A stretch of 64,000 nt of DNA from Silvibacterium acidisoli (lineage in GTDB: Bacteria > Acidobacteriota > Terriglobia > Terriglobales > Acidobacteriaceae): the NCBI GenBank assembly GCA_022870745.1, contig CP085323.1, positions 5,208,001 to 5,272,000 on the forward strand, written 5' to 3'. The number at the start of each line of letters is the position of its first letter. Position 1 is the first letter of the stretch. Shown here in pieces: positions 1-64,000 of this stretch. The position numbers were made by a program, and so were the translations under genes. Below the pieces are notes generated by a model. The model did no database searches and was not told where the DNA came from. It saw nothing but the letters and a program-made list of their open reading frames with translations.

Positions 1-367
1 GCATCCGTGCTTCGTCCTGCAGATGGCTCTTTTCTACGTTGTCCATGGCTCCCGGGCGTTTCACCAGGTCATCGATGCGTGCCTCTTCCCGGTCGCGCTC
101 CGTGGGGCTCAGCGGAGTGCCGTGATCGGTCAGGACACGAAAGATCGGACCATTCGAGGTCTCGACCTGCTCACGAACGAGGTTCTGTGCGCCAGCGACG
201 CGCGCGCTCCGGTACTCCCAAAAACTATCACTTCCGCGATCCTGCATTTCGTTGTAGACAACGTCACGAACAAGCTGCTGTACGGGTTGAATGGGCGTGG
301 GTCCCTGGGCTTGTGCTGCGAACGCAAAGCCAATCAAAGCGGCGACGAAAGATGCGCGAGTAAGCAT
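1..367 (-). CDS. Secreted protein of unknown function, cut by the left window edge
   Basis: The frame is open on the minus strand from an ATG at 365-367 to the first base, so only about 122 N-terminal residues are visible and the C-terminus lies outside the window. The protein starts with a classical signal peptide (MLTRASFVAALIGFAFAAQA, then QG), so export to the periplasm or beyond is likely. The mature part is charged and helical, with segments such as VQQLVRDVVYNEMQDRG and TPLSPTERDREEARIDDL. I do not recognise the family. An annotated reading on the opposite strand here looks like a shadow. Codon use is like that of neighbouring genes. The gene is divergent from cyaY. Confidence 0.72.
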   Translation of the reverse strand, partial: MLTRASFVAALIGFAFAAQAQGPTPIQPVQQLVRDVVYNEMQDRGSDSFWEYRSARVAGAQNLVREQVETSNGPIFRVLTDHGTPLSPTERDREEARIDDLVKRPGAMDNVEKSHLQDEARM

Positions 368-511
368 GGTTCGGTTCACCTCAATGAGATGAGCATGGCA
401 TCGTTCGCGTTCTGCATTGCAAAACAGAAGATGAAATGCAGTAAAAATTGTGCAAATTACCACACAAAGGTAATCCCCATGGACCGCCGCGCCGGTTGTT
501 ACACTGGATGC

Positions 512-847
512 ATGATCGATGAAGCAGCCTTCCGCAAACACTCCGACCACGCCGTAAACGCGCTCAAGAAGAGCCTGATCGATGCCGAGGAGTCCGGCGA
601 ATTCGAGGTCGAGGAGCAGGGTGGCGTGCTGAACGTTGTCTTTGAGGAGCCGCCCGCGAAGTTTGTAATCACCCCCAATACCCCGGCGCGGCAAATCTGG
701 ATCTCGGCGCTCTCGACCAGCTTCAAGCTCGACTGGTCCGATGCCGAGAACGATTTCTACTCCCCGAAAGATGCGCTGACCCTGAAGCCCCTGGTGGCAA
801 AGCTCATCAACCAGCAGATTGGCGGCGGCTCGGTCACTCTCGACTAG
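512..847 (+). CDS. cyaY: Iron donor protein CyaY (frataxin-like)
   Basis: A protein of 111 residues, close to the usual 105-110 of bacterial frataxins. An acidic first helix (DAEESGEFEVEE, about 25-36) is followed by the beta-sheet core GVLNVVFEEPPAKFVITPN and the strongly conserved QIWISALS segment with Trp63. In this family the acidic ridge binds iron, and the protein modulates iron-sulfur cluster assembly on IscS in the cytoplasm. The frame is open much further upstream (from 23), but ATG 512 is where homology to the family begins. No isc or suf genes are nearby, so the gene stands alone, upstream of an aldo/keto reductase. Confidence 0.9.
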   Translation: MIDEAAFRKHSDHAVNALKKSLIDAEESGEFEVEEQGGVLNVVFEEPPAKFVITPNTPARQIWISALSTSFKLDWSDAENDFYSPKDALTLKPLVAKLINQQIGGGSVTLD

Positions 848-942
848 CCGCATTCCCCTCCAAATCGAATGCATTGAAACATCCGGCGGCGTCTTATCCG
901 TCTTCCATACATCCAAGAGAAAGACTGTTCTCCGGAGAAACT

Positions 943-1926
943 ATGGAATACGTGAAACTTGGCAAGACCGGCCTTACGGTCTCGCGCATCTGTCTCGGAA
1001 CCATGACCTACGGGTCGAAGAAGTGGCGCGAGTGGGTGCTTGAAGAAGAAGAGGGACGCCCATTCATCAAGCGGGCGCTTGAAGCAGGCATCAACTTCTT
1101 CGACACCGCGGATATGTACTCGCAGGGCGTGAGCGAAGAGATCCTGGGACGCGCGCTGAGAGACTTCGGTCCATCGCGCGATCGCGTGGTGATCGCCACC
1201 AAGGTCTTCAATCCCATGGGCGACGACCCGAATCAGAAGGGCCTGTCGCGCAAGCACATCATGCATGCCATCGACGACAGCCTGCGCCGCCTCGGCACAG
1301 ACTATGTAGATCTCTACCAGATTCACCGTTTCGATCCGGAAACCCCGATCGAGGAGACGATGGAGGCGCTCAACGACGTGGTTCGCGCCGGAAAAGCCTT
1401 GTACATCGGCGCTTCATCGATGTACGCCTGGCAATTCCAGAAGATGCTGCACGTTTCGGAGACTCACGGCTGGGCCCGTTTCGTGACCATGCAGAACCAC
1501 TACAACCTGGTCTATCGCGAAGAAGAGCGCGAAATGATTCCGCTGTGCCAGGCCGAAGGCATCGGGCTGATTCCGTGGAGCCCGCTCGCGCGCGGCTTTC
1601 TTGCAGGCAATCGCAATAAAGAGGCGAAGGGCGAGACGCTTCGGTCGAAGACGGATGACTTCGCGCACAAGCTTTACTACCGCGATTCAGACTTTACCGT
1701 CGTCGACCGCATCACCGAAATTGCCCAGCGGCTCGGCGTGAATAATGCGCAGGTAGCGCTGGCGTGGATGCTGACAAAACCCGGCATCGCGGCCCCGATC
1801 ATCGGCGCGAGCAAGATGAGCCACCTCGAGGACGCCCTGAAATCGCTCGAGATCAGACTCACTGCAGACGATGTGAAGGCACTCGAAGAGCCCTACGAGC
1901 CGCATCCGGTTCTCGGCCACTCCTGA
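943..1926 (+). CDS. Aldo/keto reductase
   Basis: A protein of 327 residues of the NADPH-dependent aldo/keto reductase superfamily, closest in pattern to the YajO/Tas-like bacterial group. The catalytic tetrad is visible: Asp54 and Tyr59 in FFDTADMYSQG, Lys87 in VIATKVF and His128 in YQIHRFD. The nucleotide-binding loop IIGASKMSHLED lies near the C-terminus. The frame is open from 874, but ATG 943 follows a purine-rich GGAGAAAC site and starts with the canonical EYVKLGKTGLTVSRICLG. The protein is probably cytosolic and reduces sugar- or ketone-derived carbonyls; the substrate cannot be read from sequence. An inverted repeat follows the stop. Confidence 0.92.
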   Translation: MEYVKLGKTGLTVSRICLGTMTYGSKKWREWVLEEEEGRPFIKRALEAGINFFDTADMYSQGVSEEILGRALRDFGPSRDRVVIATKVFNPMGDDPNQKGLSRKHIMHAIDDSLRRLGTDYVDLYQIHRFDPETPIEETMEALNDVVRAGKALYIGASSMYAWQFQKMLHVSETHGWARFVTMQNHYNLVYREEEREMIPLCQAEGIGLIPWSPLARGFLAGNRNKEAKGETLRSKTDDFAHKLYYRDSDFTVVDRITEIAQRLGVNNAQVALAWMLTKPGIAAPIIGASKMSHLEDALKSLEIRLTADDVKALEEPYEPHPVLGHS

Positions 1927-1943
1927 ACTACTTGACCGCAGCC

Positions 1944-1975
1944 ACCGTTCATCCGGTTTCATCTGGATGAACGGT
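1944..1975 (+). terminator. Hairpin after the aldo/keto reductase gene
   Basis: Inverted repeat ACCGTTCATCC (1944-1954) and GGATGAACGGT (1965-1975) with a 10-base loop, 18 bases after the stop at 1926. There is no T-run, so it may act as a weak or factor-assisted terminator. Confidence 0.45.
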
Positions 1976-2088
1976 TGGCCACAATCTTTCCGTCACTTGG
2001 GAAACTCCCGGGCCGCATCTCCAATCCTGCATCCAAAGGGCTATACGCAGTAGCCGCATGTAAGGATATTTTTCCCCAGGAGAAGCGA

Positions 2089-3045
2089 TTGACCAGGTTC
2101 GTACGGGTGCTGCAGTTGAGCTGTATCGCCGCAGCGACAGCTTCCGCCCAGCAGCCCGCGAAACCGCCGGCTGTGCCGCAGAACGCGCCCGTGCGTGGAG
2201 CTGTACACGTCGAGATGAAAAATGGACTCTTCCACGTCCTCGATGATGTCACTGTACGTGTGCCCAAAATGGATGGCTGGATGGTGCCTCGCGATAGCCA
2301 GACCGTGAGCCTCGATGAAGTACAGTCTTTTACCCTGCAGATTGTTTCCGGTGAAACCCGTCTTCGCGATGACCAGCTCGCGCGTCTGGCGAACGAATAC
2401 GTGCTTCCTCATTCAGAGTCGCCGCTGAGCGATCTGCAACTGCATTTCGAAGATGGCATGATCGTCGTAAAGGGACACCTGAAGAAAAAACTAGGCTTAC
2501 CCTTTGAAGGCAAAGCGACCGTCAGTCTTGCCGGCGCCAGCAGAATTCGCCTGCACTTTACCGACATCACGGTGGCAGGGATCATTAAAAAAGGCGTGCT
2601 TGACGCGCTGGGGATCAAACTTTCGAAGGTTGCGCAGCCGAAGCGCGGCTGGAAGTACCAGGTGCAGGACGATGACATCATCCTGCCGTTGCTCTCCATC
2701 TTTCCGCCGCCGAAGGTGCTCGGCAAGCTGACCTCTGTGCGCATTGAGGGCCAGGAGCTGGTGCAGGTGTTCGGGCCGTCCGGCAGCAGCGTGGAGCCGC
2801 CGGCTTTCAATGCGCCGAACTACATCTATTTTCGCGGCGGACGGATGCGCTTCGGCAAGCTGACGATGGAAGACGTCGACCTCGAGCTGGTCGATAAGGA
2901 TCCATCGAACTATTTTGATTTCTCATTGGCGCACTACCACGAGCAGCTTGAAGCAGGATACTCGCGGTCCCTCGCCGATATGGGCCTGATTGTGTTTGTG
3001 CCCGACTACGAGAAGGTCGCCGGGCACAAACATAAAGAGGACTAG
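2089..3045 (+). CDS. Secreted protein of unknown function, DUF2993/LmeA-like pattern
   Basis: The frame is open from 1975, but I chose TTG 2089. An AGGAG site lies at 2078-2082, six bases upstream, and the protein then begins with a short signal-like segment (RVLQLSCIAAATASA, then QQ). The product is 318 residues, rich in beta-strands: GLFHVLDDVTVRV, LQLHFEDGMIVVKGHL and ATVSLAGASRIRLHFTDI. The alternation of such strands, with the statement-like KKGVLDALGIKLSKV, resembles lipid-binding DUF2993/LmeA-type periplasmic proteins. That is a family-level impression, not proof. It ends one base before the convergent carboxylesterase gene. Function unknown. Confidence 0.78.
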   Translation: MTRFVRVLQLSCIAAATASAQQPAKPPAVPQNAPVRGAVHVEMKNGLFHVLDDVTVRVPKMDGWMVPRDSQTVSLDEVQSFTLQIVSGETRLRDDQLARLANEYVLPHSESPLSDLQLHFEDGMIVVKGHLKKKLGLPFEGKATVSLAGASRIRLHFTDITVAGIIKKGVLDALGIKLSKVAQPKRGWKYQVQDDDIILPLLSIFPPPKVLGKLTSVRIEGQELVQVFGPSGSSVEPPAFNAPNYIYFRGGRMRFGKLTMEDVDLELVDKDPSNYFDFSLAHYHEQLEAGYSRSLADMGLIVFVPDYEKVAGHKHKED

Positions 3046-3046
3046 C

Positions 3047-4633
3047 TTACTGCTTCGGAGTCGACCAGACGCTATCGAGGAAGAGATAGCGGTCGCGCTG
3101 CGTATCCGGCCTTGCCTCTGACGTTTTGTCCAGATGCATCACCATCCAGTTTCCGCCGGCATTGTAGGTCGGCCACTTTGGCAGGCCTTCGCCATTCGGG
3201 TCTCCGGTGCGGGCGAAGTTGGTCCAGTAGCCCTGGATCTGCTGCGACAATGCATAGTCTTCCGGCCGCATCTTCGCGCCGACGCGCGAGTCGAGCGTGC
3301 CGAAGACATACTCGATGTCATCGGAGTGGAAAGCCAGCGGGTTCACGCCATGGAAGTGGTCGTCCGGAGCAGGCAGATCGAAGCTGTAGCGATAGACGGG
3401 TGAGTTGCCGGTTTTCACCTGTGCTTCGAGCCAGCGCCAGGTGGAGTAGGCGATGAAGCGATCGTCTGCGTAATCCCCTGCTGACTGCTGCGCCTCTTCG
3501 TCCGTCTTGCCCGGATACAGTTCGAAGAACTTCTTCGCATTCGAACCGAATTCGGCTTCTTCTTTCGTCTGGTAGCTGTCGGCGGTGATGGCAGGCTTCA
3601 TGCGTAGCAGTCCGCTGCGTACTTCATCCTTATTCCAGCCGGCGAGCACGGGAATATGCGCCTGTTTGCCTGCGGCGAAGATGTTCGGCACGGAGTCAGG
3701 CAGGAACCAGCCATCCACGTCCGGAGAGAAACGCAGCTCCCCACCGTCGAGATGGCTGTTCGCCGCTTTCACAAGATCAGCGGGGGAGAGCTTGCGCAGG
3801 TCGGCGAGCTTGGTGGTGTTGAAGTTCTTCTGCGCCCACTTTATCGTGTCCTGCTCGCGCTCTTCGCGCGCTTCGTAGGCGAGGCTCGCGCTGTTAAATG
3901 CGCCGCCGCTCTCGCCGATGGCCTTCTGCATCAGGTCCTTTGAGAGCGGAGACGCCATCAGGGTGCTGACGGCGAAAGATCCGGCCGATTCGCCGAAGAT
4001 CGTAATGTTCTTCGGATCGCCACCGAAGGCAGAGATGTTCTTCTTGACCCAGGCCAGCGCTGCAGCCTCGTCCATCAAGCCATAGTTGCCGGAGGCATGA
4101 TGCTTCGACTCCGCGGTCAGTTCAGGATGAACGAAGAAGCCCATCACGCCAAGGCGGTAATTCATCGACACCACGACGACATTCTTGTGCGCAAGGAACT
4201 GACCATCCTGACGAGGCTCGGATGCGCCGCCACCCTGGAAGCCACCGCCATAGATCCAGACCATCACCGGAAGGCTGCCCTTCTTCGCATCTGCAGGGGC
4301 CCAGACGTTCAGGTTCAGGCAGTCTTCGCTCTCGCCCGCGTCCTTGAAGGCCATGTCATCGAACGATCCGGTCTGGATACAGTGGTGTCCGAACTCCTTC
4401 GCCTGGAAGGTGTCGTTCCACTTCGCAGCCGGTTGCGGCGGCTGCCAGCGCAGGTCGCCAACCGGCGGTGCAGCGTACGGAATGCCCTTGAAGGCACGGA
4501 CCTTGTGATCGTCAGTGTAGGTGCCCTCAACCTTGCCCTTGTCCGTCTTGATCTGGAGCTGGTCAGCGGCGTGAGCCAGCGGCACGGCGAGTGAAAAAGC
4601 GAGCGGCAGAAATTTCAGCGAGCGCAGAATCAT
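3047..4633 (-). CDS. Secreted carboxylesterase, type B (PF00135)
   Basis: A protein of 528 residues with a signal peptide ending at LAVPLAHA. It has the alpha/beta-hydrolase type-B signature: EDCLNLNVWAP, oxyanion loop IYGGGFQGGG, and nucleophile elbow FGESAGS with catalytic Ser near 216. A further acidic residue falls in the GWNKDEVRSG region and the His in the HGVNPLAFHSDDIEYVFG region. It hydrolyses carboxylic esters in the periplasm or outside the cell; the natural substrate is not evident. Start: ATG 4633 is preceded by GGAG at seven bases and is preferred over TTG 4636. It lies downstream of lysA on the same strand (25-base gap) but is unlikely to be functionally linked. Confidence 0.93.
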   Translation of the reverse strand: MILRSLKFLPLAFSLAVPLAHAADQLQIKTDKGKVEGTYTDDHKVRAFKGIPYAAPPVGDLRWQPPQPAAKWNDTFQAKEFGHHCIQTGSFDDMAFKDAGESEDCLNLNVWAPADAKKGSLPVMVWIYGGGFQGGGASEPRQDGQFLAHKNVVVVSMNYRLGVMGFFVHPELTAESKHHASGNYGLMDEAAALAWVKKNISAFGGDPKNITIFGESAGSFAVSTLMASPLSKDLMQKAIGESGGAFNSASLAYEAREEREQDTIKWAQKNFNTTKLADLRKLSPADLVKAANSHLDGGELRFSPDVDGWFLPDSVPNIFAAGKQAHIPVLAGWNKDEVRSGLLRMKPAITADSYQTKEEAEFGSNAKKFFELYPGKTDEEAQQSAGDYADDRFIAYSTWRWLEAQVKTGNSPVYRYSFDLPAPDDHFHGVNPLAFHSDDIEYVFGTLDSRVGAKMRPEDYALSQQIQGYWTNFARTGDPNGEGLPKWPTYNAGGNWMVMHLDKTSEARPDTQRDRYLFLDSVWSTPKQ

Positions 4634-4657
4634 CAATTTTCTCCGGAAGCCAAACTA

Positions 4658-5947
4658 TCACAGCATTTCAGTAGCAAACAGGTCCGAAGTCGTTTCGCGA
4701 CGGCGAATGAGATTTGCCTTCTTGCCCTGAACCAAAACCTCCGCGGGCCGGGGCCGAGTGTTGTAGTTCGAAGCGAGCGACTGGCCGTAGGCTCCGGCAT
4801 CGAGAATTGCGACCAGGTCGCCGGGAGCCACCATCGGCAGCTCGCGGTCACGGGCAAAGAAGTCTCCCGACTCGCAAACCGGTCCGACGATATCCGCCGT
4901 AAGCTTGCGCGATCCCTTCGGAGCAGCCACCGGCACGATCTCATGGTGCGCCTGGTAGAGTGACGGGCGGATCAGGTCGTTCATACCTGCATCGGTAATG
5001 ACGAAGGTCTTCTTGCCGTTCTTCTTGATGTAAAGCACTCGCGCCAGCAGTGCCCCGGCCTGCGCGACGAGAAACCGCCCTGGCTCCAGCAGCAGTGTAA
5101 TGTCCTCAAGCTGGCCAATGGATTTCTCGACGGCAGCCGCGTACTGTTCGACTTTCTTCTCAGGATGAAACGGCTTCGAGGCGTGATACTCGATGCCGAG
5201 GCCGCCGCCTGCGTCGAGGTACTGGATCGGCAGCCCGTCCTTGCGAAGCTGACGAATCAAGCCAACGACGCGGCTGGTGGCTGCTCCGAAGGGCTCGGCG
5301 CTCTGAATCTGCGAGCCGATGTGCACGCTCACGCCTGCCGGCTCGATGAACTTCTGCGCTGCCGCATGCTTGTAAACAGTCCGTGCACGCTGGATCGCAA
5401 TGCCGAACTTGTGCTCGCTCAGGCCTGTGGAGATATAGGGGTGTGTCTCAGCAAAAACGTCGGGATTCACGCGCAGGGCGATGCGGGCGCGCTTGCGCAG
5501 CTTCGACGAGCGCTCCGCCAACAGCTCCAGTTCGCCTTCACTCTCGACATTAAAGAGCAGGATGCCAGAGCGCAGCGCCAGATCGATCTCCGGCGCGGTC
5601 TTGCCGACGCCAGAGAAAACCACCCGGCCAGCAGCGGATTTGTCCGCCATCAACACCCGCTCCAGTTCGCCACCGGAGACGATATCGAAGCCCGCACCTT
5701 CCGCCGCCAGCAGCTTCAGAATGCCAAGCGCCGAGTTCGCCTTGACCGCATAGCAGACAACGTGGCGCTGGTTCGCGAACGACTTGCCGAAAAGACGGAA
5801 GCGGCCAAGAATGTGGTCCGCCGAATACACGTAAAGCGGCGTGCCATGCTTTTTGGCCAGCGCTTCGAGCGAAACATCGCCGCAGGTAAGAGCAGACTTC
5901 GCATCAGCGCGCTGAAAGGGACGAACAGAGAACGAATCGGAAACCAC
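4658..5947 (-). CDS. lysA: Diaminopimelate decarboxylase
   Basis: A protein of 429 residues of the fold-III PLP decarboxylases; it makes L-lysine from meso-diaminopimelate in the last step of the pathway. The PLP lysine sits in CYAVKANS (Lys69), followed by the HIGSQI motif, the phosphate-binding glycine loop DAGGGLGIEY, the EPGRFLVAQAG segment and the C-terminal active-site CESGDFFARDR, which includes the intersubunit Cys. A GTG start at 5947 with GAGG five bases upstream fits the family length. Nothing else from lysine synthesis is nearby. A palindromic repeat lies upstream, between lysA and the decayed region. Confidence 0.95.
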   Translation of the reverse strand: MVSDSFSVRPFQRADAKSALTCGDVSLEALAKKHGTPLYVYSADHILGRFRLFGKSFANQRHVVCYAVKANSALGILKLLAAEGAGFDIVSGGELERVLMADKSAAGRVVFSGVGKTAPEIDLALRSGILLFNVESEGELELLAERSSKLRKRARIALRVNPDVFAETHPYISTGLSEHKFGIAIQRARTVYKHAAAQKFIEPAGVSVHIGSQIQSAEPFGAATSRVVGLIRQLRKDGLPIQYLDAGGGLGIEYHASKPFHPEKKVEQYAAAVEKSIGQLEDITLLLEPGRFLVAQAGALLARVLYIKKNGKKTFVITDAGMNDLIRPSLYQAHHEIVPVAAPKGSRKLTADIVGPVCESGDFFARDRELPMVAPGDLVAILDAGAYGQSLASNYNTRPRPAEVLVQGKKANLIRRRETTSDLFATEML

Positions 5948-6017
5948 GGAACCTCGTGCGTTAGGGTTTCTCTAGAGTGTAAAGGAGCAGTCAGGCATTC
6001 CTCCAGAGACGACAAAC

Positions 6018-6067
6018 GGGTGCCCCATTCATGACGCAGCTTCATCGCGGCATGAGTGGGATGGCAC
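6018..6067 (+). repeat. Palindromic intergenic repeat, copy A
   Basis: It starts GGGTGCCCCATTCATGACG, then has a loop CAGCTTCATCG and returns as CATGAGTGGG. The arms CCCATTCATG and CATGAGTGGG pair with one mismatch. A second copy on the other strand at 9403-9443 shares the GGGTGCCCCAT lead, a similar loop and the GGATGGGA tail. I recall similar palindromes scattered between genes in Terriglobia, but cannot count them here. Confidence 0.55.
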
Positions 6068-6094
6068 AGCCTTGGACCTGAGATTGAGGACCGT

Positions 6095-6636
6095 ATGGAG
6101 AGTGAGGAGTATCTTCAACTCGTTCGAAAGACCTTTCGCATTTGGGATGAGGCGGATACCGCTGAGAAGCGAGGGCTACTTGTCAATCTCATCACCAACG
6201 CGGCAGGTAAGCGAATCGTATCTGATGACATCCTGCGATTGTTCCTAAACTGGATTTATGCTTTTCACGAAGCGCACTTCGCCGTCATCCGCGAAATCCA
6301 TAACAGTCCTAGTTCCACTCGATATGACATCTGGGTCGCGATTTATGGCGAGACGATTCCTAGGGACGACTCGGCGGATGCTGACGTATTCAAGATGCTG
6401 GTCTCTGACCTGAACATTGGCCGAGTCATCCGTTTGCGCAGGGATTCAGACCTACAAGGGCGGTGGCAACGTAAGACGCCCGCGCGTCGGGCGCCCAGCA
6501 GACGACCTTAGAATCGGCGTTTGAAGACACAAAGCCCTGGGTGCTGACAGAACTCGGCAGCCAGTTCGTCAGCTACGCGATGACTGAACTAGTACAGCAA
6601 CTGAATGCGTCATCACAAGTCGAAGGCACGCAATGA
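6095..6636 (+). pseudogene. Frameshifted gene of unknown function
   Basis: Reading from ATG 6095 gives a well-formed globular protein (MESEEYLQLVRKTFRIWDEA, with FHEAHFAVIREIHNSPSSTR and YDIWVAIYGE) until about 6475. There it turns into a low-complexity arginine-rich tail ending at 6511. In the next frame, from about 6475, the sequence continues sensibly as LESAFEDTKPWVLTELGSQF and VSYAMTELVQQL to a TGA at 6634-6636. The total of 542 bases is not a multiple of three, consistent with a one-base deletion or two-base insertion between 6475 and 6510. I recall similar acidobacterial proteins with this C-terminal pattern but know no function. A sequencing error is the alternative. Confidence 0.7.
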
Positions 6637-6785
6637 TGTGCTGATGGCATATTACTCGTGCCAGCAAAGACGATGTCACTCCCTATAAGTCGGCTTGTAG
6701 CCAGCAATCCGGCTGGGCGACTCCTCTTCTCCGGTTTCAGGTCTCAGCTCACCATAACCGCGTTTGTCGGGAGTAATTCGCTGTA

Positions 6786-6813
6786 GTTGCCGAAAAGGCG
6801 GCTTTCAGGAAGT
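6786..6813 (+). repeat. Short imperfect repeat, left copy
   Basis: A 28-base segment beginning GTTGCCGAAA. It matches 22 of 28 positions with 7290-7317 in the same orientation, and the two copies flank the membrane-protein pseudogene. Each has weak internal dyad symmetry (CCGAAA with TTTC and GG). Confidence 0.4.
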
Positions 6814-6899
6814 CGCTCAAACTCATCTATATTTGAAGGTGAAGAACGAACGTCCTACAGAAACGTCGTGGAGATAAACACGGTGTCTGCAAGCTGATC

Positions 6900-7253
6900 A
6901 TGCTGCCTAATTCAATCTTCTTCAACATCCCATTCATCATTTTGTATGCCCTCGGCGGGGCAGCAATCGGCGTCCTCACAGGTTAGCTCTTAGCCCTAAC
7001 GACAAGGGTAAAGGCTAAGCATCTGCATGACGGAATCGCGGGAGCATTGGGGTTGACGCTTGGCATCATCGGGGCGAGCGCAATCCCCTGGCCAATGAAC
7101 ACCATCTACTACAAATTGGCGGGTGGCACAGAGGTCACATCAACCTCAAACCGCTTCCAGCATCCTGCATGGGTGGGCATTGGAGTTGCTATTGTGCTGC
7201 CGGTGATCTATGAACTGTACCGTCGCAAGAAAGCCCGCGCCTGGAACGCTTGA
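6900..7253 (+). pseudogene. Small three-helix membrane protein with in-frame TAG
   Basis: A single frame runs from ATG 6900 to the stop at 7251-7253 and is interrupted only by a TAG at 6984-6986. Before the stop is a hydrophobic helix (IFFNIPFIILYALGGAAIGV). After it come LLALTTRVKAKHLHDG, a second helix GIAGALGLTLGIIGASAI and a third WVGIGVAIVLPVIYELY, with a basic tail RRKKARAW. The continuity of the membrane-protein pattern across the TAG indicates one original gene of about 117 codons. The protein family is unknown. The gene is probably inactive; a downstream restart at ATG 7047 would give only the last 68 residues. Sequencing error or amber suppression are alternatives. Confidence 0.68.
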
Positions 7254-7289
7254 GCGGTTCTTAGCGATGCGGTTAGGGTTAGGGTCGAA

Positions 7290-7317
7290 GTTGCCGAAAG
7301 CGCGACTTTGCGGGAGT
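7290..7317 (+). repeat. Short imperfect repeat, right copy
   Basis: Right partner of 6786-6813. It begins GTTGCCGAAA and ends CGGGAGT, with 22 of 28 identical positions, and lies 37 bases after the end of the membrane-protein pseudogene. Confidence 0.4.
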
Positions 7318-7325
7318 GCCCCGTC

Positions 7326-7838
7326 TCACCTTCTTTGAAACCAGACTCCGGTGCCTGAATCTGGGTCTCCGACTATCCAGTACAAGCGATACGGCTTTGA
7401 ATGTCCTGCCACCTCTAGCCCTGCATATGAACCGCTTTGGCACGAGCCAAGATGTTCGTCTGAAACGACCGTCAAGCGAATACCGTCATCATCAGGCCCC
7501 GCCCAGCTTCCTCTCCCAGAGAGAGTACAAGTGGACGTGCCGAAGTCAGCCGGTAGATTAGCAACTGTCATCGACCCATCGGCCTGCAAGGTAAGGCTGG
7601 CAGGTGCGGGAGGTCTGCCTTCGTCTAGATGGCGTTCAGATTCCATGTAGTGACCAACAAGCTCGTGGCGTGGTGGAACCCGCCCTGGGCGGTTCCAGAT
7701 CGCAGGAGGGCCGAACAAAGCCCCAGCCAAGTTGTTTGCCATGAAGAAACCCATAAGCAAGACAGGCAAGGCGATGAGTCCAATTGGAACAAGCGCCAGT
7801 AACCACCAATTTGAGAACCGCTTGCCGAAAGCTCGCAC
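7326..7838 (-). CDS. Small membrane-anchored protein of unknown function
   Basis: A protein of 170 residues from GTG 7838. The N-terminus is basic (MRAFGKRFSN), followed by a strong transmembrane helix (WWLLALVPIGLIALPVLLMG, about 12-31). A soluble domain with alternating strands follows: ELVGHYMESERHL, ASLTLQADGSMTVANLPADF, CTLSGRGSWAG, GIRLTVVSDEH and YRLYWIVGDPDSGTGVWFQR. Two Cys in the soluble part (about 105 and 131) could form a disulfide outside the cytoplasm. The lone helix predicts N-in, C-out topology. I do not recognise a family. It sits in the decayed accessory patch but its own frame is intact. There is no strong ribosome-binding site, so the start is uncertain. Confidence 0.68.
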   Translation of the reverse strand: MRAFGKRFSNWWLLALVPIGLIALPVLLMGFFMANNLAGALFGPPAIWNRPGRVPPRHELVGHYMESERHLDEGRPPAPASLTLQADGSMTVANLPADFGTSTCTLSGRGSWAGPDDDGIRLTVVSDEHLGSCQSGSYAGLEVAGHSKPYRLYWIVGDPDSGTGVWFQRR

Positions 7839-7960
7839 AGAAGAAGTCTAAACGGCCTGCCTTATTCCACTCCCTGAAACAGCGTTATCGGCAACTACAA
7901 TTAGTACCGATATGTCGGCATATCGCCAGTAGTTGCGCTTCATCCTTTCGGAGCATGCCT

Positions 7961-8200
7961 TTAGACACTGGATAGGTGATACGCGCTCGTCAGATGTGAC
8001 GCGAACCGTGAAACGGGAATAAACTCATCGCAAGTCCTACACAGGATTTCGGTATGACGGCGACCACCATGTCCATTCGGGCACTGCCGAATGTCGTCTC
8101 TACCGAACCAAATCACTGCACAAGTGGGGCATTGGTAGAAGCCGCTCTCTAGAAGTTCTCCTTCTTCGACGGTCAGCGGTTGGCCTTTACCGGTTGGCAT
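7961..8200 (-). CDS. Small zinc-ribbon-like protein
   Basis: A protein of 79 residues. The frame extends upstream to 8341, but ATG 8200 is preceded by AGGAGG nine bases away, which decides the start (MPTGKGQPLTVEEGELLESG). Two paired Cys motifs, CPTC and CRTC, with CPNGHGGRRH between them, give a likely structural zinc site. The C-terminus carries FASHLTSAYHL, again with His residues. Such small ribbons usually bind nucleic acid or protein partners, but nothing here says which. It lies alone on the minus strand between two other minus-strand genes. Confidence 0.66.
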   Translation of the reverse strand: MPTGKGQPLTVEEGELLESGFYQCPTCAVIWFGRDDIRQCPNGHGGRRHTEILCRTCDEFIPVSRFASHLTSAYHLSSV

Positions 8201-8357
8201 ATAAAGATTCCTCCTCATGAAACTCGATGCGACAACCATTATCCCGCTTTGGCGATTCTGACCACCACCGGAGTTCGATCGGGTCGAACGTGATAGCTCC
8301 TGATGAGTCGGCTTCTCGTCAGTAATCCACGCCAGTCGCAATCTTAGACTTTCAAAG

Positions 8358-9356
8358 CTACTCGACCCAGGCCAGACCGTCGGCTCCGTCGCCTGCTGCG
8401 ATCATCTTATTGATCTTCCACTGTGACAGATCGATCTCCGCCACATTGTGCGATGAACCGCAGGAGGCATACGCGACCTTGCCGTTCGGGCGAACGACAA
8501 TCTCTGTCGGCAGACCGGGCGTGTCGATGGTGTGAACCACCTTGTTCGTCTTCAGATCGACCACCATCACCTGCTTCACCGCCTCGCTACCGACCAGCAG
8601 GTAGTGACCGTCGATGGTTGAAGCCGTTCCGTAGCCGAACGCGGGCAGGTCGATCCATCCGCGAACCTTGTCGGTTGCGGTGTCGATCATGGCGAGCCGC
8701 GGCTTGACCTGGTCCGCAGTAAACACCGTTTTGCCATCGCGAGAGATGGAAATACGCTGGGTCGTCTTCGCGATGGGAATCGTGCCGATGACCTTGCGGC
8801 CCTTTACATCTAGAACCGAGACCGTTCCCGGACCGACATTTGCCGTGTAAACCTTGCTGCCGTCCTTCGAGAAGACGAACATGTGCGACTCGTCCTGCCC
8901 GGTCGGGATCTTGCCCACGATCTCGAGCGTCTTCGGATCGATGATGGTGATGGCCTTGTCCAGTTCGGTCGTGACGTAGAGCATGCCACTGTGCTTGTCG
9001 TAAATCACAGCGTGCGGACGAACTCCATGGCCGAAGTCGACGCGATGGATGACCTTCTGCGAAGGGATATCGATCACCACCATTTCGTTGCCGTCGGTTC
9101 CCGGCTTGCCTACGCCGCTGTTTCCGTAGATCGGCACGTAGGCCGTGCGACCATCGGGCGAGGCGGCAACTTCGTGGCCGGTGATACCGTCCTCGGGCAC
9201 GGCGGCGATTTCCTTACCGGCATCGGCATCGATGATGCTGAGGGTGTGGTCGTGCTGATTCGCGACAAGCAATAGAGGCTTTGCGGCCACAGGCGGCTGC
9301 GAGGACAGGGACATGCAGACTCCCGAAAGAATGGCGAGGAATGTGTACGCTCTCAT
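8358..9356 (-). CDS. Secreted YncE-like beta-propeller protein
   Basis: A protein of 332 residues with an N-terminal signal peptide (YTFLAILSGVCMSLSSQP). The rest is a seven-bladed 40-residue-repeat propeller. Recurring motifs of the type LLVANQHDHTLSIIDADAGK, LYVTTELDKAITIIDPKTLE, VYTANVGPGTVSVLDVKGRK and VMVVDLKTNKVVHTI each mark one blade, as in YncE and the PQQ/lactonase-like propellers. The protein is likely periplasmic; proteins of this class bind DNA, ligands or partner enzymes, and no catalytic residues can be named. It is convergently unrelated to the downstream zinc-ribbon gene and is preceded by the response regulator on the same strand. Confidence 0.85.
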   Translation of the reverse strand: MRAYTFLAILSGVCMSLSSQPPVAAKPLLLVANQHDHTLSIIDADAGKEIAAVPEDGITGHEVAASPDGRTAYVPIYGNSGVGKPGTDGNEMVVIDIPSQKVIHRVDFGHGVRPHAVIYDKHSGMLYVTTELDKAITIIDPKTLEIVGKIPTGQDESHMFVFSKDGSKVYTANVGPGTVSVLDVKGRKVIGTIPIAKTTQRISISRDGKTVFTADQVKPRLAMIDTATDKVRGWIDLPAFGYGTASTIDGHYLLVGSEAVKQVMVVDLKTNKVVHTIDTPGLPTEIVVRPNGKVAYASCGSSHNVAEIDLSQWKINKMIAAGDGADGLAWVE

Positions 9357-9402
9357 GGAGCGGCCATTTTAGCGGTGGGAAAGCAGGGATGGGAAGGGCT
9401 TC

Positions 9403-9443
9403 CTCCCATCCAAGACGATAAACCTGTCTTGGATGGGGCACCC
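9403..9443 (-). repeat. Palindromic intergenic repeat, copy B
   Basis: On the minus strand it begins GGGTGCCCCATCC. Arms CCCATCCAAGAC and GTCTTGGATGGG pair perfectly (9405-9416 with 9426-9437) around a nine-base loop. The lead and tail match copy A at 6018-6067. It follows the response regulator stop and may also stop transcription. Confidence 0.55.
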
Positions 9444-9460
9444 AAAGTTACGGGCTGATT

Positions 9461-9832
9461 CTATGCGCGCAGACGCGCGATGAGGTCCTGCGGGTGAACC
9501 GGCTTGGCGAGGATCTCGAATTCGTGGCCCTGGCTGCGGGCGCGATCCAGCAGATCGGCGGTCGCTGCCTGGCCGGAGAAGAGCAGGATCTTGCACGAGG
9601 GCAGAACCTGGCGGATCTGGATGGCGGCATCGATGCCGTTGAGGTCGGTCATGATCACGTCGCTGATCAGCATGTCCGGGTGCCAGCTCTGGGCGCTTTC
9701 AACCGCCTTCTCGCCGCTGTAGACGGCCATCGCTTCAAATCCGCTCTGATTCAGGATGATGGCTAGGGTGTCTGCGATGACGCGCTCGTCGTCTGCAACC
9801 AGCACTTTCGGCTTTACCTGGGTCTCGGGCAT
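9461..9832 (-). CDS. Single-domain response regulator (receiver only)
   Basis: A protein of 123 residues made of one CheY-like receiver domain with no output domain. The acidic pair Asp14-Asp15 (LVADDE), the phosphoacceptor Asp58 (MLISDVIM) and Lys110 (ILAKPVHP) are all present. Ser86 in LLFSGQ takes the place of the usual Thr/Ser switch residue. It may relay a phosphate or act by protein contact. No histidine kinase is encoded nearby, so it is an orphan. It is divergent from the ABC importer genes across a 272-base intergenic region. Confidence 0.88.
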   Translation of the reverse strand: MPETQVKPKVLVADDERVIADTLAIILNQSGFEAMAVYSGEKAVESAQSWHPDMLISDVIMTDLNGIDAAIQIRQVLPSCKILLFSGQAATADLLDRARSQGHEFEILAKPVHPQDLIARLRA

Positions 9833-10104
9833 TCTTTCCTGTCACTTTCCTTACGCGGTTAGATAGTGGGGTGATGTTGTTGAAGCTTTGTGTGAAAAAA
9901 CTGGAAACCGAGAACACCTGGCAGGTAAAGTGAGAAAAACGTACATGTCTCAATCAGATGATACGCTCTTGTTAAGAGGATGCTTCATCCTTTTGCAACG
10001 AAAGCAGTTCACTATCGTTGCAGGGATCGGGGTTGCTACTCCTCTTTTCGCCCCGGACGCCTCATCCTCAACCTGATTTTAGATGATTTTCATGCGGAGT
10101 TCCG
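9833..10104. other. Intergenic region between response regulator and ABC importer
   Basis: A divergent intergenic region of 272 bases, more AT-rich by eye than its flanks. It must hold the promoters of both neighbours. One perfect inverted repeat stands out: TGCAACGA at 9994-10001 and TCGTTGCA at 10015-10022, centred about 95 bases before the importer start. It could be an operator, but I cannot name a factor. Confidence 0.4.
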
Positions 10105-11469
10105 ATGACCGAGCCGATCATTCGCGCACAACAGGTGGAGAAGTTCTACGCACAACCCAGCGAGAACCGCATCCAGGTCATCTCCCCGACCGACCTTGCG
10201 ATCGTGCCCGGGGAGATCGTCGCGCTGCTCGGTCCGTCGGGTTCGGGGAAATCCACACTCCTGCGCATGCTCGCCGGCCTTTCGAAGCCATCGGCCGGAG
10301 AGGTTTTCTGGCATGAGAAGCCCATTTCGTCGGTCAAGATTCACGTCTCTATCGTCTTCCAGAGCTTCGCGCTCTTTCCCTGGCTGACCGTTCTTGAGAA
10401 CGTAGAAGCCCCGCTCAAGGCCCAGGGCATGGCTCCGGCAGAGCGTCGCGAACGCAGCCTGAAGATCCTCAATACGGTCGGCCTGGACGGCTTCCAGGCA
10501 GCTTACCCCAAGGAGCTCTCAGGCGGCATGCGCCAGCGCGTGGGGTTTGCCCGTGCCCTGGTCGTCGAACCGGAAGTGCTCTTCATGGACGAGCCCTTCT
10601 CTGCCCTCGACGTGCTGACCGCCGAGAACCTCCGCAGCGAACTGCTCGAGCTATGGGACAACAAGACGATACCGACCAGGTCGATCTTCATCGTCACCCA
10701 CAACATTGAAGAGGCTGTTCTGCTGGCCGATCGCATCATTGTGCTGGGCCGCAACCCAGGGCATGTCCGCACCGATTTCCGCGTCAGCAACATGCCGCAC
10801 CCGCGCGACAAGAAGAGCCAGCCTTTCACCCACCTGGTGGATTACATCTACAAGGTGCTGACGCGGCCGGACGTTCCGCCGTCCGACGTGCCCACGCTCG
10901 AAACCGGACGCAAGGTTCGTGACCAGCGCCAGATGCACTACGAGATGCTGCCGCATGCGCGTCCTGGCGGCATCGCGGGTCTGCTCGAGCTGGTGATCGA
11001 CCTGACCAACCAATCCGGCGGACGCGCCGATATCTATAAGCTTGCCGACGAGCTGGCGTTTGAAATCGACGACCTGCTTCCAATCGTCGATGCCGCCACC
11101 CTGCTCGGCTTTCTGCAGGTAGAAGAAGGCGATGTGCTGATCACCGAGGATGGCCGCGAGTTCGCCGAATCGGAGATTCTCAAGCAGAAGGAGCTCTTCC
11201 GCAAGGCGGCACTCGATCACGTGCTGTTGTTGCGGCAAATAGCACGCGCGCTGAACAACAAATCCGACCACACCATTCCGGAAGAGTTTTTCCTCGACAT
11301 GCTCGACGAGCAGTTCAGCGAAGAGGAGACCCAGCGGCAGCTCGAAACCGCCATCAACTGGGGTCGCTATGCCGAGCTCTTCGACTTCGACGCCGCGCGC
11401 CGCCGCTTTGTATTGCCAGAAGAGGAGCAGGATGCCGAGGAATCCGCGTTTGAGGCCTCGGGCGAATGA
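10105..11469 (+). CDS. ABC importer ATPase with C-terminal AAA-associated domain
   Basis: A protein of 454 residues. Residues 1-250 form a nitrate/sulfonate/taurine-type ABC ATPase with Walker A GPSGSGKS (43-50), Q-loop VFQSFALFPW, signature LSGGMRQRVG and Walker B VLFMDEPFSALD. Residues from about 290 (GGIAGLLELVIDLTNQSGGR, through LLPIVDAATLLGFLQVEEGD) form the AAA-associated C-terminal domain known from a subset of these ATPases, thought to regulate the pump. The ATG has CGGAG upstream. The stop overlaps the permease start by four bases, so the two are translationally coupled. No periplasmic binding protein lies nearby, so the substrate is unknown. Confidence 0.92.
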   Translation: MTEPIIRAQQVEKFYAQPSENRIQVISPTDLAIVPGEIVALLGPSGSGKSTLLRMLAGLSKPSAGEVFWHEKPISSVKIHVSIVFQSFALFPWLTVLENVEAPLKAQGMAPAERRERSLKILNTVGLDGFQAAYPKELSGGMRQRVGFARALVVEPEVLFMDEPFSALDVLTAENLRSELLELWDNKTIPTRSIFIVTHNIEEAVLLADRIIVLGRNPGHVRTDFRVSNMPHPRDKKSQPFTHLVDYIYKVLTRPDVPPSDVPTLETGRKVRDQRQMHYEMLPHARPGGIAGLLELVIDLTNQSGGRADIYKLADELAFEIDDLLPIVDAATLLGFLQVEEGDVLITEDGREFAESEILKQKELFRKAALDHVLLLRQIARALNNKSDHTIPEEFFLDMLDEQFSEEETQRQLETAINWGRYAELFDFDAARRRFVLPEEEQDAEESAFEASGE

Positions 11470-13211
11470 GACAACGCTACACGCTTTCTCGCGAGCTCGT
11501 AATTGAGCGTTCGTGGCCGGTCTTCCTCGACCTGCTCGTTGCGGCCGGCCTGCTCGCAGGCTTCTACGCCATTCTCTGGATTGCGAAGTTCTGGTTCAGC
11601 GGTGCCATTCCCGAGGTTGAGATTTATCGCTCGCCCTCGCACCTGCCGCTCTATGCCTTCTATTCGACCGTCCGCATCTTTGTCGCTTACCTGCTGAGCC
11701 TGGGCTTTGCCATCGGCTACGGATACGTCGCCGCCTACAATCCGCGCGTGGAAGCGCTGATGATCGCCACGCTCGACATCCTTCAGTCGATCCCGGTGCT
11801 AAGCTTTCTGCCCGGCGTAATGCTGGCGATGATGTCCATCTTCCCTTCCCGCCAGATCGGCATCGAGCTGGGTGCGATCCTGCTGATCTTCACCGGCGAA
11901 GTCTGGAACATGGCCTTCAGCTTTTATTCTTCGCTGAAGTCGATTCCGCGCGAGTTGCACGAAGCCTGCACCGTGAACAATTTCTCTCCGCTGCAACGCC
12001 TCTTCCAGCTCGAACTGCCTTACGCCACCATTGGCCTCATATGGAACTCGATGGTATCGGTGGCGAGCGGCTGGTTCTTCCTTATGGTCTGCGAGATGTT
12101 TCCGGTAGGCAGCCGCAACTTCCGCCTGCCCGGCCTGGGATCGTACCTGCAGACCGCAGCGTCAAGCGGGGACAACGTGGCGATGGTCTATGGAATCATC
12201 ACCATGATCGCAATCATCGTGCTCACCGATCAGCTGCTGTGGCGCCCATTGATTGCCTGGTCCGACAAATTCAAGTTCGAGAACGTCGAGAGCTCGACCC
12301 GCATCAACTCGCCCATCCTTCACCTGATCCGGCACTCGAACATGCTGGGAGTCATCCAGCGCAATACTCTCGTGCCGCTTGGTGAAATGGTCTATCGCGG
12401 GCTGGCGCACCGCAGCGAACGCCGCTACGCGCGGAACACCTCGAAAACAAGTTCGCATCGCAGCAGTACCGCCGTGTTCGCTGTCGCGTCGCTCGCCATC
12501 GCAGCCGTCATCGGTATCGCCGCCTTCCATGCGATCACACTTCTCCGCCTGGTACACAGCCACGAGGTCGTGCTCCTCTTTGAAGGCGCGGCTGCGACCT
12601 TCCTGCGCGTGAATGTTTCTCTGCTGCTTGCTACCGCCTGGACGATCCCGGTCGGCGTCATGATAGGCTTCAATCCCAGGCTGGCGAGCATTACGCAGCC
12701 GCTGGCGCAGATCGCGGCGTCGTTCCCGGCAACGGCGCTCTTTCCGGTGATTCTCGTCGCACTGATGAAGCTGGGCATGGGGTTGGGCATCGGCTCGATC
12801 GCCCTGATGATGCTCGGCACGCAATGGTACATCCTCTTCAACGTGATTGCGGGCGCGATGGCGATCCCCTCTGACCTGAAGGAAGTCGCGCGGCTCTTCC
12901 ACTTCACCAGCCTCCAGCGCTGGACGACCGTAATCCTACCCGGCATCTTCCCTTTCCTCATCACTGGACTGGTCACCGCATCGGGCGGCGCATGGAATGC
13001 ATCGATTGTCGCCGAGTACTTCCAGCTCAAGAACCGCACCCTCATGACGCAGGGGCTGGGTGCGCAGATCAGCGCCGCCAGCAACCGCGGGGACTTCCCC
13101 ACGCTGCTGCTGGCCACCATCATCATGGCCCTGATGGTGGTCACCATCAACCGGCTGATCTGGCGGCGGCTCTATAAGCTGGCCGAAACCAAGTACCGCC
13201 TCGAAGGCTGA
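11466..13211 (+). CDS. Fused double-domain ABC importer permease
   Basis: A protein of 581 residues that joins two BPD_transp_1 permease halves in one chain. The first half has its EAA loop at PRELHEACTVNNFSPLQRLF, the second at PSDLKEVARLFHFTSLQRWT. They are linked by a basic soluble stretch around residue 310-330 (HRSERRYARNTSKTSSHRSS). About twelve membrane helices are visible. A single such chain can supply both halves of the channel for the upstream ATPase, whose stop overlaps its start (ATGA). It belongs to the nitrate/sulfonate/bicarbonate-type family; the substrate is unknown because no binding protein is present. It ends seven bases before the convergent kinase gene. Confidence 0.9.
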   Translation: MRQRYTLSRELVIERSWPVFLDLLVAAGLLAGFYAILWIAKFWFSGAIPEVEIYRSPSHLPLYAFYSTVRIFVAYLLSLGFAIGYGYVAAYNPRVEALMIATLDILQSIPVLSFLPGVMLAMMSIFPSRQIGIELGAILLIFTGEVWNMAFSFYSSLKSIPRELHEACTVNNFSPLQRLFQLELPYATIGLIWNSMVSVASGWFFLMVCEMFPVGSRNFRLPGLGSYLQTAASSGDNVAMVYGIITMIAIIVLTDQLLWRPLIAWSDKFKFENVESSTRINSPILHLIRHSNMLGVIQRNTLVPLGEMVYRGLAHRSERRYARNTSKTSSHRSSTAVFAVASLAIAAVIGIAAFHAITLLRLVHSHEVVLLFEGAAATFLRVNVSLLLATAWTIPVGVMIGFNPRLASITQPLAQIAASFPATALFPVILVALMKLGMGLGIGSIALMMLGTQWYILFNVIAGAMAIPSDLKEVARLFHFTSLQRWTTVILPGIFPFLITGLVTASGGAWNASIVAEYFQLKNRTLMTQGLGAQISAASNRGDFPTLLLATIIMALMVVTINRLIWRRLYKLAETKYRLEG

Positions 13212-13218
13212 GGGAGCA

Positions 13219-14577
13219 TCAGGCCGGGAAGTCTGCCAGGATCACGCGCAGGTCGCGCAGGTTATTGCCGAGCGGCCCGGTCACGATGGTGTCTCCCAGC
13301 TTTTCGAAGAGCGTGTAAGCGTCGAACTCCGCGAGCGATCGTGCCGGGTCGACGCCGGCAGTCACCGCACACGCCCATGTCTGCGAAGTCGCAACTGCGC
13401 CTGCCGCAGGACTGTTGCCATCGATGCCATCCGAGCCAGCGCTGAGAAACGTAAAACGCTCATCCCCTACTTGAAGCAGGCGAGCTATCTCAAGCAACCA
13501 TTGCTGGTTGCGCCCTCCCAGGCCCACCGTGCCGCTGACAGAGACGGTCACTTCGCCTGCCGTCATCAGACAGATGCGCGCACCAGGAGCCTGCGCCTTG
13601 AGAATGCGATCCGCAAGATACTTCGCAGCCTCCCGATAGTCGAGGTCGTCGCAGCTGTTGTCTACGATTACCCTATATCCCGCCGCCTCGGCGATCTTCG
13701 CAGCTGCTTCGGTCAGGGATTCGCTGGAAAGAAGCGAGTGGTGCGGCGTGTAGATCTGCTTGGGGGTTTCGGTAACGCGTTCGGCGAAGAAGCTCGCAAC
13801 CTTCTCAGGCAGCGCTGCGGTTAATGCGGGCGTCTCCGCCAGGATACGGCGGCAATCCTCGATCGTGCTCGGATCGGCCAGGGAAACACCGGACCCTACG
13901 ACATGCAGCATTCCGGGCGGCACATCGGAGATCAGCAGCGTAGCCTGCGACGCACGCCTGCCGGCAGCCGCAAGCCGCCCTCCCTTCACGCTTGAGAGGT
14001 GCTTGCGCAGCACGTTCATCTTCTCGATAGGCAGCCCGGCCAGCACCAGCAGACGGTGGAACTCGATCATCTCTTCACGCGAGATAGTGGGGTCGGAGGA
14101 TGCATCGAGCATCGACGATGCCCCACCGCTCACAAGAAAGAGGACGAGCGTCTGCTCGTCTGCCTCTTCCATTTTTTCCAGCAGCAGCTCCGCTGCGTCG
14201 AATGAACTGTCAGTCGGCAGCGGGTGCGAACCGTTGAAGAATCGCCAACCGGGGTAGGGATGCCACGGGGCGGTACCAACGACGACGCCCTCCACCGTGA
14301 GCGAATCGTTTACGACGGGCGCGAGAATCTCGTGCAGATGATCGGCCATCGGCGTTGCCGCTTTGCCGATAGCCACGACGAAAACCCGCCGGAAGCTCGC
14401 CAGCGAAAACCGCTCCGGCCCAAACAGCAGTTCTCCATTCTGGACAGATACCTGGGTACGCAAAGCTGGGCCGAGGGCCACCGCCTGCATGGTCTGCTGA
14501 AAGAGCTCGCGGAGGAACGCTTTGCGCTCGCGTCCCTGCTCTCCGATATTGCACGTCGTGGTCTCGCGCTTCTCCAA
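13219..14577 (-). CDS. Glycerate 2-kinase, MOFRL family (older name hydroxypyruvate reductase TtuD-like)
   Basis: A protein of 452 residues with the DUF4147 (N-terminal) plus MOFRL (C-terminal) architecture of class-II glycerate 2-kinases. These make 2-phosphoglycerate from glycerate and ATP, feeding sugar-acid breakdown into glycolysis. Key motifs are VVAIGKAATPMADHL, the LVSGGASSMLD glycine loop, GGRLAAAGRRAS and the MOFRL motif SAGSDGIDGNSPAAGA. A TTG start at 14577 has GAGG six bases upstream and no earlier conventional start exists before a stop. It lies just downstream of the GHL6-like gene on the same strand, 129 bases apart, so it may belong to the same sugar-acid pathway. Confidence 0.9.
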   Translation of the reverse strand: MEKRETTTCNIGEQGRERKAFLRELFQQTMQAVALGPALRTQVSVQNGELLFGPERFSLASFRRVFVVAIGKAATPMADHLHEILAPVVNDSLTVEGVVVGTAPWHPYPGWRFFNGSHPLPTDSSFDAAELLLEKMEEADEQTLVLFLVSGGASSMLDASSDPTISREEMIEFHRLLVLAGLPIEKMNVLRKHLSSVKGGRLAAAGRRASQATLLISDVPPGMLHVVGSGVSLADPSTIEDCRRILAETPALTAALPEKVASFFAERVTETPKQIYTPHHSLLSSESLTEAAAKIAEAAGYRVIVDNSCDDLDYREAAKYLADRILKAQAPGARICLMTAGEVTVSVSGTVGLGGRNQQWLLEIARLLQVGDERFTFLSAGSDGIDGNSPAAGAVATSQTWACAVTAGVDPARSLAEFDAYTLFEKLGDTIVTGPLGNNLRDLRVILADFPA

Positions 14578-14705
14578 ATCGATCCTCGCTGGCTTTGGCT
14601 CTTCGAGAGATGCGGTCAGACCGAAGAGGATGCAGCAACTTAATAATTATTGCTTACTATGTTCCGAGTATCGCTGTATTTGCCCACGCACGCAACCGGC
14701 GGCCG

Positions 14706-16886
14706 TCACGCAAGATCGATTGCCACCACCTCGTAGTCGAGAACCGACTCCACACTCATGCGGACTGTGCCCCCTGAGTGTTCGGCCTTGAGTGGGGCAT
14801 CTTTCATCAGAGCGTGGGCCTTCACAAAGCGTCTTCCCGCAGGCAGCTCAATTTCCACCTGCTGCGGCTGCGACGGGATCAGTTGGCAGACATCCGGCCG
14901 CATGGCCATGGCGTTCGTCATGTTTACTAGGTGAACGGTCATCGAGTCCTTCTGCATCCATGCGGTCACGTCGAAGAATCCCGCCCCCTTCACGCGCACC
15001 GGGACTGGTTCGTTCATCGCCCACTCGACGGCATTCTGTAGAAGTAGAAGATGGTCGTAGGAATGAACATCCCACACCAGCCGGTCGATATCCCACGGGA
15101 AATAAACGACCCTTCCCTTGCCGGACTCATGCATGTATACCTCGGGCTCGGCTGTCTTTTCCGTCGTCCAGAAGGTCTTCTCCATGGGCAAATTGATGAC
15201 TGCTGGAATCCGCGTAAGCGGCGCTCTCATGCCTTGATCCGTCGCCCGCGTAGTTAGCTGCCAGGTGCCCCCCATCAGGTAATCTGCATCTTCGAGGCCT
15301 CGCAGCAGAGGCGTACCCGGCTGGTCGATATGCAGGTAGGTATTCTGTACGACCTTCTCCGTATTTACGTGCGACACGTACTGCGCTCCGAATAGATCGC
15401 CTAGCCCAAAGTTCTCACGCTTTGTCCCGTGCTCGTCATAGAGCGAGGTCTCGTAGGTCGCAACCAGGCTCCCGCCACGCTTTACGTAAGCTTTCAACTG
15501 GTCGCACTGCTTGTCGGAGAGCGCCGCGATGTTCGGCAGCAGCAGCAATTTGTAACGGTCGATATGCTCCGCATCGAACATGCGATCGTGCACCATCTCG
15601 AACGGAATCCGTGCCTCTACCAGCGACTGGTACATGCCGTCGATCGGCTGATCGATCATGCGGGCCATGTTTTCCGGTCCGGCGTGGAACTGCGCCGTCT
15701 GCTGCGAATACACCAGGCCCACGCGGGCAATGGGCGCGGTGTTGCGAAAATATCGGTCCCACTTCGCATGCCACACGTACAAATCTTCAATCACTTTCAG
15801 ACCGCGGCGATCATGGACCGATCCGCTGACCATGTTGAACCAGGGACGCATTCCGTTCGCCATGCCGTCCTGCACCCACATGCGTGTCTCTGCCGGGCTC
15901 TTTGCGCTGTTGAGCCAGCGGTAAGGCGCGATGATGCCTACGTTGAAGATGCCGCCGATTGCTTTCATGCCAAGCGTGGCGCGATATTCCTTGCCGCTCT
16001 TGCCATTGGCCCAGGGTGCCATATCGCCGGAACGGCACTGACGATCCGCAAACAGCGTCGGAGCCAGCTCGCCGACGCGGGTCATGTCGAGTCCGCTGCC
16101 TGCACCTCCGCCGGAGTTCGCAATGTAGCGGGCATGGGGCCGCGCGTGCCGTATGGTCTTGTCCCAAAGTTCCCATAACGCGAAGAGGCGCTGCTGCTCC
16201 CACACGATGTAGTCGCGATAAGCCGGGTCGCTCAATGAACGATGCCTGGGCAGCTGCTGGTGGTACGCATCGTAGAAAAGCTTTTTGCAACTGTCGCAGT
16301 AACACATACCGCTGCCGGTCCATCGATTGCTGAAGATGCCGTACGCATGGAAGCGCGTGGCAATCTCGCGCGTTACATCGTTCATGAAGTCGAAGTTGTA
16401 ACCGCCCAGCGCGCAGGTAATCCACATGCTGGGGTCGTCCGGATGCCGGCGCTTGTTTCCTTCCGCGTCCACGGCAATCCATTCCGGATGCGCCTCGTAT
16501 ACATCCTGGTAGGTCGCATGAGGATCGGTACGCAGCAGCACGACCATATCCTGCTGCATGCACCGCTCAACCATGTCTGCCAGAAAGTCTTCGTGGCCTG
16601 CGAGCCAGCGACTGCGATGGTGATATCGAATATCTGTCGGGTAGAAGGCGACAACGCCACCGGCAGAGAGACAGACTGCATCGGCGCGGATGCGACGGAA
16701 GTAGTCCATCCAGAAGGCGACGTCCATTTTGGCCGGATCGTCTTCCGTCATGTTGATCTGAGCCCAGCGCATTGGCTTGTCGAACCAATCCGCATCTGCC
16801 ACCGGAAAGGCTAGTCCTTTGCCCAGTCCGCCAAGCATCATGGAAGCCACAGCGGCTCCCTGCATAAATTCCCTGCGCGTGACCAT
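14706..16886 (-). CDS. Tat-exported glycoside hydrolase-like protein (GHL6 plus GH42-type trimerisation domain)
   Basis: A protein of 726 residues. The N-terminus has a Tat motif (TRREFMQGAA) and hydrophobic stretch, so it is exported folded. Residues about 35-400 resemble the hypothetical glycosyl hydrolase 6 group, a TIM-barrel clan (MRWAQINMTEDDPAKMDVAF; VLLRTDPHATYQD; SGMCYCDSCKKLFYDAY). A later segment (ARVGLVYSQQTAQFHAG, KLLLLPNIAALSDKQCDQL) has the pattern of the beta-galactosidase trimerisation domain (GH42M). The substrate is unknown, likely a plant or bacterial glycoside. It is divergent from a FadR-type regulator with an operator between them. Confidence 0.82.
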   Translation of the reverse strand: MVTRREFMQGAAVASMMLGGLGKGLAFPVADADWFDKPMRWAQINMTEDDPAKMDVAFWMDYFRRIRADAVCLSAGGVVAFYPTDIRYHHRSRWLAGHEDFLADMVERCMQQDMVVLLRTDPHATYQDVYEAHPEWIAVDAEGNKRRHPDDPSMWITCALGGYNFDFMNDVTREIATRFHAYGIFSNRWTGSGMCYCDSCKKLFYDAYHQQLPRHRSLSDPAYRDYIVWEQQRLFALWELWDKTIRHARPHARYIANSGGGAGSGLDMTRVGELAPTLFADRQCRSGDMAPWANGKSGKEYRATLGMKAIGGIFNVGIIAPYRWLNSAKSPAETRMWVQDGMANGMRPWFNMVSGSVHDRRGLKVIEDLYVWHAKWDRYFRNTAPIARVGLVYSQQTAQFHAGPENMARMIDQPIDGMYQSLVEARIPFEMVHDRMFDAEHIDRYKLLLLPNIAALSDKQCDQLKAYVKRGGSLVATYETSLYDEHGTKRENFGLGDLFGAQYVSHVNTEKVVQNTYLHIDQPGTPLLRGLEDADYLMGGTWQLTTRATDQGMRAPLTRIPAVINLPMEKTFWTTEKTAEPEVYMHESGKGRVVYFPWDIDRLVWDVHSYDHLLLLQNAVEWAMNEPVPVRVKGAGFFDVTAWMQKDSMTVHLVNMTNAMAMRPDVCQLIPSQPQQVEIELPAGRRFVKAHALMKDAPLKAEHSGGTVRMSVESVLDYEVVAIDLA

Positions 16887-16956
16887 GGATCTCCTTCACG
16901 AGGCGTGGCCCTTGCGCCGGAAACGCCTTCAAACAACGAACGGCTAATACTGTCAC

Positions 16957-16969
16957 ATGGTCTGACCAT
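16957..16969. promoter_or_regulatory. Palindromic operator ATGGTCTGACCAT, GntR/FadR type
   Basis: ATGGTC-T-GACCAT is a perfect 6+1+6 dyad centred in the 134-base gap between the GHL6-like gene and the FadR-type regulator. It matches the TGGT-N3-ACCA core recognised by FadR-subfamily members such as PdhR. It is likely the autoregulatory site of the adjacent regulator. Nearly the same string recurs at 25046-25057. Confidence 0.7.
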
Positions 16970-17020
16970 CGTCAATCTGGCGGAAATCACAGTCAATTCG
17001 CCCGGCCGGGCGGTAATATT

Positions 17021-17785
17021 ATGACTCCGGTCAAGAACCCACCCATGATGACTGCTACCAGATCCTCGAAATCCAGGGCGGCCTTCAAGGCTCGCCCCAT
17101 CCAGAAGAGTTCCATCAGCGACGACATCGTTCAACAGATCATGAAGCAGATCTCGTCAGGCAATCTCAAGCCGGGCGAAAGGCTCCCCTCCGAACGCGAC
17201 CTGTGCAAGAGCTTTAATACAGGCCGGTCTTCGCTGCGGGAGGCTTTGCGCTGCCTGTCCATCATGGGAGTGCTCACTGCGCGCGTGGGTGAAGGAACGT
17301 CTGTCTCAACCGATGGCAGCAAGTTTCTCGAAACGGTAATGCAATGGCGCTTCATCACGGAGAAGTACGACATCCGCAACCTGATGGAGACACGCATTTC
17401 GCTCGAGGGGCTGGCCGCCGCAAGCTCCGCGGAGCGCGCTACCGAAGACGAGATTGCGGCGCTGGAGATTCTGATCGAAAGGATGGAAGGCTTTGTGGAC
17501 GATGCGAAGCGCTATGGCGCCCTCGATCTGGAGTTTCACCTCGGCATCGCCCGGGCCTCGCAGAACCAGGTGATCTACGACCTGGTATCGCTCATCCGGG
17601 GACAACTGGTGCGGGCTTTGGCAGAGGTGCTGGTGGTCCCGGACGCGCGTCCCCGCTCCACCGAAGAACACAAGGGAATCATCAGCAGCATCAGGAAACG
17701 CAACCCCGAGGCTGCCCGCAAGGCAATGCAGGCGCATCTCGAGGCGGCAATTACGCGCTATGAAGACGCGCACGTGTCTTCATAG
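17021..17785 (+). CDS. FadR-subfamily GntR transcriptional regulator
   Basis: A protein of 254 residues. A winged helix at about 25-95 carries the classic GntR helix (SGNLKPGERLPSERDLCKSF, then NTGRSSLREALRCLSIMGVL). A C-terminal FCD ligand domain follows, with the metal-binding pattern Asp/His in LDLEFHLGIARAS and a later His in STEEHKGIISSI. Such regulators usually bind small organic or sugar acids and repress catabolic genes. Its divergent neighbour is the GHL6-like hydrolase, followed by glycerate kinase, suggesting a sugar-acid inducer. The first 22 residues are basic and low in structure, so the true start may be a downstream ATG (17046). Confidence 0.9.
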   Translation: MTPVKNPPMMTATRSSKSRAAFKARPIQKSSISDDIVQQIMKQISSGNLKPGERLPSERDLCKSFNTGRSSLREALRCLSIMGVLTARVGEGTSVSTDGSKFLETVMQWRFITEKYDIRNLMETRISLEGLAAASSAERATEDEIAALEILIERMEGFVDDAKRYGALDLEFHLGIARASQNQVIYDLVSLIRGQLVRALAEVLVVPDARPRSTEEHKGIISSIRKRNPEAARKAMQAHLEAAITRYEDAHVSS

Positions 17786-17793
17786 CCAGGCGA

Positions 17794-18285
17794 TTACTGC
17801 GGATTAGAAGGTGGAGGCGTGGTGGGGGGCGGAGTTGAATCGTTGCCGCCGCGCTGCCCGTCGGCATGCTTCTCGTAAATCGAGTACTGCTTATCCGGAC
17901 GCTTCAGCTTCACGACAATATCCTTCGAATCGGTAGGAATCGGATAGTCGTCACCGAAGGTCTCGAAGCCGTTAGCGATTACCTGCAGACGCACGGTGTA
18001 GCCGATCGGAATGACCTCGATCGTCACCTTGCCTTCTTCGTTACTCTTCAGCTCAAGATTGCCTTCGCTCTTGCCTTCCTTCATCGGATGGAAGACAACC
18101 GCGGCATTCTCGACCGGCTTGCCGTTAGTAGCCTTGATCACCGTGACCGTGATCTTCGCGGTCGGCGGCGGCGGGGTATATTTGCGGCCGCGACGCGGCT
18201 GGTCCTGGGCAAGCAGCAGTCCTGGAAGCGCGAGGCCCATCAGGACCGCGATCCGGAACTTACGAAGAGATACAAGGTGAGTCAT
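17794..18285 (-). CDS. Secreted protein with carboxypeptidase-regulatory-like Ig fold
   Basis: A protein of 163 residues from ATG 18285, chosen because it starts a signal peptide (RKFRIAVLMGLALPGLLLA, then QDQPRRGRK). The frame is open to 18369 but the upstream part has no features. The mature part is one beta-sandwich with the pattern KITVTVIKATNGKPVENAAV, GKVTIEVIPIGYTVRLQVIA and DIVVKLKRP, as in carboxypeptidase regulatory or CNA_B-like domains. The C-terminus is a proline-rich tail (STPPPTTPPPSNPQ). Function unknown. Divergent from the next gene, convergent with the FadR-type regulator. Confidence 0.78.
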   Translation of the reverse strand: MTHLVSLRKFRIAVLMGLALPGLLLAQDQPRRGRKYTPPPPTAKITVTVIKATNGKPVENAAVVFHPMKEGKSEGNLELKSNEEGKVTIEVIPIGYTVRLQVIANGFETFGDDYPIPTDSKDIVVKLKRPDKQYSIYEKHADGQRGGNDSTPPPTTPPPSNPQ

Positions 18286-18419
18286 GCTGAAATTGTATGA
18301 AATTTCAGCAGCATGCGAAAGACGCGGACCCGCGAAAGACAACCATGCGCCTGCTGGAGCGTCTAACATATGTTGCAGCGGGAGCCCCGACGGCCTCCGA
18401 TCGAGGCGATTTGTCAGGA

Positions 18420-19265
18420 ATGAAGTACCCCTTTTTTCAGCGTTTTGACTCTGCCCGCGGTCTTTTCTTCACCGTAGCATTTCTGGTCGCCACGACCGGT
18501 TCGTTGCAAGCCGACGACGCATCATCGAATCCAGTGGCATTGGTTCGCCGGGCCAGCCAAAATGAACTCCGCTCGAGCGACGGCAGCCATCCTTATCGCT
18601 ACAAACTACGCAAGGTCGACGACGGGAAGATCAACACCAAAGAGATTGTAGAGACACGCGACGGAGACGTGGCCCGTCTGCGTGAGTGGGGCGACAAACC
18701 CGTCCCGGCTGACGTGAACCAGAACGAAATCGATCGCCTCAACAACCTGCTGACGCACCCCGAGATTCAGGAACACCGCCACAAGCGCGAGCAGGCGGAC
18801 AGCGACCGAGCCAACGAGATGATCCGTCTCCTGCCGGACGCATTCCTGTACCACTACGAAGGGATGGTCAACACGCCGAGCGGACCTTCCTACCGGTTGT
18901 CGTTTAAGCCGAATCCGAACTTCAATCCCCCCGATCGCGAAGCCGAGGTCTATCACGGCATGGAAGGCGAATTGTGGATCGACCAGAAGCAGGAGCGCAT
19001 GACCAAGCTCGATGCCCACCTGATCGACGATGTCGACTTCGGCTGGGGCATTCTCGGCAAGCTCTACAAAGGCGGTTCGATCCTGGTCGAACAGAAGGAT
19101 GTGGGCAATAACCGCTGGGAGACAACCCACATGAAGCTCGATCTCCACGGCAAAGCACTTATGTTCAAGACCCTCACCTTCGAGACTGTCGAAGACGCCA
19201 GCGACTTCCAGCCTGTTCCGCCCGGCGGCTATCAGGATGCGGTGCGGCTACTGCTTAAGAAGTAG
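18420..19265 (+). CDS. Secreted protein of unknown function, outer-membrane-lipoprotein-sorting-like
   Basis: A protein of 281 residues if the ATG at 18420 is used; the frame is open from 18297. The chosen start gives a signal peptide (ARGLFFTVAFLVATTGSLQA, then DDASS). The mature part has a LolA/RseB-like feel: YRYKLRKVDDGKINTKEIVE, FLYHYEGMVNTPSGPSYRLS, GELWIDQKQERMTKLDAHLI and VGNNRWETTHMKLDLHGKAL. That is strands with acidic turns, but no Cys for lipid attachment. It is likely periplasmic and possibly helps envelope lipid or lipoprotein traffic; I cannot prove this. It ends three bases before the convergent permease gene. Confidence 0.75.
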   Translation: MKYPFFQRFDSARGLFFTVAFLVATTGSLQADDASSNPVALVRRASQNELRSSDGSHPYRYKLRKVDDGKINTKEIVETRDGDVARLREWGDKPVPADVNQNEIDRLNNLLTHPEIQEHRHKREQADSDRANEMIRLLPDAFLYHYEGMVNTPSGPSYRLSFKPNPNFNPPDREAEVYHGMEGELWIDQKQERMTKLDAHLIDDVDFGWGILGKLYKGGSILVEQKDVGNNRWETTHMKLDLHGKALMFKTLTFETVEDASDFQPVPPGGYQDAVRLLLKK

Positions 19266-19268
19266 CCG

Positions 19269-21839
19269 CTACTCTTCGCGAAGCACCTCGAGTGGCTTCT
19301 GGCCGAGAATACGATAGCTTGCCGCCCACCCGGTAAGGACAGCCAGCAGCGCGGTCGCCGCGACGGTAACGGCGAAGCTCTGCCAGTCGCGATGAAACGG
19401 CACATCCATTCTATGCAACAGGACACGCGCCAGCAGGTTAGCGAAGATCGCGCCGACCGTCCCTGCGAGCAGACCCAGCACAAGAAACTCCACACTGAAG
19501 ACCTGGGCGATCCGCGAGCGTGCCGCGCCCAACGTTTTAAGCACGACTACCTCGCGAATCCTGCGGAAGCGCGTGCTGGCCACGCTCGATGCAAGAATCA
19601 TTGCGCCCGACAGGATTGAGAATCCTGCAAGGAAGCGAATGACCAGAATGATGTGCCCGGCGACCTGCTGGATGGTCTGGAGAATGTCGGCTAGATTAAT
19701 CACCGTAACCGTTGGATATGCCGAAAACAGGGCGCGCTCGAGCGCAGGAATCGCAGCCGGAGCGACGTGAACCGCTCCATACCAGGTGGCAGGTGAGTCG
19801 CGCAGAAGCCCTGGAGTCAGGATGAACTCGCTGCGCGCAAACGCGTGTTCGCCGTCGACCTTGTAGATGGCGACGACCTTCGTTGCGACCGTTCTGTCTC
19901 CGACGGCAAAACTCATCTGCGAACCGATGTGCAGATGCAGACGGTCGGCCACGTGATCGACCACGGCAACGCTCTTGTCCTCAGGGTTCGTCCACCATTG
20001 GCCCTGGGCTATGCGCGTGCCCGCGGGCATCTTTTCTGACCACGTAATTGAAGCCGACCGCAGCAGCCGCTTTGGATAATTCTTCACCCGCAACTGCTCC
20101 ACATCGACGCCGTCGATGCTGAGAATGCGCGACGAGAGCATCGGGATCGTTTCAAGCTGGCCCTGCACGCCATTCTGCTTGGCCAGGAGAGTTTTCACTC
20201 CGGGTACTTCCTGCTTCGCCATGTCGACGAGAAAGACGTTCGGAGTCTCCGGAGCCACGTCGCTATGCATCTGCCGCACGATGGCCGCCTGCATGAGGTA
20301 AACGGCAAGAATCAGCATGACGCCCGCTCCAAGCGCGGCCAGAACCGCTGCCGACTGATTGCCGGGACGATAAAGGTTGGCAAGTCCGTGCCGTAGAGCG
20401 GAAGGCAATGATAGCCGCGTCCTGTTGAGAAAGGCCCGCAGCAGGCGCAGGAATCCCGCAGACAGCAGCAGCAACGCGACCAGCACCGCTGCAAGCATCG
20501 AAGAAAACCAACGGCCTACCTGCCAGGAGTCGGTGAGCGCTGCTGCAACCGCGGCCAGCCCTGCGACGATGACGATGACCGAAGCCCATTGCAGACGGCG
20601 CTCCACGAGTTTTGCAATGAAACGCTGAAAGCGGCTGCGATCATCATTCGGCTCTGTTTCCACGGTCTTACGCAGCACCGCGATCGGGCGCACGCGACGC
20701 ACATCAAGCAGCGGTGGCAGGCAGAACAACACCGTCGTGAGCACTCCCGTAGCCAGTGCAGCCGCGACTGGTTTCATTGCGACAGCCAGCGGCGGACGCA
20801 ATGGCAGCAGCGTGCCCAACAGCGACGGGAAAATATATTCGACACCGAGACCTGCGATAACGCCGAGCAGTCCCCCGGCGAGCCCGAGCAGAACGGTTTG
20901 AAACAGATAGATGCGCAGGATGTCCGACGAGCGCGCGCCGATCGATTTCATGATGGCGAGGATCTCGATGCGCTGCTGCAGGTGCGCGCGCATGGACATG
21001 GCGACGCCAATCGCTCCCAGCACCATGGCTACCAGGCAGATGAGGCTCAGCAGGCCGGTGGCGCTGTCGAGCCCGCGTGTCAGTTCCGGATTCGTCTCGC
21101 GGAAATCCGTGATCTGCGCATCGGGCAGGATCTTTTCCAGCTCGCCGCGCAGTATGGCGATGTTCTGGTCTTTGCCTGCAAGCTTGAAGAGATAGCGCTC
21201 CGTGGCACGGCTGCCAACACCGAGCAGACCGGTAGCCAGCAGCGCATGACGCGTGATCAGCACACGCGGCCCAAGTCCCACTCCAGCAGTCATGCGGTCG
21301 GGCTCGTTCACGATGACAGCGGCAATGCGGAAGTAGTGTCCGCCAATCTTGAGCTGGCTGCCTACGTGCGCATTCAGGCGGACAAGCAGATTGTCATCGA
21401 CCAGCACGGTCGAGTCGTCGAGCATCGTCCGCAGATCGCCGGCCGGCTGCATCTGCACCTTGCCGTAAAACGGATACGCCGCAGGATCGACCGCCTTCAG
21501 CGAGACCAGCAGCGGCACAGGATCGCCCATGACCGAAGCCATGGAGACAGTCTCCGTCACCGTCGTGCGTTCGACGCCTCGCGTCGCCAGAGCGTCGAGC
21601 TTCTTGTCCTCTTCGGGCAACGTCACACGGTACATGCGCGCCGACAGGTCGCCTGCCATGATGCTGCGCGCATCGCCCAACAGCGCTTTTTGAAAAGCCT
21701 GGCTGAAGCCGCGCACGCCGGTGAGAGCAGCAACTCCGATTGCGACCGAAAGCAGGACGAAAAGAAATTTTCCACGCGAAGCGCGCAGCTCACGCCAGGC
21801 AATGCGGGCGGCTGTATTCCAACTTAACGAGGGCTTCAA
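19269..21839 (-). CDS. ybbP: FtsX-family ABC permease, YbbP-like
   Basis: A protein of 856 residues with two FtsX domains and an inner block of hydrophobic helices. The N-terminal helix FLFVLLSVAIGVAALTGVRG is followed by a large extracytoplasmic domain. The first FtsX core is SLICLVAMVLGAIGVAMSM and the last is ILSGAMILASSVASTRFRRI, with REVVVLKTLGAARSRIAQVF. This is the YbbP layout. The stop of the upstream ATPase overlaps its start by four bases. With YbbA it forms a membrane transporter, in other bacteria linked to lipid or envelope handling, not solute import. A divergent TesA-like esterase sits next door, as in Escherichia coli. Confidence 0.9.
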   Translation of the reverse strand: MKPSLSWNTAARIAWRELRASRGKFLFVLLSVAIGVAALTGVRGFSQAFQKALLGDARSIMAGDLSARMYRVTLPEEDKKLDALATRGVERTTVTETVSMASVMGDPVPLLVSLKAVDPAAYPFYGKVQMQPAGDLRTMLDDSTVLVDDNLLVRLNAHVGSQLKIGGHYFRIAAVIVNEPDRMTAGVGLGPRVLITRHALLATGLLGVGSRATERYLFKLAGKDQNIAILRGELEKILPDAQITDFRETNPELTRGLDSATGLLSLICLVAMVLGAIGVAMSMRAHLQQRIEILAIMKSIGARSSDILRIYLFQTVLLGLAGGLLGVIAGLGVEYIFPSLLGTLLPLRPPLAVAMKPVAAALATGVLTTVLFCLPPLLDVRRVRPIAVLRKTVETEPNDDRSRFQRFIAKLVERRLQWASVIVIVAGLAAVAAALTDSWQVGRWFSSMLAAVLVALLLLSAGFLRLLRAFLNRTRLSLPSALRHGLANLYRPGNQSAAVLAALGAGVMLILAVYLMQAAIVRQMHSDVAPETPNVFLVDMAKQEVPGVKTLLAKQNGVQGQLETIPMLSSRILSIDGVDVEQLRVKNYPKRLLRSASITWSEKMPAGTRIAQGQWWTNPEDKSVAVVDHVADRLHLHIGSQMSFAVGDRTVATKVVAIYKVDGEHAFARSEFILTPGLLRDSPATWYGAVHVAPAAIPALERALFSAYPTVTVINLADILQTIQQVAGHIILVIRFLAGFSILSGAMILASSVASTRFRRIREVVVLKTLGAARSRIAQVFSVEFLVLGLLAGTVGAIFANLLARVLLHRMDVPFHRDWQSFAVTVAATALLAVLTGWAASYRILGQKPLEVLREE

Positions 21840-22522
21840 CGTGCACCCACTACAGCCAGCTCGTCGGCAACGACAACGCCGTCACGCAGGTGAATCTGCC
21901 GATCGGCGCGGGCTGCGATGGCGGGATCGTGCGTCACCATCACCAGCGTCGCCTGCGCCTGTCGCTGGCGTGTGGTCAGCAGCTCCAGCACATGCTGGCC
22001 ATTCGAAGAGTCAAGGTTTCCCGTCGGCTCGTCGGCAAGAACGATCGGCGGATCGAGCATGAAGGCGCGCGCCAGCGCCACGCGCTGCTGCTCTCCACCT
22101 GAAAGCTGCACCGGATAGTGCTCCATGCGATCGCGTAGCCCAACTTCACCGAGCAGCGACGTGGCCTTGGCACGGCTATCGCCACGCGCATTCAGTTCAT
22201 GCGGCAGCATCACGTTTTCAAGTGCCGTGAGCGTGGGAATTAGCTGATAGGACTGGAAGACGAAGCCGATCTTCGACCCGCGCACCTCGGCCAGCTTGTC
22301 TTCTTCAAGCCTGCCGATCGCAACGCCATCGAGCACCACGTCGCCTTCCGTCGGCGAGTCGAGCCCGGCCAGCAGCCCCAGCAGCGTGCTCTTGCCGCTG
22401 CCAGAGGCGCCCATGATGGCGACAAACTGTCCCGCTGGAATCACCAGGTCGATGCCGCGCAGAATCTCCACCGTACGTGAGCCGTTGCGTATCGACTTTT
22501 TCAAACCGCGAACTTCAATCAT
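21836..22522 (-). CDS. ybbA: ABC transporter ATPase, YbbA/LolD type
   Basis: A protein of 228 residues with Walker A GASGSGKS (about 39-46), Q-loop FVFQSYQLIPTLTALENVML, signature LSGGEQQRVALARAF, Walker B IVLADEPTGNLD and switch His in VMVTHDP. The GNLDS and LIPTLTALENV motifs are typical of the MacB/LolD/YbbA group that energises FtsX-family permeases. It is translationally coupled to the downstream permease by a four-base overlap. The start is 29 bases from the divergent esterase start. Confidence 0.92.
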   Translation of the reverse strand: MIEVRGLKKSIRNGSRTVEILRGIDLVIPAGQFVAIMGASGSGKSTLLGLLAGLDSPTEGDVVLDGVAIGRLEEDKLAEVRGSKIGFVFQSYQLIPTLTALENVMLPHELNARGDSRAKATSLLGEVGLRDRMEHYPVQLSGGEQQRVALARAFMLDPPIVLADEPTGNLDSSNGQHVLELLTTRQRQAQATLVMVTHDPAIAARADRQIHLRDGVVVADELAVVGAR

Positions 22523-22551
22523 CCAGCGATCTCCCTTACCTTCAGGCTACA

Positions 22552-23169
22552 ATGACTCGGGTGACGTCCCGATTACTGGCCATCGTCTTCCTGCTGCTTT
22601 TTCCGGCGGCTATCTTTGCCCAATCCACCATCGTCTGCTTCGGAGACAGTCTCACCGCAGGCTATGGCGCCGAGGCCGGGCATAGTTATCCAGATTCACT
22701 GCAGAAGCTTTTGGATTCTCACGGTTACCATTACCGCGTCATCAACAAAGGCGTCAGCGGAGATACGACCAAGGACGGCGTAGCCCGCCTGCCCGAGATC
22801 ATTGCCCTGCACCCGCAGATTGCGGTAGTGGAATTTGGCGGCAACGACGGATTGCGCGGCCTGCCCATCACCAGTACACGCACAAATCTCGACCAGATTG
22901 TGACGACACTGCAGAAAGCCGGGATCAAGGTAGCTCTCGCTGGCATTACCCTGCCGCCCGACTACGGCCCGGATTACATTCACGACGTGAACCAGACCTA
23001 CACCATGGCCGCTCAGAAATTCCATGTACCGTTGCTTCCCTTCCTGTTAGACCACGTCTACGGCGTTCCGGGAGCGATGCAGCAGGATGGAATTCATGCG
23101 ACGGCAAAGGGCAATGTGATGGTGGCCGAGAATGTTTTTGCGCTGATCCGGCCCATGCTGAAGAAGTAG
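22552..23169 (+). CDS. tesA: TesA-like GDSL arylesterase / lysophospholipase
   Basis: A protein of 205 residues. ATG 22552 begins a signal peptide (RLLAIVFLLLFPAAIFAQ). SGNH-hydrolase blocks are visible: block I FGDSLTAGYGA with nucleophile Ser, block II with Gly in NKGVSGDTTKDG, block III GGNDGLRG, and block V DGIHATAKG with the catalytic Asp and His. It is periplasmic, acting on thioesters, arylesters or lysophospholipids. Its divergent pairing with the ybbA-ybbP genes repeats the arrangement of E. coli tesA. The frame is open from 22477 but overlaps ybbA, so the shorter start is preferred. Confidence 0.92.
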   Translation: MTRVTSRLLAIVFLLLFPAAIFAQSTIVCFGDSLTAGYGAEAGHSYPDSLQKLLDSHGYHYRVINKGVSGDTTKDGVARLPEIIALHPQIAVVEFGGNDGLRGLPITSTRTNLDQIVTTLQKAGIKVALAGITLPPDYGPDYIHDVNQTYTMAAQKFHVPLLPFLLDHVYGVPGAMQQDGIHATAKGNVMVAENVFALIRPMLKK

Positions 23170-23200
23170 CGCAAGGGGGAGCCTAATATCCATCCCTGTT

Positions 23201-25024
23201 TCACAACACCTGCCCAACCGCCCGATGCGCTTCCATGATCGATGCGCGATGATCCATGATTCCGGACAGGTCGGAGTTGGCAAAAGCGACGCGCCCGAAC
23301 GGCTTCTGCCGCATCAGCTCCGCCGGGCCCGGTTTGCCATCCTTGCCGAAGAAGAAGCCTGGTTGCGGCGCAAGGTAAGCATGTCCCCAGCGATTGAGAA
23401 TGATCCCAGCCAGGTCGCGATGCGCGTCGAAGCCATAGCCGCTAAACATCTCAGAGAACTGGTCACGCAGCTGTTTCTCGTAGGCATTGAATGGCGTGGT
23501 CATCATCTGGTAGCGCCCCATGTTTACTTGCTCCAGCAGCGGCCGGCCGGGGTTTGAGAAAAGAATCTTTACCGTCAGAATGATCGGACTCTCCGGTGAG
23601 AGCTGCGGCGAAGCGCCTCCAAAGGTCGCAACACGCCGCACGGCAGTATAGTTGCCGAGTCCGCCGAACCACTGGAACTGGCTGATGCCCATCTTCGCCA
23701 GCGGCTTCCAGTTGCGCAGTGCGATATTGGCCATGATGCAAGGTGCGCGATAGAACTGCGCATAGGCATGGCGATATTCCGCAGGCAGATCACGCACCAT
23801 GCCGTTGATCGTCCAGCTGCCATTGGCGAGGATCACTTTGCGAGCGCGCGCCCGGTAAAGGCTGCCTTCGCGCAGATAAACGAGGTTCACATGCGGAGCA
23901 TGTGCGGCGTCACCTTCATGCTCGATTGAGATGACGGTCGAGCGGAGACGAATCCGCGTCGCTTTGTCTTCGGCGTCCAGCTCCGCAAAGTTCACACGCG
24001 ACCGGCAGATGTTCGCCATCGTCGCCGGACCAGGAATGGCATCGGGCAGCAGCGCCTTCACCATGTGTCGCGCTACCCCGGCATTGCCGCCGGGAAACAT
24101 CTGCGGGCCTTTCTCCGATTGCCATGGAAATAACAGATCGGCCGCATAGTCCGCGTATGCCGAGAGCGCATCGGCGCCAAGTCCCGAACCGCCTCCGCTC
24201 ACTGGCGACAGGTACTTGCGCACAGTCTCCCGGCTTAATCCGTGACGGGCAATGAGATCGTCTTCCAGCGTGATCGAGTCAAGATGGCGCGAGACGGTGT
24301 CGCCATGGCGCTGCGGCTTCGGAAGGTGATCGGGAACGCTCCTCATCGCCAGCAGCTCGCGCTTCGCCTGATCTGGAATGGGAGCGCCGGCCAGCTTTTT
24401 TCCCCAGGGATCGATGAGCCACTGTTTCTGCTGCGTGAAGTAGAAGCCGAAGTTGCTGCCGCCGCCTGCATACGGAGTGACGCCAGTGCCGATGCGATTG
24501 TCGTCCCGCTGATAGACAAATTGCTTCGGGTCGATTCCGATTGAGTCGTAGAAGTGCATAAGAAAACTGCCCGGCAACGGTTCAAACCACATCGCCGACC
24601 CCTGGCTGGCAATCAGCCGTTGGCCGTCGACCTCGAACTCGTTGCGCTTGGCCTCTCCGCCAAAGATTGGATGGTTCTCGAGTACAAGACAGGTCTTCTT
24701 CGCGTGCGTCGCGCGTTGGTAGAAAAGCGCGGCCGCCAATCCGCTGATGCCTCCGCCGACAACAACGCAGTCGTAGATCTCATGAGTGTCGATAACAGGC
24801 GCGGGGTTGCGCTCGAAGACATGATCGCGGATCGAATGCCCATCCGACATGACCTGGTGCACGTTGCCGTTCGCTCCGGCATAATCGCCGATGCCGGAGA
24901 AGCCATTCCAGTCCGGCTCGGCCATCAGTTGAAAGGGGCAGGCTGCGGTGAGCAGTGCTGCACCCGAGGCCATGAGGGTGCCATTCAGAAAATCGCGTCG
25001 AGTAATCTTCCCGGAGTCTGCCAT
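23201..25024 (-). CDS. Tat-exported FAD-dependent oxidoreductase, spermidine-dehydrogenase-like
   Basis: A protein of 607 residues. The Tat signal KITRRDFLNGTLMASGAALL is followed by a Cys. The dinucleotide-binding motif is CVVVGGGISGLAAALFY (about 86-102). Further flavoprotein features are FGGEAKRNEFEVDG and the C-terminal GRVAFANSDLSGIMDHRAS. Its overall pattern matches proteins named spermidine dehydrogenase or NAD(P)-binding oxidoreductase, which oxidise amines or related substrates in the periplasm; the substrate is not shown here. Just upstream, 25031-25057 carries the GntR/FadR-type operator sequence also found at the GHL6 locus. Confidence 0.82.
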   Translation of the reverse strand: MADSGKITRRDFLNGTLMASGAALLTAACPFQLMAEPDWNGFSGIGDYAGANGNVHQVMSDGHSIRDHVFERNPAPVIDTHEIYDCVVVGGGISGLAAALFYQRATHAKKTCLVLENHPIFGGEAKRNEFEVDGQRLIASQGSAMWFEPLPGSFLMHFYDSIGIDPKQFVYQRDDNRIGTGVTPYAGGGSNFGFYFTQQKQWLIDPWGKKLAGAPIPDQAKRELLAMRSVPDHLPKPQRHGDTVSRHLDSITLEDDLIARHGLSRETVRKYLSPVSGGGSGLGADALSAYADYAADLLFPWQSEKGPQMFPGGNAGVARHMVKALLPDAIPGPATMANICRSRVNFAELDAEDKATRIRLRSTVISIEHEGDAAHAPHVNLVYLREGSLYRARARKVILANGSWTINGMVRDLPAEYRHAYAQFYRAPCIMANIALRNWKPLAKMGISQFQWFGGLGNYTAVRRVATFGGASPQLSPESPIILTVKILFSNPGRPLLEQVNMGRYQMMTTPFNAYEKQLRDQFSEMFSGYGFDAHRDLAGIILNRWGHAYLAPQPGFFFGKDGKPGPAELMRQKPFGRVAFANSDLSGIMDHRASIMEAHRAVGQVL

Positions 25025-25030
25025 GCGTGG

Positions 25031-25057
25031 ATGACCATCAGCATAATGGTCAGACCG
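25031..25057. promoter_or_regulatory. Second GntR/FadR-type operator in front of the oxidoreductase gene
   Basis: ATGACCAT (25031-25038), then ATGGTCAGACC (25046-25056). The second part repeats the ATGGTC-N-GACC core seen at 16957-16969. ATGACCAT and ATGGTCA also pair with each other across seven bases. It lies 7-33 bases upstream of the Tat oxidoreductase start, where repressor binding would block transcription or initiation. Confidence 0.6.
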
Positions 25058-25072
25058 CTCACGAGTACATCC

Positions 25073-25945
25073 CTAAAGCACGATCGAGGGATGAAACAGC
25101 GTGCCAACCAGGCGTTTACCAATAGCGACAAGGTTTCGTTGCCCTTCGAAGATCTTGATCAGTGGAGCTGAACTGTATTCAGGCAGGTTGATGGCCATGC
25201 CGTTGCGCAGGCGTCCGACCGATTGCCGATCTGCGGTCACGGATGGAAACTCCGGCAGCATCGTACGCGGATGCGGCATGCCTGCTTCAAGCCGGTTCTC
25301 CTGCGCGAGCGCAATCGCTTCATCGAGCACAATCGATTGATCGAGCGCGAAGACGCCGGACATGACGCGGCGCAGGCTTGCGAGATGCGCTCCGCAGCCC
25401 ATCGCCTGCCCTAGTTCGTGCGCGACCGAACGCACGTATCCGCCGGCTGAAATCTTCATGCGAAACGAAGCGACGCCATCTGCGTAGTCGAGGATGGCAA
25501 ATTCGTCGATCTTCACCTTCGCCGTCTTCAGTTGCGGAGTTTCGCCGGAGCGGGCGATTTCATAAGCCCGTTTGCCACCGATCTTTTTCGCCGAGATGGG
25601 CGGAGGCAACTGGTCCATCTCGCCTGAAAAGCGCGAGGCCTCCACGAGCAATTCCTCGCTCGTGAACAAGGGTGCAATCAGCTCAGAGGTCTGCTTGCCT
25701 TCGGCATCGTAAGTATCGGTAGCGAAGCCAAACCGGATGGTCCCGGTATAGGCCTTCTCATGCGAACCGTAGAACTGCGCCAGACGGGTGTAGCGGCCCA
25801 GCAGCAGAGGAAGCACGCCCGTCGCCATCGGATCGAGCGTGCCAAGATGCCCAATCGATTTTTCACTTGTTGCCCGGCGGAGCTTCGCGACAACATCGTG
25901 CGAAGTCATGCCCGCCGGCTTATCGACAATCAACAGCCCATTCAC
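25073..25945 (-). CDS. truB: tRNA pseudouridine-55 synthase
   Basis: A protein of 290 residues that makes pseudouridine 55 in the T-loop of tRNAs. Motif II with the catalytic Asp is visible as GHLGTLDPMATGVLPLLLGR. The start GLLIVDKPAGMTSHDVV and the segment KAYTGTIRFGFATDTYDAEG are diagnostic. A shortened PUA-like C-terminus follows (about 230-290). It is 59 bases downstream of folE on the same strand. The 3' end is close to the oxidoreductase operator, leaving 48 bases between the genes. Confidence 0.95.
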   Translation of the reverse strand: MNGLLIVDKPAGMTSHDVVAKLRRATSEKSIGHLGTLDPMATGVLPLLLGRYTRLAQFYGSHEKAYTGTIRFGFATDTYDAEGKQTSELIAPLFTSEELLVEASRFSGEMDQLPPPISAKKIGGKRAYEIARSGETPQLKTAKVKIDEFAILDYADGVASFRMKISAGGYVRSVAHELGQAMGCGAHLASLRRVMSGVFALDQSIVLDEAIALAQENRLEAGMPHPRTMLPEFPSVTADRQSVGRLRNGMAINLPEYSSAPLIKIFEGQRNLVAIGKRLVGTLFHPSIVL

Positions 25946-26004
25946 CTGTCTACTATATCGACCGATGCGGACCGGCGTCAGAGCGACGCTTGAGGAAAAC
26001 GCCG

Positions 26005-26655
26005 TTAGAAATTACCACCTGAGCTCTGCCGCACCAGTGAGAGAAACTCCGCGCGGGTGTTCTGCTTCTGGAAGACACCCACCATCGCCGAGGTTGCCGT
26101 CGAGGAGTTCTGCTTCTCGACGCCGCGCATCATCATGCACAGGTGCCGAGCCTCAATCACGACGCCAACGCCCTGGGGGTTGATCGCATCCTGGATCGCC
26201 TCCGCAATCTGCCGCGTCATGCGTTCCTGCACCTGCAGGCGGCGCGCGAAGACTTCAACCAGCCGCGGAATCTTGCTCAGCCCAATCACTTTGCCGTTAG
26301 GAATGTAGGCCACATGCACGCGTCCGAAGAAGGGCAGCATATGGTGCTCGCAGAGCGAGAACATCTCGATATCCTTGACGATCACCATTTCGTCGTAATC
26401 GACATCGAAGAGCGCGCCGCGCAGAATGGCCGTCGGATCTTCGTTGTAGCCCTTGGTAAGAAAAGTCATCGACTTCTCGACACGCTCAGGGGTGCGCACC
26501 AGCCCGTCACGCGTGGGATCAGCGTCAAAGCGGCGGATAATTTCGCGATAAATCTCCTGCGTAGAAACCGACTCAAGGCCCGTCGAGCCAATCAATTCGG
26601 ACTTCAATTCTCCTGCGCGTTCGTCAGGTGCCAGCGTCTTGTGATGATTCTTCAT
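26005..26655 (-). CDS. folE: GTP cyclohydrolase I
   Basis: A protein of 216 residues of the type-I (FolE) family. It converts GTP to 7,8-dihydroneopterin triphosphate, the first step to folate, biopterin-like and queuosine pterins. Zinc and active-site motifs are present: [18 protein letters not shown], with Cys and His ligands, followed by the [20 protein letters not shown] segment and [20 protein letters not shown] with the second Cys. Its start overlaps the stop of the upstream PTPS-like gene by four bases, as part of a three-gene coupled operon. That links it to a pterin product beyond folate. Confidence 0.95.
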
Positions 26656-27098
26656 TCCGCGCCTGCCTTTCTCTCTCTTGCCACCGGATATTCAAACGAG
26701 TTGTTCGAAGTCTCTTCGATCCGGACGGATACCAATTCAGCTTTGCCGAGCGCTCCGCGATCAACCGCGTGAGATAAGAGGCGATAAACCTCGAGGTTCA
26801 GATTCTCTGTGGTCGGCACTTCTTTTTCAAAGCGCTCGAATGTGTTCAGGTTGGTGTGATCGAAGCGCTCGACAATCTCCGTGTTGACACAAGCATCCAG
26901 CTTCACCAGGTCGCACACCATGCCTGTAACACTGTCCACTTCTCCGCCAACGATCACTTCAACCACATAGTTATGCCCGTGGCCGAAAGGATTATTGCAC
27001 TTGCCGAAAGCCGCGCGATTCTCAGCCTCGCTCAGGCTCTCGGCGTGCAGACGATGCGAAGCGCTCAGCCGGTATCGGCGTCCCAGGTAGGCCCTCAT
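26652..27098 (-). CDS. PTPS-like enzyme, second paralogue (6-pyruvoyl/6-carboxy-tetrahydropterin synthase family)
   Basis: A protein of 148 residues. Zinc ligands are His in LSASHRL and the two His of HGHNY; the catalytic Cys lies in [14 protein letters not shown], five residues before HGH as in eukaryotic 6-pyruvoyl-tetrahydropterin synthase, where QueD has three. The Asp-His pair [24 protein letters not shown] and the Glu in [13 protein letters not shown] complete the active site. It is coupled by four-base overlaps to the paralogue upstream and to folE downstream. It could make 6-pyruvoyl- or 6-carboxy-tetrahydropterin. It differs from the first copy by a longer, basic C-terminus. Confidence 0.88.
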
Positions 27099-27505
27099 GC
27101 TTCACCGTAATAGTCAGCGAAGAGGTCGGCCATCTCGAAGACGCGCACGCGATGCAGCTTTGCGCCGGGAACCTTGCCGTCAAGCCGCTTCCAGATTGCG
27201 ATGGCCATGTTCTCGGTAGTCGGCATCGCGGTCTTGAACTCCGGCACTTCGAAGTTCAGATGGCGGTGGTCGTAAATGCTCACCACCTCGCGCTCCATCA
27301 CGTCTTTCAGCTCTTTGAGGTCCACCACGAAGCCGGTCACCGGGTCCACTTCACCGGCCACCGTGACCTCGAGCGTGTAATTGTGCCCGTGACCATTACG
27401 ATTCGAGCACTTCCCGAAGACGCGGAGGTTTTCCTCTTCGCTCCAGGCGTCGTTCCAGTAGAAGTGCGATGCGGAAAACTCGGCTTTGCGGGTCAACAGG
27501 ATCAT
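27095..27505 (-). CDS. PTPS-like enzyme, first paralogue (6-pyruvoyl/6-carboxy-tetrahydropterin synthase family)
   Basis: A protein of 136 residues and the first gene of the operon. It looks strikingly like animal PTPS: FSASHFYWND, EEENLRVFGKCSNRNGHGHN, EVDPVTGFVVDLKELKDVM, YDHRHLNF and MPTTENMAIAIWKRL. The zinc His set, the Cys five residues before HGH, the Asp-His pair and the C-terminal Glu (VRVFEMADLFADYY) are all intact, so it should be active. In QueD enzymes the Cys precedes HGH by three residues. The role may be tetrahydrobiopterin-like or queuosine synthesis. It overlaps the next gene by four bases. Confidence 0.88.
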   Translation of the reverse strand: MILLTRKAEFSASHFYWNDAWSEEENLRVFGKCSNRNGHGHNYTLEVTVAGEVDPVTGFVVDLKELKDVMEREVVSIYDHRHLNFEVPEFKTAMPTTENMAIAIWKRLDGKVPGAKLHRVRVFEMADLFADYYGEA

Positions 27506-27557
27506 AGCGTTCTATCTTCTCAGGTTAGATGGGTTAAGTCGGGCCAGCGTCGCACTT

Positions 27558-28613
27558 TCAGCGATTCCGGCTCGCATATTCGCGTCCCTTCCAGTTCACG
27601 CGCCTGGTTACGTTGTGATGAAACCAGCTCTGGTAGAGCAGATATGCAAAGAGCGGCAATGCCAGAGGAGTAACCGCGCAATCAGCCGCCGGAAAATTCG
27701 ATTTCGCCACCCGCCGGTAAAATCGCCACAGGTTGCGCGCCCAGATCAGCACAATCGCCCACACAAAGAGCGGCCGCAGGTTGTGCTGGTACTCCCATAA
27801 AGCGAGCACCGGCAGGCCCACCAGCAACGCAAGATCGAGCATGCGCCAGGCAGCCAGCATAAGGGTATTTCCGAAGAGCAATGCCAGGTTCTTCGTCCAG
27901 CCTTCAACCATCGCACCGAACGTACGATACATCCGCGTCGCAACCGCCTCCGGAGCATACCGGAAGCGCAGGCCCAGCTTTCGCCGCTTGACAATCTCTG
28001 CCAGAGCAACGTCTTCGAGCACAGTGTCTTTTAGCGCCTCGTGCCCGCCAACAGCGAAGTACGCCTCGCGAGTGATCATCAGGAACTGCCCATTCGCAGC
28101 CGCCAGCCGCGATTGCGGATCGGAGACCTTCGCGGGAGGATACGCCAGCGCCAATTCGCTGAAGACGAGCGGCATCAGCGCCCCCTGCCAGAAGCCGGTC
28201 ACGATCTGGCGCGGCGAATACGAAAGCATGGCTGCGTGATGACGCTCGGCCTCGACCATGGCAATGCTCAGGTGGCCGGGTTCATGCAGGGTGTCCGCAT
28301 CGGTAAACAGCAGCCACTCGCCTTTCGCGGCCTTCGCACCGGCCCAGACGGCATTTGCTTTGCCCGTCCATCCCTTTTCGAGAGCAGGAGCCGGCATTAC
28401 CGTCACTCCGCCAATACCCTGCGCGATCTTGCGAGTGCGATCGGTGGAGTGGTCGTCTATCAGCAGAATCTCCCAGTCGATACCCAGTTCCCAACCGGGC
28501 TCCGATTGCGAGGCGAGCGATTGCAGGCAAGCGCCCACGCAGTCTTCTTCGTTGCGGGCGGGCACGATTACAGAGAGCTTCAGAGGGCGGGTCGATTCGA
28601 GAGAGGCATCCAC
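27558..28613 (-). CDS. Glycosyltransferase family 2, HpnB-like
   Basis: A protein of 351 residues. GT-A fold: LSVIVPARNEEDCVGACLQS, then IDDHSTD, the DxD-type FTDADTLHEPGH and a VLEDVALAEIVKRRKL acceptor region. C-terminal hydrophobic helices (LALLVGLPVLALWEY; LFVWAIVLIWARNLW) anchor it in the membrane. The layout matches the hopene-associated HpnB/CrtQ-like transferases. No hopanoid genes (shc, hpn) are in the window, so the lipid acceptor is a guess. The GTG start at 28613 is only 25 bases from the divergent GTG of the TlpA-like gene. Confidence 0.85.
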   Translation of the reverse strand: MDASLESTRPLKLSVIVPARNEEDCVGACLQSLASQSEPGWELGIDWEILLIDDHSTDRTRKIAQGIGGVTVMPAPALEKGWTGKANAVWAGAKAAKGEWLLFTDADTLHEPGHLSIAMVEAERHHAAMLSYSPRQIVTGFWQGALMPLVFSELALAYPPAKVSDPQSRLAAANGQFLMITREAYFAVGGHEALKDTVLEDVALAEIVKRRKLGLRFRYAPEAVATRMYRTFGAMVEGWTKNLALLFGNTLMLAAWRMLDLALLVGLPVLALWEYQHNLRPLFVWAIVLIWARNLWRFYRRVAKSNFPAADCAVTPLALPLFAYLLYQSWFHHNVTRRVNWKGREYASRNR

Positions 28614-28638
28614 GGCTGTCGGCCTTTATTATAGAAAA

Positions 28639-29157
28639 GTGATTGCTTCCCGAGCCTCTCTGCTTCGCATCGGAACGGCAGTTCTCCTGCCCGCGCTCTC
28701 TCTTACGCTGACCGGCCTGGCAGGATGCGACCGCGGCGACCATCCCGCGCAGGTCGGCACCGCGGCTCCCGGCTTCACCATTACCGATGGCGCACAGACC
28801 GTCCGCCTCTCCGATTACCACGGCAAGGTGGTGCTGCTGAACTTCTGGGCATCATGGTGCGCGCCCTGCATCGAAGAGCTGCCATCCCTTATCGCCCTTC
28901 AAAAGCAGATGCCCGAGGTGACGGTAATCGCCGTTAATTTCGAGGACGAGGAAGACTCCTACCGGCAGTTCCTTAAAGACAATCACGTCGACCTGCTGAC
29001 CATTCGCGATGCTTCGGAAAAGAGCAACCACGCCTACGGCACCACCCGGCCGCCGGAGACCTATGTGATCGATAAGCAAGGCATCATCCGTAGAAAGTTC
29101 ATCGGCCCCCAGCAGTGGACCGGCCCGGAGATCGAAAACTACCTGCGCAATCTCTAG
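28639..29157 (+). CDS. TlpA-like thioredoxin-fold lipoprotein
   Basis: A protein of 172 residues from GTG 28639. The signal sequence ends in a lipobox (LTGLAG, then Cys31), so it is a membrane-anchored lipoprotein. A redoxin/TlpA domain follows: VGTAAPGFTITDGAQTVRLS, VVLLNFWASWCAPCIEELPS with the WCAPC active site, and PPETYVIDKQGIIRRKFIGP with the cis-Pro. It likely acts as a periplasmic thiol reductase, for example for cytochrome c maturation or disulfide rescue. The frame is open far upstream as an antisense shadow of the glycosyltransferase; GTG is the only conventional start near the signal peptide. Confidence 0.88.
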   Translation: MIASRASLLRIGTAVLLPALSLTLTGLAGCDRGDHPAQVGTAAPGFTITDGAQTVRLSDYHGKVVLLNFWASWCAPCIEELPSLIALQKQMPEVTVIAVNFEDEEDSYRQFLKDNHVDLLTIRDASEKSNHAYGTTRPPETYVIDKQGIIRRKFIGPQQWTGPEIENYLRNL

Positions 29158-29180
29158 CCGGCGAACTGGACTCAAGGTTT

Positions 29181-29210
29181 GTCATCCCGAACGAAATGAG
29201 GGATCTGCAC
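29181..29210 (+). repeat. Intergenic repeat-like element GTCATCCCGAACGAA...
   Basis: Between the TlpA-like gene and the next CDS lies GTCATCCCGAACGAAATGAG, followed by GGATCTGCAC. Such GTCATCC-GAGCGAA-GGATCTGC strings are, to my recollection, dispersed intergenic elements in Acidobacteriota and some other phyla. Only one copy is seen here, so this rests on memory. Confidence 0.35.
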
Positions 29211-29284
29211 TTCGTACTTCTCCGCCTGCTGAATCCATACTTCTGTCACAGATGGCTCTTCAATTCCCTGCTATCATCTTGTCT

Positions 29285-29563
29285 ATGACGCAGCTGGAAG
29301 TCCTTTATCGCTACGAGCAGCACCCGACCGAAGCAGCCATGTTTGCCCTGGGGAATGCCCGCGAGGTTTACGGTATTCGCCGCATTAAGATCGACGAAGA
29401 ATGGAAGACCATTCGCGTGGAATACGATGCGACCCGCCTGAACGGTGCAGCCGTATGGACTCTGCTTCGCCGTACCGGTATCGATCTCGTCGAGGAGCTT
29501 CCGCTGATTCCGCCGCAGCCGGAAGAACCCGCCGCGCCGGTTGCCGCGCCCGCTGCGAAGTAA
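29285..29563 (+). CDS. Small conserved protein of unknown function
   Basis: A protein of 92 residues from ATG 29285. The first part has a ferredoxin-like or heavy-metal-associated-like feel: TQLEVLYRYEQHPTEAAMFA, then IRRIKIDEEWKTIRVEYDAT and LNGAAVWTLLRRTGIDLVEE, which is a beta-alpha-beta-beta-alpha order as in metal-binding HMA folds, but without the Cys pair. The last 20 residues are an Ala-Pro-rich tail (PQPEEPAAPVAAPAAK). No function can be assigned. It lies 92 bases before tRNA-Arg, with its own upstream region. Confidence 0.72.
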   Translation: MTQLEVLYRYEQHPTEAAMFALGNAREVYGIRRIKIDEEWKTIRVEYDATRLNGAAVWTLLRRTGIDLVEELPLIPPQPEEPAAPVAAPAAK

Positions 29564-29586
29564 GAGAAAAGAAACAGCTTCCGGGT

Positions 29587-29615
29587 TTGCATTAGCGGCA
29601 GAAAATTGGTATCTT
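29587..29615 (+). promoter_or_regulatory. Sigma-70-like promoter of tRNA-Arg
   Basis: TTGCAT at 29587-29592 and TATCTT at 29610-29615 with 17 bases between them, about 41 bases before the tRNA 5' end. Confidence 0.55.
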
Positions 29616-29655
29616 AATAAAAGTTCGCAGTCACCTTAAAGGTGGCTGGCATTGT

Positions 29656-29732
29656 GCGCCCATAGCTCAGTTGGATAGAGCGACTGGCTACGAACCAGTA
29701 GGTCGGAGGTTCGAATCCTTCTGGGCGCACCA
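29656..29732 (+). tRNA. tRNA-Arg (anticodon ACG)
   Basis: A complete cloverleaf of 77 bases with encoded CCA. The acceptor stem GCGCCCA pairs with TGGGCGC, the D-arm is GCTC...GAGC, and the anticodon stem ACTGG/CCAGT carries loop CTACGAA with anticodon ACG. The T-arm is GGAGGTTCGAATCCTTC-like, with TTCGAAT in the loop. The ACG anticodon reads CGN arginine codons after A-to-I editing. No tRNA-end duplication that would mark an integrated element was found in the window. Confidence 0.97.
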
Positions 29733-29750
29733 TTAAAGTTCAGCTTTAAG

Positions 29751-29787
29751 AAACCTCCGATAGTCGATGACTGTCGGAGGTTTTTCT
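29751..29787 (+). terminator. Rho-independent terminator after tRNA-Arg
   Basis: Arms AAACCTCCGATAG and CTGTCGGAGGTTT (one mismatch) around TCGATGA, followed by a T-rich run. It lies 19 bases after the tRNA. Confidence 0.8.
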
Positions 29788-29837
29788 CTTTGCACAAAAC
29801 CCTCCCTGCTTCACCTTTTCTTCGCCTACAATGAGGC

Positions 29838-30665
29838 ATGGTCAGCCTGCGACGCGAGATCAGCATTCGGAACCAACTGCGCGCCGAGTCTCACGAGCAC
29901 GACCAGACCTACGGCGAAGTTCCCAGCGTCGTCTACCACGCTGCCGAAGGCAGGCACGGCAACTTCCTTCCCCAGTCCTATCGGGCTATCTGCGCGCATC
30001 CGGAGTGGGCCCGTCGGCTGCTCAAAGCGTATACCGGCAGCCGCAGGATTCCCCGAGCCAGCGATCGCCGCCGCTTTGAGCTCGACTGCGCAACCAGCTC
30101 CGATGCGCTGCTGATGAACATCTTCTGCTATCCGCGCGTGCTGCACAGGCCGCGGCTTTGCGAATTGCTCGGCATCGAACGCGGCTTGCGTCCCGAGTTC
30201 GGCTTCAAGCCACGCACCTGTCTCACGAACGGGCGTACGGACTGCACAGAAGTAGACATGCGCCTCGGCGATCTGCTCGTCGAAGCGAAGCTGACGGAAA
30301 GCGGCTTTCAGGCAGCGCCGTATCGGCTCATCGAACGTTACCCTCTGCTCGAAGAGCTCTTCGACATCTCTGAACTGCGTACTACGGAAGATGTCATTTG
30401 CGAATATCAGCTGGTCCGCAGCATCCTGGCTGCATACTCTTCCGGCTGCGGCTTCACGCTGCTATGCGACGGCCGGCGGCAGGATATGTTTGAGCGCTGG
30501 ATGCGTGTCGTGCAGGCCATCCGGAGCTACAGCTTTCGCAGCCGGCTGCGAGTCATCACCTGGCAGGAAGTTTGCGCAACGCTTCCGAAGACCGTGCAGT
30601 CTTTTCTGCAAGAGAAGTACGGCATTCTCAACCACCACAGCCGCGGCGTTCCAGAAACTTATTGA
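29838..30665 (+). CDS. Unknown protein with possible PD-(D/E)XK nuclease core
   Basis: A protein of 275 residues, cytosolic. A helical N-terminal half (SVVYHAAEGRHGNFLPQSYR, HPEWARRLLKAYTGSR) precedes the segment TEVDMRLGDLLVEAKLTESG (about 137-156). There an Asp followed by Glu-X-Lys has the spacing of the PD-(D/E)XK nuclease active site. The later part has YQLVRSILAAYSSGCGFTLL and a final LRVITWQEVCATLPKTVQSF. I suspect a nuclease-fold protein of the PGN_0703-like type, but similarity is weak and no methylase partner is present. Its last 38 bases overlap a convergent small ORF. Confidence 0.62.
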   Translation: MVSLRREISIRNQLRAESHEHDQTYGEVPSVVYHAAEGRHGNFLPQSYRAICAHPEWARRLLKAYTGSRRIPRASDRRRFELDCATSSDALLMNIFCYPRVLHRPRLCELLGIERGLRPEFGFKPRTCLTNGRTDCTEVDMRLGDLLVEAKLTESGFQAAPYRLIERYPLLEELFDISELRTTEDVICEYQLVRSILAAYSSGCGFTLLCDGRRQDMFERWMRVVQAIRSYSFRSRLRVITWQEVCATLPKTVQSFLQEKYGILNHHSRGVPETY

Positions 30666-30897
30666 TGAGCTCGATCTCTTCATCTGTTGGGCGCTCGCAC
30701 ACTTCCACGTCTTCCGCGAAGAGGTAGATATCGCTGGCGTACTCGGCAAGTCTTGAGTCGAGCGAAAACAGAAATCGTTCCCTGCCCTCGTGCTGCCCCG
30801 CATCCTGCAATGTACCCAGCTGCGATCCGGGTGCCGATCTCAGCCTCACATAGGAGCCGGCGTGCGGACTCACGATCGTCTTCGACGGATGCTGCAT
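30628..30897 (-). CDS. Small protein of unknown function overlapping the 3' end of its convergent neighbour
   Basis: A protein of 89 residues with good codon use: TIVSPHAGSYVRLRSAPGSQ, RERFLFSLDSRLAEYASDIY and EDVEVCERPTDEEIELINKF. The C-terminus is acidic and helical, ending LERRGCGG. The last 38 bases overlap the end of the convergent gene that ends at 30665. No domain is recognised. It is upstream of nothing obvious; 24 bases separate it from the next minus-strand gene. A plausible but unproven gene. Confidence 0.55.
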   Translation of the reverse strand: MQHPSKTIVSPHAGSYVRLRSAPGSQLGTLQDAGQHEGRERFLFSLDSRLAEYASDIYLFAEDVEVCERPTDEEIELINKFLERRGCGG

Positions 30898-30921
30898 CGG
30901 TCTATGTTAATCCCGCAGACG

Positions 30922-33198
30922 CTAACGCATTGACAGAGCCTGCTCGAGCTGCAGCGTGAGTGACCCTGGTCCAACCATGATCCTGTAGTCACCGGGCAAG
31001 ACCGTCCACGCATGCGACTTCTCATCCCAGATCGAAAAACGCTCGCGAGGAATCGTCAGCGCAACCTGCTTCACTTCTCCCGGCTGCAGCGCGACCTTCT
31101 GCCAGCCGACAAGACGCTTCGGTGGTTCGCCCGTCGAAGCGGGCATCGCTGCGTAAACTTCAGCGATCTCTTCGCCGGCTCGCCTGCCGGTGTTCTTCAG
31201 CGTAAAGCTCACCTCTACCGGAGAAGAACCGCTGGCCTTGAGATCGGAGTAACTGTAGGTCGTGTAAGACAAACCGAAGCCGAACGGAAAGAGCACAGGC
31301 TTCTTCTGCTCGTCGTACCAGCGGTAGCCCACCTGCAGGCCTTCGTCGTAACGTGTCGGGAAAGACGGCAGGCCAAGAAGCAGCTTCTTCGACATCGCGG
31401 CTTCATCGCTCCAGTCTTCCTGCGACGCCTTGGGAGGCAGCACCAGCTCAGGATGCGGCAGATCCGCGTCCTTCATCGGAAATGTCACCGCGAGTTTCGC
31501 CGAAGGATTGACCTTACCGAAGACAACATCGGCAATCGCGTCCGCCCCGGAGATGCCGCTGAACCAGGTCTCCATCACCGCGGCAACATTGTTGAGCCAC
31601 GGCATCAGCACCGGTCCGCCGGTCTCGAGCACGACAATTGTATGCGGATTCGCCGCGGCAACCGCCGTGATCAGCGCATCCTGCGCGTCCGGCAGTGCGA
31701 GGGTCGGTAGGTCAACTCCCTCGGCCTGCCACTGATAGGCGTAGAGCAACACCACGTCGGCCTGCTTCGCCGCAGCGGATGCTTTCGCCACATCACTTCC
31801 ATCGTCAAAGCTGACGGTCCCCGCAGGTGCAGCCTCGCGAATCGCAGCGAGGGGCGCATCCGGAAACCAGACAGCCTTCTGCCAGTCCTGCTTGCGTTCC
31901 TTGTCGGGAATATCGCCGATGGCGTTGCCGCCCGGCGGGTCGACCTGGGCCGAACCTCCGCCGGAGATCATGCCCTTGTCCGCGTTCCTGCCGATCACCA
32001 GAATCTTCTGCTGGCGGCCAGGGTCGAGAGGCAGAACGGCATTCTCATTCCGTAGCAGCACGATGCTCTTCTGCTCGATCTCACGCGCCAGCTTCGCGTG
32101 CCCGAAGACATCCGGCACCTGCTTCTTCGGCGGATCGTCGACCACGCCCGTCGCAAACATCGAGCGCAAAATCCTGTGAACGTGATCGTTCAGCTCCGCC
32201 TGCGTTACTTCGCCGTCCTCGACAGCCTTCTTCATGGCTGCGTCGAAGAACATGTTGTCCGGCTCTTCGTTGTCGAGCCCGGCATGCGAGGCCTTCACTG
32301 TCGAGTGCGTTGCCAGCCAGTCCGAGATAACGAAGCCGGGATACTTCCACTCGCCTTTCAAGACCGCTTTTAGAAGGAATTCGTTCTCGCAGGCGTAGTC
32401 GCCGTTCACGCGGTTGTAGGCGCACATCACCGCGCCGGGATGGCCGATACCGATGCCGATCTGGAAGGCGAGCAGGTCGGTTTCGCGCATGGCGCGTTCG
32501 CTGATCTCAGACGAAACGGCGTGCCGTCCGCTCTCCTGGTCGTTCACCGCGTAGTGCTTGATGTGTCCCAGGACATGCTGCGACTGCACGCCCTTGATGA
32601 GGTGTCCCACCATCGTGCCTGCCAGCACCGGATCTTCGCCCATGTACTCGAAGGTGCGTCCGTCACGCGGCTCGCGCGTCAGATTTACGCCGCCGCCCAG
32701 CGTCATGTTGTAGCCGAGGTCGCGCAGCTCGTCAGCGATCATCGCTCCGTAGCGCTCTTCGATCGTCGTATCCCACGAGCTGGCGGCGGCGAGATTCGAC
32801 GGAAGCGCGGTCGAGTAGCGTCCGCTGCCTGCCGAGTAGCAGACACCGCTGGCCGAATCGACGATCTGCAGGCCGGGAATGTTCTTATCGGGAAAGCCAG
32901 GAACGTATCCGGAGCCGCCATTACCATCGGCGGCTTTCGGATCGGCCGGCCCGATATGCGGATCGCCGGTTCCATGCAGCAGCTGAATCTTTTCATCAAG
33001 AGAGAGCTTCTGGATGAGCAGATCGGCACGCTTATCGGCGGAGAGCTTCGTGTTCATCCACGGCATCGGTGCGGCCGGCGCCGCGTCTTTCTTCTCCTGC
33101 GCAACGCCTGTCAGGGCAGATCCGAGCACAGCGTTCAGAACGCAGAAGCACTTCAGAAAACGAACGGCATTTTTAGCCGTGATGGTTTGATCACGCAT
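30922..33198 (-). CDS. Secreted beta-glucosidase-like glycoside hydrolase, GH3
   Basis: A protein of 758 residues with a signal peptide (FLKCFCVLNAVLGSALTGVA, then QEKK). The GH3 N-terminal barrel follows (ADLLIQKLSLDEKIQLLHGT, GGVNLTREPRDGRTFEYMGE, GHIKHYAVNDQESGRH). The nucleophile Asp lies in PGFVISDWLATHSTVKASHA. The C-terminal GH3 sandwich (SIVLLRNENAVLPLD, ILVIGRNADKGMISGGGSAQ) and an FnIII-like domain (GLSYTTYSYSDLKAS; YRIMVGPGSLTLQLEQALSM) complete the family layout. It likely releases glucose or xylose from oligosaccharides. It is divergent from a TonB receptor, a typical uptake partner. Confidence 0.94.
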   Translation of the reverse strand: MRDQTITAKNAVRFLKCFCVLNAVLGSALTGVAQEKKDAAPAAPMPWMNTKLSADKRADLLIQKLSLDEKIQLLHGTGDPHIGPADPKAADGNGGSGYVPGFPDKNIPGLQIVDSASGVCYSAGSGRYSTALPSNLAAASSWDTTIEERYGAMIADELRDLGYNMTLGGGVNLTREPRDGRTFEYMGEDPVLAGTMVGHLIKGVQSQHVLGHIKHYAVNDQESGRHAVSSEISERAMRETDLLAFQIGIGIGHPGAVMCAYNRVNGDYACENEFLLKAVLKGEWKYPGFVISDWLATHSTVKASHAGLDNEEPDNMFFDAAMKKAVEDGEVTQAELNDHVHRILRSMFATGVVDDPPKKQVPDVFGHAKLAREIEQKSIVLLRNENAVLPLDPGRQQKILVIGRNADKGMISGGGSAQVDPPGGNAIGDIPDKERKQDWQKAVWFPDAPLAAIREAAPAGTVSFDDGSDVAKASAAAKQADVVLLYAYQWQAEGVDLPTLALPDAQDALITAVAAANPHTIVVLETGGPVLMPWLNNVAAVMETWFSGISGADAIADVVFGKVNPSAKLAVTFPMKDADLPHPELVLPPKASQEDWSDEAAMSKKLLLGLPSFPTRYDEGLQVGYRWYDEQKKPVLFPFGFGLSYTTYSYSDLKASGSSPVEVSFTLKNTGRRAGEEIAEVYAAMPASTGEPPKRLVGWQKVALQPGEVKQVALTIPRERFSIWDEKSHAWTVLPGDYRIMVGPGSLTLQLEQALSMR

Positions 33199-33218
33199 GG
33201 CCTGACAGCATTTCCTCT

Positions 33219-33262
33219 AAAAATCGATCGCTGATTTTTCAACTGCGAAATAGCCGTTTCGC
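33219..33262. promoter_or_regulatory. Two inverted repeats between GH3 and TonB receptor genes
   Basis: AAAAATC-N7-GATTTTT (33219-33239) and GCGAAA-N6-TTTCGC (33245-33262) lie just upstream of the GH3 start and 60-100 bases before the receptor promoter. Either could be an operator for a carbohydrate-responsive regulator. Confidence 0.4.
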
Positions 33263-33322
33263 ATGCGCTTATGAAGAGGACATCGCGGGAAAGCGCACAT
33301 CGTAACGTTTCAATATTTCTTC

Positions 33323-33351
33323 TTGACACTCTAAGACATCAGTCCTATACC
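33323..33351 (+). promoter_or_regulatory. Sigma-70-like promoter of TonB receptor 1
   Basis: TTGACA at 33323-33328, a 17-base spacer and TATACC at 33346-33351. It lies 70 bases before the receptor start at 33421, giving a 5' leader of about 60 bases. Confidence 0.65.
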
Positions 33352-33420
33352 TTGCTTTACCTGATATTCACACGTTTTAACAAAATCGTCATTGCTTTCT
33401 TTCTTGGAGGTCCACCCACG

Positions 33421-36400
33421 ATGCGCCCATACTTCCTCAGGAAGTTCTCGCTCGTTGTTTGTTTATTCCTCGCATGCTCTGCATGCCTCGCGCAAGCGGG
33501 ACATGGCGGCATCAGCGGAACCGTAACTGACTCAGCCGGAGCGGTTGTCCCCTCCGCCTTTGTCGAACTACTCGAAACCGGAACAGGCGTAAAGCAGTCT
33601 ACCGTCACTACCTCGGCCGGTGTTTATTCATTTGTCTCGGTAGCACCCGGCACCTACCAGTTGACGGTCAAGCATGAGGGTTTCACTACCGCCGTCGATA
33701 AGAACATCGTCGTCACCGTCGACCAGACGAACCATCTCAACGTCACGCTCTCGGTCGGCGCTGTAAGCCAGAGCGTAACGGTCGATGACTCGACTTCGCT
33801 GATCAGCACCAGCAGTTCGACGGTCGGCCAGCTCATCTCATCGCAGACCATCGATCGCGTGCCGCTTCTCACACGCGACGTATACGAGTTGGTACAGCTC
33901 AGCACGGGCGTCCTGCCAGCAAACGGAACGCCGAACTCCTCCAGCTCGGGCGCCATCTTCAACGCGCGTTCGCTGATCGACGTTTCTTCTTACACGATTA
34001 ACGGAGCTCTCCAGGGCAGTGTTTACTACGTACTGGACGGCAGCCCCATCGGAGTCGCCGAGAACAACATTGCTTCGATCCTGCCTGCCTTCCAGGTGCC
34101 GGAAGACGGAGTCGACGAATTCCGCGTAGAAACCCAGAACACACCCGCCACCTACGCCAGCGGCGCAGCCGGCGTCATAAGCCTCGTAACCAAGTCCGGC
34201 ACCAACAAATTTCACGGTGATGCCTTCGGAGTTTTTCGTCCCGCCGCAGTAGCGGCAAACGACTACTTCTACAAGCAGAACAATCCCGGAGCACCCACTC
34301 CCGACTTCCACCGCTACCAGGAAGGCGGAGCCATCAGCGGCCCCATCATCAAGGACAAGCTTTTCTTCTTTGGGGACTACGAAGATACGCAGCAGGAGCA
34401 GCTTGAGGTCGGTTCCTACACCGTTCCTACAGCAGCGGAACGTACGGGCGACTTCTCCGCGGATAACCTGACCATCTACAACCCATTTGCTCCCGACAAC
34501 CCAGTCGCCAACCCTGACGGCAGCCACAACCGCCAGCCTTTTGCGGGCAATATCGTGCCCTCGAGCATGTTCGATCCTGTGGCCAAGTATTTCGCAGACA
34601 AGCTGCCCCTGCCAAACGCTCCAGGCGATGGCAGCCCTTACCACAGGAACAACTATTCCGGCTCCGGCCTCGATCCGCAGAATGCACACAAGTTCGACGT
34701 CCGTATCGACTACTCGCCAAACCAGAAGCAGCGCATCTTCGCCCGCTACTCCTATGGCAACCTGAACTTCGGCAATGCCGATCTTTACGGCTCAAGCGAC
34801 GAGTTCGACCCCTACTACTACGTCAACATCACCAAGACACACAATGTCGTTCTCGGTGACGACATCACTCTTTCCCCCACAATGGTGCTGTCGCTGCGTG
34901 GTTCGTGGACCCGCCACTTCGAAAATCAGACGGGCGATCCCCGCCAGAATAATTTCGATATCTCCTCGGTTGGTTTTCCGCAATCTCTCGCCGATCAGGT
35001 CGTCTTCAAGCAGGCTCCGGTCATGACCTTCGAGACCACCTCGGCGGTTGGCGGTACGACCAATGAAGACACTTTCATCTTCGCCAGCGAAAATCGCGAC
35101 TTCAATGTAAGCCTGACCAAAGTCCTTAACAAGCACGAATTTACTGTCGGTTTTGACTACGAGAAGAAGTTTGCGAACGTCGGCCAGCCTGTAGCGCCTG
35201 CGGGCACCTATGGATTCGACGCAACAGCCACCAGTTCTACGACCTTCGCTGATGACGGCAGTGACTTCGCCTCGTTCCTGATGGGCATGGGTTCAGCTCC
35301 GGGTGGAGAAGGCGGCAACTTCACCAAGGATATCTTCTCCGCGCAGGCCAACCCATATTACGCGCCCTTTGTGCAGGACAACTACCACATCACACCCAAG
35401 CTAACCGTAAACCTCGGCATGCGCTGGGAGATCTTTGGCAGCCGGACCGAGCGCTTTAACCGGCAGGAATACTTTGACCCGAACGTAGCCTATTCGGTAA
35501 ACGGCATTGCCCTGACAGGCGGCGAAGTGTTCGCAGACAGCAACCACCGTACGCCCTTCACCACGCGACTCACCAACTTCGCGCCTCGTGTTGGCTTCTC
35601 CTGGCAGCTGCAGGATAGTACCGTGGTGCGCGGCGGCGCAGGCATCTACTACGGTCCTGCCGTAACGCAGGCGGCAAACCCCGGCTTCAACAGCGATGGC
35701 TTCAGCTCATCGACGAGCTGGAATGCCACTACCACCAATGACGACGGAAACAGCATCATGCTCAACCCGCTCAGTAATCCGTTCCCGAGCGGCGTGGTGC
35801 AACCGATCGGCAGTTCACAGGGAGCAGCCACGAACATCGGCGTCGGGCTGACAACAGTTCAGCACGATCCGAAGATCCTGACCACCTACAACTACAACAT
35901 CGGCATCGAGCAGCAGCTGCCCGGCAAGACGGTCTTCAGCCTCGCCTACGTCGGCAGCCATGGGCTCTTCCTGCCTCTCGGCTCAGTCGACCTGAATACA
36001 TTCTCGATCGAGACCATCGCCAAGTATGGCGGAACGCTCTGCAACAACAACAGCACTGGTTGCGTCCTGGTTCCCAACAAATGGGAATCGATCCTGCCGC
36101 CAACCAGTCTCTACTATGGTTCAGACACCGTGCCCCTCTGGGTTTCGCTCGAACCCTACCCGCAGTTCAACTCCGGTGGATTCGGAAGCGGCGTAACCAT
36201 CAACGGCTACAACGGCGCCAACTCTCAGTACAACTCGCTGCAGACCAAGCTCGAGAAGCACATGGACCATGGCGTCTCCACCATCGCCAGCCTCACCTGG
36301 GCAAAGCTGCTTACGACTGACAGCCAGAGTCCGCTTGGATTTGTAGGCTTTCACTCCGCTGGCCCGCAGGACTGGCGCGATCTCAACCTCGAACGCGCTG

Positions 36401-36969
36401 TCTCGTCGCAGGACGTGAAGGTGCAATTCAACTGGCAAACATCATGGGATTTGCCCTTCGGCAAGGACAAGCTCGTTCCGCTCCATGGGGTTGTCAACCA
36501 GGCGCTCGGAAACTGGTCGCTCAACACCATTCTCTACTGGAGCACCGGTGTGCCGATTGCTGTGCCCACCGGCACGGGCGACCAGTGGTTCAATCAGCGC
36601 GTCGACCAGACCTGCTCTCCCAAGGTCACGCACAATCCACTGCAGTGGTTTAACTACAACTGCTTCTCGCAGCCTGACAGCGATTTCCGTCCCGGCAGCT
36701 CCCCGGCGTACATGTCCAATGTCCGCACCGACGGCGCGCACAGCCTCGACGTGTCGGTCTATAAGAACTTCCCTCTCGGCGGCGAACGTAACATCCGCCT
36801 GGAGGTGGCGTCCTATAACGTCACTAACACCGTGCAGTTCGGCTATCCGAACGTCTTCTGGAACCAGAATGCGAAGGATAATCCGGACGTAATGCAGGGC
36901 TTCGGACAGATCTACGGCGCGTCGAACCTGCCACGCCAGTTCCAGTTCGGCGGCCGCTTCACCTTCTAA
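33421..36969 (+). CDS. TonB-dependent receptor, Oar-like, with N-terminal carboxypeptidase-regulatory domain
   Basis: A protein of 1182 residues from ATG 33421, which has a GGAGG site (frame open from 33271). Signal peptide: SLVVCLFLACSACLA. Residues about 30-115 are a CarboxypepD_reg beta-sandwich (GISGTVTDSAGAVVPSAFVE, GTYQLTVKHEGFTT). The plug follows (LLTRDVYELVQLSTG), then the long beta-barrel ending in an outer-membrane terminal Phe (FQFGGRFTF). It likely imports oligosaccharides or glycoconjugates across the outer membrane, powered by TonB. The divergent GH3 gene is its probable degradative partner. An ideal terminator follows. Confidence 0.93.
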   Translation: MRPYFLRKFSLVVCLFLACSACLAQAGHGGISGTVTDSAGAVVPSAFVELLETGTGVKQSTVTTSAGVYSFVSVAPGTYQLTVKHEGFTTAVDKNIVVTVDQTNHLNVTLSVGAVSQSVTVDDSTSLISTSSSTVGQLISSQTIDRVPLLTRDVYELVQLSTGVLPANGTPNSSSSGAIFNARSLIDVSSYTINGALQGSVYYVLDGSPIGVAENNIASILPAFQVPEDGVDEFRVETQNTPATYASGAAGVISLVTKSGTNKFHGDAFGVFRPAAVAANDYFYKQNNPGAPTPDFHRYQEGGAISGPIIKDKLFFFGDYEDTQQEQLEVGSYTVPTAAERTGDFSADNLTIYNPFAPDNPVANPDGSHNRQPFAGNIVPSSMFDPVAKYFADKLPLPNAPGDGSPYHRNNYSGSGLDPQNAHKFDVRIDYSPNQKQRIFARYSYGNLNFGNADLYGSSDEFDPYYYVNITKTHNVVLGDDITLSPTMVLSLRGSWTRHFENQTGDPRQNNFDISSVGFPQSLADQVVFKQAPVMTFETTSAVGGTTNEDTFIFASENRDFNVSLTKVLNKHEFTVGFDYEKKFANVGQPVAPAGTYGFDATATSSTTFADDGSDFASFLMGMGSAPGGEGGNFTKDIFSAQANPYYAPFVQDNYHITPKLTVNLGMRWEIFGSRTERFNRQEYFDPNVAYSVNGIALTGGEVFADSNHRTPFTTRLTNFAPRVGFSWQLQDSTVVRGGAGIYYGPAVTQAANPGFNSDGFSSSTSWNATTTNDDGNSIMLNPLSNPFPSGVVQPIGSSQGAATNIGVGLTTVQHDPKILTTYNYNIGIEQQLPGKTVFSLAYVGSHGLFLPLGSVDLNTFSIETIAKYGGTLCNNNSTGCVLVPNKWESILPPTSLYYGSDTVPLWVSLEPYPQFNSGGFGSGVTINGYNGANSQYNSLQTKLEKHMDHGVSTIASLTWAKLLTTDSQSPLGFVGFHSAGPQDWRDLNLERAVSSQDVKVQFNWQTSWDLPFGKDKLVPLHGVVNQALGNWSLNTILYWSTGVPIAVPTGTGDQWFNQRVDQTCSPKVTHNPLQWFNYNCFSQPDSDFRPGSSPAYMSNVRTDGAHSLDVSVYKNFPLGGERNIRLEVASYNVTNTVQFGYPNVFWNQNAKDNPDVMQGFGQIYGASNLPRQFQFGGRFTF

Positions 36970-36976
36970 ACCAGCA

Positions 36977-37018
36977 AGCGGGGTGCAGGGGATTGGTCCC
37001 CTGCACCCCGCTTTTTTT
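36977..37018 (+). terminator. Strong rho-independent terminator after TonB receptor 1
   Basis: A 16-base perfect stem (AGCGGGGTGCAGGGGA and its complement) with loop TTGG, followed by a run of T, eight bases after the stop. Confidence 0.93.
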
Positions 37019-37136
37019 GCGCCCTTCTTCAGCCTTCCCGTTCGTTCTACCTCACTCCAAACCGCGCCGCATAACCAGAGGCCACTCTTGCCGCCACGGC
37101 CTTTGTAGCGTTCTGGTTAAGGTCCTGGCGGAGCTT

Positions 37137-38438
37137 CTACCGGCTCACCGGACGGTGGCTCTGGTCGATCCGATATGGAATCTGCTTAATGAGCAGGTTT
37201 TGCGGCAGCTGAGCCGGCGCGCTCCAGCTGGATGTTTCCGGTTGAGGAGCGGCAATGTCTTTGTCGCGTTGTGCCACCGGACTCCCCGGAGACTCGAAAT
37301 AACAAACCTGGTTGCGCCCATTGCCCTTCGCGCGATAAAGCGCGAAGTCGGCCTCGGCCAGCAGTTCAGTGGCGTCGACCGCGCGGCGGCCGCCAACGCT
37401 CGTAACACCGAAGCTGGCGGTCACGGACAGGCCTGCCCCCGGCAGTAAGCCGCCATATTCGGCCAGACTGCTGCAGAGCCGCTCCAGCACCGGTTTCGCG
37501 TCCTGAAGCTCGGCGTATGGAAACAACATGACAAACTCTTCCCCGCCATATCGTCCGATCACATCGCAGCCGCGCAACTGTCCTGCCATGAATCGGGCAA
37601 CGCCCACAAGGATGGCATCTCCGCTGGCGTGGCCGAAGCGGTCGTTCATACCCTTGAAGTGGTCCAGATCGAAGATCGCGAGTGTAAGATCGTAGCCGTA
37701 GCGCCGATGGCGCCCGAGCTCCCGCTCCAGCGCATGCTCCAGGCCTCGGCGATTCAGCACCCCGGTCAGTGGATCGACGATGCTCTGCTGGAAGAGGCTC
37801 CACTCCATCCGGGACTGCATCATCCATATATACGCAAGCGGCAGCAGCGAAACATTCGTGACATAAGTGACTACGCAGACCGTGGCCAGCCTTGGCGTCG
37901 TCACATCCGGATCGCCATGCAGGACAAACACCACAAAAACCCGGGCCAGTTCCATCACGACGAAGTATGCAAGAAAAACTCCCATCAGCAGTCGCGGGGG
38001 CCGTGTTGCCTTCTCGTCATGAGCTGACAGGAGTACCGTGGTCACTATGCACTCCAGGGCGATCAACAAATCGCCGAATGCATCGCTCTGAACCCGGACA
38101 GGAGCATTGCGCCACGCGAGCAGAACCGGCAAGCCGGCCAGCAGGATGAGAGCGGATATCCAGACGGAGCGCTTGCCGCGCCGATCGAAGTAGACGAGCG
38201 ACACGTTCAGTAAGGCGTAAGAAAGCGGTATCGTGAGCCCGTTGAATCCATGACCAAGCCAGGCAGGCACATGCGGACCAAGCAGATCCAAGCCACACCC
38301 CGCGGCATTCGCAAGGAAGCTGAACCACAGCCACCGCCGGGGCAGGTCGCTCCATTTCTGGAGAGCCAGAACTCCAAACACCACCGTAAAACAGGCGAGT
38401 TGGACATCCTGAACTAATAGGACCGCATTGAGGAGCAT
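37137..38438 (-). CDS. Membrane-anchored diguanylate cyclase
   Basis: A protein of 433 residues that makes cyclic di-GMP from two GTP. Residues 1-230 form about seven membrane helices (LACFTVVFGVLALQKW, SVWISALILLAGLPVLLAW, LLMGVFLAYFVVMELARVFV), a likely sensor without a known ligand. The GGDEF domain follows with DPLTGVLNRRGL, FDLDHFKGMNDRFGHASGD and the active-site RYGGEEF. An RxxD inhibitory site (RGCD) lies five residues upstream of GGEEF, so product feedback is expected. No clear ribosome-binding site precedes ATG 38438. It stands alone between receptor 1 and the fucosidase. Confidence 0.93.
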   Translation of the reverse strand: MLLNAVLLVQDVQLACFTVVFGVLALQKWSDLPRRWLWFSFLANAAGCGLDLLGPHVPAWLGHGFNGLTIPLSYALLNVSLVYFDRRGKRSVWISALILLAGLPVLLAWRNAPVRVQSDAFGDLLIALECIVTTVLLSAHDEKATRPPRLLMGVFLAYFVVMELARVFVVFVLHGDPDVTTPRLATVCVVTYVTNVSLLPLAYIWMMQSRMEWSLFQQSIVDPLTGVLNRRGLEHALERELGRHRRYGYDLTLAIFDLDHFKGMNDRFGHASGDAILVGVARFMAGQLRGCDVIGRYGGEEFVMLFPYAELQDAKPVLERLCSSLAEYGGLLPGAGLSVTASFGVTSVGGRRAVDATELLAEADFALYRAKGNGRNQVCYFESPGSPVAQRDKDIAAPQPETSSWSAPAQLPQNLLIKQIPYRIDQSHRPVSR

Positions 38439-38537
38439 TGCCAACAATATTAATGGGTCCGCAACAGGTTGGTAACCATTTCTCTTACAAACAACGCACG
38501 AAAGGACAACTTTTAGGTAACGTGTCGCATCGGTGCC

Positions 38538-39965
38538 TTAGCTCGGCTCGTTATAGACGCCGATTTCCACCAGGCTTGGCGCCTGACCTTCGGCTCCAGT
38601 AACCGAAACCCGGATTTTTTCGGCCTCGACCGGCGGGAACTGGTGGACCTCGGCAACAGACGCGACGTTCGAACCTGCGATCGTCGACCAGACACCTTCG
38701 CGCTGGCACTCCACGCGATAGCCGCCGATCGATGACTCGCCTGGCTTCCCTTCTACATGCCCTGTAACTACGGTCACTGTATTGAAACGAGCCGGCTGCT
38801 TCAGGTCGATCTCCACCCAGCCGTCTGCCTTGCCATCATCGGCGGTCCAGGAGGTACGAAAGTCATTGTCGTTTGCAAGATCTGGCCCGGAGGTGTCGGC
38901 GATGCTGCTGGCGAAACTCGGCCTGGCGTAAGCGAGGTTGGGAGTCGTAATCTGTATCGACTTCTCAATTGCCGGCGCCGCACCGGTGTTCTGCCAGAGC
39001 TTTCCGACCTCGGCGAGGCGGGCGACTGCATTGTCGTCGAAACGCCCGTCCGTATTGGGAGCCAGGTTCAGGATGAGATTGCAGTGCTGACGGTTGAACG
39101 GCACCAGCCACTCGTCGACGATCTGCTTTGCAGACTTCAGTTCCTGCGTAGGGTAGCTCTTCTTCCAGAACCAGTCGCTCTGCAGGGTCATGCCTGATTG
39201 CGAAGGAATTCGACTGCCGGCGGGAACGGCCTGCCCGGCATGTTGCTCATACTCCTTAATGTCTGTGTAGTACATCAGCGGCACAGGGTAGCTGCCGAAA
39301 TTGTGATCGGCTACGAGGCAGTTCGGCTGCAGACTCTTTACATGGTCATAGACCACGCGGAACGGAAGCTGATCGTAATAGATACGCGACCATGCTGCGC
39401 TCCATCCATCGATGATTAGGGCGGTAATCTCGCCGTAGTTCGTCAGCAGCTCGGTGAGCTGGGCCTTGATGAGCGCAATCTTCCTGTCATCAATCTGGTA
39501 GGCGCGAATATCCGCGCGGAGATCGAGGATGGAGAAGTACAGGCAGACCTTCAGTCCCTGCCTGCGGAACGAATCTACATACGACCGGACGATGTCGTGT
39601 GGGAACGACGAGTCTTTCACGCTCGGGCTGCTGGTTGCCGTGGGCCACAGGCAAAAACCATCGTGATGCTTCGTGGTCAGGCATCCGTAGCCCATGTTGG
39701 CTGACCGGGCTGCCTGTGCCCACTGATCGGTATCGAGGTGCGCAGGGTTGAACAGCTTCGGAGATGCCTTGGCATCGCCCCACTCCCGCTCTTCGAAGGT
39801 GGCCATGTTCAGGTGTATGAACATGCCGAAGCGAAGGTTGAGGAACTCCTGTTGCAGCTGGAGCAGTGGTGTGGCTGCAGCCTGTTGAGCCTTCGCCATA
39901 AGACTCCTGCCGCTTAGGGCTGTCGCCGCCAGTCCGTAGTTAAACGCTCGCCTGCTCACCTGCAT
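38538..39965 (-). CDS. Tat-exported alpha-L-fucosidase, GH29, with C-terminal carbohydrate-binding-like domain
   Basis: A protein of 475 residues from ATG 39965, chosen for its Tat signal (QVSRRAFNYGLAATALSG); the frame extends to 40094. GH29 catalytic domain: FGMFIHLNMATFEEREWG, GCLTTKHHDGFCLWPTATSS and the nucleophile region GEITALIIDGWSAAW, with Asp in IIDG. The C-terminal 140 residues form an F5/8-type discoidin-like domain (GWVEIDLKQPARFNTVTVVT and EKIRVSVTGAEGQAPSLVEI). It removes L-fucose from plant or mucin-type glycans. The downstream neighbour is a diguanylate cyclase; no fucose catabolic genes are in the window. Confidence 0.9.
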   Translation of the reverse strand: MQVSRRAFNYGLAATALSGRSLMAKAQQAAATPLLQLQQEFLNLRFGMFIHLNMATFEEREWGDAKASPKLFNPAHLDTDQWAQAARSANMGYGCLTTKHHDGFCLWPTATSSPSVKDSSFPHDIVRSYVDSFRRQGLKVCLYFSILDLRADIRAYQIDDRKIALIKAQLTELLTNYGEITALIIDGWSAAWSRIYYDQLPFRVVYDHVKSLQPNCLVADHNFGSYPVPLMYYTDIKEYEQHAGQAVPAGSRIPSQSGMTLQSDWFWKKSYPTQELKSAKQIVDEWLVPFNRQHCNLILNLAPNTDGRFDDNAVARLAEVGKLWQNTGAAPAIEKSIQITTPNLAYARPSFASSIADTSGPDLANDNDFRTSWTADDGKADGWVEIDLKQPARFNTVTVVTGHVEGKPGESSIGGYRVECQREGVWSTIAGSNVASVAEVHQFPPVEAEKIRVSVTGAEGQAPSLVEIGVYNEPS

Positions 39966-40083
39966 CAATTCACTCCCGAATATGTCGATGCCCGCGGGAC
40001 TTACTTCACGAAAGAAATTAAGCCTGCTTTCGACGAATGCTAACGGAAAGGCACATAAGTGGTCAAAAATGCTTTTTACAAAT

Positions 40084-40115
40084 GAAAATGGCACAGCCAG
40101 GGCTGTGCCATTTTC
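40084..40115 (-). terminator. Terminator of the RND efflux operon
   Basis: A perfect 15-base inverted repeat (GAAAATGGCACAGCC and its complement) with a two-base loop, 16 bases after the stop of the last operon gene. On the minus strand the right arm ends in CATTTTC, serving as a modest T-run. Confidence 0.8.
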
Positions 40116-40130
40116 ACGACTGTGGCGGCT

Positions 40131-41537
40131 TTACTGCCAGCCACCACCGAGTGAGCTGTACAACTGCACCAGCGTGAGCGCTTCACTCTGCTGAGCGGCT
40201 GCAAGGTTCAGCTGCGCTGCGTACAGGTTGCTGTCGGTCGTCAGCACTTCAAGGTAGCTGGTTGAGCCACCCTGGTAGCGAATGCGGGCGAGACGAGTAG
40301 CATCCTGGGCCGACGTTACCAGCAGCTCCTGCTGTTCGCGTGCGACACGTTGCTTATTCACGGCGATCAGGGCATTCGACACATCGCGGAAGGCACCGAG
40401 AATCGTCTTCTGGTAAGAGAGAACCATCTCGTCCTTCTGGCGCTTGCTCAGCTCGTACTGCCCCTTGATCTTTCCACCTTCGAAGATCGGCTGGGTTAGA
40501 GAGCCAAGGCCGTAGATCGTGCGTCCGGCCGGGTCGAAGATATTTCCCCAGTCGTCGCCGCCTACACCGCCCGAGGCGCTGATGGAAAGCTGCGGGAAAA
40601 AAGCAGCTTTCGCCACACCGACGTTGGCATTCGCGGCCTTCAACTGCGCTTCCGCTTCCTGAATATCAGGACGGCGCTCGAGCAGCTGCGACGGCAACCC
40701 TACCGGCAGGTTCTGCGGCGGGGGTGCAAGCGCATTCTGGTCAGTGTGAACGACCGTACCCGGCGTCTGGCCGAGCAGCAGACGCATCGCATTCTCCTGC
40801 TGCTGAATCTGCTGTTCGATCTGCGGAAGCTCCGAAGTAGCGGTGTAAAGCAGCTGCTCAGCCTGACGTACGTCGCTCAACGGAGAGGAACCGCCGCGTT
40901 CGAGACGTTGCGTCAGATCGAGCGATTGCTTACGGACCTCGATCGTCTGCTTCGTGATGTCCAGCTGTTCATCGAGCTCGCGCAGCTGGAAATAGGTGGT
41001 CGCAACCTGTTGCACCAGCGACATGCGCACGGCCTTCTGCGCCCACTCCTGGGAGAGAAGCTGGTCGCGCGCCGCTTCGGTCTGCTTGCGATACAAACCC
41101 CAGAAATCGGGGGTCCAGGTCGCCGACAGGCTGAAATCGCCTTCACTGATCGGGTTGCTGCCAAACGTGTTGCCGAGAGAGTCCGGCAGCTCTGCGCCCA
41201 CGCCGGTGCCGCCCACGGTGATCTGCGGGAACTGTGCTGAACGGGTGACGCGAACCTGCTGGACTTGTTCGAGGACGCGTGTGGCGGCAATCTTCAGATC
41301 GAGATTGTTTGCCAGCGCCGTCTTGATCAGCTCCTGCAGCTCGGGTTCTTTGAATACAGCGCTCCACTGCTGGTCGCCGAGCGAGTCTTTTGCGTCGCTC
41401 GTGACCTCGGCATTGTCCGCGCCGCGGTATGCGGGGGCCGCAGGAGTCTGCGGCCGGGTGTATTTCGGCCCAACGTTGCAGCCAGCCAACGCGGTCATGG
41501 CCGCCAACGTGAGCATGCTGTTACTGAAGCGGCTCAT
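40131..41537 (-). CDS. Outer-membrane efflux channel, NodT/OprM-like
   Basis: A protein of 468 residues from ATG 41537, selected because it begins a lipoprotein signal (MLTLAAMTALAG, then Cys); the frame is open to 41780. Two outer-membrane efflux repeats are visible, with YFQLRELDEQLDITKQTIEV and TYFQ-type helices. A typical ending region carries SFAARLARIRYQGG-like pattern (DATRLARIRYQGGSTSYLEV). Its start overlaps the pump stop by four bases. Together with the pump and the adaptor it forms a tripartite RND exporter, with this lipoprotein as the outer-membrane duct. Confidence 0.93.
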   Translation of the reverse strand: MSRFSNSMLTLAAMTALAGCNVGPKYTRPQTPAAPAYRGADNAEVTSDAKDSLGDQQWSAVFKEPELQELIKTALANNLDLKIAATRVLEQVQQVRVTRSAQFPQITVGGTGVGAELPDSLGNTFGSNPISEGDFSLSATWTPDFWGLYRKQTEAARDQLLSQEWAQKAVRMSLVQQVATTYFQLRELDEQLDITKQTIEVRKQSLDLTQRLERGGSSPLSDVRQAEQLLYTATSELPQIEQQIQQQENAMRLLLGQTPGTVVHTDQNALAPPPQNLPVGLPSQLLERRPDIQEAEAQLKAANANVGVAKAAFFPQLSISASGGVGGDDWGNIFDPAGRTIYGLGSLTQPIFEGGKIKGQYELSKRQKDEMVLSYQKTILGAFRDVSNALIAVNKQRVAREQQELLVTSAQDATRLARIRYQGGSTSYLEVLTTDSNLYAAQLNLAAAQQSEALTLVQLYSSLGGGWQ

Positions 41538-44500
41538 GCGTGTCCTTCCTGCGGGCGTCCCGCTAAGTCCTGTGCGCGATCGGTATGCTTTTCGGGCGGA
41601 TGCGTCGAATCCATCGTGGTTCCCTTGCCGCCTTTGCCGAAGCGGTGCGAGAGATACTCGACCACTGCGAAGGTGACAGGCACCATCAGGATGCCGATGA
41701 GGGTCGCCAGCGTCATGCCGCCGATCACCACCGTACCCAGGATGCGCCGCGAGACCGCGCCGGAACCTGATGCCGTCCACAAGGGCAGGCAGCCGAAGAT
41801 GAAGGCGAAGGCCGTCATCACGATCGGGCGGAAGCGCAGGCGGGCCGCGCCGAGCGCCGACTCGCTGATGCTTTGTCCGCTGCGATACTTCTCGACTGCG
41901 AACTCGACGATCAGGATGGCATTCTTCGCGGAAAGGCCGATGAGCATGATCAGACCGATCGTCGCGAAGATGTCATTCTCGAGCGCGCGCATCTTCAGCG
42001 CAAGATACGCGCCGAGGATAGCGACCGGCGTACTGAGCAGCACGCTGAAAGGCAGCGTCCAGCTCTCGTATAGCGCGGCCAGGATCAGGAAGACGAAGAG
42101 GAGCGAGATGCCGAAGACGACCCATGCCGGTACGCCCTTCTCTGCCTGCTGTTCCTGGTAGCTCATGCCCATGTAGGAGTAGCCCATGCCTTCCGGCATC
42201 GACTTGGCAAAGGTCTCTTCGAGCGCCTTTCGTACCTGGCCGCTCGAATACCCGGGGGCGCCGGTGATGTTCAGCTGCGCCGCGTTGTACTCGTTGAAGC
42301 GCAGGATGAACTCTGGCCCATTGATCTGCTTTACCTTTACCAGAGAGCCTAGAGGTACCTGGCTGCCATTGGCGCTTCGCACATAGAACTGATCGATGTT
42401 CTTGATGTCTGTGCGCGACGAACCTTCGGCTTCCACGAACGTCTGCCACTGACGGCCGAAGCGGTTGAAGTAGTTCACCAGGTAGCCGCCCATGAAGGTG
42501 GACATGGTGTTGTAAATCGTGTCGAGGCTTACCTGCTGCTGCGCGGCCTTCTCCTTGTCGACATCCGCATAAAGCTGTGGCACGGCAGGCAGATAGGATG
42601 GGATAGCGGATGCGATCTCAGGCCGCTTCTTCAGCGCCCCAAGATAAGCAAACAGGTTTTGCGTCAGGAAGTTGGGATCGTCGTTACCCGACTCGTCCTG
42701 CATGATCATGGTCACGCCGCCCGAGGTTCCGATACCCGGAATGGCAGGAGGCGGGAAGGTAAATGCGAGGCCTTCGCCAAGTCCGCCAAGCTCTTTCGAG
42801 ACATTGCCGAGGATGGCGTCCACCTGCTCGGAGGCCGCTTTACGTGTCTCCCACGGTTTGAGCGCGATGAAGAAGAAGGCAGTGTTAGTGCTCTGCGTCT
42901 GCGTGAGCAGGCTGAAGCCATTTACCTGCACGACGCCTTCGATACCCGGCGTATTCATCAGCTCGTGCGACACCTTCAGACCCGCGGCATCGGTACGCTG
43001 CAGGCTGGCGGCATCGGGAAGCTGCATGGCCGCGAAGAGATAGCCCTGGTCTTCCTGCGGAATGAAGCCGGTGGGAAGACGCGAGCCCATGAAGACTGCC
43101 ACGACCGCGATAATGGCCAGCACAATCATCGTCAGGCCGGATTTATGAATGAGCACGCCCGAAGTGGAGACGAACTTATCGGTCGTGCGGCCAAAGACGC
43201 GATTGAACCAGTCGAAGAAGCGGCCCAGAAGACCGGGCTTCTTGTTCTTGTCCTTCGGCTTGAGCAGCAGAGCCGAAAGAGCCGGGCTGAGCGTAAGAGC
43301 ATTGAAGGCCGAGATCATCACCGAGATGGCGATGGTGACGGCGAACTGCTGATACAGGCGCCCTGTGATTCCAGGGATCGCGGCAGTTGGAATAAACACC
43401 GCGGCGAGAATCAGCGCGATGGCCACAACCGGACCGCCGACTTCCTTCATTGCCTTGATGGAAGCGTCTTTCGGCGTCATGCCTTCGTCGATGTGGTGCT
43501 CCACGGCTTCGACCACAATAATGGCGTCGTCGACGACCAGGCCGATAGCCAGCACCAGGCCGAAGAGCGAGAGCGTGTTGATCGAGAAGCCGAGAACCGG
43601 GAAGAGAATGAATGTACCGATGAGCGATACCGGCACTGCCATCAACGGAATGAGGGTCGCGCGCCAGCCCTGCAGGAAGACGTAAACCACGATGATCACC
43701 AGCAGCAGGGCGATGCCAAGCGTGAGGGTGATTTCATGAATACCCGCCGTGACGGCCTTGGTCGTATCGAGAGGCACGTCATACTTCATGCCTGCGGGAA
43801 AGCCCTTCTGCAGCTCGTTCATGCGTGCGCGAACAAGCTCGGCCGTCTGCACAGCGTTTGAGCCGGGCAGCTGATAGACGGCCATAATGCCTGCAGGAGC
43901 GGCATTGTAGCGTGCGTTCAAGCTGTAGGACTGCTCGCCCAGCTCGACGCGTGCGACGTCACGCAGGTGCAGAACGCTGCCGTCAGCATTGGCACGCACG
44001 ACGATATTGCCGAATTCTTCGGGAAGAATCAGACGGCCCTGCGTACGCACCGTGAAGGTGAACTGCTGCCCGTTCGGTACCGGCTCTCCGCCGATCTGTC
44101 CGGCAGGGTTCACGTTGTTCTGTGTCTGCACTGCGGCGATGATGTCGCTTGCGGTAACTCCCAGCTTGGCCAGCTGATCCGGCTTGACCCAGATACGCAG
44201 AGCGTATTGTCCGCCGAAGACCTGCACGCGGCTTACGCCTTTGACGCGGGCAATCTCATCCTGAATCTTAATGATGCCGTAGTTGGTCAGGAACTCCTGC
44301 GAATAGCGGTTGTCAGGCGAGTTCAGGCCGATCAGCATCAGCGGCGATGTGAGCGCCTTCTGCACCGTGAGACCCGCGGTAGTGACCTGCGCCGGCAGCT
44401 GTGCCTGAGCCTGGTCAACGCGGAGCTGCGAAAGGATCTGGTCGGTGTCCGGGTTGGTCTTCACATCGAAGTCGACGTAAAGCGCAGCCTGGCCGCCGTT

Positions 44501-44752
44501 GTTTGCGTTCACGCTGTACATGTACAGCATGTTGTCGACGCCGTTCATCTGCTGCTCAAGCGGAGTCGAAACTGCCTGTGCAAGAGTTTTGGCGTCAGCG
44601 CCGGGGAAGGTCGCCTGTACAAGGATCTCAGGCGGAACGATGTCCGGATATTGCGAAGTCGGCAGCGTGATCAGCGATACCACGCCGATAATCACTGTCA
44701 GAATCGCAATTACGATGGCCACGATGGGCCGGCGAATAAAGAATTTTGACAA
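41534..44752 (-). CDS. RND multidrug efflux pump, HAE1/AcrB type
   Basis: A protein of 1072 residues with the twelve-helix HAE1 layout. It begins MSKFFIRRPIVAIVIAILTV. The periplasmic porter domains follow, with PGADAKTLAQAVSTPLEQQM and NAVQTAELVRARMNELQKGF. The helix-4 motif GLVLAIGLVVDDAIIVVEAV carries the two Asp of the proton relay, and helix 10 has GLSAKNAILIVEFA with the conserved Lys. The protein is an inner-membrane proton antiporter that extrudes amphiphilic drugs or organic acids. It is followed by the channel gene in the same operon and preceded by the adaptor three bases upstream. Confidence 0.96.
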   Translation of the reverse strand: MSKFFIRRPIVAIVIAILTVIIGVVSLITLPTSQYPDIVPPEILVQATFPGADAKTLAQAVSTPLEQQMNGVDNMLYMYSVNANNGGQAALYVDFDVKTNPDTDQILSQLRVDQAQAQLPAQVTTAGLTVQKALTSPLMLIGLNSPDNRYSQEFLTNYGIIKIQDEIARVKGVSRVQVFGGQYALRIWVKPDQLAKLGVTASDIIAAVQTQNNVNPAGQIGGEPVPNGQQFTFTVRTQGRLILPEEFGNIVVRANADGSVLHLRDVARVELGEQSYSLNARYNAAPAGIMAVYQLPGSNAVQTAELVRARMNELQKGFPAGMKYDVPLDTTKAVTAGIHEITLTLGIALLLVIIVVYVFLQGWRATLIPLMAVPVSLIGTFILFPVLGFSINTLSLFGLVLAIGLVVDDAIIVVEAVEHHIDEGMTPKDASIKAMKEVGGPVVAIALILAAVFIPTAAIPGITGRLYQQFAVTIAISVMISAFNALTLSPALSALLLKPKDKNKKPGLLGRFFDWFNRVFGRTTDKFVSTSGVLIHKSGLTMIVLAIIAVVAVFMGSRLPTGFIPQEDQGYLFAAMQLPDAASLQRTDAAGLKVSHELMNTPGIEGVVQVNGFSLLTQTQSTNTAFFFIALKPWETRKAASEQVDAILGNVSKELGGLGEGLAFTFPPPAIPGIGTSGGVTMIMQDESGNDDPNFLTQNLFAYLGALKKRPEIASAIPSYLPAVPQLYADVDKEKAAQQQVSLDTIYNTMSTFMGGYLVNYFNRFGRQWQTFVEAEGSSRTDIKNIDQFYVRSANGSQVPLGSLVKVKQINGPEFILRFNEYNAAQLNITGAPGYSSGQVRKALEETFAKSMPEGMGYSYMGMSYQEQQAEKGVPAWVVFGISLLFVFLILAALYESWTLPFSVLLSTPVAILGAYLALKMRALENDIFATIGLIMLIGLSAKNAILIVEFAVEKYRSGQSISESALGAARLRFRPIVMTAFAFIFGCLPLWTASGSGAVSRRILGTVVIGGMTLATLIGILMVPVTFAVVEYLSHRFGKGGKGTTMDSTHPPEKHTDRAQDLAGRPQEGHA

Positions 44753-44755
44753 CGG

Positions 44756-46021
44756 TTACTCCCCTGCCGTGGGCTTTTGTGCGGTGGAGGATGCGTTTGC
44801 CGGGGCCCCCGCATGCGGATCGACTGGCATGCCTTCCTTCAGCTTCTGCAACTGGTCGGTGATCACACGCGTACCAGGAGCAATTCCGCTGCTCACCACC
44901 CAGTTCGGACCCGACTGCTCGCCGAGGGTCACGTTCGCGATATGCACCTTGTTGTCAGACGAAACGGTGTAGATCTGCTTGACGCCCTGCAGGTCGTTGA
45001 CGGCAATCTGCGGCACGAGAATCGCGTGCTTCAGCGTCTGGACATCCGCACTCACGCGGCCATACTGACCGGGACGCAGCACGTTGCCTGGATTATCGAA
45101 TGAAGCCGCGATCCGGATCGCACCCGTCTGCTGGTTGATTTCACGATCGACGAAGATCACTTTGCCCTTGTGCGGGAAGATCGTGCCGTCTGAGAGCGTA
45201 AGCGTCAGGGGAATATCCTTCGCGCCCTTCAGCAGATCGCCGTGTCCATCCTGCCCACGCTTTACGAGCGCAAGATATTCCGCATCGCTGACCGAGAAAT
45301 AGACTTTGATCGGATCGAGCTGCGAGACCGAGGTCAGCGTCGACTGCGGGCTAACCAGGTTGCCCACCTGCGTGGTCGCTACGCCGGCAACACCGTTGAT
45401 CAGCGAACGCACGTGCGTGAAGCCGAGGTTCAACTGAGCCGTCTCGATATTCGCCTGCGCGGTTGCGATCTGCGCCTTCGCGGCCTCGACGCTGGCCTGT
45501 GCCTGCTTGAGCTGCTGCGTATCGTTGTCGAGCTGGCTCTGAGCGATGGCGCGCTGCTGTGCCAGCGGCGTGTCACGATTTACATTGATCTGCGCGAGGC
45601 CTTCCTGTGCATTCGCCTGCGCAAGCTGGCCCTTTGCCTGGCCGAGCTGGCCATTGGCCTGATCGAGCGCAGCCTGAAAAGGACGAGGATCGATCTGGAA
45701 GAGCACATCGCCCTTCCTGACCTGCGAACCTTCGCGGTATTTCTGCTCAACGAGGTAACCGGTCACCTGCGGCTGTATCTGCGCGTTCACAAAGCCATCA
45801 AGCGCCGCAACCCATTGATTGTTGACGGGCACGTCACTGGTTTCAGCGGTTACTACCGAGACCGGAATTCCTCCGGGAGGCATGCCCGCGCCTGGACCAG
45901 CGGGCTTCGCATCGCCTCCGCAACCGGCAACCAGAACGAGTGCTCCGAGAAGGCTTGCGCCTCCGAGAGTCCATAAAACTTCATATCCGCACTGTTTGAG
46001 ACTACTGGATGTCTGTCGCAC
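44756..46021 (-). CDS. RND efflux periplasmic adaptor (membrane fusion protein, AcrA-like)
   Basis: A protein of 421 residues from GTG 46021. The frame is open to an ATG at 46048 that falls inside the operator palindrome, whereas GTG has GGGGGAAG seven bases upstream, so GTG is preferred. Lipoprotein signal: LGALVLVAG, then Cys. Lipoyl/barrel half: DGFVNAQIQPQVTGYLVEQK and REGSQVRKGDVLFQIDPRPF. A long coiled-coil hairpin of Ala/Gln repeats follows (LAQQRAIAQSQLDNDTQQLK), then the beta-barrel (VSQLDPIKVYFSVSDAEYLA). It bridges pump and channel. First gene of the operon, repressed from the palindrome upstream. Confidence 0.92.
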   Translation of the reverse strand: MRQTSSSLKQCGYEVLWTLGGASLLGALVLVAGCGGDAKPAGPGAGMPPGGIPVSVVTAETSDVPVNNQWVAALDGFVNAQIQPQVTGYLVEQKYREGSQVRKGDVLFQIDPRPFQAALDQANGQLGQAKGQLAQANAQEGLAQINVNRDTPLAQQRAIAQSQLDNDTQQLKQAQASVEAAKAQIATAQANIETAQLNLGFTHVRSLINGVAGVATTQVGNLVSPQSTLTSVSQLDPIKVYFSVSDAEYLALVKRGQDGHGDLLKGAKDIPLTLTLSDGTIFPHKGKVIFVDREINQQTGAIRIAASFDNPGNVLRPGQYGRVSADVQTLKHAILVPQIAVNDLQGVKQIYTVSSDNKVHIANVTLGEQSGPNWVVSSGIAPGTRVITDQLQKLKEGMPVDPHAGAPANASSTAQKPTAGE

Positions 46022-46042
46022 TTTTAAACTTCCCCCAAAAAC

Positions 46043-46056
46043 ATACATGCATGTAT
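46043..46056. promoter_or_regulatory. Palindromic operator ATACATGCATGTAT, TetR/AcrR type
   Basis: A perfect 14-base palindrome in the 63-base gap between the adaptor gene and the divergent TetR-family regulator. It resembles the ACATACAT-type half-sites of E. coli AcrR. It lies 28 bases before the regulator start and 22 bases before the adaptor start, so one bound repressor could control both genes. Confidence 0.75.
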
Positions 46057-46084
46057 ATTTTGAGCAGATTCAGAGGAAGTCGTT

Positions 46085-46741
46085 GTGGATGCAAAAAAGA
46101 AGTCGATAGATGCGCGAAAGGCAACAAATGACGGGTTTTCCACCGATCAAGCCAAGCAGGAACGCTCCACACGTACACGCCAGAAGCTGATCAGCGCGGC
46201 CCGGAAGATTTTTGCGCGCGACGGATTTGACGCGACCCGGCTGCAGGATATAGCAGCTCTCGCAGGCAAGACGCGCGGCGCTTTTTATGCGCATTTTAAG
46301 GACAAAGAAGACGTTTTCTTCGCCATTTTCGAGGAAGATGTGCGCCGCGACAAGAAACGCCTCGTTTCACATCTGAAACCCAATCCCAGTGACGAAGAGT
46401 GGGTTGATGCCATGGCGGATCATCTGCTCTCAATCCTAAGCAACAAGCATCGCATGTTGTTACATTTGGAATTCAAGCTCTACGTTCTGCGCCATCCGAG
46501 CCACCGGGAGCGACTGGTAGATCTTCATACCGCCCTGTGCCTAAGCGCGGGCAAGAGTTTTGAAGAGTTCATTCCCCGCGTGACGAAATTGAATCACCAG
46601 AAAACACGGCTGGAAGTCGCCCAGTTCTCATCGGTGATCGATGGCTTCGGGTTGAACAGCATGTATTATCCGGGCACGATGAAAGACGAACTGCTGATCG
46701 ATCGCCTGAAAATCGCGATCCGCACCATCCTTCGTCCATAG
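46085..46741 (+). CDS. TetR-family transcriptional repressor of the RND operon
   Basis: A protein of 218 residues from GTG 46085, with AGAGGAAG five bases upstream. The N-terminal helix-turn-helix is typical: RQKLISAARKIFARDGFDAT, RLQDIAALAGKTRGAFYAHF and KDKEDVFFAIFEE. The C-terminal ligand domain is helical (MADHLLSILSNKHRMLLHLE; LVDLHTALCLSAGKSFEEFI). It is divergent from the adaptor gene and the palindrome lies between them, so it probably represses the efflux operon and itself, and is released by a drug-like ligand. It ends 27 bases before the convergent permease gene. Confidence 0.93.
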   Translation: MDAKKKSIDARKATNDGFSTDQAKQERSTRTRQKLISAARKIFARDGFDATRLQDIAALAGKTRGAFYAHFKDKEDVFFAIFEEDVRRDKKRLVSHLKPNPSDEEWVDAMADHLLSILSNKHRMLLHLEFKLYVLRHPSHRERLVDLHTALCLSAGKSFEEFIPRVTKLNHQKTRLEVAQFSSVIDGFGLNSMYYPGTMKDELLIDRLKIAIRTILRP

Positions 46742-46768
46742 TCTTTCAAGGCCACCCAGCGGACCACG

Positions 46769-49189
46769 TCACTCCGTCCGCAGAGCATGGATCGGATCGA
46801 TCGCTGCGGCACGACGCGCAGGCAGCCATGTTCCCGCAAGTGCCAGCAGTGGCAGCAGGCTCATTGCAGAAAGCAGTACAAGCGGATCGTACTGCGAAGT
46901 TCTCAGCAGTTCTGCCTCGCGTGCGAACCTTCCTGCGGCGAAGGCCAGAGGCACTCCCGCGGCCACACCGATGAGCGCAAGAACTCCCGCGTGGCGCAGC
47001 ACCATCCACATGACCGACGCACGATTCGCTCCCAGAGCCATGCGGATTCCGATCTCTTTTGTACGCTGCGCGGTTACAAACGACAGCACACCGTAGATGC
47101 CGACAAACGACAGCAGCAGCGCGGCTCCGGCAAATGTGCCGAACAATGCCAGGGCAAAGCGCGGACCAGCGTACCCGTACATCTCCAGCATCTGGCGCAG
47201 CGAACTCGCCTGCGAAACAGGCTGATCCTTATCGATGGAGTAAACTGCCTGCCGCACCGTCTGCAGCATGCTGTCAGCATTCACGGAGGTCGAAACAATC
47301 AGCGTGTTCGCTGCAGGCACGACGGTGTATGGCAGGTAGATTTGCGGCGTCTCTCGCGAGAAGCCGAGATAGCTTGGCAGGTTCGCAATGACTCCCACAA
47401 TGACGAACGCATCGTCCTTCAAGCCGTCCTTCGGTAACGACTTCAGTTCGGGCAGATGAACGACCTGGTTAAGCGCGTTACGTCCTTCAAAGTAGCGCTG
47501 GGCAAAGTTTGCCGTGACCACGACTTCATGTGCGCCGGCTTCGATTTCACGATCGTCGAGGAAATGGCCGGCTACCACCTGGAGTTGCGCCATCGACGGA
47601 TACGATGGGCCGGTAAGATGGAGCGCAACGAAACGCTTGTCCATCTCCTGACCGGGCAACTGCACGTTGATTCCATTCATATCGACGAAGGGAAAGGCAT
47701 CGTCTATCGTGACGTCATTTACACCGGGCAGTGCCCGCGTCTTCTCCATTAACTGGCGATAGAAGCTGTACTGGCTTGCAGGGGTGGGATATCGCGCGCT
47801 GTCGAGCGGAATCTGCATGGCCAGCGTATGATCCGGCGAGAACGAAGGAGGCTCATGCTCCACGGCAAGCAGCGATCGAAACATGAGGCCAGCCGTCATC
47901 AGTAAAGCGAGAGAAAGCGCGATTTCCGTCACCACGAAGCTGCTGAGGATTCTCCTCTGCGACTGGCTCCCCGATGCGCGGGTGCCGTTCAAAGCCGCGG
48001 TCAACCGTGGATGCGCACTGTGCCACGCCGGAGCCAGGCCGGAAATGAACACCGTCACCAATGCGATGCCGATCGATGTCAGCAGAACGGGAATGTTCAT
48101 GGTGATGACAGATTCATCCGGAATCGTATCCGGCGGAACGATGCGCAGAGTCGCCTGCAGCCCCGCATACGCAAACGCGACGGCAACCGGGATAGCGATG
48201 ATGGCCAGCAGCAACGACTCCGTGAGCGCATAGCGCACCAGGCGCTGGCGTGAGGCCCCGACCGAAGCGCGGACGACAAACTCGTGCTCACGGTTCACCG
48301 CACGCGCCAGCAACAGCCCGCATACGTTGACACAGGCGATCAGCAATAAAACTCCAACTGCCCCCAGCAGGAGATACAGCGTGCCGCCCAACGCTGACTT
48401 GAACATCTCTGGAAAAGGCATCAGACCCAGCCGCAGGTCTGGGGGAAAAGCATGCTGGACTTTATGCGAAAGCTCCGTGAATACGGCCTGTAGCTGGGCG
48501 GAAGCCTCCGCTTCCGTCACACCCGGCTTCACACGGCCCACAAGAGCGAAGTTGTGCTGCCCCTGCACACTTTCTCCACCCTCCATCGGTATGGGCAGAT
48601 AAACATCCGCGCCTCTCCACAGAAAACGAGGCGGCATGACGCCGATGATGGTGCGTGGATGCCCGTTGAAATCGACCACTCGTCCCAGGATGGATGCGCT
48701 GCCGCCAAAGTGAGACTGCCAGTAGCGGTAACTGAGCAAGGCAACTTCTCCGTGCCCCGGCTTCACATCACTGTCATTCGAAGCACGGCCCAGGAATGGC
48801 TGCACTCCCATAACGTCGAATGTATTGGGTGTGATGTAGTTTCCGCGGATCTGCTGTGGATCCCCAAGGCCCGTAAGTATGACCGGGCTGATTGTCGATG
48901 CCGTGACCCCACTGAAGATCGTGGTGTTTTTCACGATGGTGTTAAATGCATCGGGAGTATAGACATCCCATCCGCAGCGTGACCAGTGCGAAGAACATAG
49001 CTTCGGCGTTGCGAGAGTGTTTACATCCTTGTATGGGAACGGATCGATCAGCACGCCGTAGGCAACGCTGAACACAGCGGTTGCGGCTCCGATGCCGAGA
49101 GCAAGCGTAAGAACAGCCGTGATTGTGAAACCCGGCTGTTTACGCAACAGACGAAACGCGTGACGAAAGTCCTGCAACAAGAATCCCAT
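46769..49189 (-). CDS. Orphan MacB/FtsX-like ABC permease (ADOP family)
   Basis: A protein of 806 residues from ATG 49189, with GGGAG upstream (frame open to 49291). The start FLLQDFRHAFRLLRKQPGFT, followed by AVLTLALGIGAATAVFSVAY, is the hallmark of acidobacterial duplicated orphan permeases. A MacB-type periplasmic domain (PHRTIIGVMPPRFL-like GHPRTIIGVMPPRFLWRG) and two FtsX cores (LLLGAVGVLLLIACVNVCGL; LSFVGIYGVLSFVTAQRTKE) follow. No ATPase gene is adjacent, in contrast to the ybbA-ybbP pair. It may use a distant ATPase or act in envelope signalling. Function otherwise unknown. Confidence 0.9.
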   Translation of the reverse strand: MGFLLQDFRHAFRLLRKQPGFTITAVLTLALGIGAATAVFSVAYGVLIDPFPYKDVNTLATPKLCSSHWSRCGWDVYTPDAFNTIVKNTTIFSGVTASTISPVILTGLGDPQQIRGNYITPNTFDVMGVQPFLGRASNDSDVKPGHGEVALLSYRYWQSHFGGSASILGRVVDFNGHPRTIIGVMPPRFLWRGADVYLPIPMEGGESVQGQHNFALVGRVKPGVTEAEASAQLQAVFTELSHKVQHAFPPDLRLGLMPFPEMFKSALGGTLYLLLGAVGVLLLIACVNVCGLLLARAVNREHEFVVRASVGASRQRLVRYALTESLLLAIIAIPVAVAFAYAGLQATLRIVPPDTIPDESVITMNIPVLLTSIGIALVTVFISGLAPAWHSAHPRLTAALNGTRASGSQSQRRILSSFVVTEIALSLALLMTAGLMFRSLLAVEHEPPSFSPDHTLAMQIPLDSARYPTPASQYSFYRQLMEKTRALPGVNDVTIDDAFPFVDMNGINVQLPGQEMDKRFVALHLTGPSYPSMAQLQVVAGHFLDDREIEAGAHEVVVTANFAQRYFEGRNALNQVVHLPELKSLPKDGLKDDAFVIVGVIANLPSYLGFSRETPQIYLPYTVVPAANTLIVSTSVNADSMLQTVRQAVYSIDKDQPVSQASSLRQMLEMYGYAGPRFALALFGTFAGAALLLSFVGIYGVLSFVTAQRTKEIGIRMALGANRASVMWMVLRHAGVLALIGVAAGVPLAFAAGRFAREAELLRTSQYDPLVLLSAMSLLPLLALAGTWLPARRAAAIDPIHALRTE

Positions 49190-49318
49190 GGGGCACTCCC
49201 TTCGCGAATGCAACATGGTACCGCGAAAAAGCTGCCAGGGACGAGAGCAAAGAACAATGGCAGCATGCGATAGGATCCGAACCGATCGCATGCTGCCGCA
49301 GGAGTTTCAAGCGAGTCA

Positions 49319-50287
49319 TTAGCTCAGCTTGTAAGGAGTGGCGAAATGCGTGGCCCACTCCGCTCGCGCACTGTCCATCCAGCGAATGGTTCCCTTTGAA
49401 GAATCGGCTTCGAAAACCATGAATGCGTTCGGATCGTAACGTGTCGCGGCTGTGACCGTATGCTGCGGCCCGAAGGTGTGCGCGAAGTCGACCCACTTGT
49501 GCCAGTGCCCCGCGATCACGATCTGAATCGAGTCCTGATACTTGCGCAGCATCGGATGCAGGCCGTAGTCCTTCACCTCGGTAGGCAGCACGCTCCAGAG
49601 CGGATAGTGAATAAAGACCACGGTAGGCTTGCGGGCTTCGAATTGCGCCTCCGCCCACTGCAACTGCTCTTCACCGAGCGAGCCGTATTCCTTTCGCAAC
49701 CTCGGGGACTTGTCATCCCACGTCTCGCCTAGGAAATTATTCAACATGACGAAGCGAAAGCCGTGTTCGTCGATCGAGTGGTATGGCTTGGTCTGGAATT
49801 TCGCTTCGAAGAGCCGGTGAGACATCTCGCGCGAAACCGCAGGCACGTCGTAGTCGTGATTTCCCCAGCCAAGCATCACCGGTGCTTCAAAGCCATCGAT
49901 CAGCTTCTTTGCGATGTCGAGACGGGTTTCGTTCTGAAAATAAAAGTCGTAATCCGTGGAGGGATAGTTATGAAAAACATCGCCGGGGATGATGATGCGT
50001 TCGACACGGCTGCCGTCTGCAAAACGAATCTTGTTGATGGTGTCGCGGGCAATTTGCAGCCGCTCATTTGCCTTCAGGATGCTCTCGTTATCTTCGACTC
50101 CGTTTTCAGATCCAGGCTTGTAAAAGCGGTCGATCACATGGCTGTCTGACACCACGGCAAAATGAAAACGACCACTGCCTGCTGTCGAAGACGCAACGGC
50201 CTGTTCCGCACTAAGAGTAAATGGGTTAATTGCTGCCCCAAGCGAGGCAGCGCTCAACTGCGCGAATCGTCTGCGAGTAATCTGCAA
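49319..50287 (-). CDS. Tat-exported calcineurin-like metallophosphoesterase
   Basis: A protein of 322 residues with a Tat signal (ITRRRFAQLSAASLGAAI). The metallophosphoesterase motifs appear in order: FAVVSDSHV (Asp-X-His), VERIIIPGDVFHN (Gly-Asp), MLGWGNHDYDVP (Gly-Asn-His), VVFIHYPLWS (His) and IVIAGHWHKWVD (Gly-His-X-His). It hydrolyses phosphoesters outside the cytoplasm with a two-metal centre; the substrate, such as a nucleotide or phospholipid, is not evident. It is divergent from katG across 399 bases. Confidence 0.9.
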   Translation of the reverse strand: MQITRRRFAQLSAASLGAAINPFTLSAEQAVASSTAGSGRFHFAVVSDSHVIDRFYKPGSENGVEDNESILKANERLQIARDTINKIRFADGSRVERIIIPGDVFHNYPSTDYDFYFQNETRLDIAKKLIDGFEAPVMLGWGNHDYDVPAVSREMSHRLFEAKFQTKPYHSIDEHGFRFVMLNNFLGETWDDKSPRLRKEYGSLGEEQLQWAEAQFEARKPTVVFIHYPLWSVLPTEVKDYGLHPMLRKYQDSIQIVIAGHWHKWVDFAHTFGPQHTVTAATRYDPNAFMVFEADSSKGTIRWMDSARAEWATHFATPYKLS

Positions 50288-50369
50288 CTTCGTTCATTCC
50301 TTCTGGCTAAGAATTGATTTGTGCAGCCAGGCGGGGCCGGCATGCAATGTGTGGGCATTTTCTTTTCTA

Positions 50370-50383
50370 TTACAAGCTTGTAA
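50370..50383. promoter_or_regulatory. Perfect palindrome TTACAAGCTTGTAA
   Basis: A 14-base perfect palindrome 83-96 bases upstream of the phosphoesterase start. It may be a repressor or activator site for that gene; I cannot name the factor. Confidence 0.45.
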
Positions 50384-50545
50384 ATCCAGCGTGAACGTAA
50401 GGGCATCTTCTTGAAACATTCTCATTTCACTCGTGACCAAATGAACCAAATACTGTCGCGTAAGGGCCTTCCATGTCGCCGGCACTCCTGCTCGGCGCGA
50501 GAAGATGCGGTTTCATTTCCGCATTTCTGCCCGCTGCCCAAATCC

Positions 50546-50582
50546 ATAGGAGATGCCTATACTCCGAATGGGTATTGAGTAT
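50546..50582 (+). promoter_or_regulatory. OxyR-like binding site upstream of katG
   Basis: ATAG-N7-CTAT-N7-ATGG-N7-GTAT. The four tetranucleotides keep the eleven-base OxyR spacing and match 14 of 16 consensus bases (ATAG, CTAT, ATAG, CTAT). The box ends 104 bases before the katG start, where OxyR would contact RNA polymerase near the -35 element. Confidence 0.65.
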
Positions 50583-50659
50583 TGGAACTATGTATTTGCG
50601 CGGTGCTACATTCATCTGGTCAAGATCGAGCCTGGATATTTCCGTGAATCCGCAGCTGA

Positions 50660-52882
<2,223 letters not shown>

Positions 52883-52905
52883 CAACAACCGTCCCCCAGG
52901 GTACG

Positions 52906-52952
52906 AAAACAATTCGACCGGATACGGCTTCCGTATCCGGTCGAATTGTTTT
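52906..52952 (+). terminator. Terminator after katG
   Basis: A perfect 22-base stem (AAAACAATTCGACCGGATACGG and its complement) with loop CTT, ending in TTTT. A second, smaller hairpin (GGCTCGCC-N6-GGCGAGCC, 52976-52997) lies downstream. Confidence 0.88.
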
Positions 52953-53031
52953 CATCAGTACGTGAAACCTGGAAAGGCTCGCCGGGCAAGGCGAGCCACT
53001 AAACGCAGTTCCAGTGTATGCTCATCGCATC

Positions 53032-53868
53032 ATGAAGCATGCCTCCACGCTGTTCCGAATGACGCCTCTCTTGCTCGCAGCCGCAACCCTTGCTGCCGGG
53101 TCGCAGGTCTTTGCTCAGGCTTCCGACGCTACCAAGCCCAAGCCCGAAGACACTGAGTTCTACCAGCCCGTTCCGCCCGTGGTCACCCCGGCGGCGACCG
53201 TCGGCCAGCCACCATCCGACGCCATCGTTTTGTTCGACGGCAAGGACACACAGCAGTGGGTTGCCGCCAAGGACGGCGCGACTGCCGCCGACTGGGAGGT
53301 TCATGACGGCGTGATGACCGTGAAGAAGGGTGGCGTCGGCAATATCGAGACGAAGCAGAAGTTCAAGGACTATCAGCTTCACGTCGAGTGGAAGATCCCC
53401 AGCAGCATCGAGGGTGAAGGTCAGGCCCGCGGCAACAGCGGCCTCTTCCTGGCATCCACTGGCCCCGGAGATGCGGGCTATGAACTGCAGATTCTCGACA
53501 ACTACAACAACAAGACCTACACCAACGGAATGGTCGGCAGCCTCTACAAGCAGGCTACGCCTCTGGCTAACGCAGCCCGCAAGCCCGGCGAGTGGTCGAG
53601 TTACGACGTGGTGTGGACTGCGCCGCGCTTCAATGAAGACGGCACCTTGAAAAGCCCCGCCTTCGCGACCGTTTTCCTGAACGGTGTGCTCGTCGAGGAT
53701 CACTTCCAACTAAAGGGCGAGACCCGCTACATCGGCCAGCCTTTCTACAAGGCTTTCGACGGAGCACCCATCAAGCTGCAGGCGCACGGCGACAAGAGCG
53801 AGCCCATCAGCTTTCGCAATATATGGGTGCGCGAGGTGAAGCACTGGGATGTTGAGCCACACAACTAA
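53032..53868 (+). CDS. Secreted DUF1080 protein (3-keto-disaccharide hydrolase domain)
   Basis: A protein of 278 residues from ATG 53032; a GTG at 53014 is also in frame. The signal peptide is LLLAAATLAAGSQVFA. The single domain is the jelly-roll DUF1080: DAIVLFDGKDTQQWVA, ADWEVHDGVMTVKKGGVGNI, the NSGLFLASTGPGDAGYELQI-type core and a WVREVKHWDVEP ending. This domain occurs in periplasmic glycan-processing and keto-sugar hydrolases of Bacteroidota, Planctomycetota and Acidobacteriota. The substrate is unknown. It lies downstream of katG but is separated by a strong terminator. Confidence 0.9.
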   Translation: MKHASTLFRMTPLLLAAATLAAGSQVFAQASDATKPKPEDTEFYQPVPPVVTPAATVGQPPSDAIVLFDGKDTQQWVAAKDGATAADWEVHDGVMTVKKGGVGNIETKQKFKDYQLHVEWKIPSSIEGEGQARGNSGLFLASTGPGDAGYELQILDNYNNKTYTNGMVGSLYKQATPLANAARKPGEWSSYDVVWTAPRFNEDGTLKSPAFATVFLNGVLVEDHFQLKGETRYIGQPFYKAFDGAPIKLQAHGDKSEPISFRNIWVREVKHWDVEPHN

Positions 53869-53879
53869 ATCGTTATGAA

Positions 53880-53922
53880 GCGATCGGCAGCGGATAAGCC
53901 GTACCTACCCGCTGCTGATCGC
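53880..53922. terminator. Hairpin between convergent DUF1080 and usp genes
   Basis: GCGATCGGCAGCGG and CCGCTGCTGATCGC pair over 14 positions with one G-T wobble, around a 15-base loop. It sits between the two stops and probably works in both directions. Confidence 0.6.
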
Positions 53923-53926
53923 GTAC

Positions 53927-54832
53927 TCATCGCCTGTGATCGCCGCCTTCCCCTGCCCTCGGCGGCATCAGCAACACAGGGCACGAAACCGTGCTCACCA
54001 CCCTGCAGACCACGCTTTCATCGTTGCCTGCGTGTTCACGCGAGGGCGTCGGCGAGCCCAGGACAATCAGGTCGGGCTTCGTCTCATCCGCGACGGTAAG
54101 AATCGTCTCCGTCGTCTCACCCGCCCGGACGATATGACGGACAGGAACGGTGTGAGACTCATTGAACGGCGCCAGCATCCGTAGATGCGCCAGCTTATGG
54201 TGGGCCTTGACCATGTCTTTACTGTCTATGCAGTGCAGTGCGATAAGCTGGCTGCCCGCCAGCGTGTGCGCGTGCAGTAGCCCTGTATTTGCAGGCGAAT
54301 TGAGATCGGTGGCAGCAAGAATCTTTTGCCATTGCCCGGCCTTTCTCACGGCCACTTCATCCGGCTTACCCACTATCAGGACGGGCACGCCAGACCGGAA
54401 GCCAAGCCTGCGCGCCAGCCTGGCTAACAGAGCACGGTCACTCTCGGACTCACTGCGTGAGCCCACCACCAGCATCGAAGGATGATGCTTCCTGATGATC
54501 GAATCGAGCAGGCTCAACATCTCTTCAAGTTGAATTGCATCGTGTACTCTTGCGACCACCGGCGCATTAGAACCTGTCTCCGCTGTCTCGCCGTTCCCGC
54601 CATCGCTTTTCGGAAAGCATGCTTCGGGGCCGGGAAGATATTCAAAAAATACGGACGACCCAAGAGCCTTTGCGAGAGCGTTTACGTATCGCACCGGATA
54701 AGACGCCGGATCGGAGAAATCGGACGCGAAAAGAATCGGATTAGAAGTACAGACTTCGCCCTCCTGCCTGCGATATTCTTCGGCGCCATTAATTTCAGGT
54801 TTGACTTCAGCGAGAAACGGTAGGGTAGCCAT
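53927..54832 (-). CDS. Tandem-domain universal stress protein
   Basis: A protein of 301 residues from ATG 54832, preceded by GGAAGGAG (frame open to 54901). Two UspA domains: the first from SNPILFASDFSDPASYPVRY to SMLVVGSRSESESDRALLAR, the second from WQKILAATDLNSPANTGLLH to LIVLGSPTPSREHAGNDE and VVSTVSCPVLLMPP. The G-x2-G-x9-G-S/T ATP-binding pattern is only partly kept. Such proteins appear in energy limitation or hypoxia. It is divergent from an alcohol dehydrogenase with a CRP-type palindrome between, so both may be part of a low-oxygen response. Confidence 0.88.
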   Translation of the reverse strand: MATLPFLAEVKPEINGAEEYRRQEGEVCTSNPILFASDFSDPASYPVRYVNALAKALGSSVFFEYLPGPEACFPKSDGGNGETAETGSNAPVVARVHDAIQLEEMLSLLDSIIRKHHPSMLVVGSRSESESDRALLARLARRLGFRSGVPVLIVGKPDEVAVRKAGQWQKILAATDLNSPANTGLLHAHTLAGSQLIALHCIDSKDMVKAHHKLAHLRMLAPFNESHTVPVRHIVRAGETTETILTVADETKPDLIVLGSPTPSREHAGNDESVVCRVVSTVSCPVLLMPPRAGEGGDHRR

Positions 54833-54908
54833 AAAGTCTCCTTCCGACGGCGATATACAAAGCCTCGCAGCTCTTGTATGAAGATATCCATCGAAGATCA
54901 TTGCCGGA

Positions 54909-54924
54909 TGTGATGTGCATCACA
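54909..54924. promoter_or_regulatory. Perfect CRP-type site TGTGATGTGCATCACA
   Basis: TGTGA-N6-TCACA with perfect half-sites, in the 151-base region between usp and alcohol dehydrogenase. Spacing to the starts is 76 bases (usp) and 59 bases (adh). A CRP/FNR-superfamily regulator would activate one or both; none is encoded in the window. Confidence 0.72.
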
Positions 54925-54983
54925 ACTGCGGGCGGTGCTGATGCCGCAGACACGGAAGGTACACTGATTCTAAAGGTAAGGCC

Positions 54984-55982
54984 ATGAAAGCAGCCGTACT
55001 CAGAACTCCCGCGAAGATCGACGACTCTCCGCTAGCGCTCGAAGACCTGCCAATTCCACAGCCAGGACCGGGCCAGGTGCTTCTCAGAGTCCGCGCATGC
55101 GGCGTATGCCGGACTGATCTGCATATCGTCGAAGGCGAGCTGCCGCCACGGCTTCCGGCTGTTACTCCAGGGCACCAGATCGTCGGCGAGATTGTCGAAG
55201 CCCATCGTCCTGAATACAAAACAGGTGCGAGATTCGGCGTCTCCTGGATAGGCGGAACCGATGGCTCCTGCCCCTACTGCGTAAGCCATCGGGAAAACCT
55301 CTGCGACAACCCCACGTTCACCGGCTATTCCTGCAATGGCGGGTACGCTCAGTACGCGATTGCGAGAGAAGACTTTCTGCTGCCGCTGCCGGAAGAGTTG
55401 GCGGACGAGGTTGCGGCCCCTCTGCTTTGCGCGGGAATCATCGGGTTCCGCAGCCTGCGGGTTGCCGAAGTCAAGCCGGGCCAGAAGGTGGGCCTCTTCG
55501 GCTTTGGTTCCTCTGCCCAGCTTGCGATCCAGGTGCTGAAGGGCTGGGGCTCTGACGTTTATGTTTCCACGCGCGGCGAGAGCCACAGGCAATCCGCGAA
55601 GGAGATGGGGGCTGAGTGGGCCGGTACAGAAACTGACATCCCTCCGGCGCAACTCGACTCCGCCATAACCTTTGCTCCGTCAGGAGATGTCGTCGTAGCG
55701 GCGCTGAAGTCGCTCAGGAAGGGCGGCATCGTAGCGATCAACGCGATACACCTCGACCGCATACCGCAATTCGACTATGACAGCCTGCTTTGGGGAGAAC
55801 GTCAGATAAGAAGTGTCGCCAACATGACCCGCGACGACGGCCGCGCCTTCCTCGAGCAGGTATCGAAATTCGGGATCAGGCCTGTAGCAACAACCTACCC
55901 TCTGAGCCAGGTGAACGAGGCACTCCAGGCTGTAAAGCACGACAAGGCAGAAAACTCGGTTGTCGTCATGCCCTGGGCCTGA
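54984..55982 (+). CDS. Zinc-dependent alcohol dehydrogenase
   Basis: A medium-chain dehydrogenase of 332 residues. The catalytic zinc ligands are in ACGVCRTDLHI and TPGHQIVGEI. The structural-zinc loop reads TDGSCPYCVSHRENLCDN: only three Cys remain, with Asp in the first position where most relatives have Cys. The NAD(P) fold has VGLFGFGSSAQLAIQVLK. It interconverts alcohols and aldehydes; the context with a universal stress protein and CRP-type site suggests fermentation or low-oxygen redox balance. It ends seven bases before a convergent gene. Confidence 0.93.
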   Translation: MKAAVLRTPAKIDDSPLALEDLPIPQPGPGQVLLRVRACGVCRTDLHIVEGELPPRLPAVTPGHQIVGEIVEAHRPEYKTGARFGVSWIGGTDGSCPYCVSHRENLCDNPTFTGYSCNGGYAQYAIAREDFLLPLPEELADEVAAPLLCAGIIGFRSLRVAEVKPGQKVGLFGFGSSAQLAIQVLKGWGSDVYVSTRGESHRQSAKEMGAEWAGTETDIPPAQLDSAITFAPSGDVVVAALKSLRKGGIVAINAIHLDRIPQFDYDSLLWGERQIRSVANMTRDDGRAFLEQVSKFGIRPVATTYPLSQVNEALQAVKHDKAENSVVVMPWA

Positions 55983-55989
55983 CCTCCCG

Positions 55990-57162
55990 TCAGAACGGTC
56001 TGCCGCGAAAGAGGTAAACAAGCTCGACGACCAGGATGATGACGACCGTAAGCTCGAGAAAAAACGCCCGGCTCTGGTTGAACTGGTCGACCATGAAGCG
56101 ATAGAGTTCCTCGGCAGTGCGAACCTTTTGAGTGACAAGGTCCTTGTAGTCGGGTACGCCGATCTTTTGTGCCGCCAGTTTGTAAAAGCGCGCGGCGAAC
56201 ATGTCGGACAGGAACTTGATTGCATTATCGGCACGCTCGGTAAGTTCATCGACATCGAGCAGCACCGTGTGCAGACCTGTCGCAGATCGGGCGAGCCGCC
56301 AGCGTGCCAGGATTCCAGTACCTTTATCGAGCAGCAGGTAGACGCGTTCCAGCTCCTCGGTGAGCAGGTCATCGTAGTGGCGGAACTCGAGCAATTGTGA
56401 GTTGGCGTACTCCAGCAGCTGGATCGCCGTCTCCGCGCCGGAAGCCGAATCGAAAAGGAAGGCGGCGTTCCAGCCGATGACTGCCAGGTCGTTCGCATAG
56501 TAAGAGATGCGCGCCTGCAACACCTCATTAACCTCGGACTCAGCGAGGTTGCCGGTGTCTCCGCGAACCACCTGGGCAATGCGCGCACCGTGTTGCTGGA
56601 TAAGCTCGGGAATGCTCGGACTGAGGCAGCCGTCGGGCGCGACGATGTCGCGAATATGGAAGATGAGGTAATCTTCGCTGAGCCACTCACCATACGGCTT
56701 AACGATGGCCTCGGCAGCACGGGTCAGCTTGTCGCGGACAATGCGCGTGGCCTCAGCAGCAAAATCGATATCCCACACCCAGCGGCTGGCAAGGCCGGCC
56801 AGCCTGGACCAGCCGCCAACAAAGGGCCGTTCGAAGACAATGCTGAGTACGCCATAGTCGTAGTACTTGATCTGACCGGTAAGCTGCTCGCCGCTGGCGA
56901 GCACCAATGGCTCTACAGGCTCGACAATAGGCGGACGATCATAGTCGATGGCGCCTGTGATCGATATCTCAACTGCCGCCTTCGGCTGCGGTTGCGGTTT
57001 CGGCGCCGTGCGCGCCCCAAGAATCTCGCGCAGGCGGTCAAGATGAATGGCCTCGCACACGTCAAACTGCAGCAGCACAAGCACGGAACCGTGAAGCGTA
57101 AGCTCCTGCGACGTCTCCATGGAAGAAGTGAGAACAGCGGACTGGTTGGCCGGTTCGGACAT
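55990..57162 (-). CDS. Membrane-tethered protein of unknown function, RMD1/DUF155-like
   Basis: A protein of 390 residues from ATG 57162, the first start after an antisense-like lead (frame open to 57240). It begins with a soluble region (LTLHGSVLVLLQFDVCEAIH) and goes on with RPFVGGWSRLAGLASRWVWD. A long helical segment YYANDLAVIGWNAAFLFDSA, ELERVYLLLDKGTGILARWR leads to a single C-terminal membrane helix (FFLELTVVIILVVELVYLFR). The helical C-terminal half and tail anchor fit the RMD1/YagE (DUF155) pattern from fungi and bacteria, of unknown biochemical function. It is convergent with the alcohol dehydrogenase. Confidence 0.72.
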   Translation of the reverse strand: MSEPANQSAVLTSSMETSQELTLHGSVLVLLQFDVCEAIHLDRLREILGARTAPKPQPQPKAAVEISITGAIDYDRPPIVEPVEPLVLASGEQLTGQIKYYDYGVLSIVFERPFVGGWSRLAGLASRWVWDIDFAAEATRIVRDKLTRAAEAIVKPYGEWLSEDYLIFHIRDIVAPDGCLSPSIPELIQQHGARIAQVVRGDTGNLAESEVNEVLQARISYYANDLAVIGWNAAFLFDSASGAETAIQLLEYANSQLLEFRHYDDLLTEELERVYLLLDKGTGILARWRLARSATGLHTVLLDVDELTERADNAIKFLSDMFAARFYKLAAQKIGVPDYKDLVTQKVRTAEELYRFMVDQFNQSRAFFLELTVVIILVVELVYLFRGRPF

Positions 57163-57236
57163 GGGAGTGGACCGCCTTGCCGTGATCTTACTCCATCCCG
57201 TCTGCATGGCGTTTGAATGCAGCACGCCGCGGCATC

Positions 57237-57464
57237 TCAAGCCCCTCCACTATGCAGATTCTTCCCGGTACCACTGCAGAATGGCGAGTTCTCTACAACG
57301 GTGATGAGTGCAGCTTTCGGCCATGCATTGGCGGCAGGAAATGAAGGTTTATTGGCAGCAATTGCACCGGGCAATCGCTGAATATTGACCGGGAAGAACG
57401 TGGCTTCACCAGGGGCCTGATGCTTCATCGCCAACGTGATGTAGACAACCAGCGAAACGATCAA
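57237..57464 (-). CDS. Possible small membrane protein
   Basis: A frame of 75 residues between two minus-strand genes. It begins inside a hydrophobic helix (MIVSLVVYITLAMKHQAPGE) that extends further upstream in frame (IWAIFVL before the chosen TTG), but an in-frame stop lies just before. There is no ribosome-binding site. The rest is soluble and Pro/Ala-rich (INIQRLPG-like VNIQRLPGAIAANKPSFPAA). It could be real with a non-standard start, or a gene that lost its 5' end by a frameshift. It is the only candidate in the 384 bases between 57163 and 57546. Confidence 0.35.
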   Translation of the reverse strand: MIVSLVVYITLAMKHQAPGEATFFPVNIQRLPGAIAANKPSFPAANAWPKAALITVVENSPFCSGTGKNLHSGGA

Positions 57465-57546
57465 GACAAAGATGGCCCATATACTTCGCTCTCAAAAGGT
57501 AACCCTGCTGGCTCATCCACGCGCTATTTTTGTAGCCTCATCGGTA

Positions 57547-58704
57547 TCACTTTTGCACCGGATGCAACTGGCGAAACACTGAATTATCGGCTTCTTCGAC
57601 CATATGCTTCGTCTGGTTCAGCTCAGCACTTGCAGCCTTTTCATCTCCGAGAGATCGATAAATCCGTGCCAGTCTCCAATGAACCGCCGCGTCTCCTGGT
57701 TCGATCTTCGCGGCAGTGCTTAGCTCGCGTAGCGCTTCCTTCTTTCTTCCTGCGGCGTTATACAGCAATCCGAGATCGAGATGCCCCAACTCCATCGCAG
57801 GAATTTTCTGTACAGCGTCTTCCAGCAGCGGCAAAGCGTGGTCCGGCTTCTGTAACTGTATCTCTGTGTCCGCGAGATAAACCTGCGCTTCATAGTGATC
57901 GGGCACGTTTTCAAGCTCGGCCTCGAACTGCCCGCGCGCCTCGTCATATCGTTTGAGCTTCCATAGCACGTAGCCGAGGCTGAAATGAGCGTTGGGCTCC
58001 TTTGGATTGGCCGCGATTGCCGCCTGAAACTGGTGGATCGCCTCGGGATCGTTCTTCATTTCATCGAGCACTTCACCCGCAACCATATCCGCTTCGGCCG
58101 AATCAGGATTCAGGTCCACGATCTGTTTGTATACGTCACGCACACAATTGAAATCCTTGGCTCCCATGCAACTCTGTACCAATATCAGTCTCAGCTCAAG
58201 GCTCTGTAAATCATTCGATACCGCTTCCTTAAGGTAGGGGATAGAGTCCGCAAAGCGATTCTGCCCGTAGTAGGCCATGCCCATCAGCACGCTTAGCCGT
58301 TGCCGCTCCGGCGACGACTGAGGAGCAGCCTGCACAAGCGGGCGAATCGTTTCCGCAGCATCCTTAAGATCGCCAGACTTGAAGTAAGAAAGGCCGAGAT
58401 TCAGCTTCAACCCCGGCATTTCGGGACTTAAGACGAGAGCCTTCTTATAGAGATCGATCGCATGCGCGAAGTCCTGGCGTTTGGCGGCTAAAAAACCCAG
58501 ATGAGCGAACGCCTCCGCGCTCTGCGGCATCGCCTTGAGCACGCTTTGCCAGGCAGCTTCGGCTTCACCTGTCCTGCCCTGCTCTTCAAGAGCGATCGCT
58601 GACCGACGCAATTCTTCTGAACCAGGAGACTGGCCCGCGGCATAACAGCAGCTCGACAAAAGCAATGCCGCAAGAATCAACCACGGCGAGAGAACCTGGT
58701 TCAT
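57547..58704 (-). CDS. Secreted TPR-repeat protein
   Basis: A protein of 385 residues from ATG 58704, chosen for GGAGAAAC upstream and a signal peptide (SPWLILAALLLSSCCYAAG); the frame extends to 58980. At least nine TPR-like repeats follow, with Trp/Leu/Gly/Tyr/Ala/Pro signature positions: EAEAAWQSVLKAMPQSAEAF, AHLGFLAAKRQDFAHAIDLY, LNLGLSYFKSGDLKDAAETI and HFSLGYVLWKLKRYDEARGQ. It is a periplasmic scaffold for protein-protein contact. Downstream of TonB receptor 2 on the same strand but separated by a hairpin terminator. Confidence 0.9.
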   Translation of the reverse strand: MNQVLSPWLILAALLLSSCCYAAGQSPGSEELRRSAIALEEQGRTGEAEAAWQSVLKAMPQSAEAFAHLGFLAAKRQDFAHAIDLYKKALVLSPEMPGLKLNLGLSYFKSGDLKDAAETIRPLVQAAPQSSPERQRLSVLMGMAYYGQNRFADSIPYLKEAVSNDLQSLELRLILVQSCMGAKDFNCVRDVYKQIVDLNPDSAEADMVAGEVLDEMKNDPEAIHQFQAAIAANPKEPNAHFSLGYVLWKLKRYDEARGQFEAELENVPDHYEAQVYLADTEIQLQKPDHALPLLEDAVQKIPAMELGHLDLGLLYNAAGRKKEALRELSTAAKIEPGDAAVHWRLARIYRSLGDEKAASAELNQTKHMVEEADNSVFRQLHPVQK

Positions 58705-58772
58705 TGTTTCTCCGCTGCTATTTTTACTCCACACATGTGGTTCGGAAAACAGAATTTTCAGGAGAAAAAGAA

Positions 58773-58796
58773 AGGGCACGATAAGAATCGTGCCCT
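58773..58796 (-). terminator. Terminator of TonB receptor 2
   Basis: AGGGCACGAT-AAGA-ATCGTGCCCT perfect ten-base stem. On the minus strand it is followed by TTTCTTTTTC. It lies 11 bases after the receptor stop. Confidence 0.85.
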
Positions 58797-58807
58797 GTGG
58801 AGGCACT

Positions 58808-61800
58808 TCAAAAATGGAACTTGGCGCCAAGCTGCAGCACACGCGGGTCGTAAGCCGACGTGACTTCGCCGAAGTTCGAATCGGTCGATCCGGAATCAAT
58901 GCCGTTAAATTGCGTGTGGTTGAAGATGTTGAAAGACTCAAATCGAAGCTCGAGGCCGGGAGCCCCTTCCCCTGAACCAAGCCTGATGGTCTTGAAGAGC
59001 GACCAGTTAAAGTTCAACCTTGCGGGTAACACAACAGCATCTTTGTGAGCGCTGCCGAACCCCTCGTTACCGCCACCGGCCCATGGTGCAATGGGACTGG
59101 CGAAGCCGGTGGTGTCAAACCATTCGGTTCTCTTCTTAAGGTACGCAACATGTTTTATCTGGTTCGGGCGATTTGTAGTCTGTCCACCCAGTCCGAGCAC
59201 ATCCGGACCGTTGTATGTCAGAGGCTGCGGCGCTCCCGACTGCGCAATGGTGATACCCGAGAATTGCCATCCCGCAAGAAAGCTTCGTGCAAGCGCACTG
59301 GAGCTATGTTCGAAGAACGGAAAGTTATAAATGTAGCTTGCATTGAAGATATGCCGGCGGTCGAGCGATCCCGATCCGTAGTCATACTTCAGATTGAAAG
59401 GATTCGACACACTGCTCAGATCGCCGCTTACCTCGTCGATTTCATGCGACCACGTGTAAGCCAGCTCGAATGTAACCCCGTGCCGGTTCTCCATTCGCAA
59501 GCCGGCTTGCAGTGAGTTGTAGTTGAAATGTGTCTCGTTCTCTTCCTGCTCGATCGAGCTGAATCCCGGATAGATACGATAGAGGTTCGCATTCAGCGTT
59601 CCGTCAGCGACACCTTCACGCAGGTCGTAAGGTGCAGAAGGATTGTTCACATCGGTCAAAGGTAGAGTGTTGATGCCACGATCGTCGTTCTGGTCCCAAC
59701 CGATCGAACCTCCATATTGCAAGACCGCAATCACCGACGGAGCAACCTGCCGCTGAATGCCAAGACTGTAGGTGGCTGTACCCGGAGGCAGGTAGTTGTA
59801 CGCCAGATTCGTCAGCGTTGAAGGAAAGGATTGGGTCGTCGTCTGCCCATTCAACGCGCTGGTGTTGGGATTGGAGAAGTAAACGTTTGTCGCCGAAGGC
59901 TGATATGCGAACGGCGGGTTCTGGGCAGCGTTGTAAACATCGTTTCCTTGCACCCTCTCATAGAAGAGGCCGCCGCCACCACGCAGCACCGTGGTTCCGT
60001 TACCCGAAAGATCGTATGCGAAACCAAGGCGCGGCTGGAAGGTATAGTAGTGGTTCTCGACGGCGCCTCGCGGAAAACCACCCACTCCTGCCTCGCGAAT
60101 TCCGTTCAGGTAAAACGGCTGACCGTTCACACTTGTCAGGGAGGCTGGATTGAGAGTGCCGTCATTGTTCAGCGGATAGGCGAGATTGCGGTCATAGTCC
60201 GCTTCAACAAAGTTGGCGAACTGGTTGAAACGCTCGAAGGCATGCGGCATGCCGTCGTAGCGCACCCCAAGGTTAAACGTGAGACGCGGACTGACGTGCC
60301 AGTTATCGCTTACATAAAAGCTGTAATTGTTATTCACCCAATGCTTGTTCGCCAGATAATCGAGTTGCGTAAAGGTGGCCGCGTCGCCAAGCAGGAAGTT
60401 GACGTACGAGTCTCCGGAGAAGGTGCTTGCATTGAAGGCTGCGGTGCCCTGCGTGTTCGCCTGCAACTGCTGGTTTTTCACGATACGCAGATAGCCGAAG
60501 CCAAACTTGAACTGGTGACGTCCCTTCGTCCACGAAAGATCGTCGCGAACCTGGTAGGCGGCATAAAAGTTCTTCCAGGGAAAATAACTCGAGCTCCAGT
60601 TCGTTCCATACGGAGAACCCAAGTCGATCTCGGGCATACGCGCGCCGACATTATTTGCAAGCGGGAAGAAGGTCGTTCCCGTCCAGCCGGCAGGCTGAGC
60701 GGCCACGCCGATGGGGTTGATCTTCACCACGTTGTCCGCGTAATTGAAGGACGTTTCGTTCAGCAGTGTTGGTGAATACGTCTGCGTTAGCTTAAACACG
60801 GCTCCCCACGCGGGGTTTAGCATCGTCGATCCGCTCGTGGGATAGGAACTGTCGCCCCATTGCGGAGGATAAATCGTCTGCGTAACCGCGTCGTGTATGT
60901 AATGGCCCATCAGTTCCAGCTTGCTGTTGATGGCATGATCGATGCGAACAACGTCCTCGCGTACATTTGTCGGCTGCGGAATCGAGGAAATGTATTGGCT
61001 GTTTCCGAAATTAGGCTTCGGAAAGGTTCCGGCATTCAACTCAAGCACAGCATTCGGATCGATCAGGTTCGCTGGAATCGTGTTATTCGGGAAGGGTGAT
61101 CCTGCGGTGAGTCCGTCCGCAGCATAGAGCCCGAGCTTGGCTGGATCGGTCGTGTTCGGGACGATCGGAACTGTTCCGTTGGAAGGAACACTGTAGGTAA
61201 GCGGCTGGCCGGCCGTAGGAAAATTGCTTGCCGCGATAGTGTTCACGATCGAGGGCGTCGAGCCAAGAACCAGACGACGCCACTCCTCATTTACGAAGAA
61301 GAAAGTGCGCTTACGCGAGTCGTTGTAGACATGAGGAATCCAAAGCGGACCGCCCACATTGCCGCCAAAGACGTTCAGCCGCAACTCCGGGCGTGCCTGC
61401 CCGGCAAGGTTGGTGAAGTAGTTGTTCGCGTCATAATCTTCGTTGCGGTTGAACTCCCAAAGACCGCCATGAAAGTCTTTCGTTCCCGACTTCACGACCA
61501 TCAGAATCGTGCCGCCCGAACCCAGACCATAGTCGGGACTGTAGTTGCTGTCGAGAGTCTGGAATTCAGCCAGCGCATCGAGTGACGGCAGAAAATCAAA
61601 GCACCCTCCGCAGCCTCGATCGTTCATCTCGCCGCCATCAAGCAGATAGACGTTATGATTAGCCCGCGTACCGTTGAAGCTGATGCCGTTACCCGACGTA
61701 TTCGCATTCACGGTATTGAAGTCAGGCAGGTTGTTCGATACACCCATGCCGAGTGCCGCCAACGACTCCATATTGCGGCCGTTCGTAGCAAGCTGCGTTA

Positions 61801-62227
61801 CCTGCTGCCCGCTGATGAGGGTGCTCAGTTCACTGGTTTCCGATTGAACCTGCAGGGCATTCGCCTGGATCGTCACCGTTTGCCCCTGCGTGCCGACAGT
61901 CAACGAGATGTTTTCCTCAAGTGTCTGCGCCACATTCACAACAATTCCGGTCTTGGTGTATTTCTGAAATCCCGGCGCGAGTGCGCTCAGCGTATAGGTA
62001 CCGACGCCAACGTTGGCGAAACGGTACGCTCCGACATCATTCGAAACAGCACTGCGCACCTGCCCGGTGGCAGCGTTTGTCAGGGCGATCTGCGCACTTG
62101 CGATGACCGCTCCCGTTGAGTCCTGAATAGTTCCGTTTACGGTCGCGTTGTCCTGCGCCGCCGCAACGCCGATTGCGCCGAGCATGAGCATCAATACGCA
62201 AATCAAGCGCCGTTGCAGATACATCAT
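58808..62227 (-). CDS. TonB-dependent receptor 2, Oar-like, with carboxypeptidase-regulatory domain
   Basis: A protein of 1139 residues from ATG 62227, with AGGAGG five bases upstream (frame open to 62299). Signal peptide LICVLMLMLGAIGVAAA, then QDNATV. CarboxypepD_reg domain: ATVNGTIQDSTGAVIASAQI, YRFANVGVGTYTLSALAPGF. The plug (NGRNMESLAALGMGVSNNLP; DRGCGGCFDFLPSLDALAEF) has an unusual Cys cluster. The barrel ends in DPRVLQLGAKFHF. It likely imports arabinan or related glycans, judging by the GH51 gene and GntR regulator just upstream. It has its own promoter. Confidence 0.92.
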   Translation of the reverse strand: MMYLQRRLICVLMLMLGAIGVAAAQDNATVNGTIQDSTGAVIASAQIALTNAATGQVRSAVSNDVGAYRFANVGVGTYTLSALAPGFQKYTKTGIVVNVAQTLEENISLTVGTQGQTVTIQANALQVQSETSELSTLISGQQVTQLATNGRNMESLAALGMGVSNNLPDFNTVNANTSGNGISFNGTRANHNVYLLDGGEMNDRGCGGCFDFLPSLDALAEFQTLDSNYSPDYGLGSGGTILMVVKSGTKDFHGGLWEFNRNEDYDANNYFTNLAGQARPELRLNVFGGNVGGPLWIPHVYNDSRKRTFFFVNEEWRRLVLGSTPSIVNTIAASNFPTAGQPLTYSVPSNGTVPIVPNTTDPAKLGLYAADGLTAGSPFPNNTIPANLIDPNAVLELNAGTFPKPNFGNSQYISSIPQPTNVREDVVRIDHAINSKLELMGHYIHDAVTQTIYPPQWGDSSYPTSGSTMLNPAWGAVFKLTQTYSPTLLNETSFNYADNVVKINPIGVAAQPAGWTGTTFFPLANNVGARMPEIDLGSPYGTNWSSSYFPWKNFYAAYQVRDDLSWTKGRHQFKFGFGYLRIVKNQQLQANTQGTAAFNASTFSGDSYVNFLLGDAATFTQLDYLANKHWVNNNYSFYVSDNWHVSPRLTFNLGVRYDGMPHAFERFNQFANFVEADYDRNLAYPLNNDGTLNPASLTSVNGQPFYLNGIREAGVGGFPRGAVENHYYTFQPRLGFAYDLSGNGTTVLRGGGGLFYERVQGNDVYNAAQNPPFAYQPSATNVYFSNPNTSALNGQTTTQSFPSTLTNLAYNYLPPGTATYSLGIQRQVAPSVIAVLQYGGSIGWDQNDDRGINTLPLTDVNNPSAPYDLREGVADGTLNANLYRIYPGFSSIEQEENETHFNYNSLQAGLRMENRHGVTFELAYTWSHEIDEVSGDLSSVSNPFNLKYDYGSGSLDRRHIFNASYIYNFPFFEHSSSALARSFLAGWQFSGITIAQSGAPQPLTYNGPDVLGLGGQTTNRPNQIKHVAYLKKRTEWFDTTGFASPIAPWAGGGNEGFGSAHKDAVVLPARLNFNWSLFKTIRLGSGEGAPGLELRFESFNIFNHTQFNGIDSGSTDSNFGEVTSAYDPRVLQLGAKFHF

Positions 62228-62565
62228 GATGACCTCCTGGAAATGCAGTACGAGGGCCCGTTTTCGCTCTTTACTGAAAGGAGAACCGGCCTTCCGCACT
62301 CTTCCGGCGGCTACTCCAGACTGGCCGCGAATTAGCGAGCGAAATCGGGTCAGCTCCTCTTCGGCGAAAATCTATAATTTATAATCTAGTGAGATGTCAA
62401 ACGCTTATTTATAAATTTTGCGCCGCCCAGTGCCACTTCGTGGCTGATTTCAAAGGAGCGGGATCACGGCCGCCAGACATCCGCAGGGCCAGCCAGCGTG
62501 TTCACTCAAAGACTCTCTATAGGGAAGGTGCCGAATCACCCTGATTGCCAGGGCGTTTCGGCGTA
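62228..62565. other. Intergenic region between GntR regulator and TonB receptor 2
   Basis: Gene-free stretch of 338 bases, with a GCCACTTCGTGGC mini-hairpin near 62431 and the promoter/palindrome cluster at 62371-62416. The long leader of the receptor (about 140 bases) may hold regulatory structure, but I see no known riboswitch. Confidence 0.45.
62371..62416 (-). promoter_or_regulatory. Promoter and AT-rich palindromes upstream of TonB receptor 2
   Basis: On the minus strand TTGACA (62395-62400) is followed 18 bases later by TATAGA (62371-62376), a sigma-70-like promoter about 145 bases upstream of the start. The palindrome ATTTATAAAT (62407-62416) lies just before the -35 element, and a related TATAATTTATA overlaps the -10 region. 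Both may bind the adjacent GntR regulator. Confidence 0.5.
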
Positions 62566-63291
62566 TTAAAGGCGCACTGCACTGCTGCCGACGATATCTT
62601 CTCCATCCAGCTCCAGCCCATACTGCGTGTTCCAGTAGTGGATCGTCTGTTGCACGAACGCTGTGCGGGCCTTCCCGGCATTGCGAGAGCACAGGCCCTC
62701 AAGAATTGCGACGTGCTGCTGCATCGCGGCCAGGCGCTCGCTGAGCGCACCAGGTATGTCAGGCCATCGGCCGGCAAGGGAAAATACAAAGAGGCGGAAC
62801 GTGAGCTTTTCCAGCGTTTCACGAAGGTATTCGTTGTCGGCAATTTCCCAGATCCTGCGATGAAAGAGCACATCGTAGTCATGGAAGCGGCGTACATCCA
62901 TCTCTTTCCCTGTTGCGGTCATCGCCATCACGAGATCTGTCAGCTCGCGCTCGCCTTCATTCGTCAATCGAACGGCGGCGCGCCCGATCGCAATGCTCTC
63001 CAGGGGAATGCGTACCTCGAGAATCCTTCTGTAGTCGTCCAGGCTGAGCTGAACAACATACGTGCCGCGTTGAGGTAGCTTCTTCAGCAGTCCCTGTTGT
63101 TCCAGTTCTCGAAGAGCTTCGCGTAACGTAGGTTGCCCAACGCTCAACTGCGCAGACCACTTATGCTCGAGAATGCGGTCTCCGCCCTTCAACTCGCCCG
63201 CAATAATTGCCTCGCGCAAAGCCTGCGCAGCCGCCTGCGGCGCCGATTGAATGGCAAGGGTACCGACAACTCGGCTGGCGGTCGTTTTCAA
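62566..63291 (-). CDS. FadR-subfamily GntR transcriptional regulator 2
   Basis: A protein of 241 residues. GntR winged helix: ALREAIIAGELKGGDRILEH, SAQLSVGQPTLREALRELEQ and QGLLKKLPQRGTYVVQLS. FCD domain with metal ligands: Asp/His in FHDYDVLFHRRIWEIADN and a late LEGLCSRNAGKARTAFVQQT without the usual final His pair being clear. It follows the GH51 gene 48 bases downstream on the same strand and precedes TonB receptor 2, so it probably regulates this arabinan-type locus and itself, with a sugar or sugar-acid inducer. Confidence 0.88.
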   Translation of the reverse strand: MKTTASRVVGTLAIQSAPQAAAQALREAIIAGELKGGDRILEHKWSAQLSVGQPTLREALRELEQQGLLKKLPQRGTYVVQLSLDDYRRILEVRIPLESIAIGRAAVRLTNEGERELTDLVMAMTATGKEMDVRRFHDYDVLFHRRIWEIADNEYLRETLEKLTFRLFVFSLAGRWPDIPGALSERLAAMQQHVAILEGLCSRNAGKARTAFVQQTIHYWNTQYGLELDGEDIVGSSAVRL

Positions 63292-63338
63292 TCAGAGCAA
63301 TCCTCTGCTGAGCGCGTTCCTCTATCGCATACCGTGCG

Positions 63339-64000
63339 TCATCCTAGCTGGATCCGGATCGCAGCAACTGAAGCCGGTGGCATTCGTAGATGAACTGTCT
63401 CATCTCGCACCGTACATTCGAGAGTTCTGGTTGCCACCATCTTCGGCTGAGCGAAGGAATTATGCGCGTGCATATCATCAGAAGCGAGCACCGTAGCTGA
63501 AGCGCTCGCTGAACCACCGCCTCGGATGGCTATCTGGACATCTTTCGGCTGATCCAGATCGGGATGAACCAGCGTCACGGTAACGGTCTTTCCGTTCCGC
63601 GAAGCCGAACCGTTCAGGCCCCAGAACGTCTCCGCTTTGCCGTACGCAGAATAGCGAAGCGATGGCGCAGAAACCTCGGTTCGCAGCATGTCCGCTCCCT
63701 GGTGGGCCGCGTACATCTGGAAAACATAGAAATTCGGCGTCACGATAAATTTGTCTTCGTGGCAGAGAAACAGGGCGTTGATATTGTTGACCAGCTGCGC
63801 GCAGGTCGCAATGCTCACCTTGTCGGCATGCCGATTGAAAGCATCCAGCGTCAGCGCTGTCGCCAGTGCGTCGCGGACTGTGACCTGCTGCCCGAAGATG
63901 TGAGTCGGATCCAGCTCGGTGCCTTCGCGATACCAAGGACCGTATTCGTCTACGACCAGCTTCACGCGATGTTCGCGATCATATTGACCCATCACAGACC
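63339..64000 (-). CDS. GH51 alpha-L-arabinofuranosidase, C-terminal part
   Basis: The frame is open to the right window edge, so the start and the catalytic acid are outside. The 220 visible residues match the GH51 C-terminus: HRVKLVVDEYGPWYREGTEL with the nucleophile-type Glu in VDEYG, then ALATALTLDAFNRHADKVSI, CAQLVNNINALFLCHEDKFI and YVFQMYAAHQGADML. The ending strands are YGKAETFWGLNGSASRNGK and VHLRMPPASVAAIRIQL. It releases L-arabinofuranose from plant arabinans or arabinoxylans. It is the first visible gene of the GH51-GntR-receptor locus. Confidence 0.9.
   Translation of the reverse strand, partial: SVMGQYDREHRVKLVVDEYGPWYREGTELDPTHIFGQQVTVRDALATALTLDAFNRHADKVSIATCAQLVNNINALFLCHEDKFIVTPNFYVFQMYAAHQGADMLRTEVSAPSLRYSAYGKAETFWGLNGSASRNGKTVTVTLVHPDLDQPKDVQIAIRGGGSASASATVLASDDMHAHNSFAQPKMVATRTLECTVRDETVHLRMPPASVAAIRIQLG

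Follow-up and report, generated by a model that had tools for sequence, protein, structure and literature searches.

Why would a bacterium keep two different PTPS-like genes directly beside folE? This question is raised by the soil bacterium Silvibacterium acidisoli, whose 5.36 Mb genome is one contig and from which we analysed a single stretch of 64,000 nucleotides (the window). An initial annotation of the window had described folE and two such genes, here named PTPS-A and PTPS-B (A and B), as overlapping serially by ATGA, and both overlaps were indeed read in the sequence (Table 1). The FolE protein scored 254.7 bits against TIGR00063 (cut-off 181.6) and 250.5 bits against Pfam PF01227. What is new here is a reason for the two copies: the comparisons described below suggest that they are interlocking halves of one enzyme, not two enzymes.

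Table 1. Positions, within the window, of the folE-linked PTPS genes of Silvibacterium acidisoli, their overlaps and their catalytic codons.
Feature	Position	Strand	Remark
PTPS-A, PTPS-II paralogue, 136 aa	27095..27505	-	putative Asp-His donor subunit; full catalytic set here
PTPS-B, PTPS-II paralogue, 148 aa	26652..27098	-	putative Cys/zinc/pterin-anchor subunit; complete here
folE, GTP cyclohydrolase I, 216 aa	26005..26655	-	TIGR00063, PF01227
ATGA, PTPS-A stop/PTPS-B start overlap, 4 bases	27095..27098	-	sequence
ATGA, PTPS-B stop/folE start overlap, 4 bases	26652..26655	-	sequence
A Cys33 codon (= rat Cys42 position)	27407..27409	-	
A Asp79-His80 codons (= rat Asp88-His89 positions)	27266..27271	-	
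B Cys34 codon (= rat Cys42 position)	26997..26999	-	
B Asp80-His81 codons (= rat Asp88-His89 positions)	26856..26861	-	intact here

In PMC5041015, PTPS-II is marked by CxxxxxHGH, PTPS-I by CxxxHGH and PTPS-III by ExxHGH, and CExxHGH is given as a hybrid that serves both folate and queuosine. Both A and B have CxxxxxHGH, the PTPS-II motif, and ExxHGH is absent from both; five residues separate the Cys from HGH in A and B, against three in the aligned E. coli QueD chain. The two copies, 42% identical over 135 columns, also have PTTEN, the Asp-His pair and the C-terminal Glu in common. Pfam PF01242 gave 126.0 bits for A and 100.1 bits for B (cut-off 22.4). The NCBIfam QueD equivalog gave 70.7 and 61.8 bits, both below its cut-off of 89.25, and neither copy thus combines CxxxHGH with a score above this cut-off, as QueD (PTPS-I) does by our definition. 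Scores against the broader NCBIfam PTPS/QueD model TIGR00039 (84.7 for A, 82.9 for B) also lay below cut-off (125.5), which counts against a simple label for either protein.

Structural comparison and phylogeny pointed the same way as the motif. The best PDB match was rat PTPS for A (3.5e-37) as well as for B (1e-27). AlphaFold2 models, for which the alignments comprised 39/81 rows each, reached a pLDDT of 95.5 for A and 92.9 for B, and rat and human PTPS were the top structural matches of both, with Foldseek TM values, taken by query length, of 0.94 for A and 0.87 for B against the rat structure 1gtq. In a phylogeny of 68 hand-picked rows, A and B were placed within the PTPS-II part and outside QueD. 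The motif, the tree and the best PDB and structural matches therefore bear out the animal-type PTPS pattern, unlike that of QueD, which had been noted in the initial annotation, while the first half of the scenario that it had set against itself, both copies inside canonical QueD, fails on the tree. Together, these data support the assignment of A and B to PTPS-II, predicted by class to make 6-pyruvoyl-tetrahydropterin, and not to QueD.

The remainder of the genome is consistent with a separate role for the folE-linked pair. Its sole other PTPS match, located outside the window, has the motif CEYPHGH, which is the CExxHGH of the hybrid I/III type of PMC5041015. This third copy scored 105 bits with the QueD model, above the cut-off of 89.25, and 91.9 with TIGR00039, below 125.5. 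A queE-like gene starts four bases after it (its best models are QueE, but it reaches none of their cut-offs, the highest score being 220.3 where 300 is required), and queC lies ∼15 kb away. Genome-wide searches thus placed queC and the queE-like gene outside the window and found no FolB, in line with the earlier remark that QueC, QueE and FolB are absent from the window. FolB was likewise not found in the other 10 sampled genomes of the family, and was present in 28 of 119 genomes of the phylum. Judged by its published motif and its context, the third copy is the most natural choice for a queuosine and folate enzyme, and the folE-linked pair would then serve another role. The earlier proposal that the product of this pair differs from ordinary folate is therefore likely on the grounds of motif and context.

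Two alternatives bear directly on this point. According to the first, A and B would both be QueD-like enzymes of queuosine synthesis; they belong to the same superfamily and do match the QueD model, yet below the cut-off that the copy beside the queE-like gene exceeds, and on the tree they fall within the PTPS-II part, which makes this extremely improbable. According to the second, one of the two copies would substitute for the missing FolB in folate synthesis, a PTPS-III role. The absence of FolB from the 11 family genomes sampled, S. acidisoli included, and the adjacent folE speak for it, but ExxHGH occurs in neither A nor B, the third copy has CExxHGH, and genomes G005 and G008 have FolB and nevertheless carry PTPS-II. 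We consider this substitution very unlikely. Both roles were rejected on the grounds of motif, cut-off and the presence of the third copy. Elsewhere in the phylum, FolB adjoins a PTPS gene in six FolB-positive genomes (G003, G033, G046, G059, G082 and G101), and additional PTPS copies with ExxHGH and no Cys at position 42, which fit the published PTPS-III motif, were seen at loci L289, L290 and L294 (family f33), L279 (f67) and L288 (f79).

We then compared the locus with its counterparts in other genomes. Relatives were obtained from a scan made with the A alignment, of which the best 80 of 577 were taken and are thus close relatives by choice. Nearly all of these best 80 of 577 are labelled Acidobacteriota, with Granulicella, Edaphobacter, Terriglobus, Acidipila and Acidicapsa among those named, L091 being the lone one labelled Verrucomicrobia. 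Within this best 80 of 577, A and B were adjacent and in the same order at all 80 loci and folE came next after B at 79, the exception (L130) reaching its contig end soon after B; this arrangement is therefore not due to chance. Based on script-chosen starts, A and B overlapped at 53 of these best 80 of 577 loci.

The surroundings of the cluster are also partly shared. A family-2 glycosyltransferase gene, HpnB/CruG-like but below cut-offs, lies immediately upstream of PTPS-A (window 27558-28613, minus strand), with a TlpA/ResA-like thioredoxin gene divergent from it (28258-29157, plus strand). Among the best 80 of 577 loci, the glycosyltransferase was upstream in 67 and a thioredoxin-like relative was upstream of A in 70. 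In the distant genome G064 another glycosyltransferase (30% identity) lies between two PTPS genes (L160, 5635-6816). Both a functional link of the glycosyltransferase to the pterin, perhaps as a pterin glycosylase, and old synteny are possible. On the other side of the cluster, an FAD-dependent oxidoreductase gene with a twin-arginine-like start (RRDFLNG) adjoins truB (window 23201-25024, minus strand); its NCBIfam matches are weak and below cut-offs.

We next inspected the catalytic positions of the two proteins. Throughout, Asp88, His89 and Glu133 are given the roles that we take them to have in rat PTPS. Rat numbering otherwise follows PMC2229834 for Cys42, of PMC7546909 for Thr105, Thr106 and Glu107, and of PMC10767420 for the zinc ligands His23, His48 and His50. 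The count comprised 80 rows, i.e. the window plus 79 loci of the best 80 of 577, L130 being dropped as its folE is cut off. A kept Cys42, Asp88 and His89 in all 80 of these rows; in a larger alignment of 81 rows from the same scan (best 80 of 577), Cys42 was present in 81/81 rows of A and 81/81 of B, and Asp88 and His89 in 81/81 rows of A. In the 80 rows (the window and 79 of the best 80 of 577), B kept Cys42, His48, His50, Glu107 and Glu133 without exception and His23 in 79, the remaining row being gapped, while its Asp88 was kept in 73 and its His89 in 64, with at least one of the two missing in 19. Many different residues replaced the lost ones, and on a quick tree of A and FolE the losses amounted to 13 changes, of which starred branches forced 10. 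Another sample from the window's family, 23 genomes that overlap in part with the first set, gave a complete A in 23/23 and a B altered at Asp88 or His89 in 5. As judged from these alignments, constraint on B is maintained over the Cys half but relaxed over the Asp-His half.

The architecture of PTPS offers a frame for this asymmetry. In 1995 Burgisser reportedly named an intersubunit catalytic triad for PTPS, and PMC7546909 describes PTPS as a dimer of trimers in which each active site lies between three adjacent monomers. In our reading, Cys42 and Asp88-His89 would be contributed by different subunits. With such an intersubunit site, a heteromer is predicted to have one partner fixed on Cys and the other on Asp-His, and the pattern in A and B fits. 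Since both subunits have full residue sets in S. acidisoli, the window would represent the least reduced state.

More reduced states were found outside the window's family. The matches came from a search of 396 genomes of the phylum with a fused protein as query and a family-model search of 32 chosen genomes; only PTPS-II-like domains were tabulated, some other subfamilies being removed by motif and the window's family being left out, and the short-motif cases G156 B, the f77 domains and L043 A were entered by hand. Among the matches listed, 16 genomes of eight families (f13, f6, f77, f52, f33, f67, f79 and f55) had a copy lacking Cys42 but having Asp-His, a number that is not a census and for which Asp-His in the Cys-less copy was a selection criterion. 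The partner of this copy kept Cys42 in 16/16 of these listed genomes and lacked His89 in 14, with Asp88 gone too in 8; the Cys-less A also lacked the pterin-anchoring Glu in 10 of the 16. The Fisher value for this table, which ignores relatedness, was 3.8e-6, and counted by family among the matches listed, the Asp-His pair was damaged in 7 of the 8 families with a Cys-less partner. The partners are located on separate contigs in the draft genomes of f33, f67 and f79, where the copy without Cys additionally lacks one zinc histidine as well as the C-terminal Glu.

Genomes with a lone PTPS-II behaved differently, as both halves were present in 17 of 18. This number was reached from a class of 20 by removing G366, where an upstream partner would lie past the contig end, and G064, where the partner has lost both features; in the lone genomes G032, G058 and G172 the other copy is not PTPS-II. 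The exception is G349, where His89 is replaced by Cys and a PTPS-II partner was not found.

In part of the 16 genomes the two halves are joined in one protein. Among the matches listed, two-domain A-B fusions with the same split of Cys and Asp-His were present in six of the 16 genomes (five of f13, plus G005). Three-domain single chains occur in G374 and G356, with two Asp-His domains followed by one Cys domain; such a chain may represent an entire trimer within a single polypeptide. At L190 (1486-2712, minus strand) and L191 (1480-2871, minus strand), three-domain PTPS chains directly adjoin a reductase gene.

The phylogeny relates these forms to the window's genes. One group united the 15 B copies with six C-terminal domains of fusions and with two of the three triple-fusion domains (94/91, unstarred), and one clade (100/98, starred) comprised 12 A copies from the taxonomic order of S. 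acidisoli. The f16 A copies and the N-terminal fusion domains were not firmly joined to this clade, and the first domains of the G005 and f77 fusions lay outside the PTPS-II part on long branches flagged unreliable. Judging from the tree, A and B likely arose by an early duplication, and A may have more than one origin.

With these data, the most obvious competing view can be weighed, namely that A and B are PTPS-II isozymes that act independently of each other as homohexamers and are both retained for dosage or for different regulation. Every catalytic residue is present in both copies in the window and in most relatives, and the f16 pairs are complete in 4/4 genomes (the A of G016 with a shortened Cys-HGH spacing). 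For S. acidisoli in particular, the complete B means that separate homohexamers are possible. However, repeated loss of Asp-His from a B that stays fixed at Cys, the HGH histidines and Glu is odd for a free-standing enzyme as well as for a dying gene, and the isozyme view sits poorly with the fusions showing the complementary split and with the A-B order at 80/80 of the best 80 of 577 loci. We therefore regard it as unlikely, though deserving to be taken seriously.

Our preferred reading, which we hold to be reasonably probable, is that A and B form one heteromeric PTPS with cross-subunit active sites, fed by FolE and followed by a reductase that leads to tetrahydrobiopterin or a relative of it. 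FolE would provide dihydroneopterin triphosphate, which the A/B enzyme would convert into 6-pyruvoyl-tetrahydropterin in active sites that span the subunit interfaces. What such a site would require is the B Cys, together with zinc and the pterin-anchoring Glu, combined with the A Asp-His. Reduction to tetrahydrobiopterin or a related pterin would be the task of a short-chain reductase, whose gene joins the cluster in several lineages. Behind this scheme stand, as observations, the gene order, the motif class, the pattern of decay, the fusions and the clustered reductases; physical association of A and B, the composition and symmetry of their complex, its reaction and the final pterin are inferred from them.

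For the phylum as a whole we somewhat favour the view that Acidobacteriota PTPS is an obligate heteromer, in which Asp-His comes from one paralogue and Cys, together with zinc and pterin binding, from its partner, and that the phylum preserves stages of reduction. These stages would be complete pairs as in the window, a decaying B, a Cys-less A (in some cases also without a zinc histidine and Glu), two-domain fusions and the three-domain chain. Several observations count against a heteromer. The A Cys is fixed in 80/80 rows (best 80 of 577 set), which a strictly one-sided split would not need. Apart from G349, the genome G064 has one complete copy plus one without both halves, f55 has a Cys-less A with a complete B, and the first domains of the G005 and f77 fusions are outlying.

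The initial annotation had also considered divided labour between the copies along a two-step route. Divided labour fits well with two subunits that share active sites, as indicated by decay, split and fusions, rather than with a two-step route. In such a route one pterin would undergo two distinct reactions, one by A and one by B, for instance PTPS chemistry and then a side-chain rearrangement. The two proteins do differ at positions nearly fixed within each, e.g. rat 17, 25, 68, 76 and 132, and in its C-terminal region A does not resemble animal PTPS, but no residue indicates new chemistry. Moreover, the A of the reduced lineages is without Cys in 16/16 genomes (by definition of the set) and without Glu in 10/16, and is thus an unlikely second enzyme on its own. 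This makes the two-step route quite unlikely.

The heteromer reading sets the pair apart from the systems that resemble it most. Animal PTPS (rat 1gtq/1b66, human 3i2b) shares the fold, CxxxxxHGH, the zinc histidines, Cys, Asp-His, TTEN and the C-terminal Glu with A and B; it is a hexamer of identical subunits according to PMC10767420, whereas here a diverged gene pair decays in a complementary manner in relatives, which argues against a homohexameric PTPS. Synechococcus sp. PCC 7942, as described in PMC5041015, resembles S. acidisoli in having a bacterial PTPS-II plus a separate PTPS-I in one genome, but a single PTPS-II is described there, unlike the pair reported here. QueD and the PTPS-I/III hybrid (CExxHGH) are of the same superfamily, and by its motif and its score over the QueD cut-off the third copy of the genome belongs with them; they differ from A and B in having three rather than five residues between Cys and HGH and in serving other pathways. 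In the openly licensed literature, we found no direct paper on a heteromeric PTPS or on the allotment of its residues between subunits. If the reading is true, a homomeric metabolic enzyme has turned into an obligate heteromer, with its intersubunit site split between genes many times, which would lend evolutionary support to the catalytic triad proposed for animal PTPS and help to correct labels that merge these paralogues.

The final product was approached through the genes for reductases and pterin users. According to PMC5041015, tetrahydrobiopterin synthesis takes three steps, by FolE, PTPS and a reductase. A short-chain reductase (SDR) gene followed folE at 15 of the best 80 of 577 loci, and also at L039 and L041; the gap between reductase and folE was ∼0.8 kb in L119 and ∼1 kb in L133. 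In f16, a different SDR precedes A at four loci, one of them cut. In the f13 locus L226, genes for the fused PTPS, folE and an SDR are consecutive, with mechanical frames overlapping; at the corresponding place in f13, weak SDR matches were seen in L225 and L231 and none in L057 and L230, and the sequence of L229 ends there. In f77, an SDR directly adjoins the triple fusion in both genomes. The cluster reductases that were scanned are generic by profile. In a comparison of their profile with the PDB, the sepiapterin reductase 2bd0 of Chlorobium tepidum matched over nearly the full length of the profile with 145.3 bits but ranked 26 among general SDRs, and the match is therefore not diagnostic and does not set the function of the cluster reductases.

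At the locus in the window itself, this reductase gene is absent. Among 44 SDR matches in the S. acidisoli genome, identity to the cluster reductases was at most 38% and none was a clear equivalent. Identities among the cluster reductases of the taxonomic order to which S. acidisoli belongs were 44-56% for most and 73% for one pair. The f77 reductases, with 35-44% identity to them, stand no nearer to this group, and a functional equivalent may therefore exist among the SDRs of S. acidisoli. The sepiapterin reductase model TIGR01500 had no match over its cut-off in this genome, nor did any of 14 control genomes pass. Aromatic amino acid hydroxylase (PF00351) and NO synthase (PF02898) were not found in the S. 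acidisoli genome, and a pterin carbinolamine dehydratase is present but not decisive. PF00351 occurred in 29 of 119 genomes of the phylum and 4 of 11 of the window's family; being absent from the genome itself, it was rejected as an explanation of the pair. The tetrahydrobiopterin-like product proposed in the initial annotation thus gains from the cluster SDRs of several lineages and loses from the lack, in the own genome, of a clear reductase, PF00351 and PF02898. The comparison across relatives suggests that the A/B pair probably makes a tetrahydrobiopterin-like compound. If so, a tetrahydrobiopterin-type pathway is predicted in a major soil phylum; in the openly licensed literature, we found no paper that combines biopterin and acidobacteria in its title or opening abstract.

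Finally, in family f22 (G027, G040, G053, G065, G087, G097, G106 and G115) matches to biopterin-dependent hydroxylases came in two partial pieces. Each pair of pieces lies in frames of one length (530-676 aa), which suggests an insertion or a divergent middle in these hydroxylases.
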